Shown piece by piece: positions 1-43,583 of a DNA stretch of 43,583 nt. The number at the start of each line of letters is the position of its first letter. Within the stretch, counting starts at the first letter, position 1. The stretch comes from Pseudobutyrivibrio sp. (GTDB lineage: Bacteria > Bacillota > Clostridia > Lachnospirales > Lachnospiraceae): positions 1-43,583 of the forward strand of contig JAIKWH010000030.1 of the NCBI GenBank assembly GCA_024684955.1, given 5' to 3'. Below the pieces are notes generated by a model, which worked only from the letters and a program-made list of their open reading frames with translations, did not search any database and was not told where the DNA came from. The translations under genes and the position numbers were made by a program.

Positions 1-9
1 GCATCAGAA

Positions 10-819
10 CTACAGCAAAAATTCTTTTATTTTCTTTTCAACAAGCTTCACATCAATTGGAGCCTCCGCCGATTCCATAGTAATAATCAAATCTCTACCT
101 AACAGATAATCATTTTTCTCATAGCCTTGTATCTTCTTGAAGTTCTTTGTTGCATACTCTATATCTGAAACAATTCCTAAATGCTCCCAATATATAGTCT
201 TTCGTGTTCTAATGTTTAAAACCACAAAATCAGGGTAAATAGTGTTATATCCCAGCTCAAGCATTGGCTCATATTGGTATGGCACTTTGTACTTTTCCAA
301 AGCATCAGCAATAATCTTCTCAGATTTAGAGCGCACCATCTCACCTCGATTTGTGCGATATATTCCATCTTCGGGAAATGAGTTTTGCTGACCTGGGTGA
401 TTAGACAGCCATTTTGCAATATAACTATCCTCTGGTTCTATTATCGGAACTATCACATGCTTCCTAGCTTCCGGCAATTTTTCATATAATACTGAAATAT
501 CACTTATATCGTAGTTTGAAATAAACTTATCAAGTTTCTTTCTTAATTCAACAAGCTTTTTATCTGTTGCTAAGGCATAATCTCTTTGAATAAGTCCGTG
601 AACAAGCTTACTTTTCTCTTTTCCCGCATATATACGCTTACCTGTTTCTTTATCAACCAAATAATATTGGTCGCACCCCCGTACCGTTGAAGCTTTTACG
701 CCACAGTCTGGCAACTTCTTGAGTTTGGATAAATTTTTAGTATTATTTTTAATCAATTCATCTAGTTCTTTTAGCTGTTCTACTAATTCTTCTTTGTAAT
801 TTCTCAACTCTTCCTCCAT
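10..819 (-). CDS. PD-(D/E)XK nuclease-like protein of unknown role
   Basis: The 269-residue protein has two parts. The N-terminus (about 1-120) is charged and helical, with a small conserved-looking patch around LPDCGVKAS and QYYLVDKETG. The C-terminal half resembles a restriction-endonuclease fold: E167 in RSKSEKII, PD at 196-197 in YPDFVVLN, and E212-H213 in YWEHLG, spaced as in PD-(D/E)XK-like enzymes of the PDF…WEHxG kind. I recognise similar uncharacterised proteins as common in gut Clostridia (from memory, no search). The function is unknown; a DNA-end nuclease, mobile-element or defence role are all possible. The ATG at 819 has only a weak AAGAA upstream instead of a strong Shine-Dalgarno. 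The first box of the inverted-box array lies 14 bases upstream of the start, so the array forms its 5' region. The gene is more AT-rich than neighbouring guaA, consistent with acquisition. Confidence 0.6.
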   Translation of the reverse strand: MEEELRNYKEELVEQLKELDELIKNNTKNLSKLKKLPDCGVKASTVRGCDQYYLVDKETGKRIYAGKEKSKLVHGLIQRDYALATDKKLVELRKKLDKFISNYDISDISVLYEKLPEARKHVIVPIIEPEDSYIAKWLSNHPGQQNSFPEDGIYRTNRGEMVRSKSEKIIADALEKYKVPYQYEPMLELGYNTIYPDFVVLNIRTRKTIYWEHLGIVSDIEYATKNFKKIQGYEKNDYLLGRDLIITMESAEAPIDVKLVEKKIKEFLL

Positions 820-832
820 TTTTCTTCAGTTG

Positions 833-1132
833 TGCATCCATATTTAATACTTCTACTAATTAGGATGCATAAACAATATTACAATTCTTCAGCTATGCAT
901 CCTTTGTAAGGCTTTTACCATTATGGGATGCGTAAATCACCTTATTTTTCCTTGATTTCTACCATATACTTCTTATTCCCAACGTATTATGCAACCAATT
1001 TTTCAATTAGACCAATTTGGGATGCATAGTGTCTGATGCTTATGCATCCCAAATTAGAGTTTTTAATTAACGGGATGCACAACTAAAATTTGGTATACAT
1101 CCTTGCTAGCCAAATCAAGGTTTTGGGATGCA
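833..1132. repeat. Array of five TGCATCC-N23-GGATGCA inverted-box units
   Basis: Ten copies of the box GGGATGCAT or its complement lie in strictly alternating orientation. They form five units, each a left box TGCATCC, exactly 23 AT-rich bases, and a right box GGATGCA: 833-869, 896-932, 990-1026, 1043-1079 and 1096-1132. Three boxes carry one substitution each (929-932 TGCG, TGCAACC at 990, TACATCC at 1096). The 23-base spacers differ from one another. Gaps between units are 26, 57, 16 and 16 bases, so the last three units recur every 53 bp. The leftmost unit abuts the start of the minus-strand nuclease-like gene. The array could be a set of operators or iterons, a series of small RNA hairpins, or recognition sites of the adjacent protein. 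Confidence 0.85.
1014..1055. repeat. 15-bp perfect inverted repeat inside the box array
   Basis: AATTTGGGATGCATA at 1014-1028 is perfectly complementary to 1041-1055, with a 12-base loop. It joins the right box of the third array unit to the left box of the fourth. No T-tract follows on either strand, so it does not look like an intrinsic terminator. Confidence 0.8.
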
Positions 1133-1133
1133 T

Positions 1134-1315
1134 TGTCCTCTATAAACCTCAAATAAATCTAATAAATTCACCCTGGATAAGTGGCGAAATGAAACAATCT
1201 GCCTAGATAGTGATAGAAAAATATCATCTTTCAAATAGATGATAGAAATATAACCATTTAGCATAAAAATGTCAACACCAATACATTGCATATTGTCATT
1301 TTATTGTCACAAAAT
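1134..1315. other. Non-coding AT-rich stretch
   Basis: I see no credible gene between the box array and the guaA terminator. The only structure noticed is an 8-bp inverted repeat, TATCATCT at 1222-1229 and AGATGATA at 1237-1244, with a 7-base loop. A related GTGATAGAAA sequence lies just before it. Its function is unknown. Confidence 0.5.
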
Positions 1316-1357
1316 CAAAAAGCCCCGAGAACATTGAAATTTCAATGTTCTCGGGGC
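1316..1357 (-). terminator. guaA intrinsic terminator
   Basis: The span 1322-1357 is a perfect 18+18 palindrome with a GC-rich base (GCCCCGAGAACATTG and its complement). On the minus strand it is followed by TTTTTGATTTT. It lies directly after the guaA stop codon at 1365. Confidence 0.95.
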
Positions 1358-1364
1358 CTAAAAC

Positions 1365-2912
1365 CTATTCCATCTCCACAGTGCCTGGTGGCTTAGAAGT
1401 CAAATCGTAGAATACGCGGTTGACGCCCTTGACCTCATTTATGATGCGGCTCATGACGCGCTGGAGGACGTCGAATGGAATCTCAGAGGCCTCGGCTGTC
1501 ATGAAGTCTACAGTCTCGACGGCGCGGAGTACTACTGCATAATCGTAGGTACGCTCATCTCCCATTACACCAACTGATCGCATGTTGGTAAGGGCTGCAA
1601 AATACTGGTCTGGGAGTTTATCAAGGCCAGCCTCGGCCAGTTCTGTTCTATAGATGTAGTCGGCATCCTGTACGATGCGGACCTTTTCTGCTGTAACCTC
1701 ACCGATGATACGAATTCCAAGGCCTGGGCCAGGGAATGGCTGACGGAATACAAGATATTCTGGCAGGCCCAACTCTAGACCTACCTGACGGACCTCATCC
1801 TTGAAAAGGTTGCGAAGTGGCTCGATGATTTCCTTGAAATCAACATAGTCAGGAAGGCCGCCAACATTGTGGTGGGACTTGATTACAACTGACTCTCCCC
1901 CAAGGCCTGACTCCACAACGTCAGGGTAAATTGTGCCCTGGGCCAGGAAGTCCACAGCCCCGATTTTCTTTGCTTCTTCTTCAAATACTCTGATGAATTC
2001 CTCGCCGATGATTTTGCGCTTGCGCTCTGGCTCTTCTACGCCGGCCAGTTTTGCGTAATATCTATCTGCTGCATTAACCCGGACAAAGTTGATATCGAAA
2101 GACCCATTTGGTCCAAATACACTTTCTACCTCATCCCCTTCATTTTTTCTGAGAAGTCCATGGTCTACAAATACGCAGGTCAACTGCTTACCAATTGCCT
2201 TTGCAAGAAGGGCTGCAAGCACTGATGAGTCAACGCCACCTGAAAGAGCAAGTAACACCTTGCCTGCGCCAACTCTTTCACGAATTTCTGTGATGGTGTG
2301 CTCAACGAATGAGTCCATACGCCATGACCCTTCTGTACCACAAATATTACGAACAAAGTTGTGGAGAATGTCCTTTCCCTGAACTGTATGTAGCACCTCA
2401 GGATGGAACTGGATAGCGTATAGTTTTTTATCCTCACAGGCTGCTGCTGCAACTGGGCAGTCTGCAGTGTGGGCAATTATTTCAAAACCAGGAGCAGTTT
2501 TTGAAATATAGTCAAAGTGGCTCATCCAGACGATGGTGGACTTGTCTACACCAGCAAACAAACTATTGCTTGCACCATCAATAAATGTCTCTGTCTTGCC
2601 ATACTCTCTGACAGGAGCCTTTTCCACCTTGCCACCTAAGATATGCATCATAAGCTGGGCGCCATAGCAGAGTCCAAGGACTGGGATGCCAAGTTCAAAA
2701 AGCTCTTTGGAATAGGTAGGTGCCCCATCCACATAGCATGAATTTGGACCACCGGTAAGGATGATGCCCTTTGGATTCATGGCCTTGATCTGCTCGATAG
2801 GGGTGCGGTAAGAATAAATCTCACAATAGACGTTACATTCTCTGACGCGCCTGGCAACCAACTGGTTGTACTGACCGCCAAAATCAATAACAATGACTTT
2901 CTCCTGATTCAT
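1365..2912 (-). CDS. guaA: GMP synthase (glutamine-hydrolysing)
   Basis: This enzyme converts XMP, ATP and glutamine to GMP, the last step of guanine nucleotide synthesis, in the cytoplasm. The N-terminal class I glutamine amidotransferase domain (about 1-190) shows GGPNS, the nucleophile Cys82 in GLCYGAQ, and the His170/Glu172 pair in FHPEV. The ATP pyrophosphatase P-loop LSGGVDSS is at 223-230, followed by the C-terminal dimerisation domain ending KPPGTVEME. The length of 515 aa is usual for GuaA. An AAGGAG ribosome site lies 7 bases before the ATG. The gene has its own promoter and a strong terminator, so it appears monocistronic. No purine riboswitch fold was evident in the short leader. 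Confidence 0.97.
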
Positions 2913-2941
2913 AGTTTTCTCCTTTTCATCAAACTGCCTAG

Positions 2942-2970
2942 ATTATAGCTTCAAACGCCTTTCTCTTCAA
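2942..2970 (-). promoter_or_regulatory. guaA promoter
   Basis: On the minus strand TTGAAG (2965-2970) and TATAAT (2942-2947) are separated by exactly 17 bases. The -10 box lies about 30 bases before the guaA start, leaving a short leader. Confidence 0.75.
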
Positions 2971-3028
2971 TATAAAACCTAAACAAAATATAGCTTTCTT
3001 CCGAAATAATAAATGGAGGTATATCATT

Positions 3029-3532
3029 ATGAGTCTGTCAATTAATAGCACTCTCACATTGAGATTATATTATGGTGCCGGAAACTCTGCCCTGACTAAA
3101 AAAGCAGCCAGGTCTGAGGCCACTTGTGGCACTCTGTCTTTTGCTGATTCCACAGCCCTAAGGACTGCTATCAGACGACTCAAGGACTACAAGTGGGAAG
3201 AAGTCGACGACAAGTCTGCCCAGGAGAGACTTATGGCCTTTACCGATACAGTAAATGCAACAATAGACTCCAGCAGCCACTATGGTACAAATGATAGTTC
3301 CGTAAAAAACGCCCTTAAAGAAATTAAAAACCTTAATAAGAAGCATGCCGATGAATTAAAGGATATTGGAATAACTGTAAAATCTGATGGCACCTTGTCC
3401 CTGTCTTCATCTGCAGCTGAAAACTTAAGTCACAGCAAATTTAAAGAATTCTTTGGAAACGATTCTTCATATTTAAATAGTCTATACTCTGCAGCAAAGA
3501 AAATTAACAGAAAAGTGGACATCCGATTATAA
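3029..3532 (+). CDS. Uncharacterised protein with a FliD-C-like tail
   Basis: This 167-residue protein has no signal peptide or membrane segment. Residues about 105-165 (KDIGITVKSDGTLSLSSSA, then a stretch naming a short helix and YLNSLYSAAKKI) resemble the C-terminal segment of flagellar cap protein FliD, which typically reads LGI…DGTLS…LF. The FliD N-terminal and filament-binding parts are missing, and no flagellar genes are nearby. The ATG at 3029 follows a good TGGAGG site. The gene precedes trkA by 64 bases on the same strand. It may be a free-standing FliD-like paralogue, which I believe occurs in Lachnospiraceae. The role is unknown. Confidence 0.6.
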   Translation: MSLSINSTLTLRLYYGAGNSALTKKAARSEATCGTLSFADSTALRTAIRRLKDYKWEEVDDKSAQERLMAFTDTVNATIDSSSHYGTNDSSVKNALKEIKNLNKKHADELKDIGITVKSDGTLSLSSSAAENLSHSKFKEFFGNDSSYLNSLYSAAKKINRKVDIRL

Positions 3533-3596
3533 CTTGCAGTTTTTTCCCTTAAAGGATATATTAGATTCTGGAAATAAATGTTCTGGAGGAAGTAAA

Positions 3597-4985
3597 ATGT
3601 CCTTATTTAAACCTCAAAAAAGAGGCCTCAAAATTATTATTGTAGGTTGCGGAAAAGTTGGCCGCACCCTAGTTGACCGTCTCTCAAAAGAGGGCCACGA
3701 CATAGTAATTATTGACGAAAATCAAGATAAAATCGACTCTCTTACAAATCTCTATGACATCATGGGAATTAAAGGCAACGGAGCCAGTTACAGCACACAG
3801 TTGGAGGCTGGAATTAACGATGCCGATTTAATTATCGCAGTCACAAACTCAGACGAGTTAAACCTCCTCTGCTGCACCATCGCTAAACAGGTTGGTGATT
3901 GCGCTTCTATTGCCCGTGTCAGAAATCCTGATTATTCAAAAGAAATTACATATCTGCAGGAGAAACTGGGTCTTGTTATGATAATCAACCCAGAGTTTGA
4001 GACTGCTCGAGAGATTTCTTCCATTCTTTCTCTACCTGCCACCCTAGATGTATCATCCTTTGCCCATGGCCAGGCAGAAATGGTTGAGTTTAAAGTGGAG
4101 CAAGGAAACATTCTCGATGGTCTTACCCTCCGCGACCTTAACAGCAAAATCAACAGCCGTATCCTGGTGGCTGCAGTAAAGCGACAGGATACGGTAGTTA
4201 TCCCATCTGGTGAATTCACATTCCAGCATGATGATATAGTTTGTGTAGTTGGTGCCAGAAGATTCGCCCGCACCTTCCTCAATGAAATCGGATTCAAAAC
4301 TAGACAAGTTAAGAATTCCCTTATTGTAGGTGGAGGAAAGGCTTCCTTCTACTTGGCCAAACTATTACTTCAAAGCAAAATCGACGTTACTATTATTGAA
4401 AGAAATAAGAAGCGATGCGAGGAACTGGCAGCAGCCCTTCCAAAGGCTGTTGTTATCAATGGTGATGGTAGCGATGAGTCCCTTCTCAAGGAGGAGGGCC
4501 TTGAATATGCCGAGAGTTTTGTTCCTCTTACAGGCATTGATGAGGAGAATATTCTTCTCACCTTATATGCTAATCAGGTCAGCAACGCCAAGGCTATTAC
4601 CAAGGTTAATAGGATTAATTTTGACAATGTATTGTCTCAGTTGAATCTGGGCTCAATCATTTATCCTAGCCACATTACAGCAGAGTCAATCATTGCATAT
4701 GTTCGCGCCAAAAGTGCATCCGGAGATGGAAATGATATTATTACCCTCTACCACCTCCTTGATCAAAAAGTTGAGGCAATTGAGTTCAACATTACAGAGA
4801 AATCTGCCGCTACTGGCGTGCCATTTTCTGTCTTAGAGTTTAAAGACAATGTCCTCGTTGCCGCTATCAATCGCAATGGCCAAATTATTATTCCTAGTGG
4901 TTCAGATACACTTGAGGTTGGAGACACAGTTATAATTGTCACCACCAACACAGGTTTTGCAACCATATTGGATACACTGAGGTAA
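3597..4985 (+). CDS. trkA: Trk potassium uptake regulatory subunit TrkA
   Basis: TrkA is the cytoplasmic NAD(H)/nucleotide-binding ring that gates the TrkH potassium channel. The protein is a tandem RCK repeat. The first Rossmann motif is IIIVGCGKVGRTL with an acidic strand end (IIDEN), followed by an RCK_C domain. The second is LIVGGGKASFYLAKLL with IIERN and a second RCK_C at the end (AINRNGQIIIPSGSDTL). I start at the ATG at 3597 because GGAGG sits 10 bases upstream. A longer reading frame from a TTG at 3534 would add 21 unconserved-looking residues and has no ribosome site. The length is 462 aa, normal for full-length TrkA. trkH follows after 4 bases. Confidence 0.95.
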   Translation: MSLFKPQKRGLKIIIVGCGKVGRTLVDRLSKEGHDIVIIDENQDKIDSLTNLYDIMGIKGNGASYSTQLEAGINDADLIIAVTNSDELNLLCCTIAKQVGDCASIARVRNPDYSKEITYLQEKLGLVMIINPEFETAREISSILSLPATLDVSSFAHGQAEMVEFKVEQGNILDGLTLRDLNSKINSRILVAAVKRQDTVVIPSGEFTFQHDDIVCVVGARRFARTFLNEIGFKTRQVKNSLIVGGGKASFYLAKLLLQSKIDVTIIERNKKRCEELAAALPKAVVINGDGSDESLLKEEGLEYAESFVPLTGIDEENILLTLYANQVSNAKAITKVNRINFDNVLSQLNLGSIIYPSHITAESIIAYVRAKSASGDGNDIITLYHLLDQKVEAIEFNITEKSAATGVPFSVLEFKDNVLVAAINRNGQIIIPSGSDTLEVGDTVIIVTTNTGFATILDTLR

Positions 4986-4989
4986 GGCC

Positions 4990-6492
4990 ATGAATAATTC
5001 TGTCATTCGATTCATATTAGGCAATGTAGTCTTTTTCCTTGGATTATTTTTACTATTACCTACTCTGGTAGCAGTTTTCTACGGAGAGGATGTCTGGGTA
5101 TGGTACCTGGTGGTTTCCATCCCATGTTTAGTCCTAGGATTGATTAGCATACTTAACAAACCAAAAAACTTTACATTCTATCTAAAAGAAGGTTTTTTCT
5201 GTACAGGTATTTCCTGGGTATTGCTCTCAGCAGTCGGTGCCCTGCCTCTATATCTCACCGGGGAGATTCCTCACTATATAGATGCTCTATTTGAGGCGGT
5301 GTCTGGATTTACTACAACTGGTGCTTCCATCATCGACAATGTGGAATTGCTCTCTAGGGCATCCATCTTTTGGCGCTCATTCTCCCACCTGATTGGAGGT
5401 ATGGGAGTACTTGTATTCCTGCTGACCGTTATTCCACTAAGTGGTGGCGAGGGTTCCCAATTCAATTTGATGAAGGCAGAATCCCCTGGCCCATCAGTTG
5501 GCAAACTTGTACCAAAGCTTAAAAACACAGCCCAGATGCTTTACTTTATCTATCTGGGACTCACATTTTTAGAGTTTATACTCTTGCTCATATCAGGTCT
5601 TACACCATTTGAGGCTATTAACACAGCCTTTGCCACAGCGGGCACAGGTGGATTTGGTATGTACTCTGACAGTATAGGCGGCTATAGTGTGGCTAGCCAA
5701 TGGATTGTTGCCACATTTATGTTTATATTTGGTATCAATTTCAACTTTTACTATTACATACTCTTCCATCATGCCAGGGACGCATTCCGTATGGAGGAAG
5801 TACGTATGTATGCATTCCTTACATTTGGCTCTATTGCTGTAATCACCCTAAACACACTGTCCATGTCTCAGGGATTATTTGATGCCCTGACCCATGCAGC
5901 CTTTCAGGTTACATCAATACAGTCATCAACAGGATTTTCTACTGTAGACTTTAACCAATGGCCACAGCTTTCAAGGACAGTTTTGGTCATTCTTATGTTT
6001 ATAGGTGCCTGCGCTGGCTCTACTGGCGGCGGCATGAAAGTATCTAGATTTGTTCTGATGGGCAAATCGGTGCATAAAGAATTAGTATCTTACATCCATC
6101 CTCATTCTGTTAAAAAGACCCTGATGGACGGCAAGACAGTTGACCACGAGACAGTTCGCTCAAACAATGTATTCTTCGCCACCTTTATACTTGTATTCTT
6201 TATCAGTGCCCTTTGCCTTTCACTGGAGAATCTTGATTTTCCAACAGTATTTACTGCTATAATCGCCACCATGTCAAACATCGGTCCTGGACTTTCAATG
6301 GTTGGTCCAGCCTCAAACTTTGCATTCTTTAGCGATTTTTCAAAGATAGTCCTTATAATTGACATGTTAGCCGGAAGACTTGAGTTGTTCCCAATTCTCA
6401 TCCTCTTCCACCCTAATATTTGGAAGGATCTTTTCACAAAGAGAAATATTCCTAACCCAAAATATGCTGGAAAACTTTGGAACAAAAAATAA
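4990..6492 (+). CDS. trkH: Trk potassium transporter membrane subunit TrkH
   Basis: This is the integral membrane ion-conducting subunit, taking up K+ with TrkA. The 500-residue sequence is a series of hydrophobic segments with four pore-loop repeats. Their selectivity-filter glycines are visible in FTTTGASI, ATAGTGGFG, QSSTGFST and MSNIGPGL. The intramembrane glycine loop of TrkH-type proteins is seen as CAGSTGGGMK. Start ATG at 4990 follows GAGGTAAGG and trkA by 4 bases, so the pair is certainly co-translated. A c-di-AMP input is known for Trk/Ktr systems of Firmicutes but nothing in this sequence proves it here. Confidence 0.96.
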   Translation: MNNSVIRFILGNVVFFLGLFLLLPTLVAVFYGEDVWVWYLVVSIPCLVLGLISILNKPKNFTFYLKEGFFCTGISWVLLSAVGALPLYLTGEIPHYIDALFEAVSGFTTTGASIIDNVELLSRASIFWRSFSHLIGGMGVLVFLLTVIPLSGGEGSQFNLMKAESPGPSVGKLVPKLKNTAQMLYFIYLGLTFLEFILLLISGLTPFEAINTAFATAGTGGFGMYSDSIGGYSVASQWIVATFMFIFGINFNFYYYILFHHARDAFRMEEVRMYAFLTFGSIAVITLNTLSMSQGLFDALTHAAFQVTSIQSSTGFSTVDFNQWPQLSRTVLVILMFIGACAGSTGGGMKVSRFVLMGKSVHKELVSYIHPHSVKKTLMDGKTVDHETVRSNNVFFATFILVFFISALCLSLENLDFPTVFTAIIATMSNIGPGLSMVGPASNFAFFSDFSKIVLIIDMLAGRLELFPILILFHPNIWKDLFTKRNIPNPKYAGKLWNKK

Positions 6493-6496
6493 TTCT

Positions 6497-7150
6497 ATGA
6501 ATAATATTATTATGAAAATGACATCAGCATATGATTTTCAGGATTTCTACAAAGAAATTCCTGGGATTCATATGCTGAATTTTTTTGACTTACCTGGGAC
6601 CAGGTGTTACCTGGATGAAGATGCCAAATCCACCATAATTGAGCAAATGGCCCCTCTATCCTATGAGGGCATACATTTTATAGATTCTGGAAACTACCAC
6701 TACCTTAGCCTCCTCTTTCTCTTGCAAATAAAGGAAGATTTTAATCTGGTCCTCTTTGACCATCATCCAGACAATCAACCCCCTTCCTTTGGTTCTATTA
6801 CCTCCTGCGGCGGTTGGGTTTTGGAGGCCACAGAGCAACTGCCACATCTAAAAAAAGTCTTTACCTATGGGACAGGTCAGGAGATCCCAATAGATCACAT
6901 CCCAATGGACCTACCAATCTATATCTCAATAGACAAAGACATTTTGGACAGGGCTTATGCAATCACCGACTGGGACCAAGGAGATATGAGTTTAGATACC
7001 ATGCTTTCTATGCTAGAAAGCATCTGCAAAAACAGAAAAATACTAGGTGTGGACGTGTCCGGTGACTCGGGGGAAGATGCCGAAAACGGGGCCTTTGTTA
7101 ATAATCAGACAAATGCTATACTTTTTGACTTTTTGTCAAAAAAATTTTAA
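6497..7150 (+). CDS. Short arginase/agmatinase-fold protein
   Basis: The 217-residue protein shows the ureohydrolase metal signatures. These are LVLFDHHPDNQ (D88, H90, D92, the DxHxD motif) and ISIDKDILD (D146, D148), plus GNYH68 at the place of the usual GGDH histidine. It therefore probably binds two divalent metals. It is about 80 residues shorter than normal arginases or agmatinases and lacks much of the N-terminal region, so the substrate is uncertain; formiminoglutamase-like or unknown activity is possible. A reading frame reaching into trkH is likely spurious. I use the ATG at 6497, 4 bases after the trkH stop, although its ribosome site is weak. ATGs at 6512 and 6518 are alternatives. 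Confidence 0.75.
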   Translation: MNNIIMKMTSAYDFQDFYKEIPGIHMLNFFDLPGTRCYLDEDAKSTIIEQMAPLSYEGIHFIDSGNYHYLSLLFLLQIKEDFNLVLFDHHPDNQPPSFGSITSCGGWVLEATEQLPHLKKVFTYGTGQEIPIDHIPMDLPIYISIDKDILDRAYAITDWDQGDMSLDTMLSMLESICKNRKILGVDVSGDSGEDAENGAFVNNQTNAILFDFLSKKF

Positions 7151-7186
7151 AATGTTTATATAAGAAAATGATTGGAGGGCACTACT

Positions 7187-7789
7187 ATGTATCCAGTAAT
7201 AACTATTAGTAGAGAGTTCGGCAGCGGTGGTCATAGCATTGGAGAAAAGGTTGCAAAAGACCTTAATATTCCTTTTTACGATGGAGAAATAGTAAACAGA
7301 GTTGCCATCGAAAGTGGCTACGCCAAAGAATTAATAGAGACCCAAGGTGAATACACCTCTTCTACTGCAATGTGGTTTGATGTTTCATCTGCAGGCACCA
7401 TGTATTTTCAGAGTCCACAGGACGAGATTTTTATCGCACAAAAGAAAGTTATTCTGGAATTTGCAAAGAAAGGTCCATGTGTTATCGTTGGACGTTGTGC
7501 CGATTACATACTGAGAAAAGAGGGCATCCGTTGCTTTAATGTAATGATTCATGCCGATATGGAGCACAGAAAACAACGCGTCTTACAGCGCTATGAGAAT
7601 ATTGACAATGTCAGCATAGAAAAGCGTCTGGCAAAAAAGGACAAACAGCGCAAGACCTACTACAAATACTATACCGATAGGTCATGGGGCGATTTTAGAG
7701 AATATGACCTAATCCTGGACAGCGGCAGCCTAGGCGAGGAGCTTTGCGTAGATACCATATGCAAATTGGCTGAGGCCTTTCCAGAATAA
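7187..7789 (+). CDS. Cytidylate kinase-like family protein
   Basis: This 200-residue P-loop kinase-like protein begins with ITISREFGSGGHSIGEKVA, the phosphate-binding loop typical of the cytidylate-kinase-like family (AAK6/Cytidylate_kin2). A basic LID-like region (KKDKQRKTYYKYYT) and an RxWGD-type segment follow. These proteins are common in Clostridia in addition to true Cmk, and their substrate is not established. ATG 7187 is chosen because GGAGG lies 8 bases before it; a TTG at 7172 would be inside the ribosome site. It is the last gene of the trkA-trkH run and is followed by a terminator. Confidence 0.85.
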   Translation: MYPVITISREFGSGGHSIGEKVAKDLNIPFYDGEIVNRVAIESGYAKELIETQGEYTSSTAMWFDVSSAGTMYFQSPQDEIFIAQKKVILEFAKKGPCVIVGRCADYILRKEGIRCFNVMIHADMEHRKQRVLQRYENIDNVSIEKRLAKKDKQRKTYYKYYTDRSWGDFREYDLILDSGSLGEELCVDTICKLAEAFPE

Positions 7790-7806
7790 TTAAATAAGCA
7801 TAATCA

Positions 7807-7840
7807 AAAACTGGAATTCCAATGGATTCCAGTTTTTTTA
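7807..7840 (+). terminator. Intrinsic terminator, probably bidirectional
   Basis: AACTGGAAT (7809-7817) pairs with ATTCCAGTT (7826-7834) around an 8-base loop, followed by a T-run on the plus strand. The minus strand also has AAAAA before the stem, so it can also end transcripts of hypB, whose stop is at 7849. Confidence 0.88.
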
Positions 7841-7848
7841 TTTCATTA

Positions 7849-8520
7849 TTAATCTTGCCAAAGTCTCACCTGGCCCCTCAGCCAGTCTATCCACTCATCC
7901 ATGCCCTCTCCCTTTTTAGCGGAAATAAAAATCACAGATGCATTAGGATTAATCTTGTGGATCCTTTCTACTACTTTCTCCTTTGAGAAGTCCTCGAAAG
8001 CAGGCAAAGCATCACATTTATTAATCAAAACTATATCGCAAACAGAAAACATAAGAGGGTATTTGAGGGGTTTGTCATCTCCCTCTGGCACAGAAAGAAT
8101 CATAGCGTTTTTAACTGCTCCAGTGTCAAACTCTGCCGGGCATACCAGATTACCAACATTCTCTATGAAAACCAAATCCAAGTCGTCGCATCCCATTTCT
8201 TGCAAGCCCTGTCTAGTCATATCCGCATCCATATGGCACATGCCACCTGTGTGGACCTGAATAGCCTTGGCACCTGCCCGGGATACTGTGGCAGCATCCA
8301 CATCAGAATCGATATCTGCCTCCATTACTCCGATTGCCATCTCATCCTTTAATCTCTCAATAGTGCGGCAAAGGGTAGTTGTCTTTCCAGAGCCGGGAGC
8401 GGACATTAAATTGATAAGGCAAGTCTTTTTAGTCTTTATCTCATCTCTGAGCCTGTCAGCATCCGCATTGTTATCCTCAAAAATACTTTCTTTTACTTCT
8501 ATTACTTTATATTCTTCCAT
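7849..8520 (-). CDS. hypB: Hydrogenase/urease nickel incorporation GTPase HypB
   Basis: HypB is a SIMIBI-class GTPase that helps insert nickel into [NiFe]-hydrogenase. Motifs seen are the P-loop SAPGSGKTTT, EADIDSDVDA, the metal-site-like GGMCHMDADM, IENVGNLVCP and the guanine-specificity NKCD. No histidine-rich nickel-storage tail is present at the N-terminus. GGAG sits 5 bases before the ATG at 8520; the adjacent ATG at 8523 is too close to it. No hypA, other hyp gene or hydrogenase structural gene is in the window, so the gene stands alone here. It could support another nickel enzyme such as the LarA system implied by larE elsewhere in the window. Confidence 0.92.
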   Translation of the reverse strand: MEEYKVIEVKESIFEDNNADADRLRDEIKTKKTCLINLMSAPGSGKTTTLCRTIERLKDEMAIGVMEADIDSDVDAATVSRAGAKAIQVHTGGMCHMDADMTRQGLQEMGCDDLDLVFIENVGNLVCPAEFDTGAVKNAMILSVPEGDDKPLKYPLMFSVCDIVLINKCDALPAFEDFSKEKVVERIHKINPNASVIFISAKKGEGMDEWIDWLRGQVRLWQD

Positions 8521-8704
8521 CATATCTCCATATATAAAGGCTATAAATCCCTTTCTTTCCTAGAAAATGTTACAGTATTTGTCATATTTTTGTCAATGTA
8601 AATGGGTCATTCTCCCTACTTTGAATCATCAAAAAAACACAGATATTTATTATCTTATCTATATAATCATTGAAACCCGTATTTATTATAAGGGGGAATG
8701 AATC

Positions 8705-9526
8705 ATGACTTTCAATAAGAGATTTTCTTTTAAATATCTGTCAACTCTTCTAAGTCTGATTCTATGCCTTTGCCTATTTGTGGCAGCCGGCAAGCCGGTC
8801 CAGGCATCAACACTTATTCCTACATACAGGTCATTTTTAAATAATAGTCAGCAGCAAGTATATGACCAGGCATATAGTTATGCTATGATTCGCAGCCAGG
8901 AAAAATTTAAGATGGCAAGTGGACAAAGCGAAGCAGATTTAGAGATGACAATGAATGCACTATATAATGACCACCCTGAACTATACTGGCTAGACACCTC
9001 CTATAACTATGCCATGACCCACTCAGGCACCTGCCTTTATTTACAACTCTGCTACAACTCCTGTCCTGGTGACGTTAACAATTATGACCAAGAATACCTT
9101 GAGATAATCAGTCAGATAATGACCCAGGTAAACGCCTGCACCAGTGATTTGGACAAGGAACGGGTTATATATGATAGTATTTGTAACCTTACAAATTATA
9201 ATCCTGCCAGTCCTTTCAACCAAAGTGCTTTCTCAGCCATTGCTACTGGTTCCAGCGTTTGCGCCGGATATTCTAGGGCCTTTCAATTGCTTTGCACCAT
9301 GGCCGGGATTCCTTGCATTTACATCACCGGATATTCAAAAGGACAGCCTCACGCCTGGAATATAGTCCAGATTGATGGCAGATATTATAACGTGGATGTC
9401 ACCTGGGAGGACTGTGTCAGAGAAAGCATGGCAGGTTCTTACTATTTCTTTAATAAAACAGATGCTGAATTTGCAAAGGACCATGTCCGGTCTGCTTATT
9501 CAGCCGTCATGGTCCCTTGTGATTAA
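8705..9526 (+). CDS. Secreted transglutaminase-like protein
   Basis: The 273-residue protein starts with a clear signal peptide: a basic start, a hydrophobic stretch at about 12-28 and a likely cleavage near PVQA-S. The C-terminal half is a transglutaminase-like core with the catalytic triad: Cys186 in GSSVCAGYSRAF, His216 in PHAWNIV and Asp231 in YYNVDVTWED. Bacterial members act as extracellular cysteine proteases, peptidases or cross-linkers; the substrate cannot be told from sequence. No anchor motif or repeat domain is seen, so it is probably released or loosely wall-associated. AGGGGG lies 11 bases before the ATG. Confidence 0.87.
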   Translation: MTFNKRFSFKYLSTLLSLILCLCLFVAAGKPVQASTLIPTYRSFLNNSQQQVYDQAYSYAMIRSQEKFKMASGQSEADLEMTMNALYNDHPELYWLDTSYNYAMTHSGTCLYLQLCYNSCPGDVNNYDQEYLEIISQIMTQVNACTSDLDKERVIYDSICNLTNYNPASPFNQSAFSAIATGSSVCAGYSRAFQLLCTMAGIPCIYITGYSKGQPHAWNIVQIDGRYYNVDVTWEDCVRESMAGSYYFFNKTDAEFAKDHVRSAYSAVMVPCD

Positions 9527-9540
9527 TTCTTTATTCTCCC

Positions 9541-9579
9541 ATAAAAAGCCAAAAACAGGCCCTGACTATTGTCAGGGCC
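9541..9579 (-). terminator. glyA intrinsic terminator
   Basis: A 9-bp stem, GGCCCTGAC (9558-9566) with GTCAGGGCC (9571-9579), closes a 4-base loop. On the minus strand it is followed by TGTTTTTGGCTTTTTAT, so it ends glyA transcripts (stop at 9589). The plus-strand side lacks a T-run. Confidence 0.88.
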
Positions 9580-9588
9580 AAATAATTC

Positions 9589-10842
9589 TTAGAATTCTTC
9601 TCCACCAGATAATGGATACTTGTCAGTGAGGGTCTTAACAATGGCGCGAGCCTTCTCGACTCCAGCCTCTCCCTCTTTGATAACAGTGGCAATAGCCTCT
9701 GCTACCTGATCAAAGTCATCCTCTTTGAGGCCACGAGTAGTGGCAGCAGGAGTGCCAAGTCTGATACCAGATGTGACAAATGGTGACTTTGGATCGTTTG
9801 GAATAGTATTCTTATTTGCTGTGATGTGAGCATCATCAAGAAGTTTTTCTACGGCCTTTCCCGTCAAATCAAATGGGGTAAGGTCTACTAACATAAGGTG
9901 ATTGTCTGTGCCACCTGAAACAATCTTGATGCCTCTATCCTGCAGTCCCTTGCATAGGGCAGCAGCGTTCTTTACAATCTGAGCAGCGTATTCTTTAAAC
10001 TCAGGTTTCATTGCCTCCTTAAAGCAGATTGCCTTGCCAGCAATAACATGCATAAGAGGACCGCCCTGTGTACCAGGGAATACAGCCTTGTTAAAGTTGA
10101 ATTTTTCATTGGCAGCAGCAGTTGCCATAATCATACCACCACGAGGTCCTCTGAGAGTCTTGTGGGTAGTAGTTGTAACTATATCAGCGTAAGGGATTGG
10201 GCTCTCGTGCAGACCTGCAGCAACAAGTCCTGCAATATGAGCCATGTCTACGAAAAGTACTGCTCCAACCTTGTCAGCTATTTCTCTGAAACGCTTAAAG
10301 TCAATTTTGCGGCAGTATGCAGATGCGCCGGCAATAATCATCTTTGGCTGGCACTCTACAGCGATTTTCTCTACATTATCATAATCAATGACACCATCAT
10401 CATTCACTCCATAAGGTACGATGTTGAAATATGTACCTGAGAAATTGGCTGGTGAGCCGTGAGTTAAATGACCGCCGTGGTCAAGGTTCATACCCATAAC
10501 AGTATCCCCTGGCTGAAGCACTGCAAACTGAACTGCCATGTTTGCCTGAGCGCCTGAGTGCGGCTGCACATTAACATATTCGCATCCAAAGAGTTCCTTT
10601 GCTCTTTCTCTAGCCAGTTCCTCTACTACGTCTACCTCACCGCATCCTCCGTAGTATCTCTTTCCTGGATATCCCTCGGCATATTTGTTTGTAAGGATTG
10701 ATCCCATGGCAGACATAACTGCTGGACTAACCCAGTTTTCAGATGCAATCAACTCAATGTGTTCTGACTGACGGTTGAACTCCTTTTTAATTGCCTCAGC
10801 AATTTCTGGATCCGCTGTTTTGATGTCATTAAATGAATACAT
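9589..10842 (-). CDS. glyA: Serine hydroxymethyltransferase
   Basis: This PLP enzyme interconverts serine plus tetrahydrofolate with glycine plus methylene-tetrahydrofolate, the main one-carbon entry. The sequence has the SHMT N-terminus ([16 protein letters not shown]), the [13 protein letters not shown] stretch, and the PLP lysine in [14 protein letters not shown]. It ends in a normal C-terminal domain. The length of 417 aa is standard for the bacterial enzyme. The ATG at 10842 follows an AAAGGGAAG site. The upstream GGDEF/EAL gene ends 93 bases away on the same strand, and a hairpin lies between them. Confidence 0.97.
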
Positions 10843-10886
10843 TACTCTTCCCTTTCTAACTTGTTCCCTTAATAGTTCTTATATGC

Positions 10887-10908
10887 GACTCCTCATTTAG
10901 TAGGAGTC
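10887..10908 (-). other. Hairpin between the GGDEF/EAL gene and glyA
   Basis: GACTCCT (10887-10893) pairs with AGGAGTC (10902-10908) around an 8-base loop. On the minus strand no T-run follows, so it is not a convincing terminator. It may be a processing or leader structure in front of glyA. On the plus strand TTTT follows, but there is no plus-strand gene for it to serve. Confidence 0.4.
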
Positions 10909-10935
10909 TTTTCAATTTCCAAAAGGAAAACTGAA

Positions 10936-13569
10936 TCAAATGTATTTATCCTCAAATTCCTCCCCGGTGATAGGTCTGTCAAAGAAAAATCCCTGAGCTA
11001 AGTTTACTGAGAATCTATCTATCATCTGCAATTGGTTGTCATGCTCCACGCCCTCTACACATACATCAATATCAAGGGAATCTGCCAATTCAGCAACAGT
11101 CTTGACGAAAGCCTCTGCAAATCCATCAGATGTAACATCGTTGATAAAACTCTTGTCGATTTTGATAGTGTCTATTGGCAGGTTTTTGATATAACTGAGG
11201 GATGAGTATCCAGTGCCAAAATCATCTAAGGCTACCCTGCATCCCAAGGACCTGATTTGCTCTAATACAGCAATCATTCTCTCCATGTCATTGATGGCTA
11301 GAGACTCGGTAACCTCAAAGGTAAGGTTACGAGGATTGATGCCTGTAAAATTGATGGCATCCCTAATGGTGTCTACTATATCTGTCCTGGTCAGTTGGAT
11401 GACAGAAAGGTTTATATTTACTTTAAACTCAGGATGACCAAAGTCATTCCAGTGCTTACAACGTTTTGCTGCTGCAAATAAAACCTTTTCTCCAATCTCG
11501 CTAATAAGACCTAACTGCTCAGCAATGGCTATAAACTCATCGGGCATCACAAAGCCCATCTCTTTAGAATTCCACCTGCAAAGGGCCTCAGCTCCACAGC
11601 AAACAGTAACTCCGTCCACCATTTCCATAATAGGCTGGTAGTATACTTCGAATTCTTCGCAGCCTTCCTCCACAGCCCTTCTCATAGCCTGCTCAATTTT
11701 AAGTCTCTTGGCAGCCAGTACATCAGCATTTTCATCGTAGAGCATAAACTGATTCTTGCCGTTTTTCTTGGCGTCATGGAGGGCAATGCTCAGCCTTGTG
11801 AGAATGTTTACTGAATCAGAAACATTTGATGACTTTACTCCTCCCATACTCATAGAGCAGTAGTAACCAACCCCGTCAACAACCCATGGATTGTCGAAAA
11901 GATTGCGGATTCTCTTTACGATCAGGTCTAGGTCCTTGTAGATTTCATGGTCAACAAGAACTGCAAACTCGTCTCCACCAACCCTGTAGACCTTGCCCTT
12001 TATCTGGCTGATCTCATTGATGGATGAGGAAATAAATTTTAGTAATTCGTCTCCTACCTTGCTGCCGCTTCCCTCATTTATATTTGCAAAATCATCCAAA
12101 TCTATCATAAGTACCGCAAACTCGCTGCCAGTCTTTTGGTAGAAATGGTACTCGCTATTAACATCTCTCTCGTAGGTCTGTCTGTTGAGAAGACCGGTCA
12201 AAAGGTCCTCACAGGCCTGCTTTTCAATTCGCTTTTGGTAGGACCTCAGGTCTGTAATGTCATAGAAGGTGGTCAGTTTTACCTCTCTGCCATCTACCCA
12301 TTTAATGTTTGAGAAATTGATGTCATACCATTTTTGAGACCCATTGGCAAAATATCCATTCAGTTCATTTAAAAGATATTTTTTGTCAAAGAGAATCTCC
12401 TCAATAGCCATCCTGTCCACATCTAAAGAAAACATCTTTTCAAATGTCTCATTGGTATAGAGCAGGCTATTTTTTTCCATGTCGGACACTGCCACCCCGT
12501 ATCCTGCATTCTGGAGAATCGAATCCAGAGCAGAATATGAACTAGCAAGAGAATTCTTAGTAATCTTTTTAACCAAGATTGTGTGGAGAATACTCTTTAC
12601 ATCATTGGTAAATCTAAGGTCCTCCACCGACCACTTCCTGTTCTTTTTAAGGCTCAGGAAGCAAAGATACATGGCCGGCATAGCATTAACATTTATTGGT
12701 AAAAATATTCCCGCAGAAATATTATATTTTCCAAAATAAATCATAAAGGCCTCAGGCAATTCTGTGTCTGAGGAAATGGTATAAGGCTTGCCATTCATAA
12801 ATGGCAAATCAACAAGAGGAGTGCCCTGGAACTTGTCCTTTAAAGGCTCCTGCCCCTCAGCCACCCACTCACAAATCATGTCTGCCAAGTCCATGCCCTG
12901 ACGGACCTGCAAAAGACCGGTGTGGGTACAATCAACATATTCGCCTGCTGCCCTAAGAATCTCCTCCGATACCTGGGAGAATGAATTGTCCGATTCCATA
13001 AGCTGGAGAATGTCTGTCATAATCTCGTTTTTGTGCAAACGATCCTCCATCTCCTTGCCAGAATCAGCCTCCTCTTTCAGTTTGTTCTTAAGAGCGATAG
13101 CCTTTAATTTTTCAGCACAATAATAATGGGTAAGGGTCTCAATAAGAGAAATAGATTTGTCGAAAGCCTCTGCTGTAGTGCGTTTTAACTCTGATGAAAG
13201 GAAAATGTCCTCTGGAGTTTTGTCACCATCGATACCAAAGCAAATCCAAGCGCCAAGGACTCGCCCCTGGTCTCCGCGAATGCCCACACCCCTGTATAAA
13301 AGGTAAGGCTCGCTACCATATCTTTCTATAACATTCTCAGGATTGCCATCTGTAAAGGAAGACAGGATTTCTCTCCTGAGTTGTGTACTAAAATTTTCCA
13401 ATACAAATTCCTCCTCAAGCTTTGAGCCTGAGAAGGAAGTGATTGTTTCAAAATCTCGGCCAAGACACATCATATACATGTCATTTGACCTGCAAAAAGC
13501 ATCCTGAAGAGACTGAAGCTCTTCTCTATTTAAATCAAAAGTAAAATTTAATCTATTACCTGAGTCCAT
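10936..13569 (-). CDS. GAF-PAS-GGDEF-EAL cyclic-di-GMP signalling protein
   Basis: The 877-residue protein appears cytoplasmic, with no clear membrane segment. An N-terminal region (1-180) of unknown type is followed by a GAF-like region (about 190-335) and a PAS-like domain (about 346-445). Next comes a GGDEF domain with intact GGDEF at 531-535 and an EAL domain (about 630-877) with EAL at 661-663, NINLSV, LEVTES-type, DDFGTGYSSL, IKIDKSF and the final GFFFDRP. Both diguanylate cyclase and c-di-GMP phosphodiesterase activity are therefore possible. Its start lies inside the last codons of ilvE (22-base overlap), with GAGG 9 bases upstream, so it is probably translationally coupled to ilvE. 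Confidence 0.92.
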   Translation of the reverse strand: MDSGNRLNFTFDLNREELQSLQDAFCRSNDMYMMCLGRDFETITSFSGSKLEEEFVLENFSTQLRREILSSFTDGNPENVIERYGSEPYLLYRGVGIRGDQGRVLGAWICFGIDGDKTPEDIFLSSELKRTTAEAFDKSISLIETLTHYYCAEKLKAIALKNKLKEEADSGKEMEDRLHKNEIMTDILQLMESDNSFSQVSEEILRAAGEYVDCTHTGLLQVRQGMDLADMICEWVAEGQEPLKDKFQGTPLVDLPFMNGKPYTISSDTELPEAFMIYFGKYNISAGIFLPINVNAMPAMYLCFLSLKKNRKWSVEDLRFTNDVKSILHTILVKKITKNSLASSYSALDSILQNAGYGVAVSDMEKNSLLYTNETFEKMFSLDVDRMAIEEILFDKKYLLNELNGYFANGSQKWYDINFSNIKWVDGREVKLTTFYDITDLRSYQKRIEKQACEDLLTGLLNRQTYERDVNSEYHFYQKTGSEFAVLMIDLDDFANINEGSGSKVGDELLKFISSSINEISQIKGKVYRVGGDEFAVLVDHEIYKDLDLIVKRIRNLFDNPWVVDGVGYYCSMSMGGVKSSNVSDSVNILTRLSIALHDAKKNGKNQFMLYDENADVLAAKRLKIEQAMRRAVEEGCEEFEVYYQPIMEMVDGVTVCCGAEALCRWNSKEMGFVMPDEFIAIAEQLGLISEIGEKVLFAAAKRCKHWNDFGHPEFKVNINLSVIQLTRTDIVDTIRDAINFTGINPRNLTFEVTESLAINDMERMIAVLEQIRSLGCRVALDDFGTGYSSLSYIKNLPIDTIKIDKSFINDVTSDGFAEAFVKTVAELADSLDIDVCVEGVEHDNQLQMIDRFSVNLAQGFFFDRPITGEEFEDKYI

Positions 13570-14612
13570 CCATACTTATCCTCGAGTTTACCCCACTGAA
13601 TACCGGTTAAAGTATCGTAAAGCTTTTGGGTAAGCTCGCCGGTTTTACCTCCACCTATTACAGCAACCTCGTCCTTGTATCGAAGCTCACCAACAGGAGA
13701 AATTACTGCTGCGGTACCTGTTCCAAATACCTCTTCAAGTTTACCATCTCGGGCAGCCTTCATCAAGTCATCGATTGCCAGACGCTCCTCTCTTACCTTG
13801 TAGCCCCAGTCTCTAAGCAGGTGGATCATAGAGTCTCTTGTGACACCAGGTAAAACTGTGCCAACACATGGTGCTGTCCAGATTTCTCCGTCAATCTTGA
13901 ACATGATATTCATAGTACCAACTTCCTCGACGTACTTTCTCTCATTTCCGTCCAGCCAAAGTACCTGTGAATATCCCAGTTTTTCAGCCTTTACCTGACC
14001 TGCAATAGAACCAGCATAGTTGCCGCCGCACTTTGTAAATCCAGTACCACCGGAAACGGCACGAACCAACTCATCCTCAACTAAAATTTTTACAGGGTCA
14101 AGGCCTGTAGCATAGTATGCTCCAACAGGGCAAGTGAGAATCATAAACTTGTATGACTTTGCCATGTGCACTCCAAGGGCTGCCTCAGTAGCAAACATAA
14201 ATGGACGGATGTAAAGAGATGTATCAGGCTCTGAAGGAACCCAATCAGCCTCTACCTTTACCAAGGCTCTAACAGCCTCAACAAAATCCTCTACAGGGAA
14301 GGCTGGCATGCAAAGTCTCTCGTTAGAATTAATCATTCTCTTAGCATTCATCTCAGGTCTAAAGAGTTGAATCTTTCCATCAGCCCTTCTGTATGCTTTC
14401 ATTCCCTCAAAAGTTTCCTGCGCATAGTGGAGAGTCATACATGCAGGGTCCATCTCAATAGGTCCCTCTGGAACGATTCTGGCATCATGCCATCCCAGGT
14501 CTCTGTCCCAATCGCAAATAAACATATAGTCGGTCATATATTTTCCAAATCCAAGATTTTTCTGGTCTGGCTTTGGTTTAAGGGCCTCTCTTTTTTCAAA
14601 TCTAATTTCCAT
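13548..14612 (-). CDS. ilvE: Branched-chain amino acid aminotransferase
   Basis: This PLP fold-type IV enzyme transfers amino groups between glutamate and the keto acids of leucine, isoleucine and valine. The 354-residue protein is the longer, eukaryote-like BCAT subtype. It shows FEGMKAYR, RPFMFATE, the PLP lysine in GFTKCGGNYAGS, QVLWLDG and EVGTMNIMF. AGGAGG lies 9 bases before the ATG. A near-ideal promoter is upstream, and a GGDEF/EAL gene overlaps its 3' end. Confidence 0.96.
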   Translation of the reverse strand: MEIRFEKREALKPKPDQKNLGFGKYMTDYMFICDWDRDLGWHDARIVPEGPIEMDPACMTLHYAQETFEGMKAYRRADGKIQLFRPEMNAKRMINSNERLCMPAFPVEDFVEAVRALVKVEADWVPSEPDTSLYIRPFMFATEAALGVHMAKSYKFMILTCPVGAYYATGLDPVKILVEDELVRAVSGGTGFTKCGGNYAGSIAGQVKAEKLGYSQVLWLDGNERKYVEEVGTMNIMFKIDGEIWTAPCVGTVLPGVTRDSMIHLLRDWGYKVREERLAIDDLMKAARDGKLEEVFGTGTAAVISPVGELRYKDEVAVIGGGKTGELTQKLYDTLTGIQWGKLEDKYGWTQVID

Positions 14613-14673
14613 AAGAATTATCCTCCTAATTCTTCCCTCACAAATGAGTTCTACTGTTTAAAAAATTAACATT

Positions 14674-14702
14674 ATTATCTTACTTTTACGCCTTTGCGTC
14701 AA
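14674..14702 (-). promoter_or_regulatory. ilvE promoter
   Basis: On the minus strand TTGACG (14697-14702) and GATAAT (14674-14679) are separated by exactly 17 bases. They lie about 60-90 bases before the ilvE start. Just upstream (14704-14721) is an inverted repeat, ACTTTA-N6-TAAAGT, a possible operator between the divergent genes. Confidence 0.7.
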
Positions 14703-14782
14703 CACTTTAGCGTGTTAAAGTTTTATTTTTTAAAAATGCTGTGAATGTTTTGTGTAAATTAACTTTTAAGCCTCATAAATGG

Positions 14783-14788
14783 TATAAT
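14783..14788 (+). promoter_or_regulatory. Candidate -10 box of the membrane EAL gene
   Basis: TATAAT lies about 30 bases before the ATG at 14819. The matching -35 is weak (TTAACT about 18 bases upstream), so only the -10 is supported. Confidence 0.5.
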
Positions 14789-14818
14789 TTTTGTACATAA
14801 ATCAAGGGATGGAACACT

Positions 14819-16726
14819 ATGATAATTTATACTCAACTCTGTGGGCTGGTTATAATTTCCATGCTCCTATTTTTCTATTATAAACAGCCAACTATGGGAT
14901 TGGCGTCAGAACAGCTCTTTAAGATATCACTTCTCTCCATATTGATAAGCACACTGCTTGATATTTTTTCATGCAACCTTATTATCCGGGCAGCAAGTTA
15001 TGGGGAATCTGCAGTCTACATGACATGCAAATTGTATCTGGTATCAGTTGAGACTGTTGTCTTTACCTGCTTGTCCTATGCCATAGCAGAGACCCTTTTA
15101 AATTATGGATCCAGAGTTCAAAAATTATACGGAGTCATAGTCCAGATTCTCTTTCTACTGGGATGCGGACTTACCCTTTTTCTTCCGATCGAAACCTACT
15201 ACGACGGCAGAATAGTTTATACATATGGGCCTGCAGTTATCATCACCTTTGTTATTTCAGGATTATACATAATCGGCGTTTTTGCCTCTTGCCATTTGTT
15301 AAAAAAATATATAAAACCTAAAAAGGCTACTGCCATCAGAATTTGGATGGTCATAATGGCTGCAGCAGCCATTATTCAATATTACAATCCAAAGCATCTG
15401 ATTGTGTCCTTTGCCGCCTGCATAGGGGCCTTGGTTGTATTCTTTGAGATTGAAAACCCTGAGTCTTCCATCTCAAGACGAACTGGTCATTTCTCATCTG
15501 CGGTCATCAGAGAATACCTAGACCACCTATACCAAAACAAAAAAGAATTCTCCCTTATGATGATCAGTTTCACCACTGTTGCTGACTCATCATCGGATAC
15601 TTTTTTACTTAGAAAAACCATAGCAAAACTATCTGACTTTTTATTCTCCATAAAAGACGCCAAAGTCTTTGATACCACCGAGGGATACTTCCTTTTGGTA
15701 TTTGACAATACAGATTTTATGGAGAGCACAAAATTTAGGATTGCAACCTATTTCCAATCCATTGAGGACAGCCCTGACGTAAGGAATGCTATCACCCTCC
15801 TGCGTCCTTATTACACCATTGTCCCTACCTGCAATATCGCTGACAACTCAGACGAGTTGCTCATGGTTTTATCTGGATTTATACCTAGCGACCACAAGAC
15901 AATAGTTTCCAACGAAATCGTTGTCAATTCCCAGGTAATGGCTGATGTAAGAAAGCGCAAGATGGTTGAAAACCTGGTTGTGGATGCCATGAAAGAAGAA
16001 AGGGTAGAGGTTTTCTACCAGCCTATCTTTGATATAAATAAAGAAAAATTTACCTCGGCGGAGGCCCTGGTTCGTATCAGACTTTCTGATGGCACCTTGG
16101 TTATGCCTGACCAGTTCATTCCTATTGTGGAGGAAACCGGCAGGATTATTCCTCTTTCCGACGTTATTTACAGGTCTGCCCTATCCTTTATTAAATCCTA
16201 TAGGATAGAAAACCTTGGCATAGACCATATCGAATTAAATCTTTCTATCAAACAAAGTGAAAGCGATGTCTTTGCCTCAAGGTTTCAAGAGCAAATTGAT
16301 AAATTTGAGGTTGATCCATCTATCATTAATTTGGAGATTACAGATACCAGCCACATCAGCAATTTGGATGCTCTAACCAGCAATATGCGTAAACTCATCA
16401 ATGCAGGTATTCAATTCTCCATTGATGACTTTGGTTCCGGCACATCAAATCTAAACTTTATCATTGATATGCCTATAAACATTATCAAACTGGGCAAGCA
16501 CCTGACCTCAGAGTATTTTGACAGCACCAAGGCCAGACTGGTAGTGGAAACAGTTGTTGAAATGGCTCATTCCATGGGCCTAAAAATAGTTGCAGAAGGA
16601 ATAGAAACCTATGACGAGGTGGAGGCTATGAAAGCCCTTGGCATTGATTATATCCAGGGATACTACTTTTCAAAGCCTTTGCCAGAGCATGAATTTTTAA
16701 AGTTTTTGCAGAACCATAACTTGTAA
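14819..16726 (+). CDS. Membrane EAL-domain c-di-GMP phosphodiesterase-like protein
   Basis: The 635-residue protein starts with six to seven hydrophobic segments within residues 1-210, a probable sensory membrane domain. A degenerate GGDEF-like region (about 225-370) has no GGDEF motif. A C-terminal EAL domain (about 385-635) follows. EAL-domain hallmarks are present: EVFYQPIF, SAEALVRIR, IELNLSI, LEITDTS, IDDFGSGTSNL, VAEGIE and IQGYYFSKPL. One oddity is IKLGK where most active enzymes read LKIDK, so an acidic residue next to the conserved lysine is missing. Catalysis is likely but not certain. A flavin-reductase-like gene follows after 29 bases. Confidence 0.88.
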   Translation: MIIYTQLCGLVIISMLLFFYYKQPTMGLASEQLFKISLLSILISTLLDIFSCNLIIRAASYGESAVYMTCKLYLVSVETVVFTCLSYAIAETLLNYGSRVQKLYGVIVQILFLLGCGLTLFLPIETYYDGRIVYTYGPAVIITFVISGLYIIGVFASCHLLKKYIKPKKATAIRIWMVIMAAAAIIQYYNPKHLIVSFAACIGALVVFFEIENPESSISRRTGHFSSAVIREYLDHLYQNKKEFSLMMISFTTVADSSSDTFLLRKTIAKLSDFLFSIKDAKVFDTTEGYFLLVFDNTDFMESTKFRIATYFQSIEDSPDVRNAITLLRPYYTIVPTCNIADNSDELLMVLSGFIPSDHKTIVSNEIVVNSQVMADVRKRKMVENLVVDAMKEERVEVFYQPIFDINKEKFTSAEALVRIRLSDGTLVMPDQFIPIVEETGRIIPLSDVIYRSALSFIKSYRIENLGIDHIELNLSIKQSESDVFASRFQEQIDKFEVDPSIINLEITDTSHISNLDALTSNMRKLINAGIQFSIDDFGSGTSNLNFIIDMPINIIKLGKHLTSEYFDSTKARLVVETVVEMAHSMGLKIVAEGIETYDEVEAMKALGIDYIQGYYFSKPLPEHEFLKFLQNHNL

Positions 16727-16755
16727 TCTTGTGTCACAGAAAGGACAGGTATTGT

Positions 16756-17286
16756 ATGGCTAATAGAGTATTTCAACCCTTCCCCCTTGATATGCTAGAG
16801 TGGAATCCTTCAGAACGAATAGGCACCGAGGGAGTTGCAATCATCACTGAGACCCCTGACAGACAGAATGCAATGGCTAATCACAACGGAGGCATTGGCA
16901 CCCTCTGGGGAGTTCCAATGTTTTACACCTTCATTAGGAATACCCGCTACACCAAGGAATTAATGGACCAATCTGTCAAATTTTCTGCCTGTTTTTTCGA
17001 CCAGAATGAAAAAGCAACCAAGTCCATTATGAAGATATTGAATGTGACCTCCGGCAGAACCGAGGACAAGATTAAGGAATTGCACCTCAATATCGAGCAT
17101 GCCCATGATGTTCCATATGTGGAGGAGGCCAATTTTATTATACTCTGCGAAAAGGTAGCCACCATTCCTATTAACGAGACCATGATAAATGACAGAGCCA
17201 TTATGGAAAGGTATTATTCTGGGGCAAACAGCGACAACTTCCACACCCTTTACATTGGCCGAATCATTGAGGCTATGGCAAGGTAA
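16756..17286 (+). CDS. Flavin reductase-like domain protein
   Basis: The 176-residue protein matches the FMN-binding split-barrel, flavoredoxin/flavin reductase type. Features are NAMANHNGGIGTLWGVPMFYTFI, RYTKELMDQSVKFSACFFD, a GRTEDKI segment and the terminal LYIGRIIEA. Such proteins bind FMN and move electrons; the partner is unknown. The ATG at 16756 follows AAAGGACAGG. A longer frame beginning at a GTG at 16729 has no ribosome site. It follows the EAL gene by 29 bases and ends just before a bidirectional terminator. Confidence 0.85.
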   Translation: MANRVFQPFPLDMLEWNPSERIGTEGVAIITETPDRQNAMANHNGGIGTLWGVPMFYTFIRNTRYTKELMDQSVKFSACFFDQNEKATKSIMKILNVTSGRTEDKIKELHLNIEHAHDVPYVEEANFIILCEKVATIPINETMINDRAIMERYYSGANSDNFHTLYIGRIIEAMAR

Positions 17287-17298
17287 CAATCAAAAAAT

Positions 17299-17333
17299 AA
17301 GACCTCCAAGCATCAACTTGGAGGTCTTTTGAT
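17299..17333. terminator. Bidirectional intrinsic terminator
   Basis: A 12-bp stem, AAGACCTCCAAG with CTTGGAGGTCTT, closes a 6-base loop (17299-17328). It has TTTT on the plus side and a T-rich stretch on the minus side. It separates the convergent flavin-reductase and hisS genes. Confidence 0.93.
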
Positions 17334-17335
17334 TT

Positions 17336-18595
17336 CTAGTTATTGAAAAACTCTTTGAATTCTTCATATCCATCAGCGGAAAGGAGTTCCTTCTGGTGCT
17401 TTTTATTCTTGTTCATACGAACAACAAGAACTGTCTGACCATTATTTCTTGCCTCTTTGGCCTCTTTCATAATATCAGCCAACTTGTCTGCTGGATATCC
17501 CTTCTCAACCAGGTATGCCACCTTTTTATTTGCATTAGGCACCTTAAATCCCTGCTCCACAAGGAGGAGGATAATCCTCTCGAATCCAATTGAGAATCCG
17601 CAGGCAGGTGTATCATTGCCTGTAAAATTGCCAATCATCTTGTCATAACGGCCGCCGCCACCGCAACTGCCACCAAACTCTGGGATGGCAATCTCAAAAA
17701 TAGTACCGGTGTAATATGACATGCCTCTAACAAGAGTAGGGTCAAATACCAATTCAAACTGGGCTTCCTTTGTTGCATTAACAGCAACTGCAATCTCTTT
17801 CATCCAATCTGCCACTGCCTCATCTAAGTAGTCACCGAGTTTTGTAAGGAGCAAATCCATGCCCTCAGCCACATCCTTGACATTTTCCAGGGCTGAGAAA
17901 AGTTCTACATATTTTTGGATAGACTCCTGTGGATATCCTGACTCTAATAGTTCTGCTGATACTCCATCCAGTCCAATCTTGTCCATCTTGTCCAAGGTGA
18001 TAAAGATGCTATCGTAATCCTTTTCCTCAAAGCCGGCATATGCTGCCATAGCCTTTAGGATGCGACGCTCGTTAATTCTGATTTCGAAATTTTTAAAGCC
18101 AATTCTACCAAGTGTAGTTGTTGTGGCTAGAATCAACTCTATTTCTGCCAAATTGCTAGGCTCGCCCAAGATATCGATATCGCACTGGGTAAACTGGCGA
18201 TAACGTCCACGCTGTGGTCTATCTGCTCTCCATACAGAGCCAATCTGCAAAGCCTTAAATGGAGAAGATAAGTCATTTGCGTGGTTTGAATAAAATCTAG
18301 AAAGTGGAACTGTCAGGTCGTATCTCATACCAAAATCCACTACATCCTCCTCAGTCTGAGCCTCAGGGATGTTGAGTTTTTCTCCACGCTTCATAACCTT
18401 AAAGATAAGTTTTTCATTTTCTCCACCCTGCTTGTTGGAAAGATTGCCGATGGATTCCATGGCAGGTGTCTCTATTGGTGTGAATCCAAAACTGCGATAT
18501 GTATCTTTAATAATAGAGGTAACGTAGTCTCTAACCTCCATCTCATATGGGAGAATGTCCTTCATTCCATTAACTGGTTTTTTGTTTAAAGCCAT
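17336..18595 (-). CDS. hisS: Histidyl-tRNA synthetase
   Basis: This class II synthetase charges tRNA-His. Motif 2 (SVWRADRPQRGRYRQFTQCDID), the histidine-specific LVRGMSYYTGTIFEI, motif 3 (ACGFSIGFERIILLL) and a C-terminal anticodon-binding domain are all visible. The 419-residue length is normal. The ATG overlaps the end of hemZ by 10 bases and follows AGAGGAC. Being inside an operon, it has no T-box leader. The order relA, MBL, hemZ, hisS is a familiar block in Clostridia. Confidence 0.96.
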   Translation of the reverse strand: MALNKKPVNGMKDILPYEMEVRDYVTSIIKDTYRSFGFTPIETPAMESIGNLSNKQGGENEKLIFKVMKRGEKLNIPEAQTEEDVVDFGMRYDLTVPLSRFYSNHANDLSSPFKALQIGSVWRADRPQRGRYRQFTQCDIDILGEPSNLAEIELILATTTTLGRIGFKNFEIRINERRILKAMAAYAGFEEKDYDSIFITLDKMDKIGLDGVSAELLESGYPQESIQKYVELFSALENVKDVAEGMDLLLTKLGDYLDEAVADWMKEIAVAVNATKEAQFELVFDPTLVRGMSYYTGTIFEIAIPEFGGSCGGGGRYDKMIGNFTGNDTPACGFSIGFERIILLLVEQGFKVPNANKKVAYLVEKGYPADKLADIMKEAKEARNNGQTVLVVRMNKNKKHQKELLSADGYEEFKEFFNN

Positions 18596-20025
18596 TTTAA
18601 GTCCTCTCTCAATCTTTCTCTTTTTCTTTCTATCATCTCGTCAATTCTGTCCATATATAACTGAACATCCTTGACATTCTCACATCTGGTAACTGTAGCC
18701 CCATGGTCTGCCACAAATTTGCAGGAGGTGCCACAACCAAGTGCCATTATAGTTTGTTTCTCTTCCATTATCAAGATATTGTAAAGTCCCTCCTTGCCAG
18801 GGCTGGCGAATCCAATATTCTCCAGGTTGGCTGCCATATTCTTTTGACGGTAGAGGTAGTATGGGCTCATTCCCATATCCCTTGCAGCCAGGGCACACAT
18901 GTCCATGTGTTTTTGAGAATTCTCAATAAGGTAGTCGTCGTAACTTTCCCTGTCAATATTAAGACGGGAAGAATGCTTTAAGGCCAGGGAATGGACCGTC
19001 AAATTGTCTGGTCCAATCTTTTTCACCTCTGACAAGGTGTAGGCCACATCATCAATAGTCTCCCCAGGCAGGCCCAGGATTAGGTCCATATTAATATTGT
19101 CAAAGCCTAATTCTCTAGCCCATCCAAAGACCTTGTATATATCCTCCACCTTGTGGAATCTGCCAATCAAATCTAAGGTCTTTTGATTCATTGTCTGGGG
19201 ATTAATAGAGATACGGCTAACAGGGTGATTCCTCATTACCTCCAGTTTTTCTCTGGTTATGGAATCAGGTCTGCCAGCCTCGATGGTGTATTCCAAAAGG
19301 GAATCAGTATCAAAATATTTGTCGATGAGGGATAGCAATCTCTCTAGATGTTCTGCATCAAGGGATGTAGGAGTGCCACCGCCAATATATATGGTAGTCA
19401 GTTTTTTGTCGCCGCAGGACTGGGCAGTAAAGGCCATCTCCTTTTCCAAGGCGTCAATATAGTCATCTAATCTCTTGGTCCAAAGGCCAATTGGATATGA
19501 TGTAAATGAGCAATAAAGACAGGTGCTTGGGCAAAATGGTATGCCTATATAAACAGAATAACCATTGTCGTAATCAATCTTTTCCAGGAGGCTTTGCTCC
19601 TTGTGACTCACCGCAAGACTAAGGTCGATTTTTTCCTGAGAAGTCCTGTAAGTGTCAGTCATGTACTTTGCCACGGCCTCATCACTTTCACCCTCCTCAA
19701 GCATCTTTAGAGAAATCTTGGTAGGGCGTATACCAGTCAGTGTACCCCATGGCAGTTCTTTTTTAGTCCTGGCACTAAGGCTATCATAAATGGCTAATTT
19801 TAACCTATTTTTGGTGTCCGGTCTGTTGCTATAATCAATGGGAATCTCCACCCCGTCCAAAGTCAGAACATGGTCAGAATAGTTGACCTCCATAGTAAAG
19901 AGTGGAATCTCTCCTTGGGGCACATCCCCAGTTCCTATCTTTACATCTTCCTTTGGATAAAATGCTTTCACCAAAGAATAGATGTCATATTCGAAATTGT
20001 CTTCATTTAGTTTTATATAAATCAT
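18586..20025 (-). CDS. hemZ: Coproporphyrinogen dehydrogenase-like radical SAM protein HemZ
   Basis: HemZ belongs to the HemN-related radical SAM family. The 479-residue protein has an N-terminal HemZ-specific domain (MIYIKLNEDNFEYDI), then the Fe-S motif CPSTCLYCSF (CxxxCxxC), IGGGTPTSL, VEAGRPD-type and the NMDLILGLPGE segment. In many anaerobes without haem synthesis the true reaction is unclear, and the name reflects orthology. There is no good ribosome site at 20025, but the start is 5 bases after the MBL gene and agrees with the usual N-terminus. hisS overlaps its end. Confidence 0.9.
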   Translation of the reverse strand: MIYIKLNEDNFEYDIYSLVKAFYPKEDVKIGTGDVPQGEIPLFTMEVNYSDHVLTLDGVEIPIDYSNRPDTKNRLKLAIYDSLSARTKKELPWGTLTGIRPTKISLKMLEEGESDEAVAKYMTDTYRTSQEKIDLSLAVSHKEQSLLEKIDYDNGYSVYIGIPFCPSTCLYCSFTSYPIGLWTKRLDDYIDALEKEMAFTAQSCGDKKLTTIYIGGGTPTSLDAEHLERLLSLIDKYFDTDSLLEYTIEAGRPDSITREKLEVMRNHPVSRISINPQTMNQKTLDLIGRFHKVEDIYKVFGWARELGFDNINMDLILGLPGETIDDVAYTLSEVKKIGPDNLTVHSLALKHSSRLNIDRESYDDYLIENSQKHMDMCALAARDMGMSPYYLYRQKNMAANLENIGFASPGKEGLYNILIMEEKQTIMALGCGTSCKFVADHGATVTRCENVKDVQLYMDRIDEMIERKRERLREDLKWL

Positions 20026-20029
20026 AATA

Positions 20030-20653
20030 TTACAAGAATGGATTATAGTCCTTTTCGTCTCCTATGGTGGTGGCAGCATCATGCCCTGTATAGCAGATGG
20101 TGTCCTCAGGTAAAACCAGTAATTGCTTTCGGATTCCCTCAACTAGTTGGCTCATAGATCCTCCTGGGAAATCAGTGCGACCTACGCTGCCACAAAAAAG
20201 GGTGTCCCCTGTAAAGACAATGCCCTCATCTGGAAAATAAAAGCAACATCCACCAGGGGTGTGGCCAGGGGTGAAAAGACACTTGAATTTAAGACCTGCT
20301 AATTCTGATTCCTGACCATCCTTTAGGAGAACATCTGCGTGATATTTTGCAGAATTTCCAAACATGTCAGCAGAAAGATTAAGGGAAGGATTCTCTAATG
20401 TCTGAACCTCCCCCTCATATGCATAGACTTTTATATTGTAATTAGATGCTACTTCTGCAGCTGCCCCAGCATGGTCAAAGTGGCCATGGGTAAGGAGGAT
20501 TGCCACTGGGCTAACCCCCTCAGCCTGGACAGTTGCATATATTCTCTCGGCGCCAGAGCCTGGATCAATAATCAGGCACTGCTTGTTTGCATCATTGATT
20601 GCCAGGTAGCAATTCTCAGCTACCATAGGGCATAAAATATGTTTTACTCTCAT
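20030..20653 (-). CDS. MBL-fold hydrolase (glyoxalase II-like)
   Basis: The 207-residue metallo-beta-lactamase-fold protein carries the full metal set. These are LTHGHFDHAGA (HxHxDH), the histidine in FTPGHTPGG, the aspartate in FTGDTLFCGSVGR, and the terminal YTGHDAATT histidine. Such proteins hydrolyse thioesters or other small substrates; the specific one is unknown. Its ATG shares one base with the relA stop codon (TAATG), indicating translational coupling. Confidence 0.88.
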   Translation of the reverse strand: MRVKHILCPMVAENCYLAINDANKQCLIIDPGSGAERIYATVQAEGVSPVAILLTHGHFDHAGAAAEVASNYNIKVYAYEGEVQTLENPSLNLSADMFGNSAKYHADVLLKDGQESELAGLKFKCLFTPGHTPGGCCFYFPDEGIVFTGDTLFCGSVGRTDFPGGSMSQLVEGIRKQLLVLPEDTICYTGHDAATTIGDEKDYNPFL

Positions 20654-22953
20654 TAGCCTCTAGGCCTTTCTACATCAATGATAGATTCTACCTGCTTGAT
20701 TCTCTCAACCAAAGAGCGCAACTGCTCCTTGCTTTGGGTGCCAAATTTGATAGTGATTGTGGCAACACCCTGCTTGCTGGTCTTGGAATTAATGGAATCT
20801 ATATCAATTTCTCTCTCTGTAAATATACGGGTAATGTCTACCAAAAGTCCGGTACGATTGTTGCCGTATATATTGATTTCTGTAAGGTAAGCACCATTTT
20901 TGCCGCCCTCGGCCAAAGCCTCAGGAGCCCATTCTGCCTCAATCAATCGCTCCTTTTCAAAATCCGGTAGGTTAATGATGTTGATACAGTCGGTGCGGTG
21001 GACAGAAACTCCTCGACCTCTGGTAACAAAACCTACAATCTCGTCCCCAGGCACAGGGTTACAGCACTTTGAGAAGCGAACTGATACATCATAAAGACCA
21101 GAAACGGTAATTCCGTTTTTAGACCTTTGTTTTTCCTTGCTGTCCTTGCCAGAATGCTCCTCTAAAACATCCTCGTCAGTAACCTTGATTGGGTGGTCCT
21201 TGAGCCAGGCAGAGTACATGCGGTTGATGACCGCTCCCTCTTTGATGGCTCCCTGGCCAACTGCTGCAAGGCAGTCCTCCCAAGAATGGAAACCATATTT
21301 ATTTTTGATAAGCTCTTGATATTTTGGCTTGTTAATCTCTCCTAAGTCAACACCCTTTTGCTTTGCAGAAGATATGACAAGCTCTTTGCCCTTGGCAATG
21401 TTTTCTTCCTTGGACTGGGTCCTGAACCACTGGTTAATTTTGTTTTTAGCCTGAGAGCTCTTGACTATATTTAGCCAATCCCTGCTAGGTCCAGTGGTGT
21501 TTTGAGATGTGATAACCTCGATTCTGTCACCATTTTGGATTTGGTAGTCTATAGGTACTAACTTGCCATTTACCTTTGCTCCAATCATCCTATTGCCAAC
21601 TGCAGAATGAATTGCATAAGCAAAATCTATAGGTGTAGAGCCGTTTGGAAGGTTTTTAACATCACCGGTAGGGGTGAAGCAGAAAACAGTGTCCGAGAAA
21701 AGATTTAAATCGGATTTGAGCAATGATGAGAATTCTTTGTTGTCGGAAATCTCCTGCTGCCATTCCAGAATCTCTCTAAGCCAAGACAGTTTTTCTTCCT
21801 CTCCCATAACTGTAGAGCCCTCGCCGCTCTCCTTGTATTTCCAATGGGCAGCGATACCGTATTCAGAGGTGCGATGCATCTCGTAGGTGCGGATTTGTAT
21901 TTCGAATGGAGCCCCGTTTGGACCAATGACTGTAGTATGGAGAGACTGGTACATGTTAGGCTTTGGCATTGCTATGTAATCTTTGAAACGACCAGGAATA
22001 GGGGTATACATCTCATGGATAACACCTAATGCCGCATAGCAGTCTTTGATAGAATCAACAATAATACGGACTGCAAAAAGGTCATATATCTGGTCGATAG
22101 TCTTGTGCTGGTTGACCATCTTTTTGTAGATGCTGAAGAAATGCTTTGCCCTGCCATATACTTCGGCCTGGATATCAGCAGCCTCAATGTGCTTTTTAAC
22201 ATCATCAACCAAAGACTGGACATACTCTGCCCTCTGGTCTTTTCTCAGGGCTATCTTTTCAACCAAGTCATAATATGCCGTTGGCTCAATATATTTTAAA
22301 GAAAGGTCATCAAGCTCAATCTTTACCTTGCTAATGCCAAGACGCTGGGCAAGTGGAGCATAAATCTCCATAGTCTCTCTGGCCTTTTCCTTTTGCTTGT
22401 CCTCCCTCATGTATTTGAGGGTACGCATATTGTGAAGCCTATCGGCAAGTTTAATCAAAATAACTCGGATGTCCTTTGCCATGGCAAGGAACATCTTACG
22501 TAAATTCTCGGCTTGTATTTCCACCTTGTCTGCGTCGTAATTTAACTGGCCCAACTTGGTAACGCCATCAACTAACTCTGCAACTTCCTCTGAAAACTCT
22601 TCTGCTATTTGCTCTTTGGTAAGGACTGTGTCCTCCACAACATCATGGAGCAGGCCGGCCACAATAGTTTCCTTATCAAGCTCTAAGTCTGCCAGAATAA
22701 TTGCAACGCAAAGGGGATGTATAATATAAGGCTCACCTGATTTGCGCAACTGTCCCTGGTGGGCATTGCTAGCAATTTGGTAAGCCTTTTCAATCATTGA
22801 AATATCATCATTTGGGTGATATTTGCGCACCCTAGTAATGAGCTCTTTATAAAGCTCATCAGGGTCAACAAAGTCAGTAGTGGAGATGACACCACGATTT
22901 TCCTTGGCAATATCAATTTCAAGTTTTTCTAACTCTTTGTTATTTATATCCAT
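20653..22953 (-). CDS. relA: Bifunctional (p)ppGpp synthetase/hydrolase RelA/SpoT
   Basis: This protein controls the stringent response by making and degrading (p)ppGpp. Its 766 residues show an intact HD hydrolase (HPLCVAIIL … LLHDVVEDT, ADRLHNMRTL), a synthetase domain (FFSIYKKM, MYQSLHTTVIG), a TGS domain (FCFTPTGDVKNLPNGSTPID) and a zinc-finger-like segment with FSKCCNPVPGDEIVG. A C-terminal ACT domain (about 690-766) ends the protein. With both catalytic motifs intact it is the long Rel type typical of Firmicutes. GGAGG precedes the ATG, and a strong promoter lies upstream. It heads the operon with the MBL gene, hemZ and hisS. Confidence 0.96.
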   Translation of the reverse strand: MDINNKELEKLEIDIAKENRGVISTTDFVDPDELYKELITRVRKYHPNDDISMIEKAYQIASNAHQGQLRKSGEPYIIHPLCVAIILADLELDKETIVAGLLHDVVEDTVLTKEQIAEEFSEEVAELVDGVTKLGQLNYDADKVEIQAENLRKMFLAMAKDIRVILIKLADRLHNMRTLKYMREDKQKEKARETMEIYAPLAQRLGISKVKIELDDLSLKYIEPTAYYDLVEKIALRKDQRAEYVQSLVDDVKKHIEAADIQAEVYGRAKHFFSIYKKMVNQHKTIDQIYDLFAVRIIVDSIKDCYAALGVIHEMYTPIPGRFKDYIAMPKPNMYQSLHTTVIGPNGAPFEIQIRTYEMHRTSEYGIAAHWKYKESGEGSTVMGEEEKLSWLREILEWQQEISDNKEFSSLLKSDLNLFSDTVFCFTPTGDVKNLPNGSTPIDFAYAIHSAVGNRMIGAKVNGKLVPIDYQIQNGDRIEVITSQNTTGPSRDWLNIVKSSQAKNKINQWFRTQSKEENIAKGKELVISSAKQKGVDLGEINKPKYQELIKNKYGFHSWEDCLAAVGQGAIKEGAVINRMYSAWLKDHPIKVTDEDVLEEHSGKDSKEKQRSKNGITVSGLYDVSVRFSKCCNPVPGDEIVGFVTRGRGVSVHRTDCINIINLPDFEKERLIEAEWAPEALAEGGKNGAYLTEINIYGNNRTGLLVDITRIFTEREIDIDSINSKTSKQGVATITIKFGTQSKEQLRSLVERIKQVESIIDVERPRG

Positions 22954-22987
22954 GGTGTCCCCTCCTCTCTTCGAATTTTAATTATTA

Positions 22988-23016
22988 ATTATATTCTTTA
23001 ACAGGGTAAAAATCAA
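22988..23016 (-). promoter_or_regulatory. relA operon promoter
   Basis: On the minus strand TTGATT (23011-23016) and TATAAT (22988-22993) are separated by exactly 17 bases, about 35 bases before the relA start. Confidence 0.75.
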
Positions 23017-23179
23017 TCATTATCATCCCCTAAAACCCTTGTAAATTATGGGAAAATTGGCGAAAAATTCATAAAATTCCTTTCTTTATTGTAGGCTTTG
23101 CAACTGTACAAAGACTTCTATTTTTGTTATCATATCTGCGGCTTTATGTTTTTATATACATAATAAGAAAGGATATTTC

Positions 23180-24820
23180 ATGATTCAGGCAAATAATATC
23201 ACTCTTCGCTTTGGCAAAAAGGCCCTTTTCGAAGAGGTTAATATCAAATTTACAGAGGGAAACTGCTACGGTATCATCGGTGCCAACGGCGCAGGTAAAT
23301 CTACATTCTTGCGCATTCTGTCAGGACAGTTAGAACCTACCAGCGGTGACATCACCATGTCCCCTGGCAACCGTCTTTCTTTCTTGGAGCAGGATCACTT
23401 TAAATACGACGAGTTTACGGTTCTTGATACTGTCATCATGGGCAACCAAAGGCTCTATGACATTATGAAAGAAAAGGATGCCATCTACATGAAAGAAGAT
23501 TTCAATGATGAGGATGGTATCAGAGCAGCAGAACTTGAGGCAGAGTTTGCAGAGATGGACGGATGGAATGCTGAGGCAGATGCAGCCACCCTCCTCAATG
23601 GACTGGGAGTTGACACAGAGTTCCACTACTCTCTCATGGCTGATCTTCCTGGTGCACTAAAGGTCAAGATTCTTCTTGCAAGAGCCCTGTTCGGTTCTCC
23701 AGACGTATTGCTTTTGGACGAGCCTACCAACCACTTGGATTTAGATGCTATTGCATGGCTTGAGGAGTTCCTCATCAATTTTGAAAACACAGTCATCGTA
23801 GTATCCCACGATAGATACTTCCTAAACAAAGTCTGCACACAGATTGCTGATATTGATTACGGCAAAATACAGCTTTACGCCGGAAACTACGACTTCTGGT
23901 ATCAGTCATCACAGTTGATTATCCAGCAGCGCAAAGAGGCTAACAAAAAGAAAGAAGAGCAGATTAAAGAATTACAGGAATTCATCCAGAGATTCTCTGC
24001 CAACGCTTCAAAGTCTAAGCAGGCTACTTCTCGTAAGCGTGCCCTTGAAAAGATTCAGTTAGATGACATCCGTCCTTCTAGCCGAAAGTACCCATACATC
24101 GACTTTAGACCAGCCAGAGAAATCGGCAATGAGGTTCTTATGGTTGAAGACCTGACCAAGACCATCGATGGCCAGTTAGTTTTAGACCACCTTTCATTCA
24201 ATGTTGGCCGTGAGGACAAGATTGCCTTTGTTGGTTCAAACGAGCGCGCCAAGACCGTCCTCTTCTCTATACTTGCAGGAGAGATGGAGCCAGACGAGGG
24301 TTCCTACAAGTGGGGAGTTACCACTACTCAGTCATACTTCCCAAAGGACAACACCACTATCTTTGACACTGACCTACTCATTGTAGACTGGCTCACCCAG
24401 TTCTCTGAGATAAAGGATGCTACCTATGTACGTGGATTCCTGGGCAGAATGCTTTTTGCCGGAGATGACGGTGCTAAAAAGATGAAGGTATTATCCGGTG
24501 GAGAAAAGGTTAGAGTTCTTCTTTCTCGTATGATGATTGAAAACTCAAACGTCCTTATGCTGGACGAGCCTACTGACCACCTGGACATGGAATCAATCAC
24601 AGCCCTCAACACAGGTCTGCAAAAGTTCCCAGGTGTTATCCTCTTCTCTTCTCGTGACCACGAGATAGTACAGACTACAGCAAACCGTATCATCGAAATC
24701 CTTCCTAACGGACAGATGATTGATAAGATGACTACATATGATGAATATCTTGAGTCTGATGAGATGGCTAGAAAGCGTACAGTCCTTGAGATGTCTTCAG
24801 ACGAATTGTCAGATGACTAA
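23180..24820 (+). CDS. ABC-F family ATPase, YbiT-like
   Basis: ABC-F proteins are soluble twin-ATPase translation factors that bind the ribosomal E site. The 546-residue protein aligns by eye with E. coli YbiT along its length, including RFSANASKSKQATSR in the inter-domain linker. The first ATPase domain has Walker A GANGAGKST (34-42), Walker B LLLDEPTNHLD and switch VSHDR, but a poor signature (DLPGALKVK) as in YbiT. The second domain is odd: Walker A reads GSNERAKT (352-359) and the switch reads FSSRDHE, while LSGGEKVR and LDEPTDHLDM are kept. GAAAGGA precedes the ATG. The gene stands alone, with a terminator behind it. Confidence 0.92.
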   Translation: MIQANNITLRFGKKALFEEVNIKFTEGNCYGIIGANGAGKSTFLRILSGQLEPTSGDITMSPGNRLSFLEQDHFKYDEFTVLDTVIMGNQRLYDIMKEKDAIYMKEDFNDEDGIRAAELEAEFAEMDGWNAEADAATLLNGLGVDTEFHYSLMADLPGALKVKILLARALFGSPDVLLLDEPTNHLDLDAIAWLEEFLINFENTVIVVSHDRYFLNKVCTQIADIDYGKIQLYAGNYDFWYQSSQLIIQQRKEANKKKEEQIKELQEFIQRFSANASKSKQATSRKRALEKIQLDDIRPSSRKYPYIDFRPAREIGNEVLMVEDLTKTIDGQLVLDHLSFNVGREDKIAFVGSNERAKTVLFSILAGEMEPDEGSYKWGVTTTQSYFPKDNTTIFDTDLLIVDWLTQFSEIKDATYVRGFLGRMLFAGDDGAKKMKVLSGGEKVRVLLSRMMIENSNVLMLDEPTDHLDMESITALNTGLQKFPGVILFSSRDHEIVQTTANRIIEILPNGQMIDKMTTYDEYLESDEMARKRTVLEMSSDELSDD

Positions 24821-24836
24821 TATCTAGATATGATTA

Positions 24837-24860
24837 AAGCGCCCAGTTGGGCGCTTTTTT
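24837..24860 (+). terminator. Terminator of the ABC-F gene
   Basis: AAGCGCCC and GGGCGCTT form an 8-bp stem with a 4-base loop, directly followed by a run of T residues, 16 bases after the stop codon. Confidence 0.95.
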
Positions 24861-24879
24861 TATGAAGATAATAAACAAT

Positions 24880-24908
24880 AAAAGAGACGCCAGCGGAGCG
24901 TCTCTTTT
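24880..24908. terminator. Second hairpin, likely pyk-side terminator
   Basis: An 11-bp stem, AAAAGAGACGC with GCGTCTCTTTT, surrounds a 7-base loop. T-rich flanks occur on both strands. It lies 200 bases beyond the pyk stop codon and only 24 bases after the ABC-F terminator, so it probably ends minus-strand transcripts coming from pyk. Confidence 0.75.
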
Positions 24909-25111
24909 AAAAGGGAGAATAATGTTATGAAAAAATTGTATCTCTTTCGAGATGACTATATACTACCCAAAAACTTTGAATAAACTTTGGAAATCTTGTG
25001 AACTATCTGTGAATTCTTAATCTATTCTGAATTCTTTTTGCTTGTATTTTTATTTACACGCAATTCTGAGAATTTGAGAAATATTTCCTCATATCAAAAT
25101 TCTGCCTAAAT
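24909..25111. other. Intergenic stretch between the second hairpin and pyk
   Basis: I see no supported gene here. An 18-codon frame at 24927-24983 (plus strand, MKKLYLFRDD…) has GGGAG 10 bases upstream but no further support. The rest is AT-rich without clear structure. Confidence 0.4.
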
Positions 25112-26527
25112 TTATTCTATTGTCTCTACTTTAATTGTATTTGTGTTTCCCACTGTGCCATCGATTGGGCCGCCAGTAAGGACTACATTGTCCCCAGCCT
25201 TGAGGCCTAACATCTTTTTCACCCTGCCTACTGCATAGTAGAACATCACATCTAAAGATGTAAACTTATCAACAAGTACTGGTGTAACGCCCCAACTCAT
25301 GGCCAGTTTTCTCCAAACCTTTTCGTCAGTTGTCATAGCGATAATATCTACTGATGGGCGGAAACGACTGACAAGGCGGGCTGTCTTTCCTGACATTGTG
25401 CAAGCGACGATAGCCTTTGCATTAACATCGATAGCCATAGAACATGTAGAGTGGCTGACAGCATCAGGAGTAGATGTAATTGCGATGTCCTCCTTGTGGA
25501 AGCGGCGAGCGTAAGAAATGTCATTCTCAGTCTGCTCTGCTATCTCCGCCATTGTGGCAACAGCCTGTACAGGATATTTGCCCTGAGCGCTTTCGCCAGA
25601 AAGCATAATTGCTGATGTGCCATCATAAACAGCGTTTGCCACGTCTGAGATTTCTGCTCTTGTAGGACGTGGGTTAGAAATCATAGACTCCAGCATCTCT
25701 GTTGCAGTGATAACTCTCTTGCCCAGGAGACGGCACTTGGAAATAAGGGCCTTTTGGATTGCTGGCAACTGTACAAATGGGATCTCCACACCCAGGTCAC
25801 CACGGGCTACCATGATACCGTCAGCCAACTGGCAAATCTCATCCACATTATCAACACCTGGTTGATTCTCAATCTTTGCAATAATATCAATATTGTCTCC
25901 GCCGTTTTCATGGAGGAAATTTTTAAGTTCTTCCATATCTGCCCTGGTAGAAACAAAGGATGCTGCTATATAATCAATGTCATTTTGAATACCGAAAAGA
26001 ATGTCCTTTTTGTCCTGTTCTGAAAGGTATGGGCCAGACATAACCTTGTTAGGGAAGCTCATAGATTTCTTGTTGGACATAGTGCCGCCGGCTGTACACT
26101 TGGTGATGACATCGTGGCCTTTGATATCTGTAACCTCAAAGAAAACAATACCATTGCATACAGAAAGTGTATCACCTACAGAAAGGTCCTCATGCAATCT
26201 CTTATGGCTAACAGAAACTCTAGTCTCATCACCTTCTAGATCATCAACTGTGAATGTAAATGTGTCACCCTCTTTTACTGTAACAGAGCCATCTTTAAAT
26301 GTGCCAATTCTATACTCAGGGCCTTTTGTGTCAAGCATGATGGCTATAGGTAGGTTAAGTTTCTTTCTAACCTTCTTTACCAAATCCATTTTCATGCCCT
26401 GCTCCTCATGGTCACCATGAGAGAAGTTCATTCTTGCCACATTCATTCCAGCCTTTGCCATTGCTGTCAAAGTTTCCTCATTCATGCTGGCTGGTCCAAT
26501 AGTACAAATAATCTTTGTTTTACGCAT
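25112..26527 (-). CDS. pyk: Pyruvate kinase
   Basis: This enzyme converts phosphoenolpyruvate and ADP to pyruvate and ATP, the last glycolytic step. The 471-residue protein has the N-terminal KIICTIGPAS, ARMNFSHG, the substrate and K+ region LDTKGPE, AKIENQPGVDNVDEI, and MVARGDLGVEIP. TATEMLESM is followed by the C-terminal allosteric domain. It lacks the extra C-terminal PEP-utiliser domain found in some Bacillus enzymes. AAGGAG lies 8 bases before the ATG. Together with the PPi-type phosphofructokinase in this window it covers two control points of glycolysis. Confidence 0.97.
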   Translation of the reverse strand: MRKTKIICTIGPASMNEETLTAMAKAGMNVARMNFSHGDHEEQGMKMDLVKKVRKKLNLPIAIMLDTKGPEYRIGTFKDGSVTVKEGDTFTFTVDDLEGDETRVSVSHKRLHEDLSVGDTLSVCNGIVFFEVTDIKGHDVITKCTAGGTMSNKKSMSFPNKVMSGPYLSEQDKKDILFGIQNDIDYIAASFVSTRADMEELKNFLHENGGDNIDIIAKIENQPGVDNVDEICQLADGIMVARGDLGVEIPFVQLPAIQKALISKCRLLGKRVITATEMLESMISNPRPTRAEISDVANAVYDGTSAIMLSGESAQGKYPVQAVATMAEIAEQTENDISYARRFHKEDIAITSTPDAVSHSTCSMAIDVNAKAIVACTMSGKTARLVSRFRPSVDIIAMTTDEKVWRKLAMSWGVTPVLVDKFTSLDVMFYYAVGRVKKMLGLKAGDNVVLTGGPIDGTVGNTNTIKVETIE

Positions 26528-26658
26528 TTAAAACTCCTTATATTTAATATAAAACTCTTAACTCAAAAAAATTTAAAATCGTTTCTCATTCTATCATCAA
26601 TTCCAGAATCCGTAAACATTGTAGAGGGCGATTTCATTATTAGTTCAAGAAAAAGAAC

Positions 26659-27699
26659 CTAATCCAATATGTATTCAAGACTGATATTGTTGTCTGAGCT
26701 AGATACTATGGTATGGGCTCCAGATATAATAGGCATTGCAGGTGGCAAGTGACCTATGTCTGCATCCATGACAATTGGTACATTATATTTGCCCAAAATC
26801 CCCGTGACCGCATTATATTGGTCCAGCCCCATCATCTCCTGCTTCCAAGAGGCTAGCGGTCTGCCAATCACAAAGCCCCTGGTATATTTAAACCAGCCTG
26901 CCCTGTCCAGATTCCATAGGGCCCGTCGAATAGACATGAGGTTTAGGTCGCAGGCCTCCAAAAACCAAATAATTCCTTGGCTTTTGTATCGCTCATTAAA
27001 TTCTCCCACCTGGTCATACTTTGTTCCCACTAGATTTGCCAGGCAATCCAGACATCCACCGGTGAGAATTCCCTCAAATTCTGGCAGGCTCTCCTTTTCC
27101 TGAGCCCCATAAAAACGTCTAAGCATCTTTTTTTCTGTAAGATTATATGAAACTGTAGGATGGTCCTCATCCTTTAAAGACTCCAGTTCAAAAGAATCGT
27201 AACCCCTGACCTGATTTGTCCTGCCTGTAAAAACATCTATTGTATCAGTGAGGCATGGGTGCAAATCATCCTGGCCAAAGGCTCCAATGCTAGGGCCGTA
27301 AATAGATGCCACATCGCAAATTGTATTGAGCAAAAAGGTGAAATTGGTATTGTCAGAGTAACCCATAAACCACTTTGGTTTTGCTGCTTTTACCCTTTCA
27401 AAATCCACATAATCCAGGGTCTCACACATGAGTTCTCCACCGCCGCAGGCAATGAGCATATCATTGTCATCTAAGCAGTAATAATCTGTCAGTTCCCTGC
27501 CGCAATTTGCTGGGCTGGAAGAAATTCCTATGCCATCACTTTTTCTGCAGTTGGGTCCCTCAATAATGGTATAGCCCATTCCTTTAAACCTATTAATGGC
27601 TCCATCCATGCATGACTTGTATGGTTCAAAAGCACAACCAAAGGATGGGGCAACCAAACCAATTGTCCCCTTGTCTTTTAAAAATTCTGGATATCTCAT
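26659..27699 (-). CDS. LD-carboxypeptidase (S66 family)
   Basis: The 346-residue protein belongs to peptidase family S66 (muramoyltetrapeptide carboxypeptidase, LdcA/MccF type). The catalytic triad is visible: nucleophile Ser115 in FMGYSDNTNF, the glutamate in WFLEACDLNL and the histidine in DIGHLPPAMP. Further family marks are GLVAPSFG at the start and ACGGGE. It would trim murein tetrapeptides in recycling, or cleave microcin-like or aminoacyl conjugates if MccF-like; sequence alone does not decide. It lacks a signal peptide, so it is cytoplasmic. Its ATG overlaps the larE stop by 4 bases. Confidence 0.9.
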   Translation of the reverse strand: MRYPEFLKDKGTIGLVAPSFGCAFEPYKSCMDGAINRFKGMGYTIIEGPNCRKSDGIGISSSPANCGRELTDYYCLDDNDMLIACGGGELMCETLDYVDFERVKAAKPKWFMGYSDNTNFTFLLNTICDVASIYGPSIGAFGQDDLHPCLTDTIDVFTGRTNQVRGYDSFELESLKDEDHPTVSYNLTEKKMLRRFYGAQEKESLPEFEGILTGGCLDCLANLVGTKYDQVGEFNERYKSQGIIWFLEACDLNLMSIRRALWNLDRAGWFKYTRGFVIGRPLASWKQEMMGLDQYNAVTGILGKYNVPIVMDADIGHLPPAMPIISGAHTIVSSSDNNISLEYILD

Positions 27700-28526
27700 T
27701 TTATATCTCCTATAGTCTCATTCAAACTGCCAGTCCTATATCCCTTTAGGTCCATGGCCACATAGCTAAAGCCAAATTCTATAAACTTATTATAAATCTC
27801 GTCCCTGAGGGCCTGGTCCATCATCCTGGCAAAATCCTCTGGCAAAAGTTCTATACGGGCCACATTGCCATGGGCTCTTACCCTAAATTGCTTAAAGCCT
27901 TTATCCAAAAGCATGACCTCCGCCTTGTCCACCATGAGCAGTTTTTCTCTTGTAATCTCCTCCCCATAGGGAATTCTGCTGGCCAGGCAGGCAAAGGATG
28001 GCTTTGCTGCAGTGGACAGCCCAAGATAGGCAGAAATGTCTCTAATATCCTGCTTTGTAAATCCCAATTCTCTAAGGGGGCTTTTAACCTCCAGCTCAGA
28101 GATGGCCTTTAGGCCAGGCCTGTAATCTCCCAAATCATCCAGATTAGACCCCTCTGCCACATTAAAAATACCATTTTCCTTTGCCTGCTTTATTATCTCT
28201 GTAAAGAGGGCCTTTTTGCAGTGATAGCACCTGTCAGTAGGATTCTCCGCAAAATGTGAAATAGCCCCCTCATCAACCTCTATAATCTTGTGCCTTACCC
28301 CTAGGCCCTTGCAATATTTTTTAGCCTCTTCAATCTCCCGGCCTGGCACCATACCAGCAGACACTGTGACGGCCATGCCCTCATCCCCCAGGGCCTCATG
28401 CATAGCATATACCAAAAATGTAGAATCAACTCCTGAGGAGTAGGCCACCGCCACATTTTTTAAATCCTTAAAATAATCCAAAAGACTATTATATTTCTCT
28501 AAAAGATCTTGTCTAAGTTCTGCCAT
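27696..28526 (-). CDS. larE: ATP-dependent sacrificial sulfur transferase LarE
   Basis: LarE adds sulfur to the pyridinium precursor of the nickel-pincer cofactor of lactate racemase. The 276-residue protein has a PP-loop (VAYSSGVDSTF) and NPTDRCYHCKKALF. Three cysteines (C100, C103, C180 in SFACLASRIPYG) match the arrangement known for [4Fe-4S]-type LarE enzymes, which are catalytic and not self-sacrificing. I start at the ATG at 28526 with AAAGGAAAG upstream; a GTG at 28556 is less likely. larA, larB and larC are not in the window. It overlaps the S66 peptidase by 4 bases. Confidence 0.9.
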   Translation of the reverse strand: MAELRQDLLEKYNSLLDYFKDLKNVAVAYSSGVDSTFLVYAMHEALGDEGMAVTVSAGMVPGREIEEAKKYCKGLGVRHKIIEVDEGAISHFAENPTDRCYHCKKALFTEIIKQAKENGIFNVAEGSNLDDLGDYRPGLKAISELEVKSPLRELGFTKQDIRDISAYLGLSTAAKPSFACLASRIPYGEEITREKLLMVDKAEVMLLDKGFKQFRVRAHGNVARIELLPEDFARMMDQALRDEIYNKFIEFGFSYVAMDLKGYRTGSLNETIGDIK

Positions 28527-28615
28527 AGTTCTTTCCTTTTTTTCTAATTTTATCACAGATTGGGGTTTTTCAGTGGAAAAACAGGCAGCTTCTACTATTG
28601 GCTACCCCGCAAAAT

Positions 28616-28650
28616 AAAAAACACCCAACAAGTGGGTGTTTTTTTTACTC
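28616..28650. terminator. Bidirectional terminator after the lipoprotein gene
   Basis: AACACCCA and TGGGTGTT, extended by A/T pairs, form a stem (28616-28644) with a 5-base loop and T-runs on both sides. It closes the long minus-strand cluster that ends with the lipoprotein at 28645. Confidence 0.92.
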
Positions 28651-29088
28651 TGTAATTCCTACCGCTGCCTTATATTCTTCTAAAAGGTCTAAATCCTTGG
28701 CTCTTTCCATCAGAGCTTTTTCGTCGGTGTCGGCCTGGGCTTTGATCTCGGTAATCTTTAAATCAAAGGATGCTATTAATTGCCCATTGTCCTCCGCTGC
28801 ATTTGCTGCCTGGAGTCCTGCAGAAAGTTCATTTAGGGCGTCAGACATCTTTTGATAATCTTCCCTGAGGGCCTTGCCCTCCTCAGTGGTGCAGGTGAAT
28901 TCCTGCATGGCTGCATCCACTCCCATGGCGTAGACAGCCACGCCTCCATCGTCCACTTGCTCAAGGGCCTCCAAAAATGCCCCATAGGCTGCCAGATCGG
29001 CAGACATGGCTTCCTTTTGGGCCTTTGACCCGCAACCGGACAGGGTTAATGAAATTGTAAGACAAAGTAAAAGTATATTTTTTTTCAT
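28645..29088 (-). CDS. Small lipoprotein of unknown function
   Basis: The 147-residue protein begins MKKNILLLCLTISLTLSGCGSK, a lipoprotein signal with lipobox LSGC, so Cys19 is the likely lipidated residue at the outer face of the membrane. The mature part is acidic and largely helical (repeated Ala, Glu, Leu), with no recognised domain. A longer frame reaching 29205 lies inside the UPF0210 gene and lacks a ribosome site. The chosen ATG is 4 bases after that gene's stop, with only a weak AAGAAA ahead, so translation may be coupled. Confidence 0.75.
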   Translation of the reverse strand: MKKNILLLCLTISLTLSGCGSKAQKEAMSADLAAYGAFLEALEQVDDGGVAVYAMGVDAAMQEFTCTTEEGKALREDYQKMSDALNELSAGLQAANAAEDNGQLIASFDLKITEIKAQADTDEKALMERAKDLDLLEEYKAAVGITE

Positions 29089-29092
29089 TTTC

Positions 29093-30457
29093 TTAGTTTT
29101 TAAATGAATGAATTGGCGCTGGGATGCGTCCGCCCCTATTAATAAAGTCAGCACATGAATATTTGTTAACTGGCATGATTGGTGCGTATCCAAAGAGTCC
29201 ACCAAACTCTACCTTTTCGCCTACTCCCTTTCCTATAACAGGAATAAGGCGGGCTGCTGTGGTCTTTTGGTTTACCATACCAAGAGCCATCTCGTCTGCA
29301 ACCATACCTGAGATAGTGGTGGCTGGTGTGTCCCCAGGAATAGCAATCATATCCAGTCCTACCGAGCAAACGCAGGTCATTGCCTCCAGTTTTTCCAGGC
29401 TGATTGCCCCTGCCTCAACAGAATTTATCATGCCCTGATCCTCTGATACAGGAATAAAGGCACCTGAAAGTCCACCAACATATGAACTAGCCATAACGCC
29501 ACCCTTTTTAACCTGATCATTGAGCATGGCAAGGGCTGCTGTTGTGCCTGGGGCACCGGCATATTCTAATCCGATTTCGCACAGGATATCTGCTACAGAG
29601 TCTCCAATGGCTGGAGTCGGTGCCAGGGACAAATCTATGATTCCAAAAGGAATACCAAGGCGCTTGCTAGCCTCCTGGGCAACCAACTGGCCCACGCGGG
29701 TAACCTTAAATGCAGTCTTTTTAATAGTCTCGCAGAGAACCTCAAAATTCTCTCCCCTGACCTGCTCCAAGGCCTTTTTTACAACACCTGGTCCTGATAC
29801 ACCTACATTGATTATTGCGTCTGCCTCTGTGACACCATGGAAGGCACCAGCCATAAATGGGTTGTCATCAGGAGCATTGCAAAATACAACCAATTTCATG
29901 CAGTCTACAGAATCTCTATCCTTTGAAACCTCTGCCACCTCCAGGAGAATTTCTCCCATCAGTTTGACAGCATCCATATTAATACCTGTTTTTGTGGAAG
30001 CTAAATTAACAGAGGAACATACTCTGTTTGTAGATGAAAGAGCCTGAGGAATTGATTTGATAAGCAATTCGTCAGCTGTGGTCATACCCTTTGACACCAG
30101 GGCAGAATAACCACCTATAAGATTGGCGCCAACAGCCTCTGCTGCTGCATCCATTGTGTGAGCCAAAGTCACAAAGTCCTCCGGAGTTTTGCAGGCACTG
30201 CCACCTATCAAAGCAATTGGAGTAACTGAAATACGTCTGTTTACAATAGGAATACCATAATCCCGCTCAATCTCCTTGGCCACCTTGTCCAAGTCCTTTG
30301 CCACAGTGGTAATCCTCTTATAAACCTTTTTATTAAGCTGGTCTAAATCTGAATCTATGCATTCTAAAAGGCTAATGCCGATAGTGATGGTACGGACATC
30401 AAGGGTTTGCTCCTCCACCATCTTGTTTGTTTCAATGACTTCTTTAATGTTTACCAT
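29093..30457 (-). CDS. UPF0210/DUF711 (PFL-like) family protein
   Basis: The 454-residue protein is a full-length member of the conserved UPF0210 family (DUF711), recognised by its N-terminal [32 protein letters not shown] and the terminal [12 protein letters not shown]. The family is related in fold to glycyl-radical enzymes of the PFL type, but no glycyl-radical motif is seen and its function is unknown. It sits 9 bases after the ACT-domain gene, a pairing conserved in many Firmicutes and archaea, which suggests the ACT protein is its regulator. Confidence 0.92.
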
Positions 30458-30466
30458 GATATACTC

Positions 30467-30742
30467 CTACAGTCTGTGCATCTTTTCAAAGATCTCTTCT
30501 TTTTGAGCCTTTACCTCAACTCCGATTTCTTCACCAAGTTTTACCAAGTCTCTTTGTAGGTCCCCAAAAGCCTTGTTTGCTCCTGTAATATCAACAACCA
30601 TCATCATGTTAAAAAAGTCCTGGACGATAGTTTGAGAAATATCTAGCACGTTTACCTTGCTATCTGCAAGATAGGTACAGATACGGGCAATGATACCTAC
30701 GGTGTCTTTGCCGACTACAGTGATAATTACTTTGTCTTTCAT
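30467..30742 (-). CDS. ACT-domain protein (UPF0237 family)
   Basis: The 91-residue protein is a single ACT domain (VIITVVGKDTVGIIARICTYLADSKVNVLDISQTI) plus a short tail, the UPF0237 pattern. ACT domains usually bind small ligands such as amino acids; this ligand is not known. The ATG at 30742 follows AAGGAG at the right distance. A longer frame to 30853 overlaps the walJ-like gene and is unlikely. The next gene encodes the UPF0210 protein. Confidence 0.92.
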   Translation of the reverse strand: MKDKVIITVVGKDTVGIIARICTYLADSKVNVLDISQTIVQDFFNMMMVVDITGANKAFGDLQRDLVKLGEEIGVEVKAQKEEIFEKMHRL

Positions 30743-30770
30743 AGTATGTTCTCCTTTATGACTCTCTATG

Positions 30771-31571
30771 TTAAATAATAACCCGCTGTGAAACGTCGGT
30801 GCGTGATGCCACTGTAATGTCAAAATCCTTTCCCTTGTAAGGAATAGATCCATCCATGTTTATCTCCAGATTAACTGTCTCGTAGGCCAGGTCTGGATAA
30901 TTGTTTTCGTGGCTCAAGTGACCCAAAAAAATATGTTTAATATTGTCATTTAAGACTTTGCACAAAAGCTGACCGGAGGCCTCATTGCTCAAGTGGCCGT
31001 GGTCAGAGAGAATGCGCTGTTTTAACTGGTATGGGTAGGAGCCTACCTCCAGCATATGTATATCATGGTTGGCCTCTAAGAGCATAGCGTCAAGGCCTGT
31101 TAAATTGTCAATAATATAGTCGTCATAATACCCTAAGTCAGTGCAGACCGCAACCTTTGACCTAATATTTTCTATACGGTAGGCAACAGGGTCTGCCGCA
31201 TCATGGCTAATGTGGAAAGGGTGAATTGTAAGAGAACCAAGAGTAAAATCCTGGTCTGGGTAAATGACGTGAAACAAAGTGTCATCAATATTACCCAAAG
31301 ACTTTTGGCTACGGATTGCCCTGATTGTAGCCGCTGTAGCATAGATAGGTATGTGATATTTACGAGAAATAACCCCCAAGCCAGACACGTGGTCTGAATG
31401 CTCGTGGGTTATAAGAAGTCCTGCCATATCGGCAGTCGTATAATTATATTTATTCATTCCGGCCTCAATGCGCTTGCCGGAGATACCTGCATCAATCATG
31501 ACATGAGTGCTGTCATCTCCTACGCAAATGCAATTGCCGCTGCTTCCGCTTGCAATACTAAAAAAATCCAT
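30771..31571 (-). CDS. walJ: MBL-fold exonuclease-like protein WalJ/YycJ
   Basis: The 266-residue metallo-beta-lactamase-fold protein starts MDFFSIASGSSGNC, the standard WalJ/YycJ N-terminus. Metal ligands are in LLITHEHSDHVSGL (HxHxDH), FHISHDA, TDLGY and FLGHLSHEN. YycJ homologues are linked to DNA end processing and cell-wall homeostasis in Firmicutes. Here the gene is not beside a walRK two-component system but follows the FtsA-like gene by 8 bases. The GGAGG upstream is about 13 bases from the ATG, longer than ideal, but no better start exists. Confidence 0.87.
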   Translation of the reverse strand: MDFFSIASGSSGNCICVGDDSTHVMIDAGISGKRIEAGMNKYNYTTADMAGLLITHEHSDHVSGLGVISRKYHIPIYATAATIRAIRSQKSLGNIDDTLFHVIYPDQDFTLGSLTIHPFHISHDAADPVAYRIENIRSKVAVCTDLGYYDDYIIDNLTGLDAMLLEANHDIHMLEVGSYPYQLKQRILSDHGHLSNEASGQLLCKVLNDNIKHIFLGHLSHENNYPDLAYETVNLEINMDGSIPYKGKDFDITVASRTDVSQRVII

Positions 31572-31579
31572 TAAAACTA

Positions 31580-33688
31580 TTAATCCTCCCAGCAAACTTC
31601 CAATTCATCACCAGGATTTACTGGATCTGCGTATCCGCATTGCTGGCCATTTTTTCTGGTGACTACCATTCTGCCGCCACCTGCTTTTGTATCAAAATCG
31701 ATTACATTAAAGATGTCTACAAAAATGTAATCCTTTTTGCCTGAAAGTATCTTGTCCTCGCCATTAATTTTTACAGGCACATCCACACTCTCCACCTTGA
31801 TTTTGGTGTGAACATCAGCAGCAAGAGCTGGGTCTGGCTCACTGTTTAAAGCAGGCTCCTCTCCCTCTGCCACCTCGCCTGGCACGTAATCCTCTGGCAT
31901 GCCCTCGCTGTCATCCACAATAAATGAGCCAGCGTATGCAGTAGGAGTGGTTGTTGTCCAAGCCACAACAAAGTTTTCATATACCAAGGTATCAAGACTT
32001 GCTGTCCTGTTATTGACGAGAATCTCATATCTGTCATCAATGGTAACATCCATAAACTCAGCCAACTGGCCAACTGTATAGTAGGCCCTAGTCTCGATTA
32101 CATCACCATTTTTAACTGAGTAGGTAGGTGGCTCCATAGAACCATTTACCTCTACAAACTTAGGACATTTTACACGATGTCCGCACACATTAAAGTACAA
32201 ATAATCTGTCGTAAACTCAGCCAAATCAGCAATTGTGCCATTGCCGCCCTCACCCACTGTAGATGGGGTCAGCTGAATGTCAGCATTAAATTCTAGGGGA
32301 GCATTGATTCCAACCTGCTTGCCATTCATTGTGACAACAGCAGATTCTCCCTCTGTTCCTCTAATCATGCGGGCAACACCATTGACTGTGAAATTGATCT
32401 CGTGACCTCTCCTTGGGAATAACTGGTCAGCGGAGAATCCTGCCTGCATAGCAGCGTCCACAATAGTAAGCTGTCCATTATCATATAATTTCATCATCTC
32501 ACCATTAAAGTGAACCATGATAAAGTTATTCTTGGTCTCGTAGTAATTGAGGCATATACCAATAGGTGTAACGAGGAGAGAATCCTTGACCACGTCCTCC
32601 TGCTCAAAGACGATCTCTTTGAGAACTTCCTCACCCCTGAGGGCAACACGCTCTTTGATGATACCAAGATTCTCCGCCAATTCATCAGTGAATCCGTGAA
32701 TCTTGCCGCCGCCACCAACAACAAAGGCTGCTGATACGGCCTTGCCACCATTTAATTCTTTAATTTTGTCAGATACAGCGCTTACAATCTTTTTCATAAC
32801 AGGCTCTGTAAGCTTGTACACATCCTCAGAATCTATGGTGTGGTCAATGCCCATAATGTCTGTATATGAAATAGGGCCACCAAGAGTAGACTCTCTCTTG
32901 ATAGATTCCGCTGTAGCAAAGTCAACCAAATATTCCTGGACTATGACCTCTGTCAATTCGTCCCCGGCCATAGGAATCATGCCATAGGCACAGATACTGC
33001 CATCCTTTGTGACACAGATATCTGATGTGCCGGCACCTACATCCACCAGGGCAATATTAAGCATTCTAAAATTTTGAGGAATTGCAACATTGATGGCGGC
33101 AATAGGCTCCAAGGTAAGATTTGCAACTGAAAGACCAGCCTTTCCTACTGCAGCATAAAGTCCATCAACAACATCCTCTGGCAGGAAGGTAACAATAATG
33201 TCCTCCCCTATGTAATCAGCCTTGTGGTCCTCCAGGCTGGTGAAAACATCTCCATTGAGATAGTATTTCATGGTGGAATAACCAACGCAGAAGAACTTGT
33301 ATTTATTGTCCCCCTCTGCCTTTAATTCTGTACCGGCCTGGTCAATTCCCATCATATCAAGAGTATGAAGGTCCTCACCTGTGACAACAGTCTCCTCAGG
33401 ATATTCCAATTCAACATGGGTGGTAACTGTGCGAAGAACACGACCAGCGGCAGCGATACAAACCTCAGTGAGAGTAAGGCCTGTCATCTGTTCCAACTCA
33501 ACCTTTACATCCTCGCAGGTAGCACCTACTCTGCCTATATCATGAATCTGACCATCCAGCATGGCTCTGGTATCATGCTCCTTGAGACATTGAGCCACAA
33601 CATGAAACTCTTTCCCATCCAGATATCCCACTGTTCCAATGACATTTCTGGTACCGATATCAAGGCCAAATACAATATCCTTTTCCAT
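31580..33688 (-). CDS. FtsA-like ASKHA ATPase with a long C-terminal extension
   Basis: The 702-residue protein has an actin-like fold. Phosphate-1 loop is FGLDIGTRNVIGTVGY, phosphate-2 is LVDVGAGTSDICVTKDG and the adenosine loop is VVGGGGKIHGF. An SHS2-type subdomain (about 80-190) as in FtsA/PilM lies between. After about residue 390 there is a further region of about 300 residues with beta-rich repeats (MNGKQVGINAPLEF, FEVNGSMEPPTYS-like), not found in classical FtsA, and no amphipathic C-terminal membrane helix was evident. Databases usually call such proteins FtsA-like. It may serve cell division or an envelope machine. It lies 21 bases after coaE. Confidence 0.8.
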   Translation of the reverse strand: MEKDIVFGLDIGTRNVIGTVGYLDGKEFHVVAQCLKEHDTRAMLDGQIHDIGRVGATCEDVKVELEQMTGLTLTEVCIAAAGRVLRTVTTHVELEYPEETVVTGEDLHTLDMMGIDQAGTELKAEGDNKYKFFCVGYSTMKYYLNGDVFTSLEDHKADYIGEDIIVTFLPEDVVDGLYAAVGKAGLSVANLTLEPIAAINVAIPQNFRMLNIALVDVGAGTSDICVTKDGSICAYGMIPMAGDELTEVIVQEYLVDFATAESIKRESTLGGPISYTDIMGIDHTIDSEDVYKLTEPVMKKIVSAVSDKIKELNGGKAVSAAFVVGGGGKIHGFTDELAENLGIIKERVALRGEEVLKEIVFEQEDVVKDSLLVTPIGICLNYYETKNNFIMVHFNGEMMKLYDNGQLTIVDAAMQAGFSADQLFPRRGHEINFTVNGVARMIRGTEGESAVVTMNGKQVGINAPLEFNADIQLTPSTVGEGGNGTIADLAEFTTDYLYFNVCGHRVKCPKFVEVNGSMEPPTYSVKNGDVIETRAYYTVGQLAEFMDVTIDDRYEILVNNRTASLDTLVYENFVVAWTTTTPTAYAGSFIVDDSEGMPEDYVPGEVAEGEEPALNSEPDPALAADVHTKIKVESVDVPVKINGEDKILSGKKDYIFVDIFNVIDFDTKAGGGRMVVTRKNGQQCGYADPVNPGDELEVCWED

Positions 33689-33709
33689 GAATTAATCTCC
33701 TAGAAAAAA

Positions 33710-34309
33710 TTAGTCTATATGATTTAAGAGGCGGCGAAGCTGAGCCAAAGTCTCATCCTCGTCTCCATTATTATCAATTATCTGACTGCAATTTGCCCTA
33801 AAACTCTCCTCAGAGCGCTGGGCAAGAAATACAGAATCAATGTGTTCATCACTGTAACCACGGGATATTTTAAGGCGTTTTCTCCTAACATCCTCACTGG
33901 CATAAATGTACCACATCTCATCCACAAGTTTACCATAACCACATTCTATGAGCAATGCAGCTTCAAAGAAAAAATACTCTATCTTGTGCTTTTTTCTTTC
34001 CTCTTCTACCTCATTTAGTACTTCTTTTTCCACTGCCGGATGGACAATGGAATTCACCCTCTCCCTGAGTTTTGAATCGGCAAACATATATGATGCCATC
34101 TTTTTTTTGTCAATCGACCCATCAGGGCAGAGAATATTGCCTGGCCATGGCAGGGCAATCACCCTATCATAACAATCATGGCCCGGTGTCATAAGCAGTG
34201 CCGCCAGCTGGTCTGCCAGCACTACCTTGCAATTAAAGTTTTCTTTTAACAAAGAGAGCACCGTGCTTTTGCCAGCCCCGATGCCCCCTGTAATTCCTAT
34301 AAATTTCAT
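33710..34309 (-). CDS. coaE: Dephospho-CoA kinase
   Basis: This enzyme phosphorylates dephospho-CoA, the final step of coenzyme A synthesis. The 199-residue P-loop kinase has GITGGIGAGKST at the N-terminus, VLADQLA, the conserved HPAVEKEV segment, FEAALLIECG and the LID region RRKRLKISRG. Length and motifs are typical. It is 3 bases after the DUF975 gene and not far downstream of polA, matching the frequent polA–coaE linkage of Firmicutes. Confidence 0.95.
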   Translation of the reverse strand: MKFIGITGGIGAGKSTVLSLLKENFNCKVVLADQLAALLMTPGHDCYDRVIALPWPGNILCPDGSIDKKKMASYMFADSKLRERVNSIVHPAVEKEVLNEVEEERKKHKIEYFFFEAALLIECGYGKLVDEMWYIYASEDVRRKRLKISRGYSDEHIDSVFLAQRSEESFRANCSQIIDNNGDEDETLAQLRRLLNHID

Positions 34310-34312
34310 AAA

Positions 34313-35299
34313 TTAGTCTTCGTCAAACAACCCACTATTGTCATCTGTACTTTTCTGCTCTGCTACAGGCTCTGCCTCCTGTACTGGTGCCTCAGTCTGC
34401 ACTGGTGCTGCCTCAGTCTGTACTGGTGCTGCCTCAGTCTGTGCTGGTGCCTCAGTCTGTACTGGTGCCTCAGTCTGTACTGGTGCTGCCTCGCCAAAAG
34501 TCTGGCCGTAGAACTCTGGTCCTGTGTATGAGTTTGCCTTTACTTCCTCTTCAAAAATTTCATCATTTGAAGTCTGTACAAAGCCAAGGTACTCATTGAT
34601 CTGCTGCATTCTCTCACGCTTGATGAAATCATATGCTCCTGCTGAAGCAAAATTATAGTAAGGATTTACGTAGAAAATTCCTACAAGTGAGCACAATCCA
34701 TAAAGAAGGAACCAACCAATAAAAGAAAGATCCATAACAAAAAGATCGCCCTTGTGTCCATCTGTCATGTGCTTAGACATCTTAAAACACTCCTTGATTG
34801 ATAGATCAGGTCTATCAATAAGAAGATAAGGAACCATTGAATACTGATAAGCCTTTATAATACCAGGAATGTAGAAAAGAAGAGACCAAAGGAAAATGTA
34901 AACAAGTACAAGCAACATTCCAAGGAAAGTTCTCTTAAATCTACCCTTTTTAAATCCTGCAAAAATCTCACCAGTTGTAGGTCTGTCTCCCCGGTATGCA
35001 AGGTAAGAAAAACGCTTGAGACCTACATCAAAAATATTGGCAAAAAGCGCTCCTATCAAAAGGGCAATAGTTACCCAAAGCAGGAATGAGCCTGCCATGC
35101 CGGATTCATCATAATAATAGTAATAATAAGGGTCTGCAATAATCTGTACCACAAATCCAATGTATGCAGGTATTATTGCAACTGCAAAAATTGCCCCGAT
35201 AATTAATCTTGCTAAAAATACATTTCCTACTGTTGGCCAGTAATTGCTAGTAAAAGCATTACGGGCATTTCTTTTTATTTCCGCTCTTGGAAATCTCAT
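34313..35299 (-). CDS. DUF975 family membrane protein with repetitive tail
   Basis: The 328-residue protein has four main hydrophobic segments, near residues 25-50, 68-92, 115-145 and 180-215. It carries the DUF975 pattern, including the short N-terminal RAEIKRNARNAF and YQYSMVPYLLIDRPDLS. Function is unknown for the family. The last 70 residues are a low-complexity tail built of APVQTE units with a terminal acidic DNSGLFDED, unrelated to the core and probably disordered. It sits between polA and coaE. Confidence 0.88.
   Translation of the reverse strand: MRFPRAEIKRNARNAFTSNYWPTVGNVFLARLIIGAIFAVAIIPAYIGFVVQIIADPYYYYYYDESGMAGSFLLWVTIALLIGALFANIFDVGLKRFSYLAYRGDRPTTGEIFAGFKKGRFKRTFLGMLLVLVYIFLWSLLFYIPGIIKAYQYSMVPYLLIDRPDLSIKECFKMSKHMTDGHKGDLFVMDLSFIGWFLLYGLCSLVGIFYVNPYYNFASAGAYDFIKRERMQQINEYLGFVQTSNDEIFEEEVKANSYTGPEFYGQTFGEAAPVQTEAPVQTEAPAQTEAAPVQTEAAPVQTEAPVQEAEPVAEQKSTDDNSGLFDED
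34381..34492. repeat. In-frame minisatellite in the DUF975 gene
   Basis: Six to seven near-identical copies of an 18-base unit (CTCAGTCTGTACTGGTGC) are present, some extended to 21 bases by an extra alanine codon. They encode APVQTE or AAPVQTE. Unit lengths are multiples of three, so gain or loss of copies keeps the frame. Confidence 0.9.
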
Positions 35300-35369
35300 A
35301 ACTTTTTATCCTCCGTTAAATATTTTCTCCCATCTGGCTCTCATATGCCAGACCTCCCATGGCAACTAA

Positions 35370-38072
35370 TTAGTGTGCATCTGCCCAGGTCATACCTGCA
35401 TTAAGGTCTACCTCCAATTTGACTGAAAGACTTGCAGCGTTTTCCATCTCTTCTCTAATGAGTTTCTCAACCCTATCCTGCTCATCCTTGTATGCCTCAA
35501 CAAGGAGCTCATCGTGGACCTGGAGAAGGAGTTTTGACTTTAAGCCCTCCGCCAACAGCCTATCATGGACGCGGACCATTGCAATTTTGATAATATCAGC
35601 CGCGGTACCCTGAATCGGTGAATTCATTGCAACTCTCTCGCCAAACTGACGAGTCATAAATGCTGATGAAGCAAGTTCTGGTATAGGACGGCGTCTGCCA
35701 TAAAGGGTAGTGACATAGCCTAATTCCTTGCCACCTGACTTTAATCCCTCCAAGAATTCATGCATCTTTGGGTACGCTACAAAATAATTATCTATATATT
35801 CCTGAGCCTCGCCTCGGCTAACTCCAATATCTTTTGCCAGTCCAAAGGCGCTAATGCCATAAACAATGCCAAAGTTGACAGCCTTTGCCCTGCGTCTCAG
35901 CAAGTCTGTAACCTCCTCAAATGGGGTGGAAAATACCAGTGAGGCTGTGGACCTGTGAATATCCTGTCCATTTCTAAATGCCTGTATCAGATTATCATCT
36001 TTTGACATAGATGCCAGCACCCTAAGTTCTATCTGAGAATAATCTGAATCAAGGAATACGCATCCTTCCTTTGGGAGAAAGACCTTGCGAATTTCCCTGC
36101 CCAACTCCATCCTGATTGGGATGTTTTGGAGATTAGGCTCTGTGGAACTAATACGTCCTGTGGCAGTAACAGTCTGCATGAAAGTAGAATGTATCCTACC
36201 ATCACTGCCCAGGCAGGTAACCAGCCCATCTGCATAGGTTGACTTCAACTTTGCAAGTTGCCTGTATTCTAATATATCATATATGATTGGATTTGTGGCA
36301 GAAAGTTCTTCCAGCACATCAGCGGCTGTAGAATAGCCTGTTTTAGTCTTCTTTCCACCCTTTATTCCCATCTTTTCAAAGAGAATAACTCCCAGTTGTT
36401 TTGGAGAATTAATATTAAACTCCTCGCCAGCCTCCTCATAGATTGTCTTTTCTAACTGACCAATCCTTTTCTCCAGTTTTTGGCCATAGGCAGCCAGAGC
36501 ATCAGCGTCCAGATAGATTCCCTGGATTTCCATATCAAAAAGGGTGTAGACCAGGGGCATTTCTATATCCTTGTATATAGAAAGCATGCCCTGGGCCTCG
36601 ACCTCTTCTAATAGTTTGTCGCAGGCAGCAACTGCCACGAAAGCATTGTAGCAAGCGTAGGTTGTGACAGCATCTATCATGCTGTCATCCTCCAGGGCTG
36701 CCAAGAGTTTTTTCTTTCCAAACAAGTCAGCCTGGGCCGGAATGATTATATGCAAAGCCTCATTAGCCACATCATCTGCTGTGTATTCTTTTTTGAGGGG
36801 ATTAAGCAAATATGCTGCTATAGACACATCCTCTGCATTTGAAAACAGAGTGGCCTTTCCACCAAGGGATTTAATCTCCTCCTGCTTTTCTCTTTCAGAT
36901 AAATTAAATATGACATGCATAGAATCTTTTAGATTCCAGAAACAGAGTCTGACTCCATTTGCCGAAAGCCCCATGAGTTTCTGGGCCATATCCAGGCCAT
37001 CCAGCTCATTCCTGCAGTCTAGATAGGAGGTCTTTTCTTTATTAGAAAGGGCAATACCTTTGATCGTGCCATCAGGTCCTGCCATAATACTGACTCCCAC
37101 ACTATCCTTTGACAGAGCCAACTTTTCAAATAATCCTGTGGCTCCCTCCAGAGAATCAATTCTCGTGAAAGAGTCTGCACTGTTGTCTGAAACTGCTGCC
37201 TTGTCGGTACTTTCAAATCTAGGCAGGAGTTTCTTTAATTCGTATTGTTTGCAAAGGACATAGGCCTCCTCTGTAAAGAGGTCTTTAAGCCTTGTCTTTT
37301 CTGTATCCCATTCAATAGGAGCCTGGACATTAATGGTGGCCAGTTCTTTTGAAAGGACTGCTGTATCCCACTGGGCTGCCAGATTCTTGGCTGCCCTAGG
37401 TGGTTTTAATTCCTCCACATGGGCATGGCATTCCTCTATAGAACCATACTGGGCAATAAGGGACTGGGCTGTCTTTTCACCAATTCCCTCCACACCTGGG
37501 ATATTGTCTGCAGTATCTCCCTGGAGGGCTTTTACATCAATAAACTGATGTGGTGTAACACCGTATGTTTCCATTACATCTGCTGCATAATAATTCTCAA
37601 TCTCTGTTCCAGTTTTCTTAGTCTTTGGAATAGAAATTTTAACCTTGTCTGTGGCAAGTTGCAGCAAGTCCCTGTCTCCAGAAACTATAGTGACATCATA
37701 TCCCCTTTCCTGACCCATAACAGATAGGGTGCCCAGAATATCATCTGCCTCCCATCCTTCCAACTTGATAATGGTAATGCCCATGGCAGTCAAAAGTTCC
37801 TGAATGCGAGGAACCTGCTCCTTTAACTCTGGGGCCATTGGCTTGCGGGTGCCCTTATACATATCAAACATCTTGTGACGGAATGTAGGGGCATGGACGT
37901 CAAAGGCCACCACCAAATTATCCGGTTGCTCATCCTGGATGAACTTTAGCATCATGTTTATGAAACCAAAAACTGCGCCGGTGTGTTGGCCGGCGCTATT
38001 AGTTAAATCTGGAAGCCCGTAAAAGGCTCTGTTTAATATACTATGTCCATCAATTAAAAGTAATTTACTCAT
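35370..38072 (-). CDS. polA: DNA polymerase I
   Basis: PolA fills gaps and removes RNA primers. The 900-residue protein has an N-terminal 5'-3' exonuclease (about 1-290; LLIDGHSILNRAFYG, GWEADDILGT, SGDRDLLQLA, QGDTADNIPGVEGIGEKTA). A central region (about 305-490) stands in place of the 3'-5' exonuclease, and the polymerase domain covers about 500-900 (DSDYSQIELRVLA, RRRAKAVNFGIVYGIS, VHDELLVEA). In the central region the usual DxE exonuclease motif is absent (DSVGVSIMAG instead), so proofreading is probably lost, as in several Firmicutes. It follows the aminopeptidase P gene by 42 bases. Confidence 0.97.
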   Translation of the reverse strand: MSKLLLIDGHSILNRAFYGLPDLTNSAGQHTGAVFGFINMMLKFIQDEQPDNLVVAFDVHAPTFRHKMFDMYKGTRKPMAPELKEQVPRIQELLTAMGITIIKLEGWEADDILGTLSVMGQERGYDVTIVSGDRDLLQLATDKVKISIPKTKKTGTEIENYYAADVMETYGVTPHQFIDVKALQGDTADNIPGVEGIGEKTAQSLIAQYGSIEECHAHVEELKPPRAAKNLAAQWDTAVLSKELATINVQAPIEWDTEKTRLKDLFTEEAYVLCKQYELKKLLPRFESTDKAAVSDNSADSFTRIDSLEGATGLFEKLALSKDSVGVSIMAGPDGTIKGIALSNKEKTSYLDCRNELDGLDMAQKLMGLSANGVRLCFWNLKDSMHVIFNLSEREKQEEIKSLGGKATLFSNAEDVSIAAYLLNPLKKEYTADDVANEALHIIIPAQADLFGKKKLLAALEDDSMIDAVTTYACYNAFVAVAACDKLLEEVEAQGMLSIYKDIEMPLVYTLFDMEIQGIYLDADALAAYGQKLEKRIGQLEKTIYEEAGEEFNINSPKQLGVILFEKMGIKGGKKTKTGYSTAADVLEELSATNPIIYDILEYRQLAKLKSTYADGLVTCLGSDGRIHSTFMQTVTATGRISSTEPNLQNIPIRMELGREIRKVFLPKEGCVFLDSDYSQIELRVLASMSKDDNLIQAFRNGQDIHRSTASLVFSTPFEEVTDLLRRRAKAVNFGIVYGISAFGLAKDIGVSRGEAQEYIDNYFVAYPKMHEFLEGLKSGGKELGYVTTLYGRRRPIPELASSAFMTRQFGERVAMNSPIQGTAADIIKIAMVRVHDRLLAEGLKSKLLLQVHDELLVEAYKDEQDRVEKLIREEMENAASLSVKLEVDLNAGMTWADAH

Positions 38073-38114
38073 TAAGACTCCTAATTAGTTGCTGTATCCC
38101 ATTAAAGAGAATAT

Positions 38115-39908
38115 TTATATATCTCTAGTTTCTTTTACAAGCCAAGCATATTCCTCATCTGATAAGTATGGCTTTAAAGTCTTGCGGACCATGGCATGGT
38201 ATTCATTGAGGGTGCGTTTTTCTGCCTCTGTAAGCATCTCTGGAATAACTGGATCCAAATCGATTGGGCAGTATGTGATGGTCTCAAAGTGGCGGAAGTC
38301 TCCGTACTCTGTGGTCTCTCCTGCCACGCAAAGCAACTCGTTTTCGATGCGAATTCCAAAACCATCCTCAATGTAAAGTCCTGGCTCATCTGTGGTGATC
38401 ATACCTGGCACAAGTTCTGCTGCATTGGTGCCCTTTGGAACTCTCCAGCGGAAATTGTTTGGTCCCTCGTGGACATTGAGAATGTGTCCTACGCCGTGAC
38501 CTGTGCCGCATCTATAGTCGAGACCCATATCCCAAACAGGTCCTCTTGAAAGCACATCCAGGTTGGCGCCGGTCACTCCCTTTGGGAAATTGGCCGCCAT
38601 CAATCTAAGATGGCATCTCAAAACTACTGTATAGTATTCCTTCATCTGGTCAGTCAACTGGCCCAGGGCTATAGTCCTTGTGATATCTGTAGTACCCTCC
38701 AGGTAGTGGGCACCTGAATCAACGAGCAGGAATCCCTTTGGCTCCAATGTAGCCTCTGAGCCTGGCTTTGCGCTGTAATGCATCATGGCAGCGTTTGGTC
38801 CGTAGGCTGAGATTGTGTCAAAGGACAGGTCTACAAAATTTTCCTGCTCTCTTCTTCTAGCCTCAAAATAATCAGAGGCTGTAATCTCTGTCATTGGCAC
38901 TTTGCCAACATTTTCCTTGACGTATTTAATCGCCTTTGTGCAGGCTACACCGTCCTTGATATGAGCCAGTCTAGTGTTTTTCATCTCTGTCTCATTTTTT
39001 ATGGCCCTCATCAACTCTGATGGGTTTTTGCCATCAACAATCTTTGCTGAGCCTGGCAGAGATTTGACAAGGTTATAATTAACAATATCCTGGTCAATAA
39101 GGATTGTCTTGTCAGCCAGGTCCACACTCTTGAGGTAGTGGTAAACCATATCATATGGGTAGAGTTTAACCCCGTTGTCATTCAGGTATGCCAAAACCTC
39201 TGCTGGCCAATTCTCAGTGTTTGTGAAAATAATAATGCTGTCATCTGTAATGAGGAGGAATGACAAGAAAACTGGTACATTCTCGATATCATCTCCCCTT
39301 ACATTGAGAATGTAAGCGATGTCATAGAGGCTGGTCACAAGATGGGCGTGACACTTTTTCTTTTTCATAGCCTGGCGGATTCGGTAAATCTTTGACTGCA
39401 TTGTCTCACCAGAATACTGGTCCTCTAAAACCCAGGTAGTTGCCTTTGGCAATTCAGGTCTGTCCTCCCAAATCATATCAATCAGGTCTTCTGTCGTGTA
39501 TAAATCTCCTTGCTTATCCTGGGCAATCTCCAGATATTTGGTGGCATTGTTTGCAGAAACACATCTGCCGTCAAATCCAAGGCAACCCCCTTCTGGGAAA
39601 TTTTTTTCTATAAATTCTGTAACCTCAGGAACATTTGGCTCTCCCATTCTCTCCAGGATAACCTCAGAATCTGCAATCTGGCGAGCGGCCTGTACGAAAT
39701 ATCTGCCGTCTGCCCAAAGGTGAGCCTCAGTCTTTGTGATTACTGCAGTACCTGCCGAGCCGGTAAATCCAGTGATAAAACTCCTCTCCTTGAAATGTTC
39801 TCCAACATACTCTGATGAGTGGAAATCGTCGGTAGGGACCAGGTATAAATCAATCCCTCTTTCATTCATTAAATCTCTTAATTTTGCAATCTTCTCGTTA
39901 GTAGTCAT
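38115..39908 (-). CDS. Xaa-Pro aminopeptidase (M24B, long form)
   Basis: Aminopeptidase P removes N-terminal residues that precede proline. The 597-residue protein is the long three-domain form: two creatinase-N-like domains (about 1-310) and a C-terminal pita-bread M24 domain. The metal ligands are visible: the two aspartates in LLVDSGAHYLEGTTDITRT, the histidine in GTGHGVGHILNVHEG, and the glutamates in TDEPGLYIEDGFGIRIENE. I use the ATG at 39908, which has AGGAGA upstream. A longer frame from 39950 would overlap the GH5 gene. There is no signal peptide, so it is cytoplasmic. Confidence 0.93.
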   Translation of the reverse strand: MTTNEKIAKLRDLMNERGIDLYLVPTDDFHSSEYVGEHFKERSFITGFTGSAGTAVITKTEAHLWADGRYFVQAARQIADSEVILERMGEPNVPEVTEFIEKNFPEGGCLGFDGRCVSANNATKYLEIAQDKQGDLYTTEDLIDMIWEDRPELPKATTWVLEDQYSGETMQSKIYRIRQAMKKKKCHAHLVTSLYDIAYILNVRGDDIENVPVFLSFLLITDDSIIIFTNTENWPAEVLAYLNDNGVKLYPYDMVYHYLKSVDLADKTILIDQDIVNYNLVKSLPGSAKIVDGKNPSELMRAIKNETEMKNTRLAHIKDGVACTKAIKYVKENVGKVPMTEITASDYFEARRREQENFVDLSFDTISAYGPNAAMMHYSAKPGSEATLEPKGFLLVDSGAHYLEGTTDITRTIALGQLTDQMKEYYTVVLRCHLRLMAANFPKGVTGANLDVLSRGPVWDMGLDYRCGTGHGVGHILNVHEGPNNFRWRVPKGTNAAELVPGMITTDEPGLYIEDGFGIRIENELLCVAGETTEYGDFRHFETITYCPIDLDPVIPEMLTEAEKRTLNEYHAMVRKTLKPYLSDEEYAWLVKETRDI

Positions 39909-39922
39909 TTTGCTTTTGTCTC

Positions 39923-41152
39923 CTATTCTGTTTTTGATGCCTGAATCCATTCAATCAGGAATTTGCCCTGATTTGACAGGTCATCAATAGTCCAGTCGCT
40001 AGTCTTGCTACAATCGGACTTGATAAGGGCAGAGCCCTCATTTTTGTTGGAAAGATTCCACACAACAATTGGCAGTTCCATGTCACGTGCCATACTAAGC
40101 CACTTGTCAGCAGAATCCTTGTCTACGCCACCATTGCCGTCGGCATTTACAAAGCCGCACTCTGAAATAAATACAGGCAGGCCCTCATTTACTGCGTCAG
40201 CCAATTCGTCTCTTCGTCTGTCCCCATGACTGCCGGCATAAAAATGGTATGTATACATAATGTTGTCATATCTAAGTGGTGAATCCATAACTGAATCCAA
40301 GTCAGATGACCACTCTGGTGTACCCACCAAAATAATGGCATCACTATTAACATTTCTAATAACAGGGATAATCTCCTCTGCGTAATCTTTTATGTCATCC
40401 CAACTGGTATCACCGTTTGGCTCGTTGCAAATCTCATAGATTACATTGTCCACATTCTGATACTTTCTAACCATCTCTCCAAAGAACTGGATTGCCTGGT
40501 CCTTATACTGGTTAGGATTCCTATCGTTTAATACATGCCAGTCGATAATCACATACATGTCATTGTCAACTGCTGCATCTACTGCATCATCAACAAGAGC
40601 CTTTAGCTGCTTTTTGTTGTTGTCATCCCCAACGCAGTATCCATTGTAATCGCTGGTGTACATAGCCAGTCTGACAGTGTTCAGACCAAAGTCCTCTTTT
40701 AGAGACCTGATAGAATCCTCGGAAACATAGTCTGGGAACCAACTAAGGCCGTGAGAAGAAACACCAACAAGCCTTGCCATCTCCCCCTTTGAATCTACCA
40801 ATCTGCCACCTTTGACAGAAAGCTTGCCATAGAATGGATATGTAGTCCCAGTCAAAGAAACAGGCTCCTCCACTACAGGCTCCTCTACTACCGACCCCTT
40901 TTCCTCTGGCTCCTTTTTCTCTGGTTCCTTTTCCTCTGGCTCCACCTTTTCAGGCTCCACCACTTCCACTACTATCTTTTCAGGCTCCTCCTCTAGGGTC
41001 TCTTCCTGACTCTCCTGTATTTCTGCTGCCACATCCCAAGGGAAGGTAACTCCTCCTTTGAAATATGCAATTGCAAAGACTGCCCCAACAATAACCAAGG
41101 CCAAAGCCAATATCAAAATTACAGTTCTAAATTTCTGCTTTTTAGTAACCAT
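39923..41152 (-). CDS. Membrane-anchored GH5 glycoside hydrolase (endoglucanase-like)
   Basis: The 409-residue protein has a short basic N-terminus and a membrane segment (about 10-32), acting as signal anchor. A Glu/Pro/Lys-rich linker follows (about 45-98; repeats such as EPEKVEPEEKEPEKKEP), then a GH5 catalytic domain (about 103-400). Acid/base Glu244 is in YEICNEPNG and nucleophile Glu331 in FISECGF; IIDWHV and TYHFYAG support subfamily 2-type cellulases. It likely cuts beta-1,4-glucans at the cell surface. No carbohydrate-binding module or dockerin is seen. It lies 14 bases before the aminopeptidase gene, an unusual place for a fibre-degrading enzyme. Confidence 0.92.
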   Translation of the reverse strand: MVTKKQKFRTVILILALALVIVGAVFAIAYFKGGVTFPWDVAAEIQESQEETLEEEPEKIVVEVVEPEKVEPEEKEPEKKEPEEKGSVVEEPVVEEPVSLTGTTYPFYGKLSVKGGRLVDSKGEMARLVGVSSHGLSWFPDYVSEDSIRSLKEDFGLNTVRLAMYTSDYNGYCVGDDNNKKQLKALVDDAVDAAVDNDMYVIIDWHVLNDRNPNQYKDQAIQFFGEMVRKYQNVDNVIYEICNEPNGDTSWDDIKDYAEEIIPVIRNVNSDAIILVGTPEWSSDLDSVMDSPLRYDNIMYTYHFYAGSHGDRRRDELADAVNEGLPVFISECGFVNADGNGGVDKDSADKWLSMARDMELPIVVWNLSNKNEGSALIKSDCSKTSDWTIDDLSNQGKFLIEWIQASKTE

Positions 41153-41169
41153 TAGCCCCTCCTAAAATA

Positions 41170-41376
41170 TTAATCAAATGAAATAGTGGCGTTTCCCTTG
41201 TGGGAATACTGCAGATAATCATAGAGTCTAGAGCTGGATAAAAGATCCATAGCATCTAAATCAAAGTCGTAATCTGCAAAATCCACTTCCTCTATAAACT
41301 TGTCTAATTCCTCATTGCTGAGAGAATTAACATACTCTTTAACCTCTGTGATTGTCTTTCCCTTTAAATCGTACAT
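41170..41376 (-). CDS. Small acidic protein of unknown function
   Basis: This 68-residue protein (MYDLKGKTITEVKEYVNSLS…) is rich in Asp and Glu and has no membrane segment. I prefer the ATG at 41376, which has GAGG 8 bases upstream; an ATG at 41388 adds four residues. It is the first gene of the minus-strand run, 17 bases before the GH5 gene, and has a promoter upstream. I do not recognise a family. Confidence 0.6.
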   Translation of the reverse strand: MYDLKGKTITEVKEYVNSLSNEELDKFIEEVDFADYDFDLDAMDLLSSSRLYDYLQYSHKGNATISFD

Positions 41377-41409
41377 ATAATACCTCATTTCTCTTTTAAA
41401 CTAGGCTTA

Positions 41410-41438
41410 ATTATACCATAAGACCGACTATGTTTTAA
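41410..41438 (-). promoter_or_regulatory. Promoter of the small-acidic-protein/GH5/polA run
   Basis: On the minus strand TATAAT (41410-41415) has TTAAAA (41433-41438) 17 bases upstream. The -10 lies about 30 bases before the ATG at 41376. Confidence 0.6.
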
Positions 41439-41470
41439 GCATTAGCCTCAGCTTATTAATGATTAAAATA

Positions 41471-41499
41471 TTGTGAATTCTATTGCCTTATGTTATCAT
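41471..41499 (+). promoter_or_regulatory. Promoter of the Xre regulator gene
   Basis: TTGTGA (41471-41476) and TATCAT (41494-41499) are separated by 17 bases, about 30 bases before the ATG at 41530. The -10 box lies inside an 18-bp palindrome. Confidence 0.65.
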
Positions 41500-41509
41500 A
41501 TATGATAAC
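41492..41509. promoter_or_regulatory. Perfect 18-bp palindromic operator
   Basis: GTTATCATATATGATAAC is a perfect palindrome covering the -10 box of the Xre gene. Its size and place fit a dimer site for the Xre protein, so negative autoregulation is likely. It lies about 55 bases from the divergent promoter at 41433-41438. Confidence 0.8.
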
Positions 41510-41529
41510 TTTAGAAAGGAGAGGGGACT

Positions 41530-41775
41530 ATGAAAACCCGCTATCCAACTGGTATTATCCCGCCCCCTGCCACAGTCACTAGACAGGACCTGGCCCGGGA
41601 GCTTAAAACCACCCGCAAAGAGCTTAATATCACCCAAGAGACCTTGGCCCAGATGACCGGCACCAAAAAAAGCAATATCTCCAGACTGGAGAGTGGCAAA
41701 TATAATCCCTCCCTGGATTTTTTGGTAAAGATAGCTTCTGCCCTTGGCAAATCCTTGGATATTACATTGAAATGA
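41530..41775 (+). CDS. Xre-family helix-turn-helix regulator
   Basis: The 81-residue protein has a single HTH_3 domain at about 18-78 (LKTTRKELNITQETLAQMTGTKKSNISRLESGKYNPSLDFLVKIASALG). The N-terminus is proline-rich (GIIPPPATVTRQD) and probably an arm for dimerisation or partner binding. Size and layout match HigA-type antitoxins as well as free Xre repressors. GAAAGGAGAGG precedes the ATG. A palindromic operator covers its promoter. Its stop overlaps the ATG of the next gene by 4 bases, so the two are translationally coupled. Confidence 0.9.
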   Translation: MKTRYPTGIIPPPATVTRQDLARELKTTRKELNITQETLAQMTGTKKSNISRLESGKYNPSLDFLVKIASALGKSLDITLK

Positions 41776-42062
41776 TTATGACTAAAAAACCAACCTTATC
41801 AAAGAAAGTAAATAAAGATGTGGTCCTCTGTGAGACCACCAATAGAATTGTCAGCAATAGAACCTCTGACCTGCTTTTGGAGCAGGCGGTGCCATTCTCC
41901 AAATCATGGCGCAGGGTTCCCTTCTTCAAGCGCCGCAACTACAATGGGGCCAGAAATGTTTGCGTCATTTCCATTAGCCGCACCCAATATGGTCACGCCC
42001 GCAGGGTTTTAAACCTGTTGGAGGACAGGGATTACAAGCGCTTGCTTCTAAATATTATCTAA
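41772..42062 (+). CDS. Small basic protein coupled to the Xre regulator, unrecognised
   Basis: This 96-residue protein is strongly basic, with segments SWRRVPFFKRRNY and HARRVLNLLED…YKRLLLNII, and has no membrane segment. I do not recognise it. It is not an obvious RelE/ParE or HipA toxin; the strand-like ARNVCVISISR plus basic helices might suit an RNA- or DNA-binding protein. The ATG at 41772 overlaps the regulator stop (ATGA); an ATG at 41778 is an alternative. A terminator follows 5 bases after the stop codon. Position suggests a toxin-like or effector partner of the Xre protein, but that is inference. Confidence 0.6.
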   Translation: MIMTKKPTLSKKVNKDVVLCETTNRIVSNRTSDLLLEQAVPFSKSWRRVPFFKRRNYNGARNVCVISISRTQYGHARRVLNLLEDRDYKRLLLNII

Positions 42063-42066
42063 ATTA

Positions 42067-42105
42067 AAAGACTCGGACCATTTACTAGTCCGAGTCTTTA
42101 TTTAT
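42067..42105. terminator. Bidirectional intrinsic terminator
   Basis: AAAGACTCGGAC (42067-42078) pairs with GTCCGAGTCTTT (42088-42099) around a 9-base loop, with T-rich flanks on both sides. It separates the convergent Xre pair and phosphofructokinase gene. Confidence 0.92.
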
Positions 42106-43313
42106 CTCATAGCATATACCGGCAGGCCATTGTCAAAGTTTAATTTAGGCTCTCCCATAATAAGTGGTCTCAGGTATGAAATCATATCCTCTGTTACCCA
42201 ATCTCCCTTTTCATTAATCCACTGTCTAGGCACTGGCTTTGCCTCGTTGGCAATCTCCCCAATCCTGGCAAAAGAGTATTCTATCTCATATGGGCTATTG
42301 CTAATCCTAGTCATAATAGTCATGATTCCAGTCTGGCCATCTGCAGCAAATTCTACAGCCTTTTTGCCTACGTTAACTGATTCCTCTAGATCTGTCAGGG
42401 ATGACAGATGGGCTGCTGCTCGCTGGAGCACATTTACCTCTATTGAGCGGACCTTTACCCCTAGCCTCTCTTTTACAAGATATTCCAAGGTCTTGCCTGC
42501 GCCGGATAGTTGGGCATGGCCAAAGCCATCTGCAGCTGTACTTGTGGCAGATATATACTGGCCCTTGGCATCTCTGATTCCCTCAGACACCGCCACCACC
42601 ACATTGTTTTTATTCTCCAGAATAGCCTTTAGGCTATCAATAAATTCATCCTTGTCAAAAGGAGTCTCTGGCAGGTAGATAAGGTCTGGGCCTGGGCAAT
42701 ACTCATTTCTCGCAAGAGCAGTTGCTGCTGTCAGCCAGCCTGCGTCCCTACCCATCACCTCTATTATGGTAACGCTTTTTGCCTTGTAAATTCTGGCGTC
42801 ATAAATAACCTCCATGGTGGTTGTAGCAATGTATTTTGCTGCAGACCCAAATCCAGGAGTGTGGTCTGTGACGCAAAGGTCATTGTCTATGGTCTTTGGC
42901 ACCCCTACAAACCTAATTGGGCTATTTATCTCTTTGGCATAGGCAGATAGTTTTTCCACTGTGTCCATAGAATCATTGCCGCCAATATAGAAAAAAGCAT
43001 CAATATTATATTTTTCAAACTGAGAAAATAGGGTCGAATAAACCTGATTATTTGAGTCAAGATTAGGAAGCTTGTATCTACAAGAACCAAGATACATAGC
43101 GGGACTTGTTTTAAGAACTGAAAGAAAATTAGGATTAGAATCAAGCAGGCCTGAGATATCCAAAATATTATCTTCTATTATGCCTTGAATGCCGTTGATG
43201 CTGCCATAAATCCTATCATAATGGTGAGCCAAAGCCCCTTCAATTACACCAGCCAAACTGGCATTAATTGCAACTGTTGGGCCACCAGATTGTGCCACGA
43301 TTACATTTCCCAT
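42102..43313 (-). CDS. pfp: PPi-dependent 6-phosphofructokinase
   Basis: This enzyme phosphorylates fructose-6-phosphate, reversibly if pyrophosphate is the donor. The 403-residue protein starts VIVAQSGGPTVAINAS. Donor choice is indicated by GGNDS at 111-115 (aspartate at the position that is glycine in ATP enzymes) and by lysine in VPKTIDNDL at 138-146, both marks of PPi-dependent forms. Further motifs are EVMGRDAGWL and the substrate-binding PETPF stretch. AGGAGG lies 8 bases before the ATG. Use of PPi fits an energy-limited fermenter. Confidence 0.9.
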   Translation of the reverse strand: MGNVIVAQSGGPTVAINASLAGVIEGALAHHYDRIYGSINGIQGIIEDNILDISGLLDSNPNFLSVLKTSPAMYLGSCRYKLPNLDSNNQVYSTLFSQFEKYNIDAFFYIGGNDSMDTVEKLSAYAKEINSPIRFVGVPKTIDNDLCVTDHTPGFGSAAKYIATTTMEVIYDARIYKAKSVTIIEVMGRDAGWLTAATALARNEYCPGPDLIYLPETPFDKDEFIDSLKAILENKNNVVVAVSEGIRDAKGQYISATSTAADGFGHAQLSGAGKTLEYLVKERLGVKVRSIEVNVLQRAAAHLSSLTDLEESVNVGKKAVEFAADGQTGIMTIMTRISNSPYEIEYSFARIGEIANEAKPVPRQWINEKGDWVTEDMISYLRPLIMGEPKLNFDNGLPVYAMR

Positions 43314-43423
43314 AATATATCCTCCTTTTTTTCCACAGAGATTTTAACATAAGCCCTTTAGAATTTGTAGACAAGAAGTAATTTTTTATTATATCTAGAT
43401 ATCATTTTCTTCATTTAAATTGA

Positions 43424-43583
43424 CACTCCCATCAGCTAAAGCTAATGGGATTCTTGCTTCAAGGACCACGATTATTATCACATCTATCCGAGGATAGCAG
43501 TTTTCTCGTCGGTCTCCACAAGCGTAAGGCTAATGCCTAGTTCGGGTGTGCCCCACCCTACTACAAGTATATTTAAGGTTTAG
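43424..43583 (-). mobile_element. Probable right end of an IS200/IS605-family element (tnpB/omega-RNA type), cut by window edge
   Basis: On the minus strand the segment ends with a subterminal hairpin, CCCATTAGCTTTAGCTGATGGG, followed by GAGTGTCAA. This is a form I recognise from right ends of tnpB-carrying IS200/IS605 elements, where the omega-RNA scaffold terminates and flanking DNA becomes guide. The GC-richer part before it (43470-43570) is unlike the neighbouring AT-rich flank. The element would extend beyond base 43583. The boundary near 43424-43431 is an estimate. Identification is by memory of the motif, without a search. Confidence 0.55.
43530..43583 (-). CDS. Possible C-terminal end of TnpB, partial
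   Basis: An open frame enters from the window edge and runs 17 codons (…TCSRVGHTRTRH) to a TAG at 43530-43532. Its position ahead of the putative IS605-type right end is where tnpB would end. It is too short to confirm, and lacks visible RuvC or zinc-finger residues. Confidence 0.35.
   Translation of the reverse strand, partial: LNLKYTCSRVGHTRTRH

Follow-up and report, generated by a model that had tools for sequence, protein, structure and literature searches.

The five inverted-repeat units that lie directly upstream of a nuclease-like gene in a contig of Pseudobutyrivibrio sp. are very probably sites on duplex DNA that the N-terminal half of the cognate protein reads. Across the family of homologous genes, arrays of this form were associated with the gene, boxes of the same orientation were phased with the DNA helix, box sequence covaried with the reader half of the protein, and in one natural case array and reader half had been swapped jointly. 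The best explanation of these observations, to which about an even chance is given, is that the array may serve as a phased platform of sites for the adjacent nuclease-like protein, holding and limiting the enzyme. We infer direct binding by the window protein, the lack of cutting at the array, and restraint as its purpose. Members of this nuclease-like family, which is present in many copies in gut and rumen bacteria, seem to keep their recognition code in the form of an array at the locus itself. Dozens of matched pairs of protein and DNA box and one natural domain swap are now available, and the system offers a direct test of DNA as the restraint of a nuclease and might provide a collection of domains that read DNA and whose targets are known.

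Array and neighboring genes in the window

The window, which is the whole stretch of DNA analyzed (43,583 nucleotides; GenBank assembly GCA_024684955.1, contig JAIKWH010000030.1), is the whole contig of its assembly. Positions 833 to 1132 contain five TGCATCC-N23-GGATGCA units, directly upstream of the minus-strand gene at 10 to 819 (Table 1). Every unit is exactly 37 bp long with N23 inside, including those with the three imperfect boxes, and the gaps between units are 26, 57, 16, and 16 bp, in agreement with an earlier note on this DNA. That note had placed the centers of paired boxes 33 bp apart; with 7-bp boxes, the distance within a unit is 30 bp. It had also assigned most boxes to one helical face from center-to-center steps of 20, 30, and 61 bp. 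The helical regularity lies between boxes of the same orientation, with unit starts stepping by 63, 94, 53, and 53 bp, or 6.0, 8.95, 5.05, and 5.05 turns of 10.5 bp. The step over the gap at 933 to 989 is 93 to 94 bp in homologous loci L036, L041, and L044, and the corresponding long step is 95 to 96 bp in L007, L046, and L049, all of which carry another box. This gap may contain a site for another factor. A nine-turn step within the array was common to two box types.

Table 1. Features of the window and the basis of their annotation
Feature	Positions	Strand	Basis or remark
Nuclease-like gene, 269 aa, member of a multicopy family	10..819	-	Homologs, alignment
N-terminal half, residues 1 to about 112, putative box reader	484..819	-	AlphaFold2 model; box covariation; natural swap
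C-terminal nuclease-like domain, residues about 145 to 269	13..387	-	PADLOC PDC-S68, invariant residues
Array unit	833..869		Perfect
Array unit	896..932		One mismatch (right box ends in G)
Array unit	990..1026		One mismatch (left box TGCAACC)
Array unit	1043..1079		Perfect
Array unit	1096..1132		One mismatch (left box TACATCC)
Long gap	933..989		Unit step across it, 94 bp (9 turns)
Promoter-like TTGACA-N17-TATATT for the gene	1247..1275	-	Consensus match only
Perfect 18-bp inverted repeat, likely guaA terminator	1322..1357		Sequence
Neighboring gene, presumably guaA (GMP synthase)	1365..2912	-	ORF list

In the assembly from which the window comes (2,258,945 bases, 86% complete), the five places of the array were the only matches to the unit pattern at zero or one mismatch, a search that the earlier note had proposed. 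A reversed-pattern control with up to two mismatches gave no matches in the same assembly. When the 43.6-kb window was searched de novo for alternating inverted 7-mers, exactly one array was returned; five shuffles returned none. A looser unit pattern (up to three mismatches) gave 8 matches compared to 2.6 expected, and the three outside the array look like chance matches.

The array falls between the promoter-like site, which is on the gene's strand (1275 to 1247), and the start codon. The hexamers of this site, their spacing, and their order were identical in all eight GGATGCAT-type loci that were scored for promoters. The neighboring gene is one that, from its sequence, we take to be guaA, and the slot adjacent to guaA is occupied by different clades of the nuclease-like family in related strains. 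Comparison of the window to Rfam gave six matches at 1238 to 1373, all below gathering scores.

Association and helical phasing across the gene family

A total of 106 homologous open frames were collected, near-duplicates and two partial frames included. At least four inverted 7-mer pairs were present upstream in 76 of the 96 loci with at least 500 bp of upstream sequence, with a mean of 13.3 pairs per locus compared to 1.1 in shuffles. For a stricter test, five near-duplicates were dropped, at least 600 bp of upstream sequence was required, and an array was defined as one 7-mer that occurs without mismatch at least five times in the 330 bp upstream and is either palindromic or present in both orientations. 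Upstream arrays under this definition were found in 57 of 91 loci versus 3 of 273 shuffles; among the 34 loci lacking one, some have four boxes or a downstream array, and many have neither. Box sequences differed by subgroup and included GGGATGCAT, TTACGGAA, AACTGTAA, GACACGCAAA, CAGCCGTAA, and others, which suggests that each nuclease would read its own private array.

The association with the gene was also seen in 800 kb of one related genome (2,500 N), where an array lay no more than 500 bp upstream of four of the five family ORFs and of 1 of 667 other ORFs (P = 3e-9). The first array finder gave 16 raw hits in these 800 kb and 4 in one shuffle. Nine of the 16 were located inside coding sequence, several of them AAGCTT-like words, and were not counted as arrays; the other seven were intergenic, with four preceding family ORFs.

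A box could be called without the use of spacing in 67 of 96 usable loci, and in 60 of these 67 a same-orientation step of 40 to 130 bp occurred at least twice. Modal steps were 51 to 53 bp (21 loci), 61 to 65 bp (19 loci), 71 to 75 bp (13 loci), 83 to 85 bp (4 loci), and 94, 95, and 100 bp. Over the 60 loci, a period of 10.5 bp gave the best fit to these steps (R = 0.83; phase, 0.06; P ~ 1e-18, assuming independent loci), and with one locus per 50%-identity group the result was similar (n = 39, R = 0.79, P ~ 2e-11). Across the gene family, the selection on geometry that had been proposed from the window array is borne out, as is the link to the nuclease-like gene. The phasing points to what proteins bound on one face of a duplex would require and is hard to explain by RNA hairpins, and double-stranded DNA, not RNA, is therefore favored.

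Promoter position was considered as proof of operator function and was dropped. Among the 56 of 64 loci with a promoter-like site scoring at least 9, the site preceded the array in 30, was situated within it in 9, and separated it from the gene in 17, so that no rule on promoter position could be drawn.

Constancy of boxes and drift of inner segments

Within the GGATGCAT group, the boxes hold and the 23-base interiors drift. Between the window and L036, whose protein is 83% identical, differences were found at 4 of 70 bases in the boxes and at 59 of 115 in the interiors. Differences from L035 (96% protein identity) amounted to 1 of 70 box bases and 5 of 115 inner bases, and those between L039 and L042 amounted to 0 of 56 and 12 of 92, respectively. 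Unit starts in the window, L035, and L036 lie at about -312, -259, -206, -112, and -49 from the gene, and unit positions depart from this pattern in L037, L038, L040, and L043. In close strain pairs, the inner segments differ by point changes at the same positions. The array had no matches to phages and one chance-level match to plasmids; together with the point changes, this is not the pattern of CRISPR-like variable segments from foreign DNA.

Covariation of box and N-terminal half

The protein set comprised 119 distinct sequences, 67 of them with a confident box, giving 2,211 pairs. CATCCCA and GGATGCA are register-shifted versions of one box, and tallies that counted the two as different boxes were left out of the analysis. 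When residues 1 to 112 were at least 0.6 identical, the box was the same in 54 of 56 pairs, compared to 32 of 2,155 pairs below this identity. Among the 231 pairs with a C-terminal identity of at least 0.55, box sharing was separated with an AUC of 0.98 by the N-terminal half and 0.79 by the C-terminal half. Four pairs had a C-terminal identity of at least 0.9, of which three share a box (N-terminal identity, 0.94 to 0.99) and one does not (0.44). Relatives with a C-terminal identity to the window protein of at least 0.6 divided in the same manner. All 10 with an N-terminal identity (residues 1 to 75) of at least 0.65 have the GGATGCAT box in some register, versus none of the 16 with an N-terminal identity of at most 0.49, including L008 and L191 with no clear box; the C-terminal identities of these 10 and 16 relatives overlap. 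In a contrary case, L014 and L010 share a GACACGC box at an N-terminal identity of only 0.35, and the L014 array is located downstream. A correlation of box and protein similarity over all 2,211 pairs was dropped in favor of the identity threshold above; since only proteins with close N-terminal halves have matching boxes, the correlation was nearly flat (N-terminal half, rho = 0.06).

A natural swap was found beside guaA, where L043 (Pseudobutyrivibrio ruminis DSM 9787) carries ATGCATCC boxes and G792 carries AACTGTA boxes. From about nucleotide 347 of the gene onward, 60-column blocks of the two sequences are 95 to 100% identical, with one at 83%, versus block identities of 0.15 to 0.65 before this point. 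The alignment is 959 bp long, is 91% identical overall, and extends into the next gene. At this one chromosomal site, array and N-terminal half differ together beside a near-identical predicted nuclease half, which supports the reading of the boxes by the N-terminal half. The swap evidence is one pair, in which an ATG is missing from the expected position in L043 and a TAA was counted in the extended frame. Because of the missing ATG, the L043 copy may use another start or be inactive.

The nuclease-like protein

The nearest named relatives of the gene belong to Pseudobutyrivibrio, with that of L035 being 96% identical. The 269-aa protein had no match above the cutoff in Pfam and no match in NCBIfam. 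Its last ~125 residues matched the C-terminal end of PADLOC PDC-S68 (E = 1.4e-29). The PDC-S68 models have 1,202 to 1,273 positions, of which mainly the last ~130 to 180 match family proteins; in L103, one of five proteins compared to PDC-S68, the match starts at residue 53. Residues invariant in 34 aligned members include, among others, S164, K165, E167, Y183, E184, D197, F198, E212, H213, G215, Y222, and E249.

An AlphaFold2 model of the full protein had a mean pLDDT of 91.3 and a pTM of 0.70. The modeled N-terminal half contains a long helix (residues 9 to 32), three strands between residues 40 and 64, and a second long helix (67 to 102), and the modeled C-terminal part is mixed alpha/beta. 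Residues 1 to 115 modeled alone had a pLDDT of 86.3, and this model had no convincing match to a known DNA-binding fold (best E = 0.037, prefoldin). Foldseek searching of the PDB gave weak matches to R2 endonuclease (the R2 retrotransposon protein), Card1, and REase-like folds, none at an E value of ≤0.001, and searching of a viral library gave three matches (E = 3e-5 to 7e-4; TM-scores of 0.26 to 0.29 by query length), one of which is named as an endonuclease. PHROGs yielded weak matches only (best E = 0.0028), some of them endonuclease-type. The PD-(D/E)XK nuclease superfamily is marked by a restriction-endonuclease-like fold and conserved acidic residues in the active site, and the features bearing on membership in it are invariant E167, D197, and E212-H213 and the PDC-S68 match, along with the absence of a PDB match at the threshold above. 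By its invariant residues, the PDC-S68 match, and the model, the protein is predicted to be nuclease-like and of a restriction-endonuclease-like type.

Distribution of the gene family

Homologs were found in 126 of 397 genomes sampled from the same taxonomic family and in 28 of 29 from the same genus, where a single genome had as many as 11 matches, counting partial ones. In a sample of the phylum, 18 of 398 genomes had a match; the match was full length in five, all from the window's own family, and was restricted to the nuclease part in the other 13. Searching of plasmids with the protein gave nine records, none of which covers 80% of the query, and searching of phages gave three, including an unannotated record of 4.2 kb that covers 83% of the query. 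Viral contigs contained 27 candidate stretches, of which 8 encode relatives; in each of these, the similarity lies in the nuclease part. Where the nuclease domain occurred alone in other bacteria (L125 to L137), 8 of 13 matches were in open frames of >600 aa, and eight of the nine plasmid matches (H4 to H12) were in annotated AAA ATPases or RecQ/RecD-like helicases, the remaining record being unannotated. The family matches of G790, G791, G797, G799, G808, G813, G814, G815, and G816 contain in-frame stops; in G791, the stop may precede the true start. Because one or two such stops occur in the matched stretches, decay of family gene copies may be common.

Array positions and orphan arrays

Arrays are usually upstream of the gene. 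A same-box array is also found downstream in L024, L074, L077, L081, and L093, and arrays are downstream only in L014, L023, L026, and L096, where 207 to 885 bp of downstream DNA was at hand. These downstream-array loci contain no second family gene; because of the short downstream sequence, the downstream-only arrays may be tied to a gene further on. Their position means that they therefore cannot be simple promoter operators.

Orphan arrays, which share a box with gene-linked arrays but are located far from the gene, were found in related genomes. In the 800-kb stretch, an orphan GGATGCAT-type array was likewise intergenic. Among the 29 genus genomes, pattern counts reached 36 and 29 TACGGAA units in G153 and G808 and 20 GGATGCA units in G811, counts that include gene-linked arrays and some chance matches (0 to 4 per genome in a reversed-pattern control). 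Of the 11 genomes that have a close GGATGCAT-type gene, 9 contain at least five units of that type, versus 5 of the 18 that lack such a gene (hand count, P = 0.008), and five genus genomes had at least five GGATGCA units and no close cognate gene among the matches listed. The earlier note had asked whether arrays always sit beside homologs and had regarded scattered units with no link to the gene as the sign of a common regulator site or a simple degenerate repeat. This outcome occurs in part: because of the orphan same-box arrays in related genomes, the tie between array and gene is not universal, although no orphan array was found in the window's own incomplete assembly.

The flanks of 20 further regions, picked among the matches listed, contained varied neighbor genes, with acetyltransferase-like and other small genes recurring near orphan arrays (by eye). 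An orphan stretch of ~870 bp (87% identical) occurs in two different gene contexts (L205:3128-3997 and L208:2583-3420); by eye, it contains a terminator-like hairpin, a GGATGCAT array, AACTGTA-type pairs, and a promoter-like end. Arrays of other boxes (ATTACAG and GGTAGTA) were observed at L209:291-485 and L212:798-1045, a few kilobases from GGATGCAT orphan arrays. Beside guaA in OR37 (L051:4650-5240), the array and the gene start are kept and the protein match covers residues 158 to 234 only, so that the array remains and most of the reader half is gone. Empty-site comparison of L146 to G792 (both flanks) and to L043 (right flank only) revealed replacement of an intergenic stretch, with no target duplication and no ends at boxes seen by eye.

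Proposed role and alternative explanations

In the proposed mechanism, the N-terminal half of the neighboring protein would read the array as a series of double-stranded DNA sites in phase with the helix. Several protein copies would bind in alternating orientation on one face of the DNA, giving the nuclease a private platform that loads the protein without serving as an efficient cleavage substrate. The array would throttle the gene, here by its position between promoter and start codon, and would titrate free enzyme, and reader half and array would be inherited and exchanged as one specificity module with the nuclease half kept. Restraint and autoregulation of a dangerous enzyme would fit the position of the array in the window and its size. 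Points against the proposed mechanism are the lack of a convincing fold match for the N-terminal model, the 34 of 91 loci with no upstream array under the strict definition, the box shared by L014 and L010, the orphan arrays, and the downstream-only arrays. It is possible, if doubtful, that the locus is a one-gene selfish or defense module whose antidote is DNA, with the phased array acting as a sponge that keeps its own nuclease from doing harm. As part of this sponge reading, and held just as tentatively, array and reader half would form one exchanged cassette by which cells diversify private nuclease codes.

The arrays might instead mark where a small mobile module ends or is exchanged and so form a platform for mobility or recombination, which we consider rather unlikely. 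The nuclease would then cut or bend DNA at phased arrays so that gene and array spread, with orphans as relics or nonautonomous copies, to which the same rather low probability applies. Observations that would agree with such mobility are the five loci in which same-box arrays flank the gene on both sides, the multiple matches per genome (up to 11, some with in-frame stops), the filling of the guaA slot by different clades, the orphan arrays with their ~870-bp stretch common to two contexts, and the array that L051 retains ahead of a deleted gene. Most arrays, however, were found on one side only, the empty-site comparison amounts to intergenic replacement with neither target duplication nor box ends, and the joint swap is explicable by ordinary homologous recombination. 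Less probable still is a protein that mainly controls its own transcription and the genes behind orphan arrays, with nuclease activity secondary. Regulation of this kind would suit the intergenic position of orphan arrays, the promoter-like end of one shared stretch (by eye), and the placement of the window array between promoter-like site and gene, but the genes beside orphan arrays are varied by eye, the nuclease-type residues are invariant, and downstream-only arrays exist.

It is highly improbable that the array acts as transcribed hairpins, with a stem and a 23-base loop, in the role of an RNA antitoxin or guide. The 10.5-bp phasing argues against this, as do the 17 of 56 scored loci whose best promoter-like site separates the array from the gene, the arrays downstream of the gene, the change of inner segments by point mutation, and the lack of a phage match beside one chance-level plasmid match. 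In favor of RNA, a promoter-like site precedes the window array, whose sense RNA is more stably folded than 100 shuffles (z = -4.66), as would be expected of inverted repeats; by eye, some units of L037 and L038 also depart from the usual box in both of their boxes at once. Stem mismatches were 91 G-T to 71 A-C compared to a background of 49 to 44, with no clear bias, in a weak test to which single tandem arrays such as L030 (15 of 91) contribute a large share. Of the two alternatives that had been raised for the units, a protein on DNA boxes is favored by phasing and downstream arrays, and an RNA is disfavored by phasing and point mutations.

Comparison to known systems

The earlier note knew of no described element of this form. 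Pfam, NCBIfam, PHROGs, PADLOC, and PDB sequences contained no description of the pairing of array and nuclease, nor did the literature as searched by title and start of abstract, a search with most subscription journals and preprints outside its scope.

REP repeats adjoin a RAYT gene. REPs are described as short palindromes, usually in >100 copies per genome, and the repeats of REP/BIME elements as alternating regularly in orientation (PMC2817692). RAYT (TnpA-REP) transposases are described as HuH enzymes that act on single-stranded REPs and have coevolved with their cognate repeats (PMC8266576). The likeness lies in alternating repeats next to the gene and a nuclease-type protein coevolved with cognate repeats, whereas RAYT is a HuH enzyme and the protein here is predicted to be restriction-endonuclease-like, with boxes that are far apart and phased on duplex DNA. 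No Pfam (above the cutoff) or NCBIfam match identified a HuH/Y1 partner, and residues, PDC-S68 match, and model are restriction-endonuclease-like. Units have 23-base interiors and number five in their own genome, and no more than 36 pattern matches occurred in any of 29 genus genomes with two boxes searched. REP/RAYT is the nearest system in logic and fails on enzyme type and repeat form.

Specificity subunits of type I restriction-modification systems have an exchangeable recognition part beside a constant catalytic part. The family resembles them in this arrangement but differs in that the locus itself carries the recognition sequence, in array form. In the neighbor lists, no methylase of the type I kind was noticed by eye. 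PDC-S68, a candidate defense protein in PADLOC, has a related C-terminal nuclease domain, but only as part of larger proteins, as the length of its models indicates. In ToxIN, a type III toxin-antitoxin system, a repeat array is located beside a nuclease gene, and RNA repeats bind the toxin in type III systems. TIGR-Tas likewise has a repeat array beside a nuclease gene and is RNA-based (PMC12045711). ToxIN and TIGR-Tas share with the present loci the repeat array adjoining a nuclease gene but are RNA-based, whereas phasing here follows the double helix. The autorepressing homing endonuclease I-TevI is reported to bind an operator of the gene that encodes it and to cut little at this site (PMC2988022). 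I-TevI is a GIY-YIG enzyme on a promoter-overlapping operator, in contrast to the many phased boxes, some also downstream, and the different protein seen here; it is a precedent for a nuclease that occupies its own operator and cuts it poorly. In an autorepressing endonuclease, occupation of the enzyme's own operator lowers expression; what the present loci show on this point is the position of the array relative to the promoter-like site.
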